Below are positions 1 to 64,000 of a stretch of DNA of 64,000 bases, one piece after another. The DNA is from Candolleomyces eurysporus (lineage: Eukaryota; Basidiomycota; Agaricomycetes; Agaricales; Psathyrellaceae), in NCBI GenBank assembly GCA_027579435.1, contig JANBPK010000810.1, forward strand, positions 62,001 to 126,000, read 5' to 3'. Made by a program: the position numbers and the translations under genes. The notes beneath the pieces are model-generated. The model was not told the DNA's origin. It saw nothing but the letters and a program-made list of their open reading frames with translations, and searched no databases. How positions within the stretch are numbered: the stretch's first letter is position 1; each line of letters starts with the position of its first letter.

Positions 1-434
1 TTGGTCCCTCATCTTTTGGCTTGTGTGAAAGGAGTCGAGAGCTACGCGTTTTCGGCCAAGGCCGAGGCTAAGAAGCGGCTTCGAGGGGATGAGAAGTGGG
101 ACTATGATGAGACGCGCAAGATGACGAATGAAATGGTGTACGTCTCAAATCTTGGCTCTCGAGCCCGCTTTACTAAAGGGAATCATAAATTAGAGCCATA
201 ATCAAGGGATGCAAAAAGCTCGGGTCCCAACTGGACCCGTCCTCCGACGTTCACGTACACCAGGACACCAGCGGCCTGAAGCAGCTGGTGCGCGAAGTTG
301 AGGCGCTTGTGAACCGCATGCCCTCGGGGGCTTGCCCCGACATCCACTTCAATCTCCAATTAGCAATCAAGGGTATCATCACAGAGCCGAAACGTGGGGG
401 ACGACTCTTGCACATGGAACGTCTTGCTAGTTAA
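1..434 (+). CDS. TRANK1/UvrD-like helicase copy A, 3' end only
   Basis: This is the last part of a gene whose body lies before the window. Exon 1..137 reads on from the left edge and matches the near-C-terminal block LVPHLLACVKGVESYAF of copy C. A donor GTACGT at 138 and an acceptor TTAG at 190-193 define an intron in the same place as in copies B and C. The second exon, 194-434, continues the conserved block AIIKGCKKLG and ends in TAA at 432-434. Compared with C, a short deletion after the ITEP motif shifts the frame, so the usual end (PKPELNMEDD) is replaced by a novel basic tail of about 15 residues. Its sequence is closer to C than to B. Whether the gene is functional cannot be judged from this fragment. 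Confidence 0.75.
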
Positions 435-600
435 GCCACCTCTCCTCTTGTCGGGGCCAGGAACGACGCTTTATTTTTCTCAAGGGATACTTAGCTATAC
501 AAAGGAGAACGATCGTAAATATACCACAAAAAAACGAAGCAGATATGAACAAAACTGCGGCATGATAGAGTTTTAGGTTCTTTAAACTAACTACTTACCG
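435..600. other. 3' flank of helicase copy A
   Basis: This short spacer aligns loosely with the 3' flank of helicase copy C (22388-22545). It shares the AGCTATACAA...GTAAATA...GAAGCAGA...ATGAAC series of words, so it belongs to the duplicated unit. No gene is seen in it. Confidence 0.5.
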
Positions 601-1500
601 AGCTATGACCAATCTCTTACCAGTTCCCGATATTTCTCCCGCCTGCTTGATGAACAGATCTGTCTCCACTTTCGTTCAAGGAAGATACCAGAATGGGTAA
701 GGAAGCAAAAAGTAGGGGTGTGTGAGCCTTAGGACTACAAATCGTCGTCTTTGAGCATGAAGATTGGCGAAAGGGCGAGTTGAAACACGAAACTTCGTCG
801 TAAGAACTCGAGGGGTCGATGAAGAGAAAAATGTCGGAAGTTTCCGTACCGGCATTTCAACGGCCCTGCCGTTGAGAGGCTGTTGGAGTCCCGAAAGCAG
901 ATAGTACTGCGTCGAAATAGACATTTAGTTGGAGTTTTGAGATCGAATTAAGTCAAAAGCGCACCTAGTTCTTGTTTTCCCAATTGATGTGTGTCCACCT
1001 AGCAGAATCTCAATGGTTGTTGTTGCGTTGAGATACGTTTCAACGGCTCTGGTTGATGCTTGCCGTAGAAAGCCGTTGATTCCCGGCACGGACTTTTCCG
1101 ACAAAGGGTCCAGCAGCTCTGGCTGCCAATAGCGAATCAAATACCGGATCCTCCTCAACGGCCTCGATTGCGTGCTCCTTTTTTTGTTCTTGGCCTTTTC
1201 CGGTAATGTAGTCAGTTGGCGAGACAGCAAAGTATGTTTAAATTTACTACACAAGTTGTGTAGTAGATTGCCGGCCGCACTTGGTCAGAGATTTTCTCAA
1301 GCTCCATTGTCTCGCGCCGATAGTTGACGCTTGAAGGCTGCCATCAAAAGCTCCAGTTACTATTGTCGTTCATCCTTTTCCCTCTCCGATTCTGCGGAAG
1401 CTATGAGCTACTGCAGTCAAGGCCGGACGATCAGCTCACGTACCAGCGACTAGATCTATCTCACTGTCAACCTGATCCGTCCTCTTGACTCGGACGAGCG
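600..1500 (-). pseudogene. SPC25 relic 1 (kinetochore subunit pseudogene)
   Basis: Read on the minus strand, this stretch is collinear with the intact SPC25 at 22549-23506. The 3' coding end at about 600-720 shows the TTGAACGAAAGTGGAGACA block, and the AAATATCGGGAACTGG end is conserved. The middle (about 1110-1180) retains a version of the GIEKDQ...FWQLDP region, and about 1380-1500 retains the exon 1/exon 2 junction. The reading frame is broken by indels (for example VLTSSPLLPSLP has become a shifted VLRLTHPY reading ending in a stop), and roughly 720-1100 is strongly diverged. The start codon and most of exon 1 are missing. It is a duplicated, inactive copy of an essential gene. Confidence 0.7.
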
Positions 1501-1525
1501 CTTTCTCACTCACTGCGCTCTGGAC

Positions 1526-1860
1526 GTGAACCAAATTCGCGCGCCGTGTTTTAGCATTACCTCATGCCCAATCGATCGAAGTTCCCTCTCGACGGAGTGG
1601 ATTCCTCCTGGTTTTCTGATAACAGTTGAGAACAATGCCACCGACCACAACCGGCCACCCGAGCTCGAGCTGGGTGTAAGTCCTTGTATGTTCATTCGAT
1701 GTTTCTTAACTAAATCGGCTCTAAAAGGTGGAAGTTTGCCTGAGCACCTTTCAACTTAGCTTCTGAAAGGCTCCATAGGGGATTTGGCTAATGGAGCTCC
1801 AAACCACCATGGCGAGATCTCTGAGATCCTCGTTTTACTAAGAAATCTTCAAGTCCGCAA
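1526..1860 (+). pseudogene. Helicase (TRANK1-like) N-terminal relic
   Basis: The stretch aligns with exons 1 and 2 of helicase copy C (13990-14350). It contains the block AATGCCACCGACCACAA, then a fossil intron with GTGTAAG and CTCTAAAAG borders (about 1674-1729). Then comes GGTGGAAGTTTGCCTGAGC corresponding to C's GGWSEHLSAW, followed by a degenerate CATGGCGAGATC block. The frame carries stops (a TAG about 10 codons into the second exon) and deletions. No later part of the gene follows, so this is the stump of a further array unit between A and B. Confidence 0.65.
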
Positions 1861-3900
1861 CTGTCATCGATCCCGACTCCTTCTTTCCACCTCCCCTGCT
1901 AGCTCGGGACAAGGCAGTCAAGTTTCCCGGTTGCCTTCTCTACCAGTCTCGACCGGAATGCGGGAAACGGCACCGATAATTTGCCGTTTGCGTAGGAGGA
2001 GCATTGAGGGCCGCGCGCTAAGCGGGCCACAACGGAGGCTGGTTCACATGTTGATAATGACCTTCGACTTCAGCGTATCCCCACCTGAAAGACGTTCTAA
2101 TAGCAAGGTGCCACTGGCATTCCTGCTTTGTCTCTTTGCCGATCTAACCACGTCAATTTCCAGTTCTATCCTCTCCGCCAACGTCTTGCTATTCGACATA
2201 CACTTATACCCTCATGTTAAGCTGAGAGCTGAACCCAGACAGCTCCCAGAAATGGACCAGCCCATCCAAGCCCTCTACATACGGAGGAAACAAGTCGAGC
2301 GAGACGAAAGTGCCAAACCTCGAGAAACATGGAACGCTAACCGGCTACTCGACATTCATCATAAATGCCAACCTTGACCTCCAGGTTGACGCAAACAACC
2401 CCTGCACTGGAAGTCATACGCTCATACTTTTCGAGATGCTTCATAACCCGTCCCTCCAGCAGCCCACACTCAGATAGCGAAGCAGCAACTCACAATCCAC
2501 GGCCTTAAGGTTCCATTCTCCTAGGTTTAGGCTTCCAATTGCCCCCATTGCACTTCTCGAATGTTTCCATCGAATCGGAACACATACCGCGGATACATGG
2601 TTGGCGATGGCTAAAGCCCACACCGAACGCAGATCAATGCTCAAGCCCGAATACTGGAGAGTGCACAGCAGGTGGACAGAGCACGTCCTCAGGCCCGATG
2701 GATCAAGCTAACCTCGAACCCGTCGAATTTCCAATGCACAACACTACGACCCCGCTGACGACGCATCAAACGAGGCCAAACGAGGCCAAGCTTAGCGGGT
2801 GGTATCTCTTCTGAAAGCTGCTTCGGATGGGGAAAGGGCCAATGTTGGCAGCCCGCTCGGGAAGACTCTCGTCGGCTACGCTCAGGATAGAGTACTCCAG
2901 AGTCCAGGCGGCGAGGCTACAAAAGGATTGGAACTCAATGCGGCGTGGAGCTGCTGGGTCAGTAGGACAGACAGAGAGTTATATCTCCGATAAGTTAGAA
3001 GAGATTGCTGTTTCGGACAAACCTCAGACACCTGCGGTCGGGTATAGTGTCCGTGCCCTTATGAATGAATACCTCCCGACCGGATTTGGATCGAATTGCC
3101 TCCATTCTCGCATTAAATGGGTCGTTCAGTCGTCTGGAGTGGACTACCTTATCCTCTCATCGCGTCCATGCAAAACCGTACCACCAAATCCGACATTAAT
3201 GCCCAGTCCCTGATATCCCTACACGACGAGGTGCTCATCAAGGAGGAGGACAAGTACAGGGCTGCGTTGGCATCGCAAATTGCCAACTTGTGGGCACGAT
3301 CGACCTTCGCGTATCGCCTAGCGATGGACCACCTTCCTCAAGTAGTCGAGTCCCTCTCTGCAGGGGACGTCGAGAAGGTGCTGCGCAGAGAAGCCTTGCT
3401 TGACGCCTTCCGACTCCCATCCCCCTTGGGGAAGATTGATCATCGCCGGAGTGCTGGAAAAGACGTACTTATGGTAGTTTCTTGTGCAAGGATGATCGGG
3501 CGATACCAGAAACTGAGGCCGGGGCTTACGTTGGCTCTTTGAATGGATCCGTAAATCCTGATTCCCTCGTTCGCCGGTCACCGTTCCCGCACATGCTACG
3601 ACGGACTTTGGTGAAGTTGAGAGACTTGCTCAGCAGGTGTAGTACGGTGCTCGATTCGAGTGCAATGCGGCGCCACCGAGGAAATTTGGGTAATGCTGAG
3701 GATTCTGATTCTCAAAGCTGGTGGACGGCGAAGTTGCGAAGTGCATCGATAGTTGGAATATTTAGGTTTTAGCTTGCAGTTCGTACTTTAAAGGCAGCCT
3801 CCTTATCCTTGTATTACCTTAGAGAGCTCTTTTAAAGTAGAATAGGCCCGTAGTAATGCATAACCAGTCCTCTTCGGAAATGACGCGAAACTAGTTGCGT
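1860..3900. other. Unrecognised degenerate sequence inside the helicase array
   Basis: The stretch replaces the body of a helicase gene between the N-terminal relic and the promoter of copy B. It contains several fragmentary open frames on the plus strand: 1784-2377, 2827-3213 (128 codons), 3117-3542 (141 codons, including LWARSTFAYRLAMDH and SLSAGDVEKVLRREA) and 3482-3772. None could be joined to its neighbours by obvious splice sites, and I recognise no family. The composition looks like decayed coding sequence, either an inserted gene or a transposon remnant, but that is inference. No terminal inverted or long terminal repeats were seen. Confidence 0.3.
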
Positions 3901-3904
3901 TGCT

Positions 3905-4239
3905 GTCACGCCTCACGCGCTGTGTGACGCTTCGTGTTGAATGTCACGCATCCTAAGTTCCTGTTTACGTTGGACCAAAACCTACCTACCACGCAATTCT
4001 GGCTTCCAGCACAAGGCGTTGCGGAATGCCCGATATACAGCTAATATTCATCCTCGTGTCAATTCTTCCCTTCGTTATTATACCTCGAAAGGTTCAACGA
4101 GCGCAGCAGTTTCCACGAGGCCCGGAAGGAGCCCACACTAGCAAACACTGACCATATCGAGGTCAAATCTAGACGCTCCAGCCATATATAAAGAGTCAAA
4201 GTCCTCTAATCGATCTTCCTTTCCCGCCGGTGTCTAGCT
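3905..4239 (+). promoter_or_regulatory. Promoter of helicase copy B
   Basis: A TATATAAAG box at 4185-4193 lies 55 bp before the ATG at 4240, exactly as in copy C. Further upstream (3906-3955) a cluster of TGTCACG / GTGACG words and the block TTGAATGTCACGC are shared with the copy C promoter. This shows that the whole promoter was duplicated with the gene. Confidence 0.65.
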
Positions 4240-7200
4240 ATGAAACCAGACGCCAGAAACGCACTTCCGGAACGTTGGCTATCAAAGCTATGTTCCAATC
4301 TTTCGAGCGCTCAATCTGTTGAGGATGTCCAAGCCATTCTCGACAGGTTGGATGTTTCTTTACTTTCAGATAGTCAGGTTGAGCGTGTGTTGAGACAGCT
4401 CCTTAATGCCACCGACTGTAAACAGCTGCTCGAACTCGTGTTGGCATGTAAGTCCTCGCCATCATCATCGCTGGTGATGTTTAGACTGATTTGTATTTAA
4501 AAGATGGAAGTTGGTCTCACCGCCTCTCAGCCTGGCTTTTGAACAGCTTCCCGAAGCACTTGGTCAATCAATTCCAAACGTGCATTCATAGCGAGATCCT
4601 TGACAGGCTCTCCCTTTTCCTGCTTTTCCTTCCATTTGCCTTTGAGCGGGAAACACAGCTTTTCCTTTCGGAGTCTAGATTCCAAGTGGAGAAAATTCCC
4701 CACGTTTTGAAGTATATGGTCGATTTCGCTCTTGAGGAAACAGAAGAGGTTGATGATGACGATGAAGCTGATTCTGATGGCTTCATTATTGGAAAGAAAC
4801 TAAAGCAATCTCAGCAGAAGAAAGCGCGCAAGATCAAGAAGCTGAACAGCAACTTGAAGCAGCAGGACTTCACCCGCCTGAATATTATTGATCCCCAGAC
4901 GAAGGAAGAGGCTTCTTCCAACATCGAGGTCTTGCTGCATTCGTTAGGGACCGCTCTGTTGGTAAGTCTCGTATCAAATCACCGCACTCTCATCTCATTT
5001 CATTCCACCACAGCAATACTTGGACCTGCTGGAAGATCCTAATATCTGCTTAACTATTCTAAATATGTTCATTGTTCGGGCCCCTAATAGCACGGGGAAT
5101 CACAAGCAAAGGGGTCAGCAACAGGCAAACGCCTCTGCCGCAGAAGAGGCATCTGCAGACCCAGTTCCGGCGGCATACCCTTGCGTTCAACCCATGAAAG
5201 CGTGAGCGAGCATTTCCCGTCCGCCAGTGTGTGGTGGCAACTTGGTCGATCTGACGTTGTAATTCTTCCAGTGCGCTATATTTCGAAAGCGCCTCGGGGT
5301 TCGGAGAATGGCGCATACTGATCTCCACCCGTGCTGACCGAGATTTACGTGAAGCTCGAAGGGGCGATGCAAAGTTTTTCAAGATCGTCATCAAGAAGAT
5401 CATGTACGTCCCCACCGCCACTCACTACTTTCACAGAAGTTGACGCTTGTCTAGCGAATTGTCCAACGGACATTTCTCTGACGACAATCAAAAGCGTTTG
5501 AACAAACCAGATGTCGAGTTTCCGGTTTTCGAAGCGAAAATGACTCGTGACAGTCGCCTGGTTGTAAGTCTAATCGTCACGGTAATTGGGACTTTGCCTC
5601 TCATTCACCTTTGGGACAGTATCAAATCGACTGTATTCCGGAGTATGACAACGACGTGAGTTTGGTGTATTTCTCCACCCAAATTGTGCTCTCAGATTTC
5701 GCACTTCGGCGGGCAGTTCGAACGTCAAGGTATGATCCTATTTTTCCCTTTAGTTCATGTATCAAGTGTTGACGATATGCAGTCATCAAAATCTTCGGTA
5801 TTTATACCCATGCACAGATCGACAAACGGTTCTGGGATTCGATGGGCTACCAACTTGCAAAGAAAGGCAAGACATACCGCGATCGGTGCACGTTCAGGAA
5901 CCGCCCCCACCACAAGGGCGACAATGTAATTCTACCAGCAACCTTCCCTCCTCCCGAGAAAGAGATTTTCAATAGCAACATCATTCCCGAATTGCCGAAA
6001 GAAGACCTTGAAGAGGTACGTCGCTCTGGATTTGGTGAATGTTCGAGACCTTTCTGACACAACAAATGCTTCACAGATTCACTCACTGCTAGTGTAAGTC
6101 TCAAGATGTGCCCCGAGCGAGTTTTGCTCCCTCGCTGACTCAACACAACCGCTTCCAGTCTCGAGAAATTCGTCACTCTATCCAAGGAGTTGCTCAAAAG
6201 TAGGCCTCGCCGTCGGGCTTCGAATGCAAAGAACTGACTTGCCTAGGCATCTTCGCTGACCTTGATGTCGCTCATGTATTTGATGTCTCGTAAGTCCGAT
6301 CGTTCTCCAATATTATACAACCGTTTCACAAGCCCTGTAGCTCCCAGGAGAAAGAAATCATCGAGCATCAAAACTCGTGCTACGTTCTTGGTCGAAGTGG
6401 AACAGGGTGGGTACGGTAAATTTTGTGACAAACCTTCCTAATTCTTGCAATAAGGAAAACAACGACAATGCTATTCAAAATGCTCGGAATAGAGCGTGCC
6501 TATACTCAGCAGTCAGAAGTGTCATCAGTCGCCAAGCCCCGACAAATTTTTGTCACTCAATCGCGTGTCCTCGCAACGCGAGTCGAAGAGTATTTCTCGA
6601 AACTGTTGGAGTCGCTCGCAGCCGCCAAGAAATCGAAAGAAGAACTGAAGGAGATTGCAGAGCAACAGAAACTGCAGAAAGAGGGCGATGGCGGACTTTA
6701 CGATGTCAACGATGATGTGACTTGGAAGGCTGGTTTACCATCAAAGTTCAGCTTGCTTCAAGATGAGCACTTTCCTTTGTTTTTGACCTTTGAGCGAGTC
6801 CGTCAATCTCTTGCTAGTTGTGACTCCCGGCTGACATGTTCCGTAGCTCTGCCAACTTCTGGAAGGTGATGTTGAAAACGTCTTTGCGGATGCGACTAGC
6901 GATAGCAAGAGACAGTTGATTACATACGAGACGTTTTTCGAGCAATACTGGCCCCATTTCCCCCAAGACTTGACGAAGAATCTTGGTAGGTTTTGCCTGT
7001 TATCTGACCGTCACGGGATTTGCACCTCATTGCGCGCCTTACAGATCCTGCCCTAGTTTTCAGCGAGCTTCTTGGTACGTGATCATGAATAGGCAACGAG
7101 TAGAGGGCTGAGGCTGCAACACAGGTGTGATTGAAGGATCTGAACAATCTCTTAGTCATGAGACTCGTTACCTAGATTTGACGGCCTATAGAAGTCTTAG

Positions 7201-10200
7201 CCATCGCGCGCAACATGTCTTTGCCAAACAACGGGATCGGATCTATCTGCTCTTTCAAGCCTACATGAAGCACAAAAAGCAACGTGGAGAAGTCGACACT
7301 GCTGATAGGTCTGTTTATCATCCATCATTCCTCGATTTCAGAAGTAACCCTAGCCCTTCTTTTAGGACGCACCGCATTCTAAAGGCATTTGCAATTGACG
7401 AGACAGGTGTTCCGGGAATGAAGATAGATTATCTGTAAGCGGTAGGGCTCTGAGCTCGATGGACCACCATTAATGTTGTTTCCTAGATATGTTGACGAGG
7501 CCCAGGACAATCTCCTCATCGATGCGATGCGTATGTCTCTAGCAGAACGAGGGTATTTCTGAGACACTGATGGACCCCAAATCCAAGTTCTGCGATCTCT
7601 ATGCCGCAACCCCAACGGTCTATTTTGGGCTGGAGACACTGCGCAAACAATTGCTATCGGAAGCTCCTTCAGGTTCAACGATCTCAAAGCTTTCTTGTAC
7701 CGACTCGAGGTGCGTTAGCTTCGCCTTTTTGTCGGAGACCCTGGGCCCTGACGGATTTGCCCTAGCAACGTCGAGAGCAAGGTGACCATAGTGTAACCCA
7801 GTCCGAACTGCGCACCTTCCAACTTGCTGTGAACTACCGCTCTCACGGCGGCATCGTTCGATGTGCGACTGCTGTTATAGAGTTGATCACACATTTCTGG
7901 CCGTACGCAATCGACTCCCTAGCACCTGAACAGGGTATTGTCGATGGCGCGAAGCCAGTCTTTTTCAGTGGATGGGACACCAACACCGTCCGATATGTAA
8001 GACACTAGTCAATTTCTCTTCCTGTACTGACACGGTTTTTCAGGAACAATTCCTATTCGGAGACTCGTAAGTATATCTTTGGCCTCATGGCTATTTCGTA
8101 CCTTCACTGACGCGAGGTTTACAGTGGCGAGCGAATTGAATTTGGGGCTCGGCAATGTGAGCGTCGCTCAAGGTTTCTTCCTGCGATGGTATTGACAAGG
8201 GGCAGGTATATTGGTGCGAGATGAAGCAGCTAAAAGCGAGCTACGAAAGCAGGTTGGAGACATCGGATTGATTCTGTGAGTATATTCCGCTGTCTTCATA
8301 TTCGAATGGCTTACTAACCGAAACGACACGGTATCTAGCACACTGTACGAAAGCAAAGGTCTCGAGTTCGATGATGTAAGAATCAATTCTTGCAATGTTA
8401 AGCTTGCATTGATCGAATTTCTCAGGTCTTGTTATACAAGTTCTTCGAGGATTCGACTGTGGATCTCGGCCAATGGCGTGTCGTGCTGAATCTGGTTGAA
8501 ACAACGACCGGACATAGCGTTTCTGCGCCGCGCTTCGACGAGGAGAGGCATGCGGGTGTCTGCAGCGAAGTCAGTCTTTCTATCATGAATCTATAACGTC
8601 CTCCCCTGACCAATGTCTTAGCTTAAATTCCTCTACGTTGCCATCACGAGGTCAAGGAAAAACCTCTGGATTGTCGATTGTTCGGACAAGGCAGAACCGA
8701 TGAAGGCTGGTATTTGCTTGCTTTATCTAGCGACATGTCTCACCTTTCTTCAGATGCTCTGGGATTCAAAGGGATACATCCAAAGCTGCGTACCTGGTGG
8801 CGATGTCCCTCAACTTGCAGTGAGCTCAACCTCAGAGGAGTGGGCCACTACTGGCCGAACCCTGTTCACGAATCGAAGGTACTTGCAAGCCATGCATGCC
8901 TTCAAGCGCGCTGGAATGGCTCGCGAGGCCAAGATTTCGTACACTCACTACCTCCGTGATGTCGCCCGTTCAATTCAGTCTGTCAACAAGGAGACCAGAT
9001 CTGCCAAGCGGAATGCGTTTTGTTCTGCCGCCCAATCATTCTTAGAGTGCGCACACGACGCGAAAGGCAAAGAGCGGCGCGTGTTCTTTCACAACGCTGC
9101 CAACTGCTTTGAGAAGGCGGGGAGCTGTGGCGACAATATTGAGGACTATGGCAAGGCAGCTCATGCTTACGAGGATGCCGATGAATACACGCCTGCGGCC
9201 AGACTCTATATGAAGACGGAAATGTTCGACGAAGCCGTTAATGTCGTCAGAAATCATCGGCAAGAGGTTGACAAGGAGCTTGCGAATACTGTCCAGGACG
9301 TAGCAAGGCTGTTTTACTTCAAGAACAAGGAACTCGGGTGAGTTTGGGCGCCAGTTCGATTGAATATTTCTAACCAGGCCACTTTCTAGGAAAGCGAAGA
9401 ACCTGTTCGAATCGGTCGAAGAGCAACTGGAGTACTTGGAGGATAATATTCTCCTCGACGATTGTCACGCTGCCGTGCTTGCTGAACTCGGTAGATATCA
9501 GGAAGCTGCTAATGTCCATCTGGCGGAAGGGCGCACCATGGAGGCTATCAATGTTCTTCTACACGACAAGGAAAACAATGAATCGAAGCGCCGGGCTAAT
9601 GGTTGCATCCTCCAAGGGCTCTGGGAGAGCACTTCGTTTTCCCAGAAAATCAAGGGTACTGACACCGCTGCTCTCAAATTTTTGCGGCTCGCATCCAAAG
9701 TGGATAAGGATGCGATGCTAATGTCGCCTACGCAGAAGGACGAGGTGAGTTCTGAGGTTGACTCATTTCTTCTTTATCAACTCATGATCAATTTCACAGC
9801 TGGAAATGTTCCGGAGCCTGCGCCAATCCAATGCCAGCACATCGCCATTCCGGCAGCTTGCATACCGCTTCCTTGGTCGAAAGGAAATCCATCAAACTGT
9901 GCTCTGCTTCGACCATTACTTCATCAATTTTCCGTCGACATTGGAAATCTCCAACGCAGACATGGTCGCAATTTTGGCAGATTTTAGCCAATACTGCAGT
10001 TCTTTTCGTGATTTGATCTTAAGGTTGAACGTGGCCGACAGGGATATGCAGAAGCTTTTCAATTTCTACCCAGCTTCGATTGGAAACACTTATCGGGTCA
10101 AAACCGAGACCTGGTTGTACCGACAGGTCACAGATACGACGGCTAGGCTTCAGATTCTCGAAAGCGACGATGAATTCATTGTCGTATCGGGCGATGAGCT

Positions 10201-12841
10201 TCAGCAGCTTCTCAAGACCGTGCTTTGGCGGCGACTGGAACGGCGCATTCTGGATGAAAACAATCTTTGCCAACGTATCCAAGTTTTCACTCCCTGCCTA
10301 GCTTTTGTAATGAATGGTGAATGCCGTCTAATCAGCTGTCCGAGACACCACATCGATTACCAAGAGTTGACACAAAACTGGTTCAATTGTCAAGTCCGCA
10401 TCCACCTTCTGCAAATCCTGATTTACCACGCCTACCTTGGAATTCCAACTCCAAAAGATCGTGACCAGACCATTCAAGACAGACGGTACGTGTCAAGTTT
10501 ATCTGTGCATTTCGGGTTCATTGAGTATCTCCATAGATACTGGATTCATCGACTACACGAAACGCTGACGCCTGTAACCCATTATCTGGGTTCCGAGACA
10601 AGTGTACGTCGGGGAGGGTCGAAAATCCCCGAAGCTGAACCGGGTTCTCAAACCGTTGTAAAGTGGCTACGCGACATTCTCGGAAACCGGGTGCTACCAT
10701 TCGACAGAATGCTTCTGACATTCCTCTTTGAAGGAGCATCGTTGCTCATGCGCTTTGACAGCATACATGCAAGAAATGATCTTATGAGGGCGCCATTACT
10801 CCACGTATTTGCTAGCCAAATGTTCTATTACAGACTCAGGGACACTGTCTATGTTGTTCCCGAGCTTTACCATTGCTTAAGGGCCACCGACCATACCTTC
10901 ATTTCGGCAGGAATTCTTTTCCTCCAGTAAGTCAGCATTTTACTCTGCCGTCTCAACAAATTAACCTTCGTTTAGGCACATCGTGGACAGAGGGATTAAC
11001 ATTGACGTCAATGTCCTTTGTCACCTGGCCGAATTCCTTTCGGGATCTGTTATTCTCGCTCGTGTGCAATTCAACCTCCACAATGTCATTCTTCCTCGAA
11101 GCTGGATATTGGCCCTCCTCCGTCAAATAGTAATGAGGAGACCCGACACCATGCTCCTTGATAGGCTGTTGTTTTCCATGCACGCTCTCCTTGAAAATCT
11201 GATAAAGGGTGGCGAAGGGGCCAGTACGTTGGTTTTGGAACTTCTCCCTAAAATATGCAGTCCGAGCTAAACCCGCTTATCAGGGTACCTCTTGTTCGAA
11301 GGTCGCTACATCGCTGAATTACCGATTCTCAGGGACCTCTTCATTCACAGAATGTAAGTATCCTATCGACCTTCCCTGACCCATGCTCATTGACTGTTCT
11401 TATTCCTCAGATGCCGGGCTGTGACTCTCAGTATGTTGCTCTGTGATCGAAGATCAGCCTGAATTTCATCGGTTAACATTCTTGAAATAGTTGGACACAA
11501 TATCCCTAATGATGACCTCCGATACAACGTTTTCCAGATGCTGAAGATTTTGGAGACGACCAGGATTCACCAGTCGTTCAGACGGTATGATGGTCACCCC
11601 GCAGGCATGCTCCAAAGTGGATTCTCATCATCTTGTTGATAGATTTGCCAAGGCTCGTGGATGGGGAGGTATCATCGTAGCAGCTCAGGCCTCCTGTGCG
11701 GATTCTCACTTGGACGAGATGGTTCAACTCTGCTCAACCGAGAAGCCGGTTCCTGAAAGACCTCCACCAGAAGATGTTCGACGCGTCTTCTTCAAGAGTC
11801 TAGACGATGTTCCTTTAGCACTCTCTACGGATTCGTTGAGCGCAGGAGCCAAACCTCCCTCTACGGACACGTCGAGCGCAAGAGCCAAATCGCTTCCTCC
11901 GGACACGTCGAGCGCAGATGTCAAACTCCCCTTTACAGACACGCCGAGCTCACAACCAAAACCGCTCGTTCCAGACTACTCGAATCCACAGGCGAGCATG
12001 GAAAGCCGTGCTGGCTCAACTGTCGAAGCACCAGGTGCCACCGCTGAAATAGAGCAGCCAGTCGACCAGCTGCAAATCGAGCAGCCAGAAGCGGACGTAA
12101 CAGATCTTGTCGACTCTCGTGATCTCGTGGACTCACTCGCCAGTACTGCTGCACCATTGGACGTAGAGCATAGCTCGCCAGAGCAGAAGAAATTGGCACT
12201 GCATCTCCTACACAAGTATCGACAGCGAGCGAGGAACAAGAAGCTGGAGAAGTACAAGACCACGACACAAAAGACTTGCGACGTCTTCTTCGAAACTTGC
12301 CTCAAACTGGCATCCGATCCAGAGGAAATGCAATGGCCGTATGGGTTCTATTACAAGAAGCTGTACCTCGGGCTGGTTCCCCACCTTTTGGCATGCGTGA
12401 AAGCAGTGGAAAGCTACGCGTTCACCGCCAGGGCGAAAGCTAGGATCCGGTATCGAAAGGAAGAAAGGCAGGACTATGACGGTATGCACAAGAGGATGAA
12501 CGAAATCGGGTATGTCGTTATGGATTTGCATCCGATTTACTCTAAACCCACACCATTGGAAAACCAGAGCCATTATTAGGAGCTGCAAAACGCTTGGCTC
12601 ACGACTGGAACCGTCTTCAGAAGTTCACAAGAGGAGAGACATTGAGGGGCTGAAGCAGTTGGTGCACGAAGTCGAGGCGCTTGTGAATCAGGTGCCTCCA
12701 GGTGCTGTCCTCGACGTCCACTTCAGTCTCCAGCTTGCGATCAAGGTTATCGTCACAGAGCCGAAACCGAAACAACCACAGGAAGCCCCCAAGCCAGAGC
12801 TGAACATGGAGGACGATTTTGAGGATATAATGTCTGGTTAA
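4240..12841 (+). CDS. TRANK1-like SF1 (UvrD-type) helicase, copy B
   Basis: A giant intron-rich gene (about 35 introns of 45-65 bp, roughly 2,150-2,200 residues) running from ATG 4240 to TAA 12839-12841. After an N-terminal region comes Walker A motif I, GRSGTGKTTT, split by an intron between 6406 and 6454. The other SF1 motifs follow: II VDEAQD near 7490, III AGDTAQT near 7635, IV NYRS near 7835, V KGLEFDD near 8360 and VI VAITRSRKNL near 8650. Residues needed for ATP hydrolysis are present. An alpha-helical TPR-like stretch follows (8754-9750), and a C-x8-C-x4-C-x3-H motif sits at 10295-10349. These features match the fungal relatives of animal TRANK1. The substrate is unknown; the zinc-finger-like motif hints at nucleic acid, possibly RNA. 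Oddities are a GC-AG intron at 8706-8753, a 13-nt exon at 5717-5729 and a private repeat at about 11815-11975. I see no disabling change relative to C. Confidence 0.8.
5717..5729 (+). other. 13-nt microexon of helicase copy B
   Basis: The exon TTCGAACGTCAAG is flanked by GGGCAG and GTATGA. It encodes FERQ plus one base and joins in phase to VIKIFGIY. The same 13-nt exon exists in copy C at 15409-15421. Confidence 0.7.
11815..11975 (+). repeat. Intragenic short tandem repeat in helicase copy B
   Basis: About four imperfect units of 36-39 bp encode variants of TDTSSARAKSLPP. Copy C has only one diverged equivalent here, so the expansion happened in copy B after duplication. The unit length keeps the frame. 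Confidence 0.6.
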
Positions 12842-12989
12842 GGAAACCGCTTTATTCCTCGCTCGCTCGCTGTGCTTTCCCTAGGAACACATAGTGCCAT
12901 CGTCCAGTAACATATTCATACAATCGTGCTAGGACAATCGTATATACACTACGAATTCTGAAGTATATTTGAGCGAACCAGTAAAAAGT

Positions 12990-13500
12990 CGAACTCGAGT
13001 ATCAGGGAAATTGCCATGGCGTTAGTTGCTGTTGACCAAGTTATGACCACAGAACCCCCTGACTCGGACGAGGGTAAGGAAGGAGCGGGGACTATGTTAG
13101 TGCTGTATTTTAGCGTGAAGGTAGACGAGGAGATTGGCTGGGATATGACTTTGGTGATTGAAATTCATGAGGTTGTATCGAGGCTTGCGTCTTGCAGATT
13201 CAAGGGGTCTACCACTGCCAAAAGTCAGCGAAGAGGTGATCCTTACCAATGCCCTCTGCCCTAGCCTTTCTTGACGCAGCTGTAGCTTTTGCAGTAGCTT
13301 TGGTATCTTTCTAGATTTGCCTCTATGCAGAATTGAGCGCTCCTTGTTCTCTAGCATGCATAGACGGTGAGTGACGACGTGCATTGACCTGCGAGGGCAC
13401 GCAATATTCCTCTATCTCAAAGAGGTGCTTTTATTGCAGAGAGACGAAGGTTGGTGTACCGAATTCGAAAGCCTTATAGCGCTCACCGCTCCGAGATTGT
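12990..13500 (-). pseudogene. SPC25 relic 2 (kinetochore subunit pseudogene)
   Basis: This stretch lies tail-to-tail with helicase copy B, as the intact SPC25 lies with copy C. On the minus strand it retains blocks of SPC25 exons 2-4: the GCGCTCAATT/CAAGGAGCGCTC region near 13335-13360, the GATCC...CTTTTGGCAG region near 13205-13235 and GTTATGACCACAGA near 13037. The start codon and exon 1 are gone, the C-terminal NETGDIY block is deleted, and the frame is interrupted. It is a second inactive duplicate and is shorter than relic 1. Confidence 0.6.
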
Positions 13501-13574
13501 TTCTGGGTTAGACACTGCAATCAAGGCTAGAGGATCGGTTTACGAGATATATACTCCTGCGTAGCCTGCTGAAA

Positions 13575-13953
13575 AGGGTGTGTTACTGTCACAGCTCATG
13601 CTCTGTGACCCTCCGTGTTGAATGTCACGCGTCGTACAATGGTGGTTCAGATTTCAAAGTGGAACCGCCTCCACAATTTGGGCTTTCTGCAAAAGGTGTT
13701 GCCGAAAGCCCATTTTACAACTCTCATAGTAACCCCCATACTCGTTTCTATACTTCTCTTCCTTTTTCAACCTCGAAGTGTTCACATACAGTGCTACAAC
13801 CCACACCCTGCCCACAGTTACCACGGACCGCGGAAGAAGCCCCTTTTACGAATAGTGACCATTTCCCGATCGAGGGTACAATCTAGACGCCGAGGCCATA
13901 TATAAAGAGTCTTGGCCCTTTTGTCGAACTTTCCTTCGCACCAGAGTCTACCC
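13575..13953 (+). promoter_or_regulatory. Promoter of helicase copy C
   Basis: TATATAAA lies at 13899-13906, 55 bp before the ATG. The upstream block around 13585-13630 (CTGTCACAG...TTGAATGTCACGCGTC) and the CATATATAAAGAGTC core are shared with the promoter of copy B. Confidence 0.65.
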
Positions 13954-16900
13954 ATGGATCCTATGGCCAGAAATGCACCACCGGAGCATTGGCTGCCGCA
14001 CCTATGTTCTAAGCTCGCAAGCGCCCAATCAGTCGAAGAAGTTGAGAAGACTCTCGACGGGTTGGATGCCTCGTGGCTTTCCGACAACCAGGTTGAAAAC
14101 GTTCTGAGACAGCTTCACAATGCCGCCGACCACAAGCACTTAGTCGAGCTCGTGCTGGCGTGTAAGTTCTAATCTTTCCATCGCGAGGTTGTGAACTAAT
14201 ATTCACCTCTCAAAGGTGGAGGTTGGTCCGAACACCTTTCAGCTTGGCTTCTGAGGACCTTCCCAAAGCAATCGGGTAATGGATTCCAAACCATCTTCCA
14301 CGGCGAGATCCTTGAGAGGCTCTCGCTCTTCCTGCATTTCCTTCCGGTTCAGCTCGAGAGGGAAACACAACTTTTGCTCGCAGAATACAGGTTCCGAGTC
14401 GAAAGGATTCCCCACATTCTCCAATACATGGACGACTTCGCTCTTGACGAACCAGAAGATGTCGACGAGGCTGAATTCGATGGCTTCATAATTGGAAAGA
14501 AGCGAAAGCAGTCTCAACAAAAGAAGAAAGCGCGCAAGATGAAACGGCAGAACAGCAGTTTGAAGGAGCAGGACCTCGCCAGGCTGGGTATCATGGATCC
14601 TCAGACGAAAGACGAAGCTTATTACATTGTGATGTTTTTGTTGGACATGCTGGAAAAGACTTTGTCGGTATGTCTCGTGCCAAGTCGTAGCTCGTTAAAG
14701 CCATCTCATTGGATCGCAGCGATACCTGGAATTCTTACGACAACCCGCAGTCTGCATGATCGTGCAAAGCATGTTTGTTGTCGGTGTTCCCGCCGACACA
14801 GACGATAACGAAGAAAGGGACAAGCAGCCTACTAATGGCCCCTCTTCAGAAGAGGCACTCACAGACATGCTCCCGGCGGCATATCCTTGCGTCCAGCCCA
14901 TGAAAGCGTAAGCAACCATTCTCTGTCAGGCATCTTTGTCGCCCTCACGATTTTCGTTTTTGCAGAGCGCTCTACTTCGAAAGTGCCTCCGGGTTCGGAG
15001 AATGGCGCATATTGATCTCAACCCGCGCCGATCGAGATTTGCGTGATGCTCGAAGGAGGGATGCGAAGATGTTCAAGATCTTCATCAAAAAGATAATGTG
15101 GGTGTCCACTTCCCGCCAGCACCTGCCTTCATAGATATTGACTCTTCTCTAGCGAGTTGTCGAACGGCCATTTTTCGAAAGACAATCAGAAGCGGTTGAA
15201 CGGACCAGATGTCCAGTTTCCGGTCTACGAAGCCAAAATGACTGGCGACACTCGGCTAGTTGTATGTTTCATTTGGTTTTGATTTTGCCTGCTTCGCTCA
15301 CGTTTGGGACAGTATCAAATCGATTGCATCCCAGAATATGACGACCACGTAAGTTCTCCGAATTTCTAAGCCAAATTATGCTCTGAGATTTCTCTCTCCG
15401 ACGGGCAGTTTGAGCGTCAAGGTGTGATAGCATTTTTCTCTCCGGTTCATGAGCTCAGTGTTGACGATCCCTTCCTAGTCATCAAAATCTTTGGCATTTA
15501 TACCCATGCTCAGATCGACGGGCGCTTCTGGGATTCGATGGGGTATCAGCTTTCGAAGAAAGGGAAGACCTACCGCGACCGATGCACGTTCAGGAATCAG
15601 CCCCATCATAAAGGCGACAACGTCTTTTTACCAGCAACCTTTCCTCCTCCCGAGAAGGACGCTTCCGACAACACTATCGTCCCCGAATTACCGAAGGAGG
15701 ACCTCGAGGAGGTACGTCACTGTATTTTGATAAATGTTGGGGTCATTTTTGATGTAATGAATGATTTGCAGATTCATTCGCTACTTGTGTAAGTCTAGAG
15801 ATGTATCTCAAAGCGGGGAGGTCTAACTTGATACATCGCTCTTAGTCTGGAGAAGTTTGTCACGCTATCCAAGGAACTGCTTAACAGTAGGTTGCGTCTT
15901 TTGGCCTTGGATGTAATGCGCTAATAACGTGCACAGGTATCGTCGCTGACCTTGAAGTTGCACATGTCTTCAACGTCACGTAAGTGCGCTCGCTCTCCCG
16001 TACCGTACAGTCTTTTAAATTGTCTCTGCAGTCCCCAGGAGAAAGAAATTATCGAGCATCCAAACTCATGCTACGTTCTCGGTCGCAGTGGAACTGGGTA
16101 GGTGCTGTCATTTTTGGTCGAACCCTTCCTAATTCTTGCGATCAGGAAAACAACAACGATGCTGTTCAAGATGCTGGGCATTGAGCGCGCCTATACTCAG
16201 CAGTCAGAAATATCGTCAGTCGCCAAGCCTCGACAAATCTTTGTCACCCAATCGCGTGTCCTCGCAACACGCGTCGAAGAATATTTTGCAAAGTTGTTGG
16301 AATCGCTCGCGGCAGCCAAGAAGTCTAAAGAAGAGCTGAGAGAAATTGCAGATCAAAAGAAGCTCCAGCAAGAGGGTAACAGCGTGCTTTACGACGTCGA
16401 CGACGATGTGACCTGGAAAGCTGGTCTACCGCAAAAGTTCAGCTTGCTCGAAGACGAGCATTTCCCGCTGTTTTTGACCTTTGAGCGAGTTCGTCAACCT
16501 CTCGTCAGTCGTAATTTCTGGCTGATGAATTCTTGCAGCTCTGCCAACTCCTGGAAGGTGATGTCGACAAGGTCTCGGCGGATGCCGTCAGCGACAGCAA
16601 GAGACAGTTGATCACGTACGAAGCGTTTTTCGAGCAATACTGGCCGCATTTCCCTCAAGACTTGACGAAGAATCTTGGTATGTCTTGCTTGTCATTTGTC
16701 ACGGAATGTGCGCCTGATTGCGCGCCTTGCAGATCCTGCCCTAGTTTTCAGCGAGCTACTCGGTACGTGCACGTGTTGGTTGAACGGTATCGAGCTGAGG
16801 GCTGACGTTGAAACACAGGTGTGATCGAAGGATCTGAACAGTCCCTTAGCCATGAGACTCGTTATCTGGATCCGGCGTCCTACAAGAACCTGAGTCATCG

Positions 16901-19900
16901 CACCCAACATGTCTTCGCTAAACAACGGGATCGAGTTTATTCGCTGTTCCAAGCCTACATGAAGCAGAAGAAGCAACGCGGTGAATTCGACACTGCTGAT
17001 AGGTACGTATTTATTTGTCCCATTCTTCGACCTCGAAAGTCATATTGGCCCTTTCTCCTAGAACCCATCGCGTTCTGAAGGCATTTGACGCGACAGGTAT
17101 TCCGGGGACGAAAATCGACTACCTGTAAGTTTGGCTCTGTCTTTCACAGAGCTCAACGGATTCACCATTGACGACGTCGCTTCTCAGGTATGTCGACGAG
17201 GCCCAAGACAACCTCCTCATTGACGCGATGCGTAAGTATTGGCCGGAAAACGGGTATTTATGCGACGCTGATGAATTGATATTCCAGTTCTGCGATCGCT
17301 GTGCCGCAACCCCAACGGTCTCTTTTGGGCCGGAGACACCGCACAAACAATCGCAATCGGAAGTTCCTTTAGGTTCAACGATCTCAAAGCCTTCCTTTAT
17401 CGACTCGAGGTGCGTTCATTTTGCCTTTCCGAAATCACGGAGACCTCTGACGACTCGTTATTAGCAACGTCGAGAGGAAGGTGAAAGTGGTATCACCCAG
17501 TCTGAGCTGCGAACCTTCCAGCTCGCTGTGAACTACCGCTCTCATGGCGGTATCGTTCGATGCGCAACTGCTGTGATAGAGTTGATAACGCATTTCTGGC
17601 CGTACGCAATCGACTCGATGGCACCTGAGCAGGGCATCGTCGATGGCGCGAAGCCAGTCTTCTTCAGTGGCTGGGACACCAATACAGTCCGATACGTAAG
17701 TACTCTACTTAATTCCCTTTACCGTCATCCAACGTCCTTTTTCAGGAACAATTCCTGTTCGGGGATTCGTAAGTACATCTTCAGCAGTCATTTCTATAAC
17801 ACCCGTTCAACGATGCGGCCTCAACAGTGGCGAGCGAATCGAATTCGGGGCTCGACAATGTGAGTATCGCAAAATGTTTTGCAGCCATGGTATTGACAAG
17901 GAGCAGGTATCTTGGTGCGAGATGAGGCAGCTAAAGCTGAGCTCCGAAAGCAAGTGGGGGACATTGGTCTGATCCTGTGCGCATATTCCGCTGTCTTTGC
18001 ATCCAATTCACTTACCCACAGCAACGGCATGTCTAGCACGCTGTACGAGAGCAAAGGTCTCGAGTTCGATGATGTGAGTAACTGTCCCTTTGAAACATCA
18101 AACACTGACTGATAGCGTTTTCCAGGTCTTGCTCTACAAATTCTTCGAAGATTCGACTGTGGAGCTTAGCCAATGGCGTGTCGTGTTGAACCTACTTGAA
18201 AAATCGACAAGACGGAGTATTTCTGCCCCGCGCTTCGACGAGGAACGACATGCAGGTGTTTGCAGCGAGGTCTGTCTTCCTATCGTCTAAACCTTACAAC
18301 TTCCTCGTCTGATCAACGTTTTAGCTTAAATTCCTATATGTTGCAATCACGAGGTCGAGGAAAAATCTCTGGATCGTCGATTGTTCAGATAAAGCAGAAC
18401 CAATGAAGGTTGGTATTCGTTTGCTTCACCTAACGACCTGTCTCACCTTTCTTCAGATGCTCTGGGATTCAAGGGGTTACATTCAAAACTGTGTACCTGG
18501 CGGCGATGTGCCTCGACTTGCAGCGAGCTCAACCCCCGAGGAGTGGGCCACTACTGGCCGAACCTTGTTCACGAATCGAAGGTACTTACAAGCTATGCAT
18601 GCTTTCGAACGCGCTGCAATGGCTCGTGAGGCCAAGATTTCGCACACCCACTACCTCCGGGATATCGCCCGTTCGATCCAGGCCGTGAACAAAGAGTCCA
18701 TATTTTCCAAGCGGGATGCATTCCGCTCTGCCGCCGAATCCTTCTTGGAGTGCGCACGCGACGCGAAAGGCAAAGAGCGGCGCGTGTACTTCCACAATGC
18801 TGCTGACTGCTTTGAAAAGGCAGGAAGTTGTGGCGACAACATGGAGGACTATGGAAAGGCTGCTCAAGCTTACGAGAACGCCAAGGAATACACGCCCGCG
18901 GTTAAACTATACAGGAAGACCGAGATGTTCGACGAAGCGGTTAACGTCGTCCAAAACCATCGGAAAGAGGTCGACGAGGAACTCGCGAATAGCGTGCAGG
19001 AGATAGCAAGATTGTTTTACTTCCAGAAAAAGGAATTCGGGTGGGTCTGTTTGTCCCTCCCGTCTCGTCGTTTATAACTAGGACTTCTTTTCTAGGAAAG
19101 CCAAGAAACTATTTGACTCGGTCGAAGAGGAGCTGGAGTACTTGGAGGATAACATTCTCCTCGATGACTGTCACGCCGCGGTGCTTGCTGACCTGGGCAG
19201 ATACCAAGAGGCTGCTGATATTCATATCGCGGAAGGGCGCACCATGGAAGCGATCGACGTTCTGCTAGAGGACAAGAAGAACGAAGATTCGCTCCGTAGA
19301 GCAAACGACTGCATTCTTCACGGCCTATGGCAGAACACCTCATTCTCTCAAAAGATCAAGGATGGCGACTCTGCAGCCCTGACATTCCTTCAGGTTGCCT
19401 CCAAGGTCGATCTAGCCGCAATATCTCCTTCTCAGAGAGACGAGGCAAGAGTTTCATTTCGCTTGCGCTAAATTTGACTCAAGCTAACCCTTCACTTCCA
19501 GATTTCTATGTTCCAAAACTTGCGTCACCCCTTCGATGCTGCTTTATTCCGTCAGCTCGCCTACAGATTCCTCGAACGGCAAGAGCGATATCAGGCCTTG
19601 TTATGCTTTGATCATTACTTCATCAATTTCCCTTCAACTGTTGGGGCCACCAACGCTCAGATCGCTGTTATCCTCAGTGATTTCTGGAACTATTGTCGAC
19701 TCTTCAGAGAAATTGTCCAGTCACTCGACATCAACGACGAAGCAATCCAGAAACTGTTCAACTTCCAGCCAGCATCCATCGAGAATGCATATCGTCTCAA
19801 AATCTCGACCTGGGTTCATCGGGTGGTCACGGAAGCGAAGCCTCGCATCCTCGAGAGTGATGAGGAATTCGTAGTGATCCCTGGGGACGAGCTCCAACTG

Positions 19901-22387
19901 CACCTCAAGGCGCAACTCTGGGATCGTTTGGCTAAAAGGGTTGTAGATGAAAATGAACGTTGTCATCAGCGCATGGCCATCGCGGCGTTCACCCCTTGCC
20001 TCCCATTCGTGATCAACAACTACTGTGGTCGAACAAATTGTCCGCGTCAACATGTTGACTATCAAGATTTAACCCCGACTTGGTTCAACACGCAGGTCAG
20101 GATCCACTTCTTGCAGATCCTGGTTTACCAGGTCTACCATTCAATTCCCGTGGGTAAGCCAAATACCATACCGGAGAGGAGGTGCGATCTTTTCTCTTGT
20201 CTAACTGGTGGTCCGTTGTTCACTGTACCCTAACAGATATTGGATCCACAAGCTGTACGAGGCACTCAGGCCGTCAGCTCACTATCTAGGGTCGCACGCA
20301 AGCGCGCGAGGCATCATGACAGCTATACCAGAGGCGCCCTTAGCCACAGAGATTGTCAGAAACTGGTGCCGAGACATACTGGAAACTCGAGGTCTTATGT
20401 GGGATAAGATGCTGCTGAGCTTCCTCTACGAAGCCGCGTCTTTGTGCCATCTTCTCGACGAGAATGCCGGAAAGTATCTCTCCAGGGCTCCCTTGCTTGG
20501 GGTTTTCGAAGGATCCAAGATGTATCACAGACAGCTAGCTAATAACACCACAGTATATGTTGTGCCGGAGCTGTACAAATGTCTGGAAGCGGCAGATACT
20601 TCTTTCATCTCGGCTGGAGTGCTCTTCTTCAAGTAGGTGGTCTAGGAATTGATTGAATCTTTCTCGTGCTGACTATGATTTAGGCAAGTCATCGACAGCA
20701 AGCTTGTCATCGACATAAATGTGCTCTGCCACCTCGCCGAATTTCTGGCTGGTTCGGTGATTCTAGCCAAAGTCAAGTCCAACCTACACAATGTCACTCT
20801 TCCTCGCGGCTGGATTCTCATGCTGCTCCGCCAAATCTCGAACAAGTATCCGGACACACGGCTTACTGATATGCTCTTGTTCTACATGAAGAGATTACTG
20901 GAAGCTCTCGTCAATGGTGGACCTGCGGCCGGTGAGTTGTCGCTTCACTTTTTCTTACTCCTTGGGCAAGTCGCTGATGTGCTCCTCACGACAAGGGTAC
21001 CTGTTATTTGAGAATCGTGACCTCTCGGAATTACCGGCCATTCGAGAGCTTTTCATTCCCAGGATGTGAGTGCGTCTCTTGTGCGGGCTGAATGCGAAAC
21101 TTACAGTGTATCCTCCAGCTGCCGAGCTATGGGACTAAGTAAGTCTCCTTGGCTCACGAGAGGCCTCTTTAGCTAACATTAGCCTTCTAGTTGGGTACAA
21201 CATTGGCAATTTCCTTTTGAGGGAAAGTATTGTGAAGATGATGAAGGCGACGGTGAAGGGTACAAAGTACCATTATCTAATTGACCCGTACGCCCAGTCT
21301 CCAATCTCAATTTCCTTCGTCTGACACCTTTTTACAAGTTTCGCGAAGGCACATTTCTGGATTCCACACATGGTCAAGGCCGTTCAAAACTCGTACACCG
21401 ACTCCCAGCTCGACGAGATGGTCCAACTTTGCTCGATAGAACAGCAGCAAGCCTACAAATATTCACCGCCAGCGGGTGTCCGCCGTGTTTTCTTCAAGAC
21501 TTTGGAGGAAGTTCCAGTAGTTCTCTCCACTGGGCCGTTGAGAGCTGAGGCGAAAGAGTTCGTTCCGGGTGCAATGAGGGCAAAGGCAACCGAAGAAGAG
21601 AACACAGCTGCGGTCGAAGAAGCTGAGCAGCAACCAGTCGAACAAACCGAAGCAGATGTCACCGACCTCATCGACTCGCGGGACATCGTGGACTCTCTCC
21701 CCAGTACAGCAGCGCCTCTGGTAGCTGAGAGGATCACTCAAGAGCAGAAGAATGTGGCACTGCGCCTCCTCAGGAAGTATCAACAGCGCGCGAGGAACCA
21801 GAAGCTGGAGAAGCACAAGACCCTGACGCAAAAAACCTGCGATTCCTACTTCGAAAGTTGCTTCAAACTGGCAGAGACAATGCAGTGGCCATGTGGATTC
21901 TATTATCGGAAGCTGTACCTCGGGTTGGTTCCTCACCTTTTGGCATGCGTTAAAGGAGTGGAGAGCTACGCGTTTTCGGCCAAGGAGAAGGCGAAGAAAC
22001 GGTATCGAGGGCAGGAGAAACAGGACTTGGATGGAATCCACAAGAGGACGAACGAAATCGTGTAAGTCTCGGGTCTCGACTTTTCAAATCCGCTTTACTA
22101 AAAGGAATCATAATAGGGCCATTATCAAGGGATGCAAAAAGCTCGGCCCACGACTGGACCCATCTTCAGAAGTTCACAAAAAGCGGGACATCGAGAGCCT
22201 GAAACAGCTGGTGCGCGAAGTCGAGGAGCTTGTGAATAGTGTACCTTCGAACACTGGCCTCGACGTCCATCTCAATCTTCAGCTCGCAATCAAGGGTATA
22301 ATCACAGAGCCGCCCCCGCCGAAGACGCCCCCGAAGCCGGAGCTGAACATGGAGGACGATCTTGCGTACGAAATGGAGTCTTACTAA
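13954..22387 (+). CDS. TRANK1-like SF1 (UvrD-type) helicase, copy C
   Basis: Paralogue of copy B with the same exon layout, ATG 13954 to TAA 22385-22387. Walker A GRSGTGKTTT is split by an intron (16097/16146). VDEAQD lies near 17195, AGDTAQT near 17330, NYRS near 17530, KGLEFDD near 18055 and VAITRSRKNL near 18345. The solenoid part begins after the GT-AG intron 18409-18456, with repeated AAMAREA / AAQAYENAKEY-type helices. A C-x8-C-x4-C-x3-H motif lies at 19997-20053. The C-terminal part carries the conserved LYLGLVPHLLACVKGVESYAF block also seen in copy A, and ends PPKPELNMEDD plus a short acidic tail. The gene runs into the only intact SPC25, leaving 161 bp between the two stop codons. 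No frame damage was found. The biochemical role is unknown; the family is defined by the helicase motifs. Confidence 0.82.
15409..15421 (+). other. 13-nt microexon of helicase copy C
   Basis: TTTGAGCGTCAAG lies between ACGGGCAG and GTGTGA. It encodes FERQ and is needed to keep the phase between YDDH and VIKIFGIY. Confidence 0.7.
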
Positions 22388-22548
22388 CTGAAACGCTTCT
22401 TTTCTTGCTCGCCTGTAAGGCCATACTTTCCTCTTCTCTAGTAATACATAGTGATATTCCAGTAACATAGCTATACAATAGTAAATACAGTACAAATGAT
22501 GAAGCAGAAATGAACGGAACTAGAGCGTGACCGGGTCAAACTCAAGCA

Positions 22549-23506
22549 TTAGGGCCTTGAAACTACCGTGGCGTTAGCTGTTGTTGATCGAGTTATGACC
22601 ACAGAGCCTCTTACCAGTTCCCGATATTTCTCTCGTGCTTGCTTGATGAAGAGGTAGATGTCTCCAGTTTCGTTCACGGAAGTCACCAAAATGGGTAAGG
22701 AGGGAAGGAGTGGAGACGATGTTAGAACTACAAATCACCGTCTTTCAGTATGAAGGTCGGCGAGGATACGGGCTGGGATACGGACCTCGGTAGTTGGAAC
22801 TTGAGAGGTCTATAACGAGGCTTGCGTCTCGTTGCGGATCCGAGGGGTCTAGCTGCCAAAAGCGAACGAAGAGCTGATCCTTCTCAATGCCCTCCATCGA
22901 GAATCCGAGCCTTTCTTGACAGAACTGCAGATCTGGATTTACCCTAGACGCGTTCTTGTGCAATATTGAGCGCTCCTTGTTCTTCTCTGGTATGCGCAGT
23001 TGGTGAGTGACAATGAGGCGTATTTGAAGATAGATTGCTGCGCACCTCGTCGGAGATTTTCTGTAATCACGCGATATTGCTCGATCTCAGAGTCTATTGA
23101 GCTGCATTTATCGCGGAGAGATGATAATTGGCGCTTGAAAGCGGCTACCGAAAGCTCCAGTTCCTGTCGTTCCTCCTTTTCCTTCTCTAATTCTGCAAAG
23201 GCCGTTAGTTAGAGGAACCGAGGCTGGAAGATCAATTGACGCACCTGCAACCAGGTCTATCTCCCTTAGCTTGCATTGATTCGTCTCTCCCTCAACCTGG
23301 TGGGTCTTCTCAATGACCCTTTTCTTCTCTGCAGCCTGGCTCTTCCTGCGTTCTGAAAGTGTGTTGATGGACCTGTTTTTCCATGTTGTAAGAGCCTTGA
23401 GGAAGTTTCGCGTCGAGTTCTCGTATGTGGTCGTGCGTAGGTCAATATGGGGGTTTGGCTGCTTCAGAATGGCAGCCAGGTCGAGCTGGGGGACGCGAAC
23501 GGACAT
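22549..23506 (-). CDS. SPC25: Kinetochore protein Spc25 (Ndc80 complex)
   Basis: Spc25 pairs with Spc24 at the centromere-proximal end of the Ndc80 complex, which links kinetochores to microtubules. Four exons (23506-23245, 23192-23046, 22986-22786, 22727-22549) give 262 residues with all phases consistent. The N terminus MSVRVPQLDLAAILKQPNP, the coiled-coil middle (ETNQCKLREIDLVAELEKEKEE region) and the C-terminal globular domain (MEGIEKDQLFVRFWQLDPSD, SSPLLPSLP, NETGDIYLFIKQAREKY) fit basidiomycete Spc25. An in-frame ATG 14 codons upstream is less likely as the start. The end is ambiguous: a good donor GTAAGA after REL could splice to a short exon ending near 22542. Two broken copies lie upstream in the array. 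It is divergent from the DBF2-type kinase. Confidence 0.85.
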
Positions 23507-23606
23507 GATGGTGGTTGAGGAGAGACGCGTTTTGGTCATGTGATTCAACCGGCCAGCCTCAATTAAGGAAATGTCTCCTAATTATTGCTCCTGAACATCA
23601 TCCACG
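23507..23606. promoter_or_regulatory. Shared SPC25/DBF2 divergent promoter with an MCB-like site
   Basis: Only 100 bp separate the two start codons. The interval holds ACGCGT at 23525-23530, the core of the MluI cell-cycle box bound by MBF-type factors in other fungi. Both flanking genes act in mitosis. The match is a single hexamer, so function is inferred. Confidence 0.4.
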
Positions 23607-25672
23607 ATGGCCCCCGTCTCTGGCCTGCCCTCCAAGTCCAGCTCCAGCGTCCATTCATCGCCCAAGAAACAGGTCTCAGGGCTGCCAGCTTACACCAGAG
23701 ATATCCATATGGAGACGGCCAAGGGCGTCCCATCATCTACAGGTCTTAACGACATTCGAATGGGCACCGCGAAGCCGTTTGGTGCCAACCCTAACGATAT
23801 CAAGATGGAAACAGCTCGCGGTGGGGGCACGGCGACCATTAGACATCACAAGTTTCAGCCCTGGGAGAAGGCACTCGTAGAAAGTTCCGAGGTCAGGAGA
23901 AAGGCCACCGTCGCTCAGTTGTGTGAGTATCAGTTCTTCACATCTATTGTGCAACGTTCGACATCCGTGTTGATCTACCCCCAAAAGATTTCTTGGACTA
24001 CTATTTTCAAACGTTGGGCTACATCGCCGCTCGCCAGCAACGCAGAGCTGCGTTCGACAAGGATACCGGTTCGCGGAATCTTAGTTCGACAGAGTATGCC
24101 AAAGAGTTCAAATCTTACTGTGGTCGCGAACGTGTGCTGCTACGGAAACGAAGGACGAAGCTCAAGGTCGATCAGTTTCATATAATCGCTCAGGTGGGGC
24201 AAGGCGGTTATGGAGAGGTGTACCTTGCCAGAAAACAGGACAGTGGCCAGGTTTGTGCCTTGAAGAAGATGAGAAAACGAACGTTGTTCAAGATGGACGA
24301 GGTACGTTGGTCTGTGTCATATAGATTCTGGTTACAGAATGATCGAACAGTCATCTCAAACAGATCAGACATGTTCTTGTGGAACGAGATATTCTGACTG
24401 CCACTAAAACACCGTGGCTAGTTAGTCTCCTTTACGCGTTCCAGGATCCCGAGCACGTTTATTTGGCGATGGAATACGTTCCGGGAGGCGACTTTAGAAC
24501 ACTCCTGAACAACTCCGGAGTCCTCAAGGAAGAACATGCGCGGTTCTATATCAGCGAGATGTTCGCTGCTGTGAATGAACTTCACAAACTGGGCTACATC
24601 CATCGTGATCTCAAGCCAGAGGTACGTCATACCCTTGATGATTTCTCGAAATCTATCCTCATGAAACAGTAGAACTTTTTAGTAGATGGCACCGGGCACG
24701 TCAAGCTCACAGACTTTGGCCTTGCCACTGGCGCTCTCAACCCCAAGAGGATAGAATCGCTGAAAGTCAAAGTATGTTCAAGCGTATTCTTCCGGTGCAC
24801 CGTGCTGTTGGCCTGACATTACCCCCTAGTTGGATAAAGTCAAGGATAAAGCACTGATAACAAGATCAACCATGGAAAGAAGGTCAATATACCGTTCGAT
24901 TAGGAATGAAGACCCTCGATACGCCGACTCGATTGTGGGATCGCCCGACTACATGGCAAGTTAAAACTGACGACATTTCCTTTACCTTTACACTGACGCA
25001 ATCATTGGCATGCAGGCACCAGAGGTTCTCCGGGGCAAGCCATATACCTATTCGGTTGATTATTGGTCTCTCGGCTGTATTTTGTTCGAGTTCCTCGCTG
25101 GATTTCCTCCCTTTAGTGGAAGCACGCCCGAGGAAACGTGGACAAACCTCAAGAACTGGACCAAAGTGCTGCGACGACCAGAATACGATCGGCCGGAAGA
25201 CCTCATTTTCAACCTCACGGATATTGCTTGGGACGCAATTGTTCGGTAAGCGATGGCGTTAGCCATTTTCTGTGGCTAAGCGAGAACTGCGGTTCATATC
25301 TTTCATCTGCACAGACTTATTGCTCACACGACCCATCGATATTCGAGTCTTAGTCAAGTAACGGACCATCCGTTCTTCGAAGGCGTCAAGTGGGAAGACT
25401 TGCGTTCGGTCCGAGCACCTTTTGTCCCTGCGCTCGACTCCGAACTTGATACAGGGTACTACGATGACTTCACCTCTCCGGAAGACATGGCCAAGTATGC
25501 CGAGGTCAAGGAGAAGCAAAAGAACGTTGACAAAGTCAAGGAGAAAGAAGAGGACTTTGGTCGGGGCGTTTGGGTTGGTTTTACCTTTGGGAAGAACGGT
25601 CCCGGTGTGGGTGCCAGACCCAACTTCGACTCGGAAGGATACGACGACGGTTCGTTGGCGACGATTTTCTGA
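23607..25672 (+). CDS. DBF2: NDR/LATS-family Ser/Thr kinase, Dbf2/Sid2 type
   Basis: AGC kinase of the mitotic exit / septation initiation network, which with a Mob1 partner drives cytokinesis. Seven exons (23607-23922, 23988-24301, 24364-24621, 24673-24771, 24830-24955, 25016-25245, 25315-25672) give 566 residues. The N-terminal Mob-binding region precedes the glycine loop GQGGYGEV (about 176), ALKK lysine (198), HRDLKPE (D292), DFG (310-312), an activation segment with ERRSIYRSI, and GSPDYMAPE. The Dbf2-like WTNLKNWTKVLRRPEYDRP block and the C-terminal hydrophobic motif VGFTFG follow. All catalytic residues are present. Intron 24956-25015 uses a GC donor directly before the APE alanine. Confidence 0.9.
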
Positions 25673-27092
25673 CTTTGTACCCTTTACAAAACCATTCTCT
25701 CGCTGTGCTCTTGGACATTTCTCTATACCTACTCCGTTGATTTCTAATTACCTATTCTTTTCTCTTCTTTTTCACGCACGTTCTTTCAAATTTATGAGCA
25801 AATCTCGATGTTGGGCTACCAGCTTGGGGTGATATCGTGACCGTAATGCCGATGTGTTTCGTATTGTGTCGCGGGCCCGTTCGTTGACAGATTCGAGCAA
25901 ACAGAACAGGTGATCAATTCTTCCGACCACGAATTATTGATTCTCAGCTCGGGAGTGCACCGTACAGTCGGGCTCATTGAGCGCCACTGTGGGGTATGTT
26001 CCGCAGTTCGTGCACCAGATGTTTGGGCTTTTTTAAATGAATTTGGGGCGCTCGCACTTTACTTGGGAATCGACATGCAGACGAGCGCTTTCTGCCATTG
26101 ACAACTGTCGAGTGACCGGGACTATGTGGTAATGTGATCCTTTTATTGACAAATACAGGGCAGACACAGGAAAGACTCGGAGACAGGGTGCATTTGACAG
26201 GCAACATGTGCTAAGTACTCACAACAATAGACCATCGGGTCACAGTGAGGAAATTCCAGGGTGGTATGTACCCTTAACCCTCACCAACGGCAGGAATCTG
26301 ACATCATTTCCATTTTCCATCGAAGTACCTCACTAAGTTAGATTTGCATCTGGCAGACTTGTCGTTGCCTAACAGCGCAAGTCCCCTGCCTTAATACAGG
26401 GGTTTCTCAGAGTATTGGAGCGTCTGCATATCCTTTATGATAGAGGATTCGTAATACCAAATAAAATGGCGCAGTGAGCGCCAACGATCAATAACAGATG
26501 CATTGAATATCCAACAAAAACGTTTTCCTCGAGCCAGGTGCCAAACATACGTACTGTATTCAGCGCACTTTACCAAACGCCAGCTTCGAGGACCGAAGGT
26601 GTCCAGACCTGCTGGCTGCCTCCGTGTTCAATCGTGTTTGCTCATATAACGGTGGTATGATGAGATCGACCAGCTATCTGGTCGGCGGTCAGTACGAGGT
26701 GGAGGTGGTGCGCCTCCGCATCGTGCATGTGCCGCAGGCTACTAATCTGCTCTTGAGTCTTAAGGCACCAATAGCTCTCCGTCCATCGCAATCGGGGTTG
26801 AGAATAGATAACAAGGCCGGGACTTGAAGTCGACATATCATGTAGAGAAGAAGCTGCTGCTTGTCTATTGAAGTGCTGGTGGTAGACTACTTAACGTTAA
26901 CAAGAATCTAAGTAATGGATACATAGAAGTCCCAAAAATATAACCCAATAGGGAACAGTCGCTAAATACCACTCCACAGAAATCAGAAGAGAAGCAAAAG
27001 AAAGAAAGTGCATACAACATAACGCCATAGAATGCGAAGAGCGAATTGAAGAGACGAAGAGAGAGAGAGAGAGAAGAGAGATCATCTAACGT
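25673..27092. other. Intergenic region, no gene seen
   Basis: This is the convergent spacer between the kinase and the zinc-finger gene. It holds the T-rich 3' flank of the kinase (25680-25800), only short random ORFs, and a GA-rich simple tract at about 27058-27081 just beyond the stop of the zinc-finger gene. Confidence 0.5.
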
Positions 27093-27962
27093 CTAACAAA
27101 CGTGCCTCTTGCCCCCGCCCAACCTACACTCTCTAGAACACCACATCTTCCTACACTTTCCACACGCAGGGAAGTCTCGCCCCGCTTTTCCGCACGTCGC
27201 ACACTCCATCTTGTTTTTGCAAAGCTTCGACGACCGTTCTAGCTTAGCCAGAACAGGGTGAAGCTTCTCTTTGCGTCCACCGTGACCATAACTGCCATCG
27301 GGATGGAGGTAGCCAGCCCGCAAGGTCGGCGAAGGTGGTGCGGAACTGTCAGGCGAAGATTCCGGTGACGTTGGGGAACGAGGTACTACGGTCCTCACGA
27401 TCACAGGAACCTTAAGCGTGTGGGTGGGACTCGAGGCAGCAACCCCAGCAGGTGCCACAGCGGTCGAAGAGGAAGAAGTGGCAGTCGATCGGGATCGGGA
27501 ATCGTGGTCGTAATCGTCCACGATCGCTTTTTGGTAATCGGAGTTATGACTGTAAATTTGTGGTCGTGTGCCCAAATTCCGTCGACGGCTTGCTGCGCCT
27601 GCGCTAGCGGTGGGCTTTTGGTGAGAGCGAGGGTGGTATGAATCCGCGACGAAGTGCAGAGCACTCGTTGCAGAGTTCACCGGTACAAAGGCACCCCAGG
27701 CAGGGTGCGAGACGTCCTCCCCCGATGTGGGTTTGGGCTTGGAGAGGGTGCTGGGAGCCCAAAGACTCGAACGGGAGAACTGGCTCCCTTCTGTACTCGA
27801 GCTAGAGTAAACAGACCATGCAAAAGAGTCTGCACGCGAGGGGGCACGTCGGCGGGGAGTGGATGCCTCAAAACAAATGTTAGGTTAGCTCTCGATGTTC
27901 AGGGCAAAGGAGAGAAGTGGAGCAAGGATTACCTGGGTTGTGGAGTGGATGGTAGTCTCCAT
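27093..27962 (-). CDS. Ser/Pro-rich protein with C-terminal Cys-rich zinc finger
   Basis: Two exons (27962-27933 and 27866-27093) give 267 residues. The short first exon METTIHSTTQ joins in phase 0 to a long disordered region rich in Ser, Pro and Arg. The last about 45 residues form a compact Cys/His module (CATCGKAGRDFPACGKCRKM, then WCSRECR and a final RHVC), with CxxC pairs spaced as in MYND-like or treble-clef zinc binders. The upstream exon was preferred because the open frame runs through the first GTG without a Met. No pathway can be named. It could be a MYND-type protein-interaction protein; the C-terminal Cys may be a ligand. Confidence 0.7.
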
Positions 27963-28880
27963 TGCGACAAGCGAAGGAAGAGGTGGGTCTTTTTGGCAGA
28001 GTGCACTCAAAGGTATAGCGCTTTTATGCAGAAAATAGAGCTCCCGCCGGGGTTCTTTTTGGGGCTTGTGACTGTATCTTCGATTAAAGTTACGTCTTTC
28101 AAAAGTTACGGAGAAGGGACCCCACTTACTGGCGTCAAAGCCGATGGCAATTGCTTGGGCTAATCTTTAGATGCACCTAAGGCCTTCCAGACCGAATCTC
28201 CCTCCTGCGCGATTGCAGCTGCAAACGGCGAATCGTCCCTGTTCCTGTTCTCGAGAAAGAGGAAAAAAAAATCTATGAGCGGTTCTATATATAACAGTCA
28301 GTGGCTAAGAACATTTCGCCGCCTTAGGGGCACAATACCAGCGTCACAGGACGGAGGCTATTTCACACCCAGTATCCCACAGCCCAGATTTTGATTTTGA
28401 TGGGCCTTGACCGATGGAGCTATGAGAAGCCGGATCACAAATAGTCCTAGCGAACAAGAGCACGCACGTTCGTCAATTTCCAGTCCTCGAGAGATCGAGG
28501 CGCTCACCGTTGGTGGCAGGCATGGGGCAGTGGATTGAAAGTGGAAACACAGGAAGCACGTACATGCTCCAGGGCTCCGCTCACTCGTGGACTAGATTCA
28601 TGTAATTCAGAGCGATCTCCCATGTCCTCAGCGTCCTGGCCATCGAATCGGTCACATCTAGTCGAAGTCACCATGCGTCTCGGTCGGAGACGCTCCCCCG
28701 AGTTTCGTGAAAAGCCCTGCCTAAAGATAAAGTGATCAGGCAATCAATTGACGGCTAATACCCCTAACCCTGAAAACAGAATCAGACATTCAGTTCGAAG
28801 ATGCATGTCATATCTCATCGGTCTCTCGTCCGAGTGTCGTTACAAGAATCGTTCAGCTATCGTTAGAAGAAACCACGGGA
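27963..28880. other. Intergenic region, no gene seen
   Basis: Upstream region of the zinc-finger gene and downstream region of the UNC93-like gene. A TATATATAA word lies near 28286. Only short, compositionally random ORFs are present. Confidence 0.45.
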
Positions 28881-31026
28881 TTACGCTCCAACCTTCTCAG
28901 ACTCCACTTTGGCGTCCACTGGTTTCAACTCCTCAACTGGGATAATATTCCCATTATCGTCCATTCGAGCCCTATCAAACCCAGGTTAAATAATAGCCGA
29001 CTGTGACACAGACTGAGTGACAAGATGCTTACAGGGTTTCGTCTTTCAGCTCGGTAGAATCCTTGACACGCAAATGGATCATGGGCAACACCAGAGCCAA
29101 CCCGACAACGAGAAGTATCCATGTGGACAAAAACATATTCATGTATCTGAAGTGACAAAATAAGCAAAAATGAAATCGAGGGTTTCGCCACAATTCAATA
29201 GGAACATGAGGAGACTTACGGAATCTTGTCACCATCTCCAGCCCAAATACCCGCGGCGCCAGCTGACTGAATAGATTTATCTAGGGTGACGGGTTCAGGG
29301 CCAATCTCGTGGCACGCAGCGGGAGGAAAATTAGGGCTTACAAAGTCCGGTGAAATGTGCCAATTTTGCAGGGTCGTTGGACATGGCACCCATAATCCAA
29401 TATGCGGTGATTTGCCACATAGCGTCGACCATACCGTAGAAAAAGTACAAAGCAACCCTTGGGTCATACCCGGGAGAATCGATAGTGAACTTGACGAAGG
29501 GGTCGGGTAGACCTTCGACCGGTCGTTCGTAGTCCCTGTCTTATGTTAGTCTGAGCTAAAGCGGGTTTATACATGTGATCACGAACCTTTGGTAGAAATA
29601 ACCCCAGATATGAACGGCCCAGACTGCAGCAAAAAGAATAGTCCAACCAACGTAAGCCCTGGTGCGGCGCTTGATCTTCTCCTGGTCGAGGATAAGTCCG
29701 ATTAGAATAGAGCCGATAATTTGCGCAATCCAATAGAGCAGATTGTTCAATGCACGAGCTTTGATGTCAAATAGGTACCCGTTGTAGGCATTGAATTCTG
29801 TAAACCAAAAGTCAATGGCAGATCGGCCGGACCATGCACAAGAGATGCACATACGCCATGTATAGAACCAGTTGGAAGCGAAAAACATGGGGAAAAGGAG
29901 AATGATGAGAGGATCCGTCTTGACAGCAATGTAAAGGCCATAAAGTTCCAACTTCCATGAAGGATGGCGAGGCGTCGTGACTTTCGTGCCATCAGTTCGA
30001 ATCATCTTCTTTGGGTCGACCATAAGCAATGGAATCAAAACACCAATTCCTGTTAGAACCAAGAACGCAATCTATCTCGGCTGTGAGTCGCCGGGACGTG
30101 ATGATATCATCCTCAAACATACGTAAGTCCCATTCCCCACTGTCAAAGCAACGCATTGTTAGAAAGATACTGCATCATTTTACAAGCTCAACTCACCGGA
30201 GTTCGCAGAGGACCTGGCATTTAACCCTAAGGAGACGGAAGCACCCACAACACTTCCCAAATTGAAGATAGTCCAGAAGATGCTGATAAATTGTCCCTTT
30301 TGGCTTTCTACTGGATATGAAAGCATAAGGGAACCTTGGGCAGTCCAAAGGAGACCAGCTGAAATGCCGAGGAGGGCGCCCGCGGCGATGACAAAGCCCC
30401 CTGCGTTCGGATGGATGTTCATCGCACTAAGCGTATGCGTGAGAGGGATTGTTGAGGAAATTTTGACGGTTAACGCACAGATAAGACCCAATGTAGAGCG
30501 CGTAACCGATGGTGCCCAACAGCAAAGTCAACTTCGACCCCAATTTATTGTTGATAGACCTGCCACGGCTCGTCAGACCAATTCGGTGAAGGGCCGATTA
30601 GAGGAGTTGTTCACCCAGCAAAGAAGGCAGAGGCTGCGAATGTCGCATAAACCGCAGAATTAGCCTTTGCGCTTGTCTCTGAATCGACCTGGCCACCGGC
30701 ACCCAACCCGTTCAGCGCATTGAAAAGTCCTGTGGTTTTACCGGAGAGTTAGCCGATCTGCAACAGTTTCGGTCGAAGATGCACGCACCTGGACACATAA
30801 AGCAGATGAAGCCCAGCATAGCAATCTGTCCCTCCGTTAGCAAAGGACCCGATTAAAAAGCCAACAAGGTACTCACCTGGGTTCGGGGATGCGCATACAG
30901 GCCCCTCAGACCCTTAGGTCGTTCGTAGGTAACGGCTTGAACATCCTCCTCCTGGGCACTACTCTTCTCGTCCAACGCTCGATCAGCAACTACTTTCTCC
31001 CTGCCCTCGTCTGCCTTTGTTGCCAT
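28881..31026 (-). CDS. UNC93-like / MFS-type membrane protein
   Basis: About eleven exons from ATG 31026 to TAA 28881-28883. The product starts MATKADEGREKVV, then has a soluble stretch ending GLRGLYAHPRTQ, followed by multiple membrane segments: IAMLGFICFMCPG, a GLFNALNGLGAGGQ block, LLLGTIGYALYIGSYL, the GGFVIAAGALLGISAGLLW helix, GVLIPLLMVDPKK, LLYWIAQIIGSILIGLIL and a last helix STWILLVVGLALVLP. The GLFNALNGLGAGGQ and AGLLWTAQGS motifs are typical of fungal UNC93/DUF895 proteins of the major facilitator superfamily. The substrate is unknown for this fungal group. The cytosolic tail ends in VESEKVGA. All introns have ordinary borders where I checked them. Confidence 0.78.
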
Positions 31027-34000
31027 CGCAAAACTAAGGTAAATCCACGCTCAGTGGAGACCAGTGATGGCTCGCTGGGAGAAACTGGAAGAAGGAAGGG
31101 GGGAAGGCTCGTAAACGGGCACGCGAGATTAAACTCGGCGATAGCACCTCAAGGAACTCGAAATGTATATTTAGTATTTTCAAAGTGGATCCCACGAACC
31201 GTTTGAAGGGCCCGGTTCTTCTCTAGTTTGCTGCTTCGATTCCTATCAACTGGCAGCCTGAGGAGAGGCATCATGTGCTTCTTCACGTCCTGTTAACTCC
31301 AGATTCTTCTCCCCGCAAGCGAGCTGTGATGTGTCGAAATAGGAGGGTCCGAGCGTCCTTGCCGAGTGAGCACATGGGGAGAAGGAAGCAAGGTTTATGG
31401 ACAGGCATGTGCGGTTACCATTGCAAGTAGAATCCATCAAACTTCGCGGAATTTGACTTCATTGTTGTCGTAAGGTCTATAGATGTCTATAGGTTTCGAT
31501 AGGCCTAGCACCCTGGGTCAAGCAATGGTGAGAGTTTGAAAGACATACAAAATCAAAAACTCACATGAAATATTCTCATGGAAAGACACCAGAGCCATTT
31601 GGAGCTGCAAAGGCAAGCGCGTGATGAGATTTGCAGAGTTGGGCACTCTCTGGTAACATGCTGCAAAGGCTTGAGGTTAACATTGAATAACTGTCACGAT
31701 GATGGGGCTTGATAGAAATCGAGTTCGCATCTTTTGCATCGGAGCTTGGTCGGCTCTTGTGGAATGCTCTGTAAGACTTTGGCCCTCGTTGCCGTGTACT
31801 CCATCCATCTCTCCTCTATCGTTATCGGATAGACTCAGATAAGAGGACGCTTGCATGGCTATGCTGATGGGGCATGAACAGAGCAGAAACTCGACCGTGG
31901 AGCCGAAGAGGTCTGTAGATATATATGGTTGCCAACCAGTCAGAAAAAATCAAGAGTGAACTGTTCGGAACGCACCTTCCAAACTGAAGTCCCATATATT
32001 CTCAAGCAACGGATACTTATACCACCTTCACACCCACTGTGACGGTTATTCGAAGAAAACCTGCCGAAATTCGTGTCCCACCCAGTCCCGATGGCAGCTC
32101 AGAAACATCTGGCGTAGCCGGCCTCCTTTGGCCTTCTGATACGCTCCGGGGCAGAAATAACACATGCTATGGCATCCAGGGTGAGATTATCGTGGTGAAG
32201 GTTCTAAAATGTCTGTGCACCTACAGCGAACAGCAGGGGAAGCGAAAAAACATAAGCTGAACGGGAACGGTTGGAGGCGCATCGCATGCATTCGCTAACA
32301 TTCCTTAAAAGGCAATCGGCCTGCCAGTGTGTGCATGTCATTAGTCGGTGCAGAGGCCCAAAAGCGCCATTCTGTAGAGCGATGTCAGAATAAAGGGAGG
32401 GGAACTCTTGTAAATCGCAAGACATACACGGTGTACGGGCTCTGAGATTTCCAGTCACCCAGTGCGGTCTTGAAGGTTCCTCGATGTGTTTGATGGGTCA
32501 TTGATGTCAACATGATTAGACCAGTTTGCGTTTGTCGATATGAAAGAGAGGTGGAGAGAGAAGCCCCTTTGGCAGACAGTGAGCTCGCTCTACACACTAC
32601 AAGTCATACATAGAGCATTCTGCTTGTCGATCAGTGCTTCCCAATGAGTAGAAATGCTGTGAAGAGGCTCACGTGTGGAAAAGGCTCCGAATTCCCGGGA
32701 TGAGACCAAGCTTTTGGCCACCGTCCCTGCGGCCTCACAGAGTTAAGCATATTACGGGCCTAAGATATGTGTATATACGTCCTATTAGCTCTTTTACACA
32801 ATGGGATTGCCTTAGAAAGGCTCTTCACCGATTCCAGCATCTCTTTCTATCGCTTTTCCTGACAGATCCCATCTGAAGCATATTCAGGGTATTGGGAGCA
32901 CCGAAATTAATAAGTCAAAAGGTCAATACAAAGACAATAACAGGAAAATCACGTCATATGAGCAAAAACATGGATACCCGACGCCATCCGACAGCACTCA
33001 CATGGTGGAGTGACCCAAATACCTATATATGCACACCTAGGGCGTCTAAAATCCAATTTTTGGCATAGTCTAGATTTTATGTACCCCCGAGCCGTCAAAG
33101 TGAAACCCGAGAAGGACGCCGGGCGGTCTGTAAAGGTTTAACATTTTTCAATGAGCGCCGCTTGACAAAAGTGAAACAAGCGCCAGTTGCCCTGTCGACG
33201 GTTATGACCCGCTATATTGTTGTACACTATAATACCCGAGCAAGCTCTACGGGGGAGAGTTTACTTACTGTTTACAGGATCAACTTGACGGTCTAACCAT
33301 AATTAACGAACCCATCCATGCATGTCCAATAGTACGACATCCAATTGACTCCCAAGAGAGTCTTTCACGCGTCGCAATCAATACACCACGCGCTGCTCTT
33401 CCATATTATCTTAACGTTCTTCTTGCACATGAGGAGAGCGATTCGGCAGTAAATTCAAATGCCAAAACCTAGGGCACTGTTCGAGACGAAGAGCCGATGC
33501 TGTTCATCCTGAAGAACAATAAAAAAGTCCACACAAACACCCGAAGATGTCATTCGGGGGGTCCGGGTTTGAGACGTATTAAAAGCGTACACCAAGGAGT
33601 CACTTCTAGCGAGCCTAAAGATATCAGAACACCGTACGCAGAGAAGTAATTCTCAGCACACAGCGGTACGAAGTGCCGGTACCCATCTCCATCTCCCCCG
33701 ACTTGTCCGACAATTCTCAACACAAGGAGATCCACGAGCGAAGCGGAAATCTAAGCTTATAGCTTAAGAACAACACGCTCCTTACAGAGAGCCGTCTCTT
33801 GATACACGAAACGTCTTGTCACAATAAAGGGAGCCACCAAATATATCCCCTCACCTGCCGAAATGGATGTTTGACACCCAAAGAACCAGCTCCAGCATCA
33901 CCAACCCATATGACCCACCGACATCCTGTAAGAAAGGTGTAAATCAGGTATACTCGCTGTACACACATACCACCACGCATTCGGTTACCTTGAACGTCCG

Positions 34001-34969
34001 ATCCGGGAGGCCTTCTTCCAACCCAGACTGCTTAGATCCACACACCCAAACAGACGTATACATTTGTGCCCTCCGTGGTCAACCTTGGCGCTTATGAAGC
34101 CCTTTAATTTCTCATAGACAAGAATAGATACGTGTGTAGATCCCACTCGCTTATTCCGAGTTTCGCTCTGTCTGTGTAGCACGACCGGCTGAAGGGGAGA
34201 TGCGCTCCATTTCGATCCGAGGCTCAAGGTTGGACGATTGACACCGTTAATTCCGCTCACCTGTTCTTTCAATCTCATAGATCTAGAGAACAATAGATAT
34301 GCACACAGATCTTTAGCACTTACTCTGCATTTCACGATTGCCAGTGGGGTAGATCTGCCTTCCCGTGTCATAGATTTTTTAGAACTGAATCTTGGGAACG
34401 TTGACTCTCCCTGAGATTCTTTGTCAATTAATTTGAAGGAATAGGAGACATTGTCTGGAATGGCATCAAGGCCTTCAATAACCGATAGCCAGCCCATACC
34501 ATAAGAGACATCCTACCGACTCGGGCACGCCTCGAGGTGACCAGTGACCGTTCTGCCTCCCTATCAGGGGCACGGCCATCCAAACGGAGTAAGGCGGTGC
34601 CAACATCCGTGCGTGGGACATTGCGGAAACTTCGTCATTGTTCTGCCACGCTTTGACCCCTCACACCAGTGCTGTATCGACATCCAGTCTTCATCAACTA
34701 TTCGTTAGAGACGTGTGTACATGAAAACTAGTACAATCTGGCTACGAGCCTCGCGGTCGTAACCTACTAATACACAGGAGACAGAAGAATAGTTTTGGAA
34801 CTAGATGAATGCAAAACGAAGTCTAGGGATGATGCACACCAAAAAAGAAAATAATCTCAGAGTAAAAGATGACGTATCATAGAGGAGGCGAACAAAGAAT
34901 ATTCGTCAGTGACGAAAAAAAATGACGAAGACGATGCCGATAATGTCCGAAAGATAAGACCGTCTTCTT
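31027..34969. other. Gene-poor stretch of nearly 4 kb
   Basis: No supported gene. The longest open frame (33985-34497, minus, 170 codons) shows no domain, low-complexity pattern or splice partners and looks random. Short TATA-like words occur (31918-31926, 33026). I found no tRNA-like A/B boxes, no long repeats and no transposon ends. It may be regulatory or an untranslated transcript. Confidence 0.4.
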
Positions 34970-35685
34970 TCACTCCTGAGAGTTGGTGGTGGGCACGGGC
35001 GCCACAGAGCGGTTCTGCGAGCTGATGTTGAGGAGGACAGGCTTGAGCACGCTGAAGTAGACAGTTTGGGCACCCTGGAGAAACACGCGTTAGCCTTGCT
35101 GCCACAACCGGAAGGAGTCCAGAAAATGTCTTATGACATGCGGTAGCCATGATGTCACGCTACCGTGCACCAACGTAAAAAAGCAGACGTGTACTTACGC
35201 GGAATGCAGGGAGCTGGAGCCAGACGATGAAAACCGACTTGAAGGCGAAGTACCAGGGAACGTAGTAGAGAACGAGGCGGAGGGCGAAGCTCTCGAGGAA
35301 GTTGAAGAAACCAAAGACAACCCAATAGGTGAGCCACTGGACGTCGTCATGGGGCGAGGGCGACTCGATAGCCTTGAACGAAAGGTAGGCGGGAAGACCC
35401 CATCCGACGAGATTAGAAACGGGGGCGGCGAGGGAGTTCAACGAGTGGAGAATGACAATGAGGACGAGACCGCCGATGACAGCGTATGCCTTGGGAATCT
35501 GAGTGCGCTGCTCGAGGTTGTTGAGGACGGGATACTTGGTGAGCTGCGGGGTGTGTCAGAGCTGTGCCTCTCGACAAAACATGGAGAAAACTGACCTCCT
35601 TGTCGAGCTGGTTGACGTAGTAGGAGGCCTTATCCTGGGCCTGGACGAAGACGGGGTGTTGCTGGAGCTTTTGGGTTGCAGACAT
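34970..35685 (-). CDS. YOP1: Yop1/REEP-type ER-shaping protein (TB2/DP1/HVA22 family)
   Basis: Yop1 inserts reticulon-like hairpins that curve ER tubules. Three exons from ATG 35685 to TGA 34970-34972 give about 190 residues. The N terminus MSATQKLQQHPVF and the KYPVLNNLEQRT block precede hydrophobic hairpins (AVIGGLVLIVILHSL; GWGLPAYLSFKAIESP). The family signature PHDDVQWLTYWVVFGFFNFLE follows, then LYYVPWYFAFKSVFIVWLQLP. After an intron the exon GAQTVYFSVLKPVL runs to the end. Length and motif order match fungal Yop1. It shares a 140-bp divergent promoter with OST5, another ER membrane gene. Confidence 0.92.
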
Positions 35686-35825
35686 GGTGGTTATGGTGAG
35701 AGTGGATTGAGGTGGGTGCTCGCGCGACGGTTGCAAGGTTGATATCGGTTGATGACACGTGTTTGTCCCACACAGGTCACGTCAGTCAGCCCCGCTCAGG
35801 GTTCTCCACCAACCTCATCATCATC
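35686..35825. promoter_or_regulatory. Shared YOP1/OST5 divergent promoter
   Basis: The 140 bp between the start codons contain ACACGTGT (E-box core CACGTG) at 35755-35762 and TCACGTCA (reverse TGACGTGA) at 35777-35784. The latter resembles bZIP/UPR-type ACGT-core elements. Function is inferred from the ER role of both genes. Confidence 0.35.
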
Positions 35826-36175
35826 ATGGACTACGACGCGACAAGAGTATGTTTCTCCAAAAAACATACCACCGAATTACGCTCAATGACACAATTACAG
35901 GCTCTCCACAGCTCCCTCCCCGCTTTCCAGCCACTCATTCCTGTCCAGATTCTGCCATTCCTTGCCCTCGTGCTCCTTGCGGCCACATTTGGCCTTGCTT
36001 TCTACTCCTCGACGTAATTCTATCTCATTCATGGCTCCTACGAGTATTAACCACATACTACAGGCTTCCAAAGAGCACATTCCCAGCAAAAGAGCTCGCC
36101 GTGGCTTCCACCGCCAGCATCCTCGGAGGTTTTGGTGTCGTGGCCTTGTTCTGTACTGCCGGCGTGTACGTGTAA
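35826..36175 (+). CDS. OST5: Oligosaccharyltransferase subunit Ost5 (TMEM258 family)
   Basis: Small subunit of the ER oligosaccharyltransferase that N-glycosylates nascent proteins. Three exons (35826-35846, 35901-36013, 36064-36175) give 81 residues. The start MDYDATR is followed by ALHSSLPAFQPLIPV and a first membrane helix (ILPFLALVLLAATFGLAFY). After the TLPKSTFPAKELAVAS loop, the second helix ends GGFGVVALFCTAGVYV, matching the GFGV...VGIYV ending of the TMEM258 family. Size and two-helix layout fit the family. The divergent neighbour YOP1 is also an ER membrane protein. Confidence 0.85.
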
Positions 36176-37515
36176 CATACCGAAATGAAGTTGCAGCCTG
36201 CATATTGCAACATTCCGCCTCTCCGTCAATATTTTTTTAGTTATTGACACGCCAACCGTGCTTGCACCCAACACACTGGACGCCATTTAACATCACTCGC
36301 TTCCGAGTCAGAAGAACAAACGACTTACCGTATAAAAGATCGTCGAGCCCTCGTCGGCACTCCTCAGCTGTGATCAGGCACAAAAAGAGTACAAGCGTTA
36401 GTGACTCCGTGTGTCATTCTTCGAGCTTCAACGAGACGTCATCGCACCTGCATCTCCTTCGAGTATGCCTCCAAGTGGCCACAGGCTGGGCATTTTTCTT
36501 TCACCAGTGTACCTTGGTCTCCTTGGTCATGCCGCTTCGTCAGGGTTTTCCGTTTCTGCTGAAGAGGAGACGGAAAAGCATCGGGATGCGACCGAGTTGT
36601 GATCACAATATTTTCGTATGCTGCAGCCAGAAGTCAATACTCTGCGCCAATGACTCCTGACGGCTTCACTGACAACTTGCAGGCTCTTCATGACGGCACT
36701 GTTCACAAACGACGGTCGATTCTCCGTCCCTCGGTAAATCGAGCAAGGTCCCGCAATTGGGGCAGAACAAAAGTGAACCTGGCTTTGAGAGAAAAGGGCG
36801 TATTGTCAGTATTGCTGAATTTGCACCTCGAGACCAGGAACGAGAATCTGACCTATCTTGTGCGCAGACATTTGGTTGCTACGGAGTGAAACGCGAAAAG
36901 CAAAAAGTCGCTTCCGCCGTCGATCGAGCGCTCTCCCTTTACGTGGGAATCTGATCAACTCCGCGAGCCTTGAACCTTGATAAGCGGAGAACAAAAAGCC
37001 CGCCCAAAAAGGATACTCCCCCACTTCAGAACAAGGATAATCAGCGGGGCGCCTATTCATTTTCTTGTTCTCGTGAGGAGGAACCCAACAGCAAGACAAT
37101 TAGTCCGTCTGCGATCGAGATGTGACGGATTAGTCGTACCCTTTGCTTGGCTCCTAGCGGATCGTTTTCGTAAGCAATCTCTTCCGCAATTGTTGTTCTT
37201 CGATTTGTGGGTCCAAGTTTCGCAGACATATAATTGTCGAAGGTCAGGCCAAAGCGATCCGTCTGGGCTTGATTCTCTACTCCTCTGTGGTCTCGTCGTT
37301 GGTTGTCTCCCTCCTGCTTTCCTCTCTCCATCTCCCTTCCTACCACGGCATAGTATTCCCTGTCTGCTCTTTGTTCGACCTTCGTCGACGATCCTCCAAC
37401 GCACCGCATTATACACGCAGCGCGTGTCTNCCCACTCTGTCTCCCGCATCTTGACGAAGCATCCTAAACGACATCCAACGACCGGCCACCTTTCATTCAC
37501 CAGCCCCATATTATA
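36176..37515. other. Intergenic region / probable long 5' leader
   Basis: No gene is supported. The last few hundred bases are pyrimidine-rich (37290-37515) and probably hold the promoter and leader of the following gene. An ambiguous N lies at 37430. Confidence 0.4.
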
Positions 37516-38876
37516 ATGCCTTCCCTTTCATTCCCTTCCCCCTCCTCCTCTTCTTCTGCTCCTTCTCCTTCTCCCAATTCCCGCTCTTTCATTGAACGCT
37601 TCCGTGAGGTCAGCGCCCTCTACCACTGCCGCGCAGAAGCCTTTCGCTTGACCCTCCAACCCACCTCGCATGCTCGTCGCCGTGCAGCCCTCCTCAACCT
37701 CCAGGTTGACACCAACAAAGCTGTCAAATGCGACCAGCGACAGGTCAGCAACGTCCCCCTGCCTATCATTGACACCGAGCCCTCCCCACCTCCCGTAGCT
37801 GCCTTCCCGGAGCTACAATGGGTGCACGAGGAAGGACAGTCCGTTCCCTTGTCGGTGGGTTCCTCATCCTCCGCGTCTTCTTCCACCGAAGACGAAGACG
37901 AAGACGGTGAAAGGGACATGGATCTTGAGACCACCGACTTGAGCAGCAGCGACGCCAGTCCCCTTGTAGAAGAGTGGGATATGGAGGCTATCACCGCAGC
38001 CCATGCTGCAGCTGCAGCTGCCATCCAACGTCCCTCCAACCGCCCCACCCTCCGCTGCGTCATCCCCTCGGTTCCTACCATCATTTATCCTTCCCAGGGC
38101 CACCAATACGCTCAGGAGCCGCAGGTTGAGGAAGAAAACCTCAGGTCGTACTTTTCCCCAGACTCTGAATGGTCAGCAATCACCTTGACCTCCGAGAAGC
38201 CTTCTTTCATCAGTTTCGACGGCCACCGACAGTCTATTGCATCGGTGCTCGAAGAATTTACGGTTGGCCCCGACGATGAACTGCAGTACCCGCCTCTCAA
38301 CGCCGATATCGGTCCCTCGGCCATCACCATCGCGGCCCCGCATCCTCAGCGACGATACCTCCAGCCCGGTCTCGAAGTTCCCTCCGAGGCGCACAGGATG
38401 AGTTGGGGATGCGGCGAGAGTGTCTCTGGCGACATTAGCGAGTACGAGATGGAGGAGGATGAATATGTCTCCTCATCCTCGTCTGCAAGTGTTTCCAGCG
38501 CCTATTCGTCATCCTCAGCGGCGACGACTGGAAGCTCGACCAGCAGCTTGTATACTCCTGTAAGTCCGAGCCATTGCTACTATTATAGGAAGAAGGTGAC
38601 TAACTACTAGCCTCGTCTCTTTGTCTCTTTGAAATATAGGATGATGATGGCCAGTCAAGCAAGAGGAAGCCTTGCACTCGAGCTCGGAGCCCCATCATGA
38701 TTCGCATAAAGCGCAGCGCAGGTAGCCTTAGGTCCTCCTCCTCTGAGGTTGAAGGCGACATCACCGAGCAAGGCGAGATCTGCGAGAAGAGGCCCAGGTT
38801 TGAGAGGAAGGACTGGGTTCATCCGTACGCCAGACGCTCGACGAACGGCTCCTTGCGTTCTTCGTCTAGGAGGTAG
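37516..38876 (+). CDS. Ser-rich low-complexity protein of unknown function
   Basis: Two exons (37516-38559 and 38640-38876) give 426 residues. The N terminus is a Ser/Pro run followed by a short ordered stretch, RSFIERFREVSALYHCRAEA, with an Arg-rich helix. Then come long acidic and Ser-rich linkers (SSTEDEDEDGERDMD; EEDEYVSSSSSASVSSAYSS), an Ala run (AITAAHAAAAAAI) and a basic C-terminal part (SSKRKPCTRARSP, IRIKRSAGSLRSS, KDWVHPYARRS). There are no membrane segments or enzyme motifs. The basic/acidic alternation suggests a nuclear or regulatory protein, but this is a guess and I do not recognise the family. Confidence 0.65.
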
Positions 38877-39844
38877 AGGCGGGTGTTGTACGCTCGCTCT
38901 TCTCCCATAAAAAAGGCTAATCGTAAGTCGCTCCTTGTCTCCCTATTCCTGACCAAGCTGACTCACGATGTCCTTCGGTTCCTAGGCGTCTCCCTTACGT
39001 TGCCTTCGATGAATCCCTTCACCTTTTCCAAAAATTTTTTGTCAACTCTGTTAATATGTCATGCCTTCTAACGTGCCGGTCAACGAGAAACCCCAACTTA
39101 CGTCGCCGCTCATTCATGNCCCCCCATCTGCATTATGCTCCCATTCATTCATCCGTCGATTTATTGATTCATTTGGACATGATTTAACTTATATCCATTC
39201 GTTCAGACCCCGTAATACCAGCCATCATCCATCCCCTCCCCTCTTCCACTTTCCGACATCCACACGCGATCCACAGCGGAACATCCTTCGCCCCACGACA
39301 TCTCCTTTATGCATTATGTCTGCCATTCTTTGGATTCATTTGGACTTTCGGCTTCGACGATTTATCATCATATACCTTACCGCGCAACCCTTCTTGCGTG
39401 GCTTGGCCGGGTCATGGATCCCCTCCATCCATGCAAGAGCTGCCACTTTCTTTAATAATAATAACCTTCCTCGGGTCTAACTCGTGGTTGTTTCACTTAC
39501 ATATAGTTTGTTGTAATTAATACGTGCACTCTGTTCGCTTTTTCACCTTTTTTCAAAACAGTGTACATCTTATCTTGTACTTGTATCTAGCGACATGTAG
39601 CCCTATCCTACCCCCGTAATCAAAAATAAAACCCCTCATCCTTTAATTGCCAATTGGAGAAGGCGTTCTATCCGCAAGGACTCTCACTGGGACATCCCAC
39701 GCAGAAAGCCGGGTTTCACTCGGGCCTGAAAGCCTGAACACGCGTACAAATGATTTACATACAGTACAATAAAGCTCATATCGTACACAATTGAAGCGGG
39801 AAGCGCATACCGTAAGAAAGAAAGCATCCGATACATCACTCTCG
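38877..39844. other. Intergenic region, 3' flanks of two convergent genes
   Basis: AT-rich tail of the Ser-rich gene (38880-39640), with an ambiguous N at 39119, and the 3' flank of the thiolase gene. Open frames here lack coding features. Confidence 0.4.
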
Positions 39845-41862
39845 TTAAAGCTTGGCTCGCTCAAGCAAATACTGGGAAGCCGTCTTCGACTTGACCTTAT
39901 CTACGTCCGCGAAAGTGACAGGTCGGCACTCGTGTGCGTGGTTATACCCAACACTACAAACAATTCAATGGGAAGCGGAAGAGAGAAAGAAGTCAGACAC
40001 CGCTCGTTCTGCATGGGTTTGCGAAGAGACTCACCGGTCCCGACCATCCTTACCGCCCTCCTTATAGAACTCAGGTCTGCGGAGAAGAGAAACGACAACT
40101 GCACCACCCAGACCGACGTTATGAATCAATCCATATTTGCCCCTCTTGTCCGGAATGTCGAAAAGACCAGGTGCTTGCATAGGCCCCGCCCCTAGAGAAA
40201 CACCAGTGTCAATGACAAAGTTGAAATAGAAGATTGCAACAGGGTTGAACGCACAGTTTCGGAGTTGCACTATTGGCAAGAGGGGAAAAGTCAGCTATTC
40301 GTAGCCCGCAACGAAGTTTAAAGCACGTACTCATGATATAGAAGTGCATGCCCAAGCCAGTAGCACCGAGTGGGTGACCCTTGGCCTCAAGTCCACCACT
40401 GGGGTTGACAACGTATTTTCCTCCATACTGAAGGGACCAGACAACTCAGTCCATTCGTCTTACAACTTCGTGTCATAGCAGTCGATTCACTCACGGTGTT
40501 ATCTCCCCTCTCTACCATCTTGTGCGCCTCGTCCTGTTCACAGAGACCAAGAGCGGCATATGTGATCAACTATTCAAATAATTCACCGTCAGTCCACGCA
40601 ATGCTCAGGACAGACAATGAATGAGCCACCAACCTCATTTGCAGCGAAACAATCGTGCAGCTCCACAACACCAACCATGTCACGGCCTTCACCAGGTGCA
40701 AACCCTGCATCGGCGAAGACTTGGTCAGCACACTGCTTGCTCATGGCGTAGCCAACGACGTCCATGGCGCTTCGGCCTTCGAAAGTGGTAGAACCGTCAG
40801 TGGTGAGAGCCTGTGCGACAATCTCGATTGCCTGGTTCTCAAGGCCGTGCTTATGGACAAAGTCTTCAGAAGCTACAATACATGCAGCAGCACCATCCTA
40901 GACAGATACAGTGTGGTTGAGTATGAGTTGGCCGGAGCGGGGTGTGACGAGAGTAATGAAGCGTACGGAAGTAGGGCTGCACATGAACTTGGTCAAGTTC
41001 CTAGTGATCTTCGTGGCATTGAGGACCTGTTCCTCTGACCACCCATCTCGGAATTGCGAGTACGGGTTGTTCAGAGAATGCTTGTGGTTCTTCGAAGCTG
41101 CAGTCATCCTTAACATGAGCAACGCAAGAATGGGAGCCCAGAACTAACGCTGTACTCACCAATCTTAGCCAATGTATTCACATCTCCGCCATATTTGACA
41201 AAATACTCCTGGGCACCATTATCGAACATCCTGGGAGCACCGGGACCATGGTTCTCCCCAAGGTCAGCTTCCATCTCTATCGAACGCTGGCCAATGAGGG
41301 CGGTCGGCTGAGGCCTGTCAGGGAAGTTGGTGCCCAAGCTGCCTGGCTTCATACGTTCGAAGCCCAAAGCGAGAGAGCATTCGACCTGGCCATACTTGAC
41401 AGCATTGTTGGCTTGGTAAAGAGCAGCGGACCCAGTGGAGCAATTGTTGTTGACGTTGACGATGGGAATGTGGGTCAAGCCGAGGTTATAAAGCGCACGC
41501 TAAGACGTGGTACGAGAATTAGTGGATTTGGCCTTAGACTAGGATGCATCGTAAAATACCTGTCCAGAGGTAGAGTCTCCGTAGCAGTAGCCGACATATG
41601 CAATCTTGACGTCGTCATATGTGACCCCTGCATCCAACAAGGCTTTCGTCGCTGCCTCAAGACCCATCTGACCGACGAGTTGATGTTCACCTCTAGCCAA
41701 AGGAGGTATATTACGAGGAACTCACATCCTCAGTGGTCCTTTGACCTCTGGGCTATACCAACACGAACGTTAGGCCTATCGGCGGCAATACACTGGCAAC
41801 ATACTTACCTTAATGAACGCGGTGCATCCACCACCGATAATGAAGGTTCTACGACCGGCCAT
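39845..41862 (-). CDS. SCP2/SCPx-type thiolase with peroxisomal AKL ending
   Basis: Thiolase of the sterol-carrier-protein-x class, which cleaves 3-ketoacyl-CoA in peroxisomal beta-oxidation. About nine exons from ATG 41862 to TAA 39845-39847 give about 450 residues. Exon 1 ([18 protein letters not shown]) joins to PRGQRTTED, then [14 protein letters not shown] and [12 protein letters not shown]. The active-site cysteine sits in [21 protein letters not shown] and the histidine motif [10 protein letters not shown] follow, then [20 protein letters not shown]. The protein ends RAKL-stop, a plausible PTS1 signal for peroxisomal import. No sterol-carrier (SCP2) domain follows, so this is the stand-alone thiolase form. 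Confidence 0.87.
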
Positions 41863-42284
41863 GGCTAATTGATGGTAACTGAAAGAATGCGGGGTATGGG
41901 GAAGACGACAGAGAAGTTGGCTCTATAAGGCTGATCATTGCATCTGATATTTTGAAGTGAGAACCGGGTGTCGGCCTAAGCAAGTCCCCATTCTTCAACA
42001 TCATCACCTGTTTGGGACACATGACCGTAGCACTCCAGGTCGTGCTCAAAGTGTGAGGTCATGGCTACAACACTCAGCGTATATTACATATTTCTTATTA
42101 CTTCTCAGATCTCAGAGTCTAATACAGCAAGGAATATTGTCGTGTCGAGGCACTCGTTAGTCAGGTGAACGTTCTCGAAAACACGGACCCAAAAATGGAT
42201 GCCCCGATTCCTGGAAACTCACTGGGAAAGCGCCCAATAGATATGTGTAAGTGAAAGCCGTTGACAATTACACTAAAAATTTAT

Positions 42285-42350
42285 AGGGCTGCCCAATTGT
42301 TAATTATTCTCTTTGCTTGCTCGCCCTTCCTAAAAAGTGAGAGTATCATA
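42285..42350. repeat. Solo terminal repeat related to the 43922 element
   Basis: TA followed by GGGCTGCCC, a short spacer, then TTTGCTTGCTCGCCCTTCC and a GTGAGAG word. This matches the left end of the small element at 43922-44067 in the same orientation. No matching right end lies within the next few hundred bases. Confidence 0.55.
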
Positions 42351-42541
42351 TCCTGACCTTGGGCCCGAATGGTAAGGTTTCGAAGTACTTCGCGGTTGGC
42401 TCTTGAGCACTTGACAGTTCTCTGTGCAAATTCGTTCCCGGAAGTTAGATACACGCGCAAGCGAAACCACAATATCGGACACCGTTGCGCTCTGATAATC
42501 GTACACTGATGTGTACCATCCAGACGCAACAACGGTATATT

Positions 42542-43822
42542 TCAAAGAGTTCGTGTCAGCGTCAAAATTCCCCTTTGATCAAGATTCGACAATTGGGACG
42601 AAATACGACCAGAATGCTCGCCCCAATTCGTTTCCCAAAAGATACCCCTACAACAACGAAGGGTGAACCCGAACTTCACTTCCCTCAACCTCAAGAACGC
42701 AGGTCGCTGGACAATCTCGTCCAACCACCTCCACCGCTGGCCAGCCAATAATTCATTGACCTCCCTCTCAATAAACTTCGCACACCCGTCGTATTCCACA
42801 CGAATCGTGGTAAGATGATTTTCATTGTCCGCTTGCGAGAGCCTGTCGAGCGCTTCGACGAAAACGGGGAATGAGTTGTGGCCATGCTGCTCAATAGTCT
42901 GGAAATCAATCATCAGGATAAACTCTTTGAGATTGGGGAAGCGATAGAGGGGGATGACCGCCGGAGGAACTGGTTTCTGACAAGCCCTCTGGTGGACTGT
43001 GTAAGACTCGATGGAGGCTCCGCATACGTCGAATAAGCAATTCCAATCGGCGTCGTTGAATTCTGAGCCCTCATTTGAGGTATTGACTTTGAGATGGGTG
43101 AGTTTAGATAGGTCCAGAGTTGCCTCGCTGTTTTCCGAGCAGGGAAGCAGAGCTCGAAATGCCCTGGGAGAGGTCGTGACGTGCAGCCGCCGGAGGCGAG
43201 CCCGCACTGGAATCGACGACGGGCTCGAAGGAGAAGCATTGAGTGGGAAGAGGGCACCATGTTTGGCTGGATTGCGGGGACCTGGCTTGCGGGAGCCTGG
43301 CTTGACGACATCGAGAACGAGTTCCTCGAGGTGGCCATATCGCGTCAACAGCCCGATGTCAAAGCCGGAGATGAACGACAATGTTATCGAGGTAACATGA
43401 GGCCTTGCCATGACCTCGCACAACGCAATCTGCACCCTAGGCAACAGCCTCTTCCACTCCAAGCTCCTTGACGGCCCAAACTTCCCAAATATGGAGAAAC
43501 GGGTTAATGAATCTAACAGGGGTAGGACAGCAAGGATTGCCTCGGAGGGATTTTTGTTGAGCCAGTTAGAGAAAGTGATCACTCGAATGGTCAAGGATTT
43601 GATGCATTGACGCAAGGAAGGCCGTTCATCGAGGAGAGATTCGAGCGTGTAGCATTCATATTCTGCACTGAGTTCTATGTCGTGGAATAGGTAACCCCTT
43701 GTGCGTACGGACGATGCCTTGGAAACGAGGCTGAGTGCCTGTAGGGTGGCGGAATCGGATTGAGCCTGGTCTATCACCAAGTCAATGATTCCCTGCGGTA
43801 TTCCAGGGGTTGCTGGAAACAT
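42542..43822 (-). CDS. F-box/LRR-like protein
   Basis: A single uninterrupted exon from ATG 43822 to TGA gives 426 residues. The N terminus, PGIPQGIIDLVIDQAQSDSA then LQALSLVSKA, resembles the degenerate F-box of the large agaricomycete F-box-like families. The rest alternates hydrophobic strand-helix units (for example LEELVLDVVK; LTHLKVNTS; FPNLKEFILMID) in a leucine-rich-repeat-like pattern. Such proteins usually act as SCF ubiquitin-ligase adaptors, but the target is unknown. The open frame continues upstream of the chosen ATG without another Met. The absence of introns is unusual here, and the gene lies between termini of a small inverted-repeat element. Confidence 0.7.
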   Translation of the reverse strand: MFPATPGIPQGIIDLVIDQAQSDSATLQALSLVSKASSVRTRGYLFHDIELSAEYECYTLESLLDERPSLRQCIKSLTIRVITFSNWLNKNPSEAILAVLPLLDSLTRFSIFGKFGPSRSLEWKRLLPRVQIALCEVMARPHVTSITLSFISGFDIGLLTRYGHLEELVLDVVKPGSRKPGPRNPAKHGALFPLNASPSSPSSIPVRARLRRLHVTTSPRAFRALLPCSENSEATLDLSKLTHLKVNTSNEGSEFNDADWNCLFDVCGASIESYTVHQRACQKPVPPAVIPLYRFPNLKEFILMIDFQTIEQHGHNSFPVFVEALDRLSQADNENHLTTIRVEYDGCAKFIEREVNELLAGQRWRWLDEIVQRPAFLRLREVKFGFTLRCCRGIFWETNWGEHSGRISSQLSNLDQRGILTLTRTL

Positions 43823-43921
43823 ATCTGCTGGAGTGCAAGAGGAGTTAGGATGGTATGTAGGAAAGACAAAAAGACCCAATCAGGACCGTTTGAGAAGCTG
43901 AGGATCGAGGGATCGCGAATA

Positions 43922-44067
43922 GGGCTGCTCAATATTCTGTTTGCTTGCTCGCCCTTCCTAAAGTGAGAGCTGGCCAAAGTGAGAAATCGCCAAAAGCGGA
44001 AGCACCAAACTCTCACTGTTTTGGCCTGTTCTCGTTTTGGGAAGGGCGAACAAGCAAAGAGCAGCCC
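43922..44067. mobile_element. 146-bp MITE-like element with TA flanks
   Basis: The terminal inverted repeats begin GGGCTGCTC and continue TTTGCTTG(C/T)TCGCCCTTCC. The left copy has about 9 extra bases after GGGCTGCTC. Flanking TA dinucleotides at 43920-43921 and 44068-44069 fit a TA target duplication, as for Tc1/mariner-type MITEs. There is no coding capacity. Confidence 0.65.
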
Positions 44068-44069
44068 TA

Positions 44070-45700
44070 ATAAATCATCGTTCCAATAGCCAAACCTCAG
44101 GTCCAGGAAGAAGGGACTACGATACGCTCGGGGGAATTCCTTGGGTCAATGAACCGCTAGCGCTCACCGTTCTCTGGTGCCATCCAGAGCGCCTAGTATT
44201 AGGTCGAGTATAAGTAGCGCCCTAACTCAAAAAAGAAGCCATCTAGGTTAGTTATCTCCTAGGCTGACATACTAAAGGCATGTGAGATAGAGGGGACTTG
44301 TAAATGAGATACCCGTACCAAAACATATGTCAGTCCCTCGTCCACAGCAGTGCCCTCAAGTTCTTTGAGATACCAAGCGGTCCATAGTAGAGTCCCCCTT
44401 TCCATCGCCCCCGTCCTTGGTTTCATCCATGCGATTCGAAATCGAAGCTAACGAGAGCTGTTGCTGTCGCATGGCAACTCCAACAATTTTGAATCTCACA
44501 AACGTGCGAGTGTCCGAGCGAGATCATAATGTTAATGTTACGTGGTGTGTGCTCATGCGGCGCCTTTATCTATCGAGCATCTCGGGCAATGGGTACATCG
44601 GTAGTAAAAATAGGTAGATAGGTAGTATAAGCTACCGCATTGGCTTTTCAAGGTGATTTCGGGGCGGTGCCAGTAGTTCATTCCTAGTAGGTGTCCCCTG
44701 AGGTACCCCTATCAGAGTTTGCCTACGCCAAGTGAACTGTCCAGAAAAAGAGTCCAATAAAGTTTTCTCCAAGCTCGTCTTATCGTGATGGATTAAGAGA
44801 CTCCTCGAGGTGTTTTCCATTCAAAGAGAAGATCTTGGTAGGCATCGATGCATCAACGGAGACACTGTTCTTCAGCCTCTTCTCTTGGCCGGTAGAATGC
44901 ATACACCGAACGCTATATATAAAATACTTGGAGCTGGAGACTCGGAGAAGAGTGATACCAGAAGCCCATGAAGCTGTTGTCTTCCAAGTGTTCTCTGTCA
45001 CCCGTGTCGAGGCAATCCGCGAACGTGCATAACTCAGCTCATCTCAAGCTGTGCATACCTAGAGAGGAGTCTCCATGCATCCTTGTTATGGACTGTACAC
45101 CTCTTTCAGCCAAGGCAAGTCCAACGTTTGAGTAACTTGGGCGAGTCGAAGGAAGAGACGTTAGACGTTCAAAAAGGAAATAAGTGCAAGCGCGCTATCA
45201 GCGATGGGGTGCACAGGGCGCATCAATCCGAAGGTTGACGAGAGCTATTTTTGTCGTCGCTAAAAACGCGCAGGTCGATTAAGTCCTCGAGGCCGAGGTC
45301 GAAAATAGATTCACTCAGCGGAGTTCAACGAGCAATGGGCACACGACCATCCAATTCCTAACTACTCATGGTCCAAAACATATCCGGAAACAAAAAGACC
45401 ATTCTAACACCGACGCTCAAGCGGTGGCGCCCGCCACCGACGTTCTGGTTTGGTCCTCCAAGTCGACGTTGTATTTTTCGTGTAGAGAAACTTCATGACA
45501 CAAATTGGAAGATACATCAAACACTCATTAAGGACTAGCATACGGAAAGAGTTACACGGGTTTTATATCAAACAACAACAACGAGGAGGGGGATGGACAG
45601 TACTAGGTAGAGAGAAAATAGTGCAGTAGCAAGTAGTAAAACGTTAAAACACCCAACTACCCAAAAGCTCAATACATTCGTAATGGTACATAAAAAAGAT
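44070..45700. other. Intergenic region, no gene seen
   Basis: Between the small element and the permease stop. A CTATATATAAAA word occurs near 44911-44922, but no coding sequence follows it. A GTGGCGCCCGCCAC near-palindrome lies at 45425-45438. Only short random ORFs are present. Confidence 0.4.
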
Positions 45701-47745
45701 CTACAGATGAGGAGCATTGAGCAAGATGCCCATGAGACATCCAGAGAAGGTAGCGGCGATGGGCACGGTCATGACCCAACCCAAGAAGATCCATCCAATA
45801 GCCCGCCAGTTAGTCGCACGCCAGTCACCATTGCACAGCGAGACACCAATGGTGGAACCGACAATGCACATGGTAGTCGACACGGGGATACCGTACTGCG
45901 AGGCGAGGATAACGGTGATCGAGGCTGAAAGCTCCATCGAGAACCCACGGGATGGGGAGTGGAGGGTGATACGGTTACCGAGGACACGCATAATGTTGTA
46001 GCCGTCTGTAGTAAATGGTCAGTCAAAAGTGTAGAGGTTGGTTATTGAGATTAGAGAACGCACAAGTAGCAAGACCGATCACAAGCATACCACCTCCGAA
46101 TGCCAACGCCCAAATGGGAACGGGTGTCCTTGAGCCAGAGATTTCACCAGTATGCCAAACGTGGAAGATGACGGAGAATGGACCGATGGCATTCGAGACA
46201 TCGTTGGCACCATGGGCGAAGGAGGCAGTGCAAGCGGTGAAGACTTGGAGGAAGGAGTAGAGATGTTCGGTATCGTTGGGATATTGCCTAGCACGGGCGT
46301 GAATTTCAGCAATACGCTGAGCGGACCTCTCGCCCTTTCTGGCTTGCATTGCGTGAATGTCGACATTGGCACCATAAGTGAGAACCTTGTAGACGAAGGG
46401 GAAGGCCCGATAACGGACAATAATCCAAAGATTTTTAGGGAGGATCCAGGGTCCTTCAATAGGGTGGGTCTCGACTTCGGTAGCAAGGTTGCTGGCCTGC
46501 GGAGCAGGAGCGGGAGTTTCCTCAATGTCAGAAGACTTCTCCTTCTCGTCGCCCTTTTCAGAGTCGGTATTGTCGCCAGCTAAAACGTTGTTTCAGACCG
46601 CGGTCCGTCCAAAGACAAAAAAACCACTTACCAGGAGCGGTTACTCCGTCAAGTTCATTTCCTTCGCGAANGTGGTAGTTGGGCACGAATTCATGCTCTC
46701 CGGCATCCTCTGGGGCAAGTCGCTTCCAAAGGAGAGGTCCAAGGAAGAAGTGGTACCACCGGATGGCTGGAGAAAATGATTAGAATGGAAAATTCAGATA
46801 TTACGAGCACCACTCACTATGATCCTTCTTGATGACCCTTGCGTGGACGAAGGGGAGCCAGAAAAGAATGGACAGGAGAGCAACCACAGATGCAGTGCCG
46901 AGAATAGCCGCAGCCATGGAACCGGCAGGAAGATCCTTGAGACCCAAACTGGGGGAGCCCTTGTAGATGATGGCCATGGTAAGGATGGCACCAACAAGGA
47001 AGAAGATGACGGGGGCGGTGTACAAGCCCCACCTGGTAGGGTCCTTGCGAACGAGGATGCCATACTTGATCAGAGAGTAGAGGACGATACCAAAGCCAGC
47101 GGAAATGCCGGGAGCTACAATTAGGTGAGTGCGACGGCAAAACACATAACTTTGAAGGGACGAACCGATGCCAAATCCAGCGAAGATGGTAGCAACACCC
47201 TTTCCGCCATTCCAGCCCCATTGGGGAGCATCCCAACCACCAGTAGCAATGCCGACACCAATGACGGAGGAGACAATGGAGTAGGTGGTAGAGACGGGCC
47301 AGGAAAAGCGGGTGGCAATGGTGAGCCATACTATTGAAAAATGTAAGGATGAAAGGATTTGATATGATCACTGGGTGAAACTTACTAGAAGAGGCGACGA
47401 TGGCGCAGGTGAAGGCCAAAAGCTGAACACCAGCGTTGCCTTGGAAAGAGCTTGCAGGGATAATGCCATCCTTGATGGTGGAGGTAACACGGGCACCAAC
47501 AAGGACTGCTCCCAAGAACTCCATGACTGCAGCAGCAAGAACTGCCTGCTTCAAGCTGAGGGACTTGGAAGACACGGAGGCTGAAAAGGAAAAATAAGTA
47601 TGGACGGTCAAGTGAATATGACTAGGATAGGAAACTTACTGGCGAAGCTGTTGGCGACATCGTTCGCGCCAATCATGAAGGCATCGAGGCCGGCGAAGAT
47701 GGTGCCAATGGCGAAGAGGTAATCCCACTGGTGCTGGACAGGCAT
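45701..47745 (-). CDS. PHO89: PiT-family phosphate permease, Pho89 type
   Basis: Plasma-membrane cation-coupled inorganic phosphate symporter. Eight or so exons run from ATG 47745 (MPVQHQWDYLFAIGTIFAGL) to TAG 45701-45703. The two inverted PiT signature motifs are present: IGANDVANSFA near the N terminus and AHGANDVSNAIGP in the second half. Many membrane helices are interrupted by a large cytosolic loop rich in charged residues (DSEKGDEKEKSSDIEETPAP). The C-terminal half contains YGIPVSTTMCIVGSTIGV and ends MGILLNAPHL. An N at 46671 falls in the loop; counted as one base it keeps the frame (NTT codon before REGNELDGVTAP), so it is a real base there. Confidence 0.9.
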
Positions 47746-49744
47746 CGTGAGGACGGAGGCGGGTGGGGAGCGGGGAGCAGTGGGCTGTTCAGCTGAGAAA
47801 AACCATCATGGCTGGTCGTGTGCATTGTTTTATAGGGCGGGGAGAGAGAAGCCAGTCCCTTCTCCAGCAGCATTTGGATCTGCGAGACGTTCAAACGTTC
47901 GTCAAAATGGGCTTGGCATTTCGATATGAGTTCTCTTGGCACGGAGATGGCAGGCTGTGAACATTTGGGGCCAATCACATTGGTGCCTGGGCGAAGCGCC
48001 TAATTCCTGGTCTCGTGCCACGAATTGGCGGGAGGATCCCGGTAATGGACGTCTGCGGTAGAGATATCGTCCTCGAGGTGGTCGTCTTCTGACGATGCAC
48101 ACTCTGGCCATCGGCACACGAGCCAATTCTGCACAGTGATCGAGACCAACTGCAACAAACACAACTGTACAGCAACGGGATGCTCCAGAGGGAGACAGAT
48201 GGCGCAGGTTACGTAAGGTGGTGATGGAGACAAACGTGCACCTGTTGCATATGGATGGGAGAGTGACTGAGAGTGAGTACCCTTGCGATACATACAACGC
48301 AGCGGATACTAGCAGATACCGCCACCGCCGCCTGCTCAGTTCCTGTCAGACCTCTTTGATGGTGTGTTATCTGCACCACACTTCCCCTCGCACGAGCGTC
48401 GACTATGCAGCACGGAAACCCTTGCCCACCTTGTTCCTCGGTGCCTGGCATACGGATTCGGTAGAATTGAGTGTACAAGTCGCTTGGATTCCTTACTTCG
48501 GACTCGATGTGGTGCCCAAGCTGGAGAACACGTTCCATCGTAGTGCGGAGCCCAAGCCTCGGCTTGTCACAGTGGCGTACATACGGCCGATGGTGCTACA
48601 TTACCATGACCGCAGCCTAGTTTACCCTCGACCCACCGGCCATATGCTCGAGACAGAAAAATAGTGACCGTCCGATCCAGCCTCCATTCCGTAGCCTTCG
48701 GAATCGTAGCCACTTCACAAGCTTCACAGCGGCTCACATCGACCGAAAGGTTAAAAATCAGCGGAGGACCGGATCAGGGAACAAATTGAGGGAAGCTTCC
48801 ATCTCCGACAAACCGGTGATATGCCAAGAGACTGAGCAAGAGACAGTTGAAAGTCGCCATCCTCTGGATCTTCAAGGCCTGGCTGGATGCACCATATGAA
48901 CGTGAATTGGAGCAAGAACGTGGGCGAGATGAAAGTGGCCGCCGATAGTTGGCAGTGTCCGGTTGGCGAGACAACATACGCATCTCCAGTGTCCCGGCGA
49001 TTGGGAGAACGATCTCGTTCACCAGGACGCCATTGGCAGTGAGACTCGGAGTAATGTGGACTTTGGTTTCTAGTTATACCCAGGTGCGAGGAGACAATGT
49101 GCCCACGGATGTCGCCAAAGATATGTACTCAATTCCATGGACAGGGCGTGCAATTCCCGGAAATGCGCAAACAGTCCACGTCCGCCTCACGCGTCTCACG
49201 TCGGGCAGCCCCCAGCAGCTAGCTTCTACCGAGTAGCTGTGTGCGTTCTACAAATGTCCACAATCCAGCATCTACTATCGAGAGTGGTCGACATGATGGG
49301 AAGCTGCCTCCAAAGCTTAAAAGAAACTTGCTTCAGCGGGAGTAATATGAAGTGAAGGGAGAATGGATTCATGGCTCTGGTTTCAATACGCGAGCTCACC
49401 ATTGCCCGTCGATGCCCAGGACCTGGAGATGTTGGGAAGAAGCGGAACGGCCAGGCCTTCAAAACCTCAGCTTGTTCGCTTGACAGAAACCATCATCCGT
49501 GTGCTCCCACGGTGACCTTCTTGTATTTTCCCCTCCACCTCATCAGCGGCGTAGACCTCGACGCTGCCGGCGACGACGACGACGTCGAAAAGGAGCAGCC
49601 ACTGCGCTCTTTTGGAGTCGAGGAGCCTTCCCCTTCATATACCCTATTATCCCTTCCTTATTATTCGACCTTTCGTCGCTCCCCTAATCTCGACGTGTCG
49701 AGCACCATAACTCGCTGTCACCAGCTACAAAACCCAATACCAAT
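47746..49744. other. Shared upstream region of PHO89 and the Upa2-like gene
   Basis: This is the 2-kb divergent interval. No gene is supported in it. The last about 250 bp are pyrimidine-rich and probably hold the leader of the Upa2-like gene. Open frames at 48218-48664 and 49371-49799 look random, and the second overlaps the real start. Confidence 0.4.
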
Positions 49745-52700
49745 ATGGCGGCCCAGTCAGCACAAGCAGACGGTCCTAGACGCCACCCGCCGCGCCTGAA
49801 CATCATTAACCCCTCGATTTCCTACACCCAACAACAGGCCCAAGCGTTGTACTCCCCTGCTCTTCCGACCGCTATCCACACTGGCTTCGGCGGTGGATTC
49901 CCCCTCCAAACCCCCATGCAATCCTTCTTCCCTGGCCCAGGACAGCCACCACAAGCACCAGGACGCCCCCGGCATGGCCAAAACAGGGCCAGCATTTCCC
50001 ACTATCCGGGAGGGCAGTCCATCGTCACCCCCGTTGCAAGCCACTTCCCTCGACCCTCAATGATGTTGGGCAACGCGGTGCCACCGTCGCCCTTTACCGT
50101 TGGCCCAGGTGGACCTGGTCAACCAGTCGGCCCCATTAACCTGAACAACGGCCCTCCCCATGGGGGACTCCGACCTCACAGAAGACAAATGAGCATAGGT
50201 GGTCCACCCAAAGCCGTTCTCGGTGGTCCTCAGCGTAAGGTCAGCCCTAACCCGGCTGCGGCAGCGGCGACAGCCAACCTGCTCAAGAAGAAAATCAATG
50301 TCAACTTGCCAAAGGAAACGGAAGTAGTGGACGGTGAAGGTGACGACGGCGCAGAGAAGCAGAGCGACGAGCAGACCCAAGACCAAGCTCCCACCACCAA
50401 GAACCGTGTTCCGAAGGAATGGGCTCGCGTTCCCATCTCCATTGCTGAAGGGGAAGCTCGTATGAGCTCCTTTATGCCAATCCCTGATGAGGAGTTGGTC
50501 TCGAGGGAGCCTTTNCCCCCCTGAAGACTGGAGAGCGAGTCTACCGTTATCCATCGACGTGTTTTTGCCCGGAAAGGTTCGTACTTGGATTCGAACGCGT
50601 CTCTACTCTTGAACTCACATTGCTGTATAGGCAACTTGGGACGCCCTCAAGCAGCAAGTCATTGAAGCCAAACTCGAGAAACTCGGTGTCGAACCAGGTT
50701 CTGGTAGCAATGTTCCTCATATTTACGCGCCGCATGCGCGTGCTGCCTCGGTACGTGTATCGTTTTGCCGCATATATTTTGAACTACTCGCTTACTTCTA
50801 CTATTTCCAACCCTCTAGATATCATCTCCTGCCGACCCTGCCTTACTTCTATTCAAGCTGAACAAACTCCAGCAAGCCCAGACCGCTCAATCCCTGTCCC
50901 CCTCGGTCGCCAACTCCAACTCTCTCGCGCCTTCTCCTCAGCCACCTGTTGGACTATCTCCTCCACCCCAGAATCGCCGCCCTTCTCCATCCACCATTGG
51001 TCCCAATGGCCTGAATCGACACGCACATACCATGTCCCTCGCCCGGACGCCTTTCAATCCGTTTGGTCCTTTGGCAGATTTCGCAGACGACTTGGCCAGG
51101 CCTTTGTCGACTGTGTCCGACAGTGGCATCCCTGGATCATCTCCTCTCGCGGATGCAGCCACTGCTTCTCTCAGTGTACCAAGCTTGTCGAGACCAACCA
51201 GCCGACCAGACTTTGCCCGTGGGTTCGGTTTGGATATCCCAGAAGAAGCAGACGAAGAGGCAGAGTTAGACGAGCAAGAAAGGAGAGAGCACGAGCTGCG
51301 CTGGAAGAACCGTCAAGCCAACGACGAAGACGACCAGTCGGAAGTTGACAGGGAAACCGATAATGGGCACGCAGGAGACACCGAAGAAGACGATTACACT
51401 CGAGAGACTGGAGAGGATGGTGAAGAAGACATGGATCTGGACAACGAGACTGAAGCTCCACGGAGTCGAATCCATTCAAGACACGTGTCGAGGCTTTCTG
51501 CAGCCCTTTCTTTGCGTTCTGTGGGTGGCAACTTGAGCGCCATACTTGACTCGAGGAAAGAAGGCGATATCGATGAGATGGAAGCTGGTGATGATAGTCT
51601 CATGGGACGTGAAAGCAGCCCGCCGCCTGCGGGTAAAAGGAGACCACCTTTGCCTACTCTCTTCGGTCACGTTGTCCGCCCCAGCATATCTGCCAATCGC
51701 GAAGACTTGGAAGATGCCATTGCTGTGCAAGAATGGACTGGCTCAGAGGAAGAGGACGGTGGGTTGTCCCAAACTGACGATAGTGACGGTGACCAGGTGG
51801 GTTCTTTGTTCGTTCACTTTTTTCACGTAAATGACACGCTGACACCTCGTTTCTCTACCCTTCCCATATCTATATCCCGACGTTCTTCACACTTCTATTC
51901 GCCTTTGACATTTCCTGATCTGGATCTTCCCAACCCGATAAAATGCCACCCGACCATGATCACGACGCGATCGTAAAATATTGACGTACCATTGGCTATG
52001 AACACGTTGCACCGAACAACAGAGCCTTGGCGAATACTCAAATCCTTCGGACGAAGAGAGGGCACGACATCAGCGCGTGGAGAGGCGCATGCAAAGAAGG
52101 GCTGAGAAGGAAGACGCTAAGCGGAGAAAGTTGTTGTTGAAACAAAGACGTGCCGAGGGGAAGGAAGTGCAAGATCAAGATACCGAGCTCGCTGGTGGCA
52201 AGGCAAACGGAGAGGAATTGATTGTCGACCAACCTCGTCGAATCCCCAACTTCCCGCTTCCTCCCGACAGCAGTCTCCCCTTCTTGCCAGCTCAACTTGA
52301 ACAATATCCTCAGTTCCACCCGTCTGCATATCCCCAGGACGAAAATACAGATCGCGACGAGATTATATCCAACCCAAGTGAAGAGAATCTTTTGATGGGC
52401 AGACATGAATATCGATACCCAGCTCCTGTTGGTGGACAAGCACCTTACCCATCGCACCACTCGTCACATCATCATCCTTATCAGCAGCAGCCGCAGTTCC
52501 TTGGAATTACGCCTTCGGCCAGTCAAGTCGAATTCTACAACGGTGTCCCCCGTTCACCATCTGGATCAAGAGCCCCAATGCCCTTACCCACGATGAATTC
52601 CCATTCCCGGGGCCCATCGGACGGATTGTCGTATACAAGCCACGGGCATCACCAAGGCCAAGGATCCTTTGGACAGCAAGCATCTTCGCCGTATGGCCAT

Positions 52701-55700
52701 GGGTCACAGTATGCCCACGTTGCGCCCCCTCCTATGCCCGTACCCCATTATAATCATCAGCACGGGAACTCATTCGGCCATCATTCGTCCTCTTCCTATG
52801 GTCAAGCACCACCCGCATTCAATGTCGTACCTCAAGCGCCTCAGCCAGAGACCCCCACAGGAAACTCTGCCGCCCGACGAGACTCCCTCAANTCCCTTCG
52901 CCAAGCCTTTCGTCTTTGGCCATACACTCAATGCCAAAGCAGAACCATGGCAGCCTGGTAGCGCAATGCCGGCTGCTGCCGCATCATCCACACCGACATC
53001 TGCTTCTTCCCATTCACGCCTCCCATCTATGGGCAAACCCCTCAACGTCGCTGCACCCGAGTTCAAGCCCCTCAGCATCGCTGCACCCGAGTTCAAACCC
53101 CGCTCAGCGATCCCGACAGAGTCAGAGTTTACGTTCGCGATGCCCACAGCTGCGCCTGGATTCCCTGTCCCTGAGACTGAACCTGCGTTGGCGGTGTTGG
53201 CGGCTGCGTCCGTCGAAAGGGAGAAAGATTTGTACCAGGATGGGTCGCCGATCAAGAAGCAAGGGAGAGAGAAGAGGCCAAGATTGGGTTCGAAGCGCGA
53301 CTCACGAGATGAAGACGAGCAGGAGGTTGAGTTCATCGAAAAAGAGATTGCAGACGAGGCGGCTCGGGAACAACAGGAGGAAGAGGCAGAGGTTTCTCGC
53401 GTAGAGGAGGGTGATAGTATGACGTCGTTCAGGTTCCCTGCTGGCCCGTCCGTTGTGAGCCCCAAGATGATTCGGAAGGCTCATTCGCATCAGCCTCAGG
53501 CGATGGTGTCGAGTTTCGCGGCCGGAATACCTGTGTCGACTTCTGTGTCGATGGATGGACGAGCGGAGGATGTCAATGCTGATGGAGAGTCTGGAAGCGA
53601 GTTCGGTCTGGATGAGGTGGATAGCGAAGAGGAGGATAAGGAGAATAGGAGGGATACGCCTGTGCCTGTGTCTACTTCGGCATCCATGATGATGTCCAAG
53701 TCCTTCTCACCTGGACGGCAGACGGAGAACGACAGTATGGGTGACGAAACTCAGGAGACTACCAGGTCGCCCGCGAAACCATCCCAAGACGTGTCGGCCA
53801 TTACAAACGAGTCCGAATTCGACGATGACGAGAATGTTCAAGAGCTGATCATTCCCCCCACCCTTCCCAACACCAACCTCTCCGCTACATTCCCTACTTC
53901 AGCGACCACCAAAACATCGTTTGGACCCGTCAATCTTTCGCCTATCACAGCCGGTGGCAAACCTCGCCGTGCTCCAATTCCTCTCGACTTCAAGCACCCT
54001 ACCGCTACTGCACCTGCAGGCTTGTTCAAGGCACTCGTGCAGAATGTCGTGGCTCAAAACAACGCCAAAGATGGTATGTTTCTTCTTTTACCTTTTCTTC
54101 CAAATCGTGCTCACAGTCTATTGCGCATTCCTCAGCTGCCAATGCTGCCAATGCTGCTCCAAGTTCTGCGTTCAGCGACGATCGTACTCGAGCTGGTGTG
54201 CGCTCACGGATGAGCTCAAGGGAAATCTTCGAGATGCACCATATGAGCCGGCCATCGATGGACGACCTGAACGTTGCAAAGATCTCGGGCACTGGCATTT
54301 CCTCGTCGAGGTCTGCTGCCAACACTAGTGCTGCCAACAGGAGTATCCATCTCCCCAACTTTACTGGCACCGTCGCAAACCGAGGACGAAACGTCACAGA
54401 GCCTGGTCCCAGCTTGTCCAGAGACGAAGACGACGTGTTTGGTGCTCGCAATACCAACGCCAGCGGGAAGGGTGTTCACAGGCGCAGACGGAGCTCGCTA
54501 CCTGATCAGCTTCATGACGAGTCGGCATCTGAAACCGAGGAGAAGACGGAAGACTTTGACAGCGACGAGGAGAACCGCCACACCAGCTCGAGCATCAACG
54601 TGAACCCAAGCCACACCCTCCATATCTCGAATTCTGGACGGCGTATCCTTCATTCGCTGCCTATTTCCAGGAGTACAAGTCCTGAGGAGAGCTCGAGGAT
54701 GCAGCAGATGAGGAATGGCGGTCTCAGTCCTTCAGCTTCGGCAGTCCGTCCAAGGGATCTTACCAGTCGATTGGAGCTGCACGCCCTCTTTGAAGAGGTT
54801 CTTACGAGGGTTCTGGACGAGAGATTGGCCGAGTTCAAGCGTGACCTTACCACCGCGTCCGGCAACGGCGTCGCGTCTTCCGTCCCTGAAGCCATGCTGT
54901 CCGAAGTCATTTGCCTCTTCCGTGCCCAGTTGCAAGATTCAGCTGCGAAGAGCTTGGAAGACACCACGATGGAGGCAAGAGGCGAGATGGACATGCTCCT
55001 GATCAAGGATATGTTGGAGGAGAGTCAGCGAGAGGTTGTTGGAGTAGTGAAGAATGTCGTCGACGAGCACCTAAGGCAAGCCTTCACGGCTGTGCGCGAA
55101 GCAAGTGAAGGTGGACGAAGCTCCGAGATCATTGTCGGCGAGATGAGAGCGGTGGTTGAGAACGCTGCCACAAGAACTGTTCACGCCGTCGTCGAAACCG
55201 TCCGGGCTAGACATGACGCCGCCGTTGCCAGCCAGCAAAACGAGATCCTCCTCGACGAAATGGTAGCGACACTTACGCCTCTACTCCAAGGTCTACGAGC
55301 CGAGCCCATTGACTACGAGTTCTTGACGACCCAGTTGGCTCAAGCAGTCAAGCCACATATCTCGCAACTCATCGACCTGGCTTCGGATAAGCGGGAAACT
55401 GCAGGACTCATCATCGATGCACTTGTTCCTACCCTCGTCAACAGCCTCGTGCCAAGTCTGGTGCCCACCCTCACCCCCACACTCATCTCGAACTTGGCTC
55501 CTAGGCTGGTAGACGCGTTGGTGGATAGAATGAGGGCTGAAAGCGAAGAGACGAGATCGGGCATGGTCAGGGAAGTGAGGAAGGCTGTTGAAGGCGTGGA
55601 TGCCATCGAGATCCGGGAGCGTGTTGCGGACTTGGTTGTGGAGAGGTTGGATGCGAGATTGGACGCCCGTGATAAGAGCTTTATCCACGCTGTCAACTCC

Positions 55701-57656
55701 AGCGTCACCAACGTGGTGGAGAAGGTCTCTGAGCGACTGAACACGGAAGCGAATGCCGGGAAGCAGCAGGGTTTGTCAGAAGAGGACTTGAAGGGCGTTG
55801 AGCAGAGGGTTGTGCAGGGCGTGAAGGAGGCTGTTGCAAACACCAACCAGATCCCCGAGATCTTGCAGGACTTGTTCGGCAAGCTTGACGATGAGAAGAG
55901 GGCGTCCGATGCACGAGCACTGGAGTTGGAGGCTCGCAGCCAAGAGACCAACGCCAAGGTGTTGCAGGCAGTTGAGAGCGTCGCTGTGAAGGCTGTGTCA
56001 AAGGAGGAGATTAGCAAGCTTGAGAAAGCTATCTCTGACGCTAGCGCCGAAAGAGCTTCCGCCAACTCAGCTGCTTCCTCAGAACTCAAGGCTGCTCTTG
56101 ATGCCCTCGTCGCTGAAAACAAGGCTCTCGCTGAGAAGAACGCAGAGCTGGTGGCTTCACAGAATGCTATGGCCGCCAAGCTCGCTTCCCTCCCCGATAC
56201 ACTCAATTCGAGCATTGTGAACCTGCAGAACGGCATCGTAGAGCTGATAGTGTCGAGGGACGTACCAAAGAAGGATCTGGACGACCTGAAGAAACTGAAT
56301 TCCGAATACCAGGTTCAATTGACCAAGGCACGAGCTCAGCATGGCCAAGTTCGGGTGGAGAAGGACGTCATAGGCGAGAAATTGGCAGGCGTAGAATCCG
56401 AGAGGGACAGGTTGCGAGCCAAAGTCGCGGAGTTGGAGGACAGCAAGAAGCAAGAAGTCGCTGCTGTTGAAGCGAGGAAGACTGAGCTCGATGAGGCGCT
56501 TGCGAACGCTTTGGGCAGGCTACAGGCGTCAGATATTGCCACACAGACGCATCAGCAGAAGATCGCCGAGTTGGAGAAGATGGTCAAGGAGACTAATGCT
56601 GAGAAGGCTGCGCTCAAGACCAAGGCGGATGCTCTTGAGATTCGCGCTACGGTCGCCGACCGAGAGAAGGAGGCTGCGACGTCGATGCTTGAGACCGTTC
56701 GCGGAGAGCAATCGCAATGGGGAATGCTCCACCAGGCCACTGAGAAGATCGATATGCTCACCAAGTTGATCGGGGAAGCTGAAAGCGATGAGCTCAAGGA
56801 CCTTCGTCGGTACCAAGATAGAACCAAGAATCTCGAGAGCGATCATGCGGCCCTTCAGAAACGCTTCAAGGATCTCGAGACTAGAATGGCCAATAGCGAT
56901 AAAGTGACGGCGACTGCCAAAGCCAGTCTTTCTCAGGCTCAGCAACGGTCCTCGGAGTGGGAGAAAATGGCGAAGCAGTATGAAGGGGAATTAGAGATGG
57001 TCAAGACGAAATTAGATCACGCTGAGCAATCCTACAGCCAGCTCGACGCCGATCACTCTTCGCTCCAAATCCAATTCGAGGAACAAGGAGCCGACGCTAG
57101 GCTCAGCAAGGTAAGCTTTTCTGCAGAGTGGAGTACGAATTGTGAACTAACTTGCCGAAAGGATCGAGAGAACAGGTTGCGCGACCAAGTCAGTGCCCTG
57201 GAAGCCAAGGTTGTCTTATTGCAAGATGAGCTACTCAAGGCTAAGATGGGGTCTCGGATGGCGACGACGACATATCGCAGCACTACCAATGGCAGCACCA
57301 GCCACCCACCTCCCCGTCCCGACTCTCGTTCAAGTGTAAACACCGTCAACGGCAAAGACGATCGCCGAATTTCCTCCTATTCTCCAGCAAGCAACGCGGA
57401 CGCCCCTCCTCAGGCCAGCGTTCGGGATTCTATCCATGCGCCTACCAACTCGACTTCCGTTCCCAGGTATCCGAGTGGTGTGTCAGCCAGCATCCATGCA
57501 CCCAGGAGCCGATATCCCAACCTTGGACCCGTTTCAACACCCAAGACACCGTTGAGGAAGTCTGGGTATCCATCATACAGAGCCAGTGCACCCAGCCCTG
57601 CGCCGAGTGCGGTGAGTGCAGCGCCAACTCAGGGTGAGGATGGCTGGTGGGAGTAG
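49745..57656 (+). CDS. Upa2-like multi-PAM2 scaffold of endosomal mRNA transport
   Basis: Six exons (49745-50576, 50631-50750, 50819-51796, 52023-54073, 54136-57110, 57162-57656) give 2482 residues once the Ns at 50515 and 52892 are dropped; total length is then divisible by three. A long disordered Pro/Gly/Ser-rich N-terminal half contains four clustered PAM2-like motifs: LNPFAKPF (932), LNAKAEPW (945), LNVAAPEFKP (983) and LSIAAPEFKP (993). PAM2 binds the MLLE domain of poly(A)-binding protein. From about residue 1500 the protein is mainly amphipathic helix and coiled coil. It ends GEDGWWE, with GWW at 2479-2481. Several PAM2 motifs, a C-terminal coiled coil and a terminal GWW are the described layout of Ustilago Upa2, a core component of mRNA transport on endosomes. 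Orthology is inferred from this layout. Confidence 0.75.
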
Positions 57657-58897
57657 GTGTTTCGAAACAATATAGTCTTCTTCGTGATTCTTCGCCCACG
57701 CACATTATGAGTCTTGTTTCATTCATTCATCGCTTGTAATTTCGATTTTCTCGATTCTCTCNATTTTTTATCAATTTTTATCTCTCTATCTCTCCGTCGC
57801 TCTCTCTCCTCTCATACATCGTCTTTCTTTTGGCATTACCTACATATCGACATAATACCTACCTCTCTCTGCTATTCATTCTTCAATTCCATTCACCAAG
57901 TTCTATCTGTCGTGGTTGTTGGATTCTAGTCTGCCTCTCCCTCTTTATCTATCGGAATGTTATATGTTTTAGTGTATCCACGAGTATACCCTGTGCATGG
58001 AGCCGTCTATTTGGATATTAGAATCTGCATATTGTATATTCTGGATTGAATGACAAAGATTATCGATCTTCAATACTGCTGCTGTGCATCCTAGTTAAGT
58101 GTTAAGCACTCCGCGTGATGGACGTGTGGAATGGGGTACTAATAGGATAATAGGATCGATCTTACCCTTCACTCGTCTGAACTCCGTTTCGAGTGAAAAG
58201 TGACAAGGGACCCCGGATCGGTTAAAGTGATTCGGTGAATTGGTTAAGGCTGGACCTCCAAAGTTTTGACATTTCCAACGGCGAACCGGACATGAAAACC
58301 AATTCAATCCGTCCCGCACGGATCGACTAGATACACCATTTTCAGTGTACACAATCAGCGTCAAGTACGGTAAGTATTATTTGGTACCTATTGGATGCGA
58401 GTTAAACTTCCAGGAGTCCCGAGCCACGGCATGTGTGCACCCCATAATGCTTGTTGCTGTTGCGGTAAAGAGCATTCAATGCACAGCGCTAAGCAAGATA
58501 TGATCTAGAGGTAAAAACCCGGGTTGTAAGTGACATTCCATTCATTGTGATAGGGATCGAATCGGATATTCCTACAAAGAGCAGAGCACACATTGCGTTA
58601 AGCCGATGGCCGACGGGGTTGGGTAAACAAAGTAGCCATTCAAAACGCCTGTTGGAGGCGCCCTCGATTCGATTCCGTTTGGGTAAATGTCACCCTCGAA
58701 ACCAGATGGTGGACACTAGATGGCTGATAGCCTTCGCCTTTTTAAACCTTTGTCCCCTCGGCTTTAGGATTGCCAATAATATAGGAGGTCTGGCCCTGAG
58801 TCAATTTAGTGACCGATGAGGCAAATCACTAACTAGGCGGCGTTCGTAAACACGGGTACCAAGAGAGGGCTCAACCGTGTACCCACATTGGCATGGT
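57657..58897. other. Intergenic region, 3' flanks of convergent genes
   Basis: A CT-rich 3' flank of the Upa2-like gene (57720-57930) contains an ambiguous N at 57762. The rest shows no gene or clear repeat. Confidence 0.4.
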
Positions 58898-59290
58898 TCA
58901 TGAGTTTTGGTAGTACTGCCAGCCAACCCAGTTGGCGATGACGAAGTACGCTCCCGTAGGAATTAAGAACAGGACCAGGTACTTGTAATGGCTGTCCTGA
59001 GCCAGCACATCGAGAACCTGTGAATTCAACGTGGTTAGATTTTAGGAAGAAAAGAAAACAGCTCAGGCTCCCACCGGAAGACCCGTCTCGGGTAAGAAGG
59101 CACTAAAGAGAACTGCATAGCTCGCTACGAGAAAGAAGAGCACGCTGGATAATATGAGGATATTGCCTAGCATGACGTTGAAGCTGGCCTGGGAAACGGT
59201 TGCAGAGAGAAGGTCTCCACGCACATGAGGTAATGCAGTGGCCTGATTCATTGATTGCTCTGGTTGGCACCCAGACTGGGCGACCTGCAT
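58898..59290 (-). CDS. PIG-Y-like small membrane subunit (GPI anchor synthesis)
   Basis: Two exons (59290-59075 and 59017-58898) give 111 residues. The protein has two membrane segments, ILILSSVLFFLVASYAVLFS and YLVLFLIPTGAYFVIANWVG. They are joined by FLPETGLPVLDVLAQDSHYK, and a short tail WQYYQNS follows. A two-helix protein with a polar linker and a W-x-G-x-x-[YF] ending fits the PIG-Y family, a subunit of the ER enzyme that adds GlcNAc to phosphatidylinositol. An internal Met (MLGNILIL) could be the true start, because the first 40 residues look non-conserved. The family call rests on layout only. Confidence 0.55.
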
Positions 59291-59368
59291 AAACCATGCA
59301 GGCTTCAGTTGTTAGTTTCCCTCAACGACGACGACGACGACTGCGCCCGCCATCTGCCACCTGCTATT
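59291..59368. promoter_or_regulatory. Short divergent promoter, PIG-Y-like / coiled-coil gene
   Basis: Only 78 bp separate the two start codons, so the genes must share promoter sequence. A CGACGACGACGAC run lies at about 59326-59341. Confidence 0.4.
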
Positions 59369-59954
59369 ATGGACGGTAAACTCCAAGGCAACCAGCCCAG
59401 GTATTTATGTCTTTGAGCCCAAAGTCGGCCATGCAAAGCTGATGATAAGATGTCAGGATCTCGAGCTTTGAAGCACGACAGGAACCACAACAGGAAGCGG
59501 CTCAGGCCGATGAGACTCGTTCTATCGACGAGAGCTATGTCCAATCGACTGCTCCATCTTCCTTCAGGCGCTTCAACTATGTAGCACCGAGCCTGCCAGA
59601 CATCCCAACTTCGTCAGGTTTCGAAGACCTCGAACTGGCGATCACAAGCGTCTCAGGAGTCGCACCAACCGAACAGTGAGTGTCAGAGCTACATACGATT
59701 CCCAGCGCCTTTCTCATAACGTTATTATGATCGTATATTCTGTTTATAGGGAGGAAAAGGTCCATAAACGAGCATCCAGCGTGCTGAAGCTCGCAGAAGA
59801 GAACGAGAAGCTCAAAGCCGAGTTGAAAGCCATGACAGACCGCATAGAAGCCGCCGAAAGAGAAAAGCAGAGACACGAGATGAGAGCAGCCCGTTCAGCG
59901 CGTGCTGAACAACGAGAACAAGAGCAGCATATCATGGAGCCGCCTTCTTCCTAG
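59369..59954 (+). CDS. Small coiled-coil protein of unknown function
   Basis: Three exons (59369-59400, 59457-59675, 59750-59954) give 151 residues in consistent phase. The N-terminal half is Gln/Ala/Glu-rich and probably disordered (FEARQEPQQEAAQADE). It is followed by a short conserved-looking segment, FRRFNYVAPSLPDIPTSSGF. The C-terminal third is a charged heptad helix (KRASSVLKLAEENEKLKAEL, DRIEAAEREKQRHEMR) suited to a coiled coil. There is no signal peptide or membrane segment. I do not recognise the family. The layout would suit an adaptor or a subunit of a larger complex. Confidence 0.65.
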
Positions 59955-61739
59955 ACCACACGAATGACCTCATGTTAATTTATGCCAAACCCAAGTATTG
60001 CTTTTGTGTGCTTTTGCTTCATCACTAGCAGCCCCGCCAACCTATGCATACAAGGACAACCGGGGAATCTCTGGGTTGTTCAACGGCAGGTGTGTGGTGA
60101 TTTTCTAGATGGCAACCTGAAACGACGTCGATAGTGCGCACGCTCATAATGATGAGTTCTCCCCTCGCTCTTCCGCCGGACTTGATCCTCTACTTCCTCG
60201 AAACGATTTTCAAGGATGAAACGAAACATTCGGTCATGTCTCCTGCACTGTGTTGATCCGCTGACCTTGCTTGCTATCGACATCGACGTATTTTTTCTAT
60301 TCCCGGAGCACGATACTATAGCCCCTCCCGAGGGGTCAGGGTCGGCTATGGCTTGCTCCAAGCACGTTTTATGCCTTGTACGCCGGCGTACCTGATCTAA
60401 CTAGATCGTCCATTGCTTGAGATTTGCCCTAAAATTGTCTTCTCGCAGGGCATCGGACGTGAATTCGTTTCTTTCACGGAATACTTTCAGGATTTTCAAG
60501 ATTCTCAAGAGATCGGTAGACTCTCACCTGGAGAAATGAGCATTCCGGTTAGCTGGTGGAGTGCATTCGTCTCCACCCTATCATCGCTGGACCTACTGCG
60601 ACACACCGGGAAAGCCGTCTGGACTTCGATGAAATCGTGGAGTTAAAGAACACACCGCTTCTGTTTTTCCCGTTTCAATTCGAAGATTCGGCTACGACTT
60701 GCTGCAAGATTTGCAAGCCTGTTTCATCTGAACACATATGTTCTAATTTCTGCAGCTATGTACGTGTCTAGTCCTTTTTTTTTTTTCTGCCGAGGCAAAT
60801 CTAATTGAACGACCCTAGATGAAGAACCTGGAGGAGAGGTGGCGTCCCCCTATTTGGACTTCAATTTTAAAGCCTGAAGGCTCGAATATTGGTCACGAAC
60901 CTCGTCCTCTTATCGATGAAGCATTCCATGCCAGCGCTTTGTGGCACCAATTGACAGTGACAAGGTCGAGGACGGAGGAGCTAAAAATACTCCACCGGGC
61001 TTGTCCCTCCGTGAATCAAGCAACATATGGTAAGGGCCAGACCACCGTAAAGCCCCGAGGCAGTCCTTCTGAGCGCTGTTGTGCACCAGGTAGAACGGCA
61101 GATTGAATGGACCTGCATTCGGCAGTCCAAATGTGTAAGTAAATCCGTCCGAAAAACCCATATTTCGTGTTGGTTATTTGACGATATACACAGCATTGCG
61201 ACTGCGAAGAGGACTTGAGTCCTCGTTTTTAGAATCTCTGGGCCTCCGACCCACTCCTAATACCCGTAATCGAGACATGACGCGGGCTGCGGAAAGAAGG
61301 GTAATAAGAATCGACTTGGCTCTGAACCAAGGAAGACGAGCTTTCGGCGGCCAAGGCCCGTTGAGCAAACACAGCTGGCCCAGTGACTGAGACGTTGTTA
61401 TGTTGCCGCTGAGTCAGCATGCTATTATGACCACAATGGTCGAACGCAGCTGGGGTAGCTCGCCATCCCCCAGCCCCAGGACGGTGGTGGACTGTAGAAT
61501 ACGGACTGTAGAGTAGACGGGCTGGAATGGCCGCAGTGATTATCGAGTATCATTGAACGCCCAGCAAAGAACAGAGGATACACGCCTTTCCAGCGTGGGA
61601 CCAAGATTGCTAGTGATCAAGCTGCACAGCCAGAAACGCCAAGACCCAGAACTGGTTTCTTTCTGCTCTGCCTCTTATTTCGTTCCTTTCCTTTATACCC
61701 CTGCCTCCTGCTCCTCCTGGCGGCAGTCTCTCTCCCTTC
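59955..61739. other. Intergenic region with possible gene relics
   Basis: No intact gene. At about 60546-60660 a frame reads ECIRLHPIIAGPTATHRESR, which resembles a cytochrome P450 K-helix (ExxR followed by LHP), but no heme-binding motif follows. Frames at 60080-60361 (-) and 60819-61106 (+) have no features. The last about 200 bp (61540-61739) are pyrimidine-rich and probably the promoter/leader of the ADAM gene. Confidence 0.35.
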
Positions 61740-64000
61740 ATGCATCTTTACCGCCATCTATTAGCGCTGGTCGTGATAATCTCATCATGCTCGTTGCAAG
61801 CCCTAGGTAAGTCGTCCTCGCACTGCCGTCGCCGTCGAGACCTGACACAGTCCCCAGCTCATAGCACGCATGCTCCTCTCCTCAAGCGGGCCATTAATCC
61901 TACGACACAAGCTCTCGAAATCCTGCCACGACGGGGAAGCACCCTTCTGGATATCACCGATCTCCACAGGCGCTCAGCACCTCCGCCGCCGCACACTCTT
62001 CGATATGACGACTCGTTCCGCCTCACAATATCAGCATTCGATGATACCTTCCATCTCCATCTACGACCCAATGATCATTTGATCCATCCCGCTGCTCGAA
62101 TCAACTACTACGGCCTCGATTCCGATGGCAGCTACACAGTCCTGCGCACGGAACCCCTTCTGAGGGAGACTGTCAAGGCCTACATGGGTGAAGTCGTCGC
62201 CGCTGACCATTCACCAACCAGAATGCGTGAAGACATCGCTGGCATCGCTCCCCAGCCACACCCCGCTGACCTTGGCTGGGCCCGCATCACTGTTCATCGC
62301 CTGGGTGACAACTTTGCTCCCGTCTATGAGGGCGCCTTTTCCGCTAATGGTGTCGTCTATCACATCTCTACGAAAGAGAACTACCTCCGCAACAAGCATT
62401 CTTTGGATCCTGATGTTGTTCGCCCTCTTGGCAGTGGTGATGAGCATCTCGTTATCTGGAAAGACAGCGATGCGATGACGCCCGAAGAAGAGCACCTCGT
62501 CAAGACAGGCTCAAAGCCCACTGGACCTATCGCGACTCCCATGAGTTGTGCCCATGACACCCTGCCCTACAATACCAACCCTGAGTTGAATCCCACTCTG
62601 CGCAACCCTTACGTAGACAGTTCGTGGCTCGGTCATCTTCTCAACCCACAACCGAACGGCACCCTGTACCGCCGAGATGATGCCCCGACAGGTGGCAGTG
62701 GAATGGGAACCAAGTATGTCCTCCATCGAAGCTAATTACTTTTACTAATTGAAATGCTGCCAGCTTCGTCGAATTCATCGGTCAGAACACTGGTTGTCCC
62801 ACAGAACAAAAGATTGTAGGTTCATCTGTTTATCCGAGATGCTCCCGCTCTAAAGTTATATTATCAAGATCTACATGGGCGTCGCTGCCGACTGCGAGTA
62901 CGTCAGGAAGTACAATGGCCAGGACAATGCAAAGCAGCAGATTCTCAACACTTGGAACACGGCGAGTGCCACCTTCAAGGTGCGTTCTCATATGACAGAT
63001 GATATCCAAGTGATATGTGCTAATTGATGATGGTTGTCGTAGACCACATTCAACGTGGGTCTGGGAATTACAACCCTCAATGTTCAGGATTCTACGTGAG
63101 TATCTGTACAATGAAAGGATCATCCCTTGCTCGACCTCAATTTCCGATTAGATGCCCATCCGGTTCCACCGACCTACCTTGGAACGTGCCGTGCAGCTCC
63201 GCCAATCTCAACTCTCGACTCTCGCTATTCTCTGCCTGGCGTGGAACCCTTGGCGACGACGGCAATGGCCTCTGGCATCTTATGAGTGGTTGCCCTACTG
63301 GTGCCGAGGTTGGTATTGCTTGGCTCGCAACTATGTAAGGATTCCGGTTACCTTGCCCCTTGTCATCTGATACTCACTTTCAATTCCTCAGTTGCCAAAC
63401 AGCGGCAGGCGGCAACCCCGGTCAAGTCGTATCTGGAACTGCGGTTTCCACTTCAGGTCGAACGGAGTGGCAAGTCGTGGCACATGAGATCGGCCACAAC
63501 TTTGGTGCTATCGTAAGTCGCTTTTTTTGCGACCTCTCGCTGGATGCATACTCATTTATTTCTCTCTCATTAGCATGACGTATGTATTGGTTCTCTAATC
63601 GTGCAGAGACTTGTTACAAATGCTTAACCTTTGACTTAGTGTGCTGAAGGGTGTTCTCAAGGGGGTTCCAGCTGCTGCCCGCTAAACCCGACCACATGCG
63701 ACGCACAAGGCCGTTTCATCATGAGCCCTGTCGCACAGGCCGGTGAAAAGGTCTTTTCACCCTGCAGTTTGGGCAACGTCTGTAAGTTTGGGCCGCATTC
63801 ATTAATTTCGTCTACCGGTACGGAAACAGATGCTGATATGGTATTTTTTGAAATAATTTCCAGGTTCTTTGATGCAAGGACGCGGTAATAGCAAAACCGA
63901 CACCTCATGCCTTGTCGACCCCGATTCGACTCGATCTATCCTCTCTTTGCAGATGTGCGGGAACGGCATTGTCGAAGAAGGTGAAGATTGTGACCCAGGC
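61740..64000 (+). CDS. ADAM-type zinc metalloprotease, 5' part (runs off the window)
   Basis: Secreted or membrane-bound metzincin. Exons are 61740-61806, 61858-62713, 62764-62815, 62869-62979, 63043-63095, 63152-63334, 63392-63512, 63574-63579, 63640-63781 and 63864 onward, all in phase. A signal peptide (HLLALVVIISSCSLQAL) precedes a prodomain with a dibasic LLKRA site. The catalytic domain starts near FVEFIGQNTG. The zinc site HEIGHNFGAIHD (472-483) has all three His and the catalytic Glu, and FIMSPV is the Met-turn. A disintegrin-type start (CGNGIVEEGEDCDPG) is reached at the window edge. The third zinc-binding His lies on a 6-nt exon. The first intron is 51 bp and leaves the frame open if unspliced. 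Confidence 0.88.
63574..63579 (+). other. 6-nt microexon encoding the His-Asp of the ADAM zinc site
   Basis: CATGAC lies between a TCATTAG acceptor and a GTATGT donor. Including it gives HEIGHNFGAI-HD-CAEGC in frame; skipping it keeps the frame but removes the third zinc ligand. Confidence 0.75.

What the first reader, a model, noticed from the sequence alone, without database searches (positions are those of the whole stretch)
49745..57656. A Upa2-like endosomal mRNA-transport scaffold in a mushroom-type genome
Four PAM2-like motifs cluster within about 70 residues (932-1002), followed by more than 800 residues of mainly helical sequence and a terminal GWW (2479-2481). This matches the architecture described for Ustilago maydis Upa2, including motif number, coiled coil and C-terminal GWW, although overall sequence is low-complexity and easily missed by similarity search.
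Basis: partly seen in the sequence, partly recalled or inferred. Interest (0 to 1): 0.8.

Follow-up and report, generated by a model that had tools for sequence, protein, structure and literature searches.

The report
Mushroom Upa2-like mRNA transport scaffold
A mushroom gene encodes a giant protein that looks like Upa2, a scaffold that helps carry messenger RNAs on moving vesicles; the likeness is real and the gene is widespread in mushrooms, but the kind of protein is already known.

Summary
Six exons (49745-57656, +) give one 2,482-residue frame once two stray N letters are dropped; four PAM2-like motifs lie at 932-1002 and GWW at 2479-2481. Three motifs within 75 residues never occurred in 5,000 shuffles.

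Protein queries hit only this locus in the genome. The anonymous family spans Agaricomycetes and Dacrymycetes; 137 relatives were fetched. GWW lies in the last 12 residues of 114 of 137, motif 1 in 133, a canonical PAM2 in 134. Motifs 2 and 4 are poorly shared, so the count of four is no evidence of descent from Ustilago Upa2. The genome also encodes Pab1 with a KITGMLLE groove and an Upa1-like protein (PAM2L-ankyrin-PAM2L-FYVE-RING).

Best explanation: the mushroom Upa2 counterpart, a Pab1-binding coiled-coil scaffold of endosomal mRNA transport. Not shown: homology to U. maydis Upa2 (no smut protein among listed hits), an Rrm4 gene, any binding. A paper says core components were already identified in Coprinopsis and Amanita. 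Unreported as far as I saw: a recurrent FxF-FxP-FxF motif order. New member of a known kind.

The parts
49745..50576 (+). exon 1, codons 1-277; one stray N at 50515
   Evidence: N site reads through in P0001
50631..50750 (+). exon 2
50819..51796 (+). exon 3
50661..50887 (+). strongly conserved N-terminal block, residues about 288-340 (contains PHARAASISSPADPALLLFKLNKLQQ); spans the intron 50751-50818; candidate effector region (inferred)
   Evidence: 30-residue windows starting at 291-311 have mean conservation 0.88-0.90 in 35 aligned proteins
52023..54073 (+). exon 4; one stray N at 52892
52887..52920 (+). PAM2-like motif 1, LNPFAKPFVFG (residues 932-942), FxF class; LNxxAxPFxFG is found in 133 of 137 relatives
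52927..52956 (+). PAM2-like motif 2, LNAKAEPWQP (945-954), W variant; among 35 aligned proteins otherwise only in E. angulata
53041..53070 (+). PAM2 motif 3, LNVAAPEFKP (983-992), fits the canonical consensus; L[NS]xxAxEF[KR]P is found in 134 of 137 relatives
   Evidence: consensus from PMC9249222 (passage)
53071..53100 (+). PAM2-like motif 4, LSIAAPEFKP (993-1002), a tandem copy of motif 3; similar tandem copies occur in a few other relatives (e.g. P0007, P0107, P0130)
54136..57110 (+). exon 5, helix-prone region
55311..55421 (+). highly conserved block, residues about 1719-1755 (DYEFLTTQLAQAVKPHISQLIDLASDKRETAGLIIDA)
55734..57212 (+). predicted coiled coil, residues about 1860-2335 (crosses intron 57111-57161); no proline in 2038-2366
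   Evidence: heptad periodicity z 3.1 and 5.3 against shuffles; no structure prediction was possible
57162..57656 (+). exon 6 with stop
57642..57650 (+). C-terminal GWW (2479-2481), followed by one residue and the stop

Best explanation
This is the mushroom counterpart of Upa2, a dimerising scaffold of endosomal mRNA transport. [quoted passage not shown] the coiled coil at about 1860-2335 pairs two copies; the terminal GWW attaches the protein to moving early endosomes; conserved N-terminal blocks act as the effector region. Upa1, with its FYVE domain, anchors the same particle to the membrane. Shown here by computation: gene structure, motifs, heptad pattern, GWW, wide conservation, no second copy found, presence of Pab1 and of an Upa1-like gene. 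Inferred: every binding and localisation step.
For: PMC9249222 (passages) describes U. maydis Upa2 as a dimerising scaffold with four PAM2 motifs and a C-terminal GWW crucial for endosomal binding; its coiled coil and size I take from the finding and from recall. Motif cluster beyond chance. GWW in the last 12 residues of 114 of 137 relatives, GWY in 18 more, neither in 5. Motifs 1 and 3 in 133 and 134 of 137; motif 1's conservation is reached by 1 of 610 11-mers of residues 660-1280, which include itself, and motif 3's by 4. Pfam PAM2 over its cut-off in three of the five relatives scanned whole, P0033, P0107 and P0126, and below it in P0001 and P0136. Heptad signal. Pab1: three RRM matches and one MLLE over the cut-off (70.9 bits) on contig C1076, with KITGMLLE. 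Upa1-like gene on contig C1135: acidic stretches with FVYP and FHYP (FxxP with Tyr, as described for PAM2L), ankyrin repeats, FYVE (42.4 bits for one exon, 79.5 on a hand-joined peptide), RING (44.5 bits, joined peptide). Own-genome protein queries hit only this locus.
Against: No smut protein among the hits listed: 120 of 235, 15 of 15, 32 of 32; descent from U. maydis Upa2 is thus not shown. No Rrm4 found: Pfam MLLE matched only the Pab1 locus even at E 10 (two candidates scored), and none of the RRM loci that I looked at resembled Rrm4 (about 17 of the 109 RRM matches' loci, and part of the output was cut). Motif 1 lacks the Pro of the PAM2 consensus, and the window's PAM2 stretch is below Pfam's cut-off. 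In U. [quoted passage not shown]
Confidence: 0.75

Rival explanations
1. A Pab1-binding coiled-coil scaffold of Agaricomycotina that is not descended from Upa2 and reached PAM2 motifs and a GWW tail independently; it could act at polysomes, RNA granules or septa instead of endosomes.
For: No smut protein among the listed hits; two of the four motifs are poorly shared; the commonest motif order among relatives is FxF-FxP-FxF, in 84 of 137.
Against: Motifs, long coil and GWW at the very end all agree, and an Upa1-like gene with two PAM2L-type stretches is in the same genome. Word-based search cannot reach very diverged relatives. PMC7550108 (passage) reports Upa2 and Rrm4 as missing in ascomycetes, in line with a basidiomycete protein.
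Confidence: 0.17
2. A vesicle or Golgi tether of the Uso1/EEA1 kind, with the PAM2-like matches irrelevant.
For: Three of the 120 relatives listed carry the UniRef name Transport protein USO1 (P0029, P0040, P0076); long coiled coil.
Against: The name probably stems from the coil alone (inference); no tether domain over a Pfam cut-off in exon 5 or in the five relatives scanned whole; motifs 1 and 3 and GWW are among the most conserved positions.
Confidence: 0.05
3. Chance motif cluster in a low-complexity protein.
For: Pro+Gly content is 0.12-0.24 before residue 1530; Pfam PAM2 below cut-off in the window; motifs 2 and 4 are poorly conserved.
Against: No shuffle of 5,000 had three motifs within 75 residues; relatives have 2.78 motifs per protein against 0.07 in shuffles.
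Confidence: 0.03

Closest known systems
Upa2 of Ustilago maydis (Jankowski et al. 2019, not held; described in passages of PMC9249222, PMC10688622 and PMC12852828)
   Same: Several PAM2 motifs, C-terminal GWW, Pab1 and an Upa1-like gene in the same genome; large size and coiled coil (Upa2's own from the finding and recall)
   Different: No sequence similarity demonstrated; the family has an FxF motif class; motifs 2 and 4 of the window are poorly shared
Anonymous relatives such as Coprinopsis cinerea CC1G_08648 (P0002) and Ephemerocybe angulata DFP72DRAFT_838609 (P0001)
   Same: Same family; E. angulata 59% identity over 100% of the query
   Different: Motif 4 is absent from P0001, motifs 2 and 4 from P0002; named only hypothetical protein
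Other PAM2 proteins (ataxin-2, eRF3, Pan3, LARP4, Makorin; partly named in PMC9249222 and PMC12852828, otherwise recalled)
   Same: Carry a PAM2 motif that binds a MLLE domain
   Different: None that I can recall is a 2,000-residue coiled-coil protein ending in GWW; not compared in any call

Membership tests
Upa2 | Several PAM2 motifs | tested here: met
   Four PAM2-like in 932-1002, motif 3 canonical; motifs 1 and 3 in 133 and 134 of 137 relatives. Consensus from PMC9249222.
Upa2 | Exactly four PAM2 motifs as a shared inherited feature (not treated as defining) | tested here: not met
   Motifs 2 and 4 are poorly shared; per relative, 93 have three matches, 36 two, 6 four, 1 five, 1 one.
Upa2 | Long coiled coil allowing dimerisation | tested here: met
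Upa2 | C-terminal GWW | tested here: met
   Residues 2479-2481 of 2482; 114 of 137 relatives GWW, 18 GWY, 5 neither.
Upa2 | Sequence homology to U. maydis Upa2 | tested here: inconclusive
   whose query lengths admit only proteins above about 2,106 and 1,986 residues, listed no smut protein; one search listed 120 of 235 hits. I had no U. maydis Upa2 sequence; its length of about 2,120 is recalled.
Upa2 | N-terminal effector domain (recalled from the Upa2 abstract) | not tested
   A conserved N-terminal block exists, but there was no U. maydis sequence to compare.
Upa2 | Binds Pab1 MLLE; shuttles on Rab5 endosomes; needed for hyphal mRNA transport | not testable with these tools
   Bench experiments needed.
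Upa2 | No better candidate elsewhere in the genome | tested here: inconclusive
   Queries from this protein hit only this locus, so there is no paralogue; a search with U. maydis Upa2 itself could not be run.
Endosomal mRNA transport machinery (context) | Pab1 with PAM2-binding MLLE | tested here: met
   Contig C1076.
Endosomal mRNA transport machinery (context) | Upa1: PAM2L motifs, ankyrin repeats, FYVE, RING | tested here: met
   Contig C1135; PAM2L by pattern only; no L[NS]xxAxx[FW] match in the stretch read, whereas U. maydis Upa1 also has a PAM2.
Endosomal mRNA transport machinery (context) | Rrm4 with three RRMs and three MLLE domains | tested here: inconclusive

The most novel reading that the evidence does not exclude
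The family carries two classes of PAM2-like motif, in the order FxF-FxP-FxF in 84 of 137 proteins. The FxF class (LNPxAKPFVFG and LNxxAxPFTFxG) departs from the PAM2 consensus at the last position, yet its first copy is kept as strongly as the canonical motif. It may be a separate ligand class, for instance for MLLE1 or MLLE2 of Rrm4, whose binding motifs are unknown (PMC12852828), so that the scaffold would bridge Pab1 and Rrm4 directly.
Probability: 0.1. Interest if true: 0.6.

Novelty: new member of a known kind. Interest (0 to 1): 0.35.

Why it matters
Endosomal mRNA transport is known in most detail from one smut fungus. A family of plausible Upa2 counterparts in mushroom-forming and related fungi gives a large alignment for asking which parts of the scaffold are kept. 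[quoted passage not shown]

Tried and rejected
Two early gene models with a wrong acceptor for exon 4. Pfam on raw exon references failed on stop codons, because the exon reference that I gave was out of frame. A genome scan for a terminal GWW codon pattern gave 77 sites against 89 for the control pattern, so it is uninformative. Rrm4 search: MLLE profile, RRM profile with 109 matches, a look at about 17 of those loci, which by eye were other RNA-binding proteins or not interpretable (output of 44 cut), and a KITGMLLE-like DNA pattern with four matches, one of them Pab1; the one other I read did not encode a MLLE, two were not read. Rrm4 structures were not among the 24 PDB sequences matched from the Pab1 MLLE. 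A PDB search with a stitched PAM2 peptide gave nothing. Promoter and tRNA scans are of no use here. Jankowski 2019 and Muentjes 2021 are not held (one search used a wrong DOI of mine); Mueller 2019 was not looked up (my note says not held, which is wrong). Considered and dropped: ataxin-2, eRF3, Pan3 and LARP identities (on recalled features only).
Full report
Gene and observation. Six exons between 49745 and 57656 (+), joined over five GT..AG introns of 51-226 bases, give one open frame of 2,482 residues. Two single N letters, at 50515 and 52892, have to be dropped; each acts as a one-base insertion, and the frame reads through both places in the protein of Ephemerocybe angulata. The four motifs start at residues 932, 945, 983 and 993, and GWW is at 2479-2481, as reported. 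In 5,000 shuffles of the whole protein the pattern L[NS]xxAxx[FW] appears 0.07 times on average; none had three within 75 residues and one had two. Pfam's PAM2 model alone would not have called it: 15.9 bits against a cut-off of 20, on motif 4.

Family. A search with the whole protein reported 235 relatives at E <= 0.001, of which 120 were listed; where named they are Agaricomycetes (my reading of the names), led by E. angulata at 59% identity over 100% of the query. Two further searches used longer queries, made of family consensus plus padding, to leave out the many proteins under about 2,000 residues. They added Serendipita, Rhizoctonia, Ceratobasidium, Tulasnella and two Calocera species, the last from Dacrymycetes. 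Together 137 proteins were fetched. GWW lies in the last 12 residues of 114 of 137, GWY in 18, neither in 5; four of these five have unrelated tails that may be annotation errors, and one ends in GWIL. LNxxAxPFxFG is in 133 of 137 and L[NS]xxAxEF[KR]P in 134.

Which motifs are kept. In a 35-row alignment that includes the window, motif 1 has mean column conservation 0.93, reached by 1 of 610 11-mers of residues 660-1280 (itself included); motif 3 has 0.88 (4 of 610), motif 2 has 0.32 (256 of 610) and motif 4 has 0.04 (599 of 610). A W-type motif 2 occurs otherwise only in E. angulata among the 35. Motif 4 is a tandem copy of motif 3; comparable tandem copies occur in a few other relatives, such as P0007, P0107 and P0130. 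Among the 137 relatives the commonest arrangement is FxF, FxP, FxF, in 84; the window has no FxF motif downstream of motif 4. The number four is therefore a local state and no argument for descent from U. maydis Upa2.

Other conserved parts. Blocks near residues 288-340, 1719-1755 and 1813-1840 are conserved among Agaricomycetes, and much of them is shared with Tulasnella. Heptad periodicity of large hydrophobics stands out at 1860-2000 (z 3.1) and 2000-2335 (z 5.3); the other seven segments tested lie between -0.6 and 1.4. No proline lies between 2038 and 2366.

Context in the genome. The window lies in a 65.9 Mb assembly of 1,296 contigs. Two queries from the protein hit only its own locus. 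Pab1 is on contig C1076, with three RRM matches and one MLLE match over Pfam's cut-off, containing KITGMLLE; this MLLE matches a solved PABP1 MLLE domain at E 5e-21. Contig C1135 encodes, on one strand, an acidic stretch with FVYP, ankyrin repeats, an acidic stretch with FHYP, a FYVE domain (42.4 bits for one exon, 79.5 on a hand-joined peptide) and a RING (44.5 bits on a joined peptide). A third FxYP, in a basic context, lies in the neighbouring stretch L060. PMC9249222 describes U. maydis Upa1 with ankyrin repeats, FYVE, RING and acidic PAM2L motifs of FxxP spacing (passages), and PMC12852828 a critical tyrosine in PAM2L (passage). The C1135 gene fits this, except that no PAM2 pattern was found in the stretch read. 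Rrm4 was not found; this is inconclusive, since only part of the RRM loci was looked at.

Interpretation. The best reading is a mushroom counterpart of Upa2: a dimerising scaffold that binds Pab1 through PAM2-like motifs and endosomes through GWW. It works like Upa2 with good probability. Whether it is Upa2 by descent was not settled: no smut protein appeared among the listed hits of three searches, and I had no U. maydis Upa2 sequence. What I say of Upa2's effector domain, size and coiled coil rests on recall and on the finding.

Novelty. [quoted passage not shown] 2019, which I did not look up. PMC7550108 (passage) says Upa2 and Rrm4 are missing in ascomycetes. The finding is thus a further member of a known kind. 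None of my eight paper searches asked for the FxF motif class directly, and the two key papers were not read, so I can say only that I did not see the FxF-FxP-FxF order described in the passages I read. [quoted passage not shown] maydis (PMC9249222, passage).

Noticed in passing
window 37430, 39119, 46671, 50515, 52892, 57762: Six isolated N letters; the two inside this gene's coding exons each act as a one-base insertion that breaks the frame, as if left by assembly polishing. The other four were not analysed.
   Followed up: partly
G000 contig C1135, about 87500-97400 (L059): Upa1-like gene with two acidic FxYP stretches, ankyrin repeats, FYVE and RING, and between ankyrin repeats and FYVE a Trp/Arg-rich stretch without a Pfam match over a cut-off.
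   Followed up: partly
G000 contigs C340, C1131, C1268, C1116 and others: Several RRM loci recur on different contigs with equal or near-equal scores, as in an assembly that keeps both haplotypes; the gene of this finding was hit only once.
   Followed up: no
window 61740-62735 (+): Open reading frame with a reprolysin-family (M12B) propeptide match of 33.1 bits, suggesting a metalloprotease gene downstream.
   Followed up: no
window 46817-47611 (-): Piece of a PHO4-family phosphate transporter gene, 55.8 bits.
   Followed up: no
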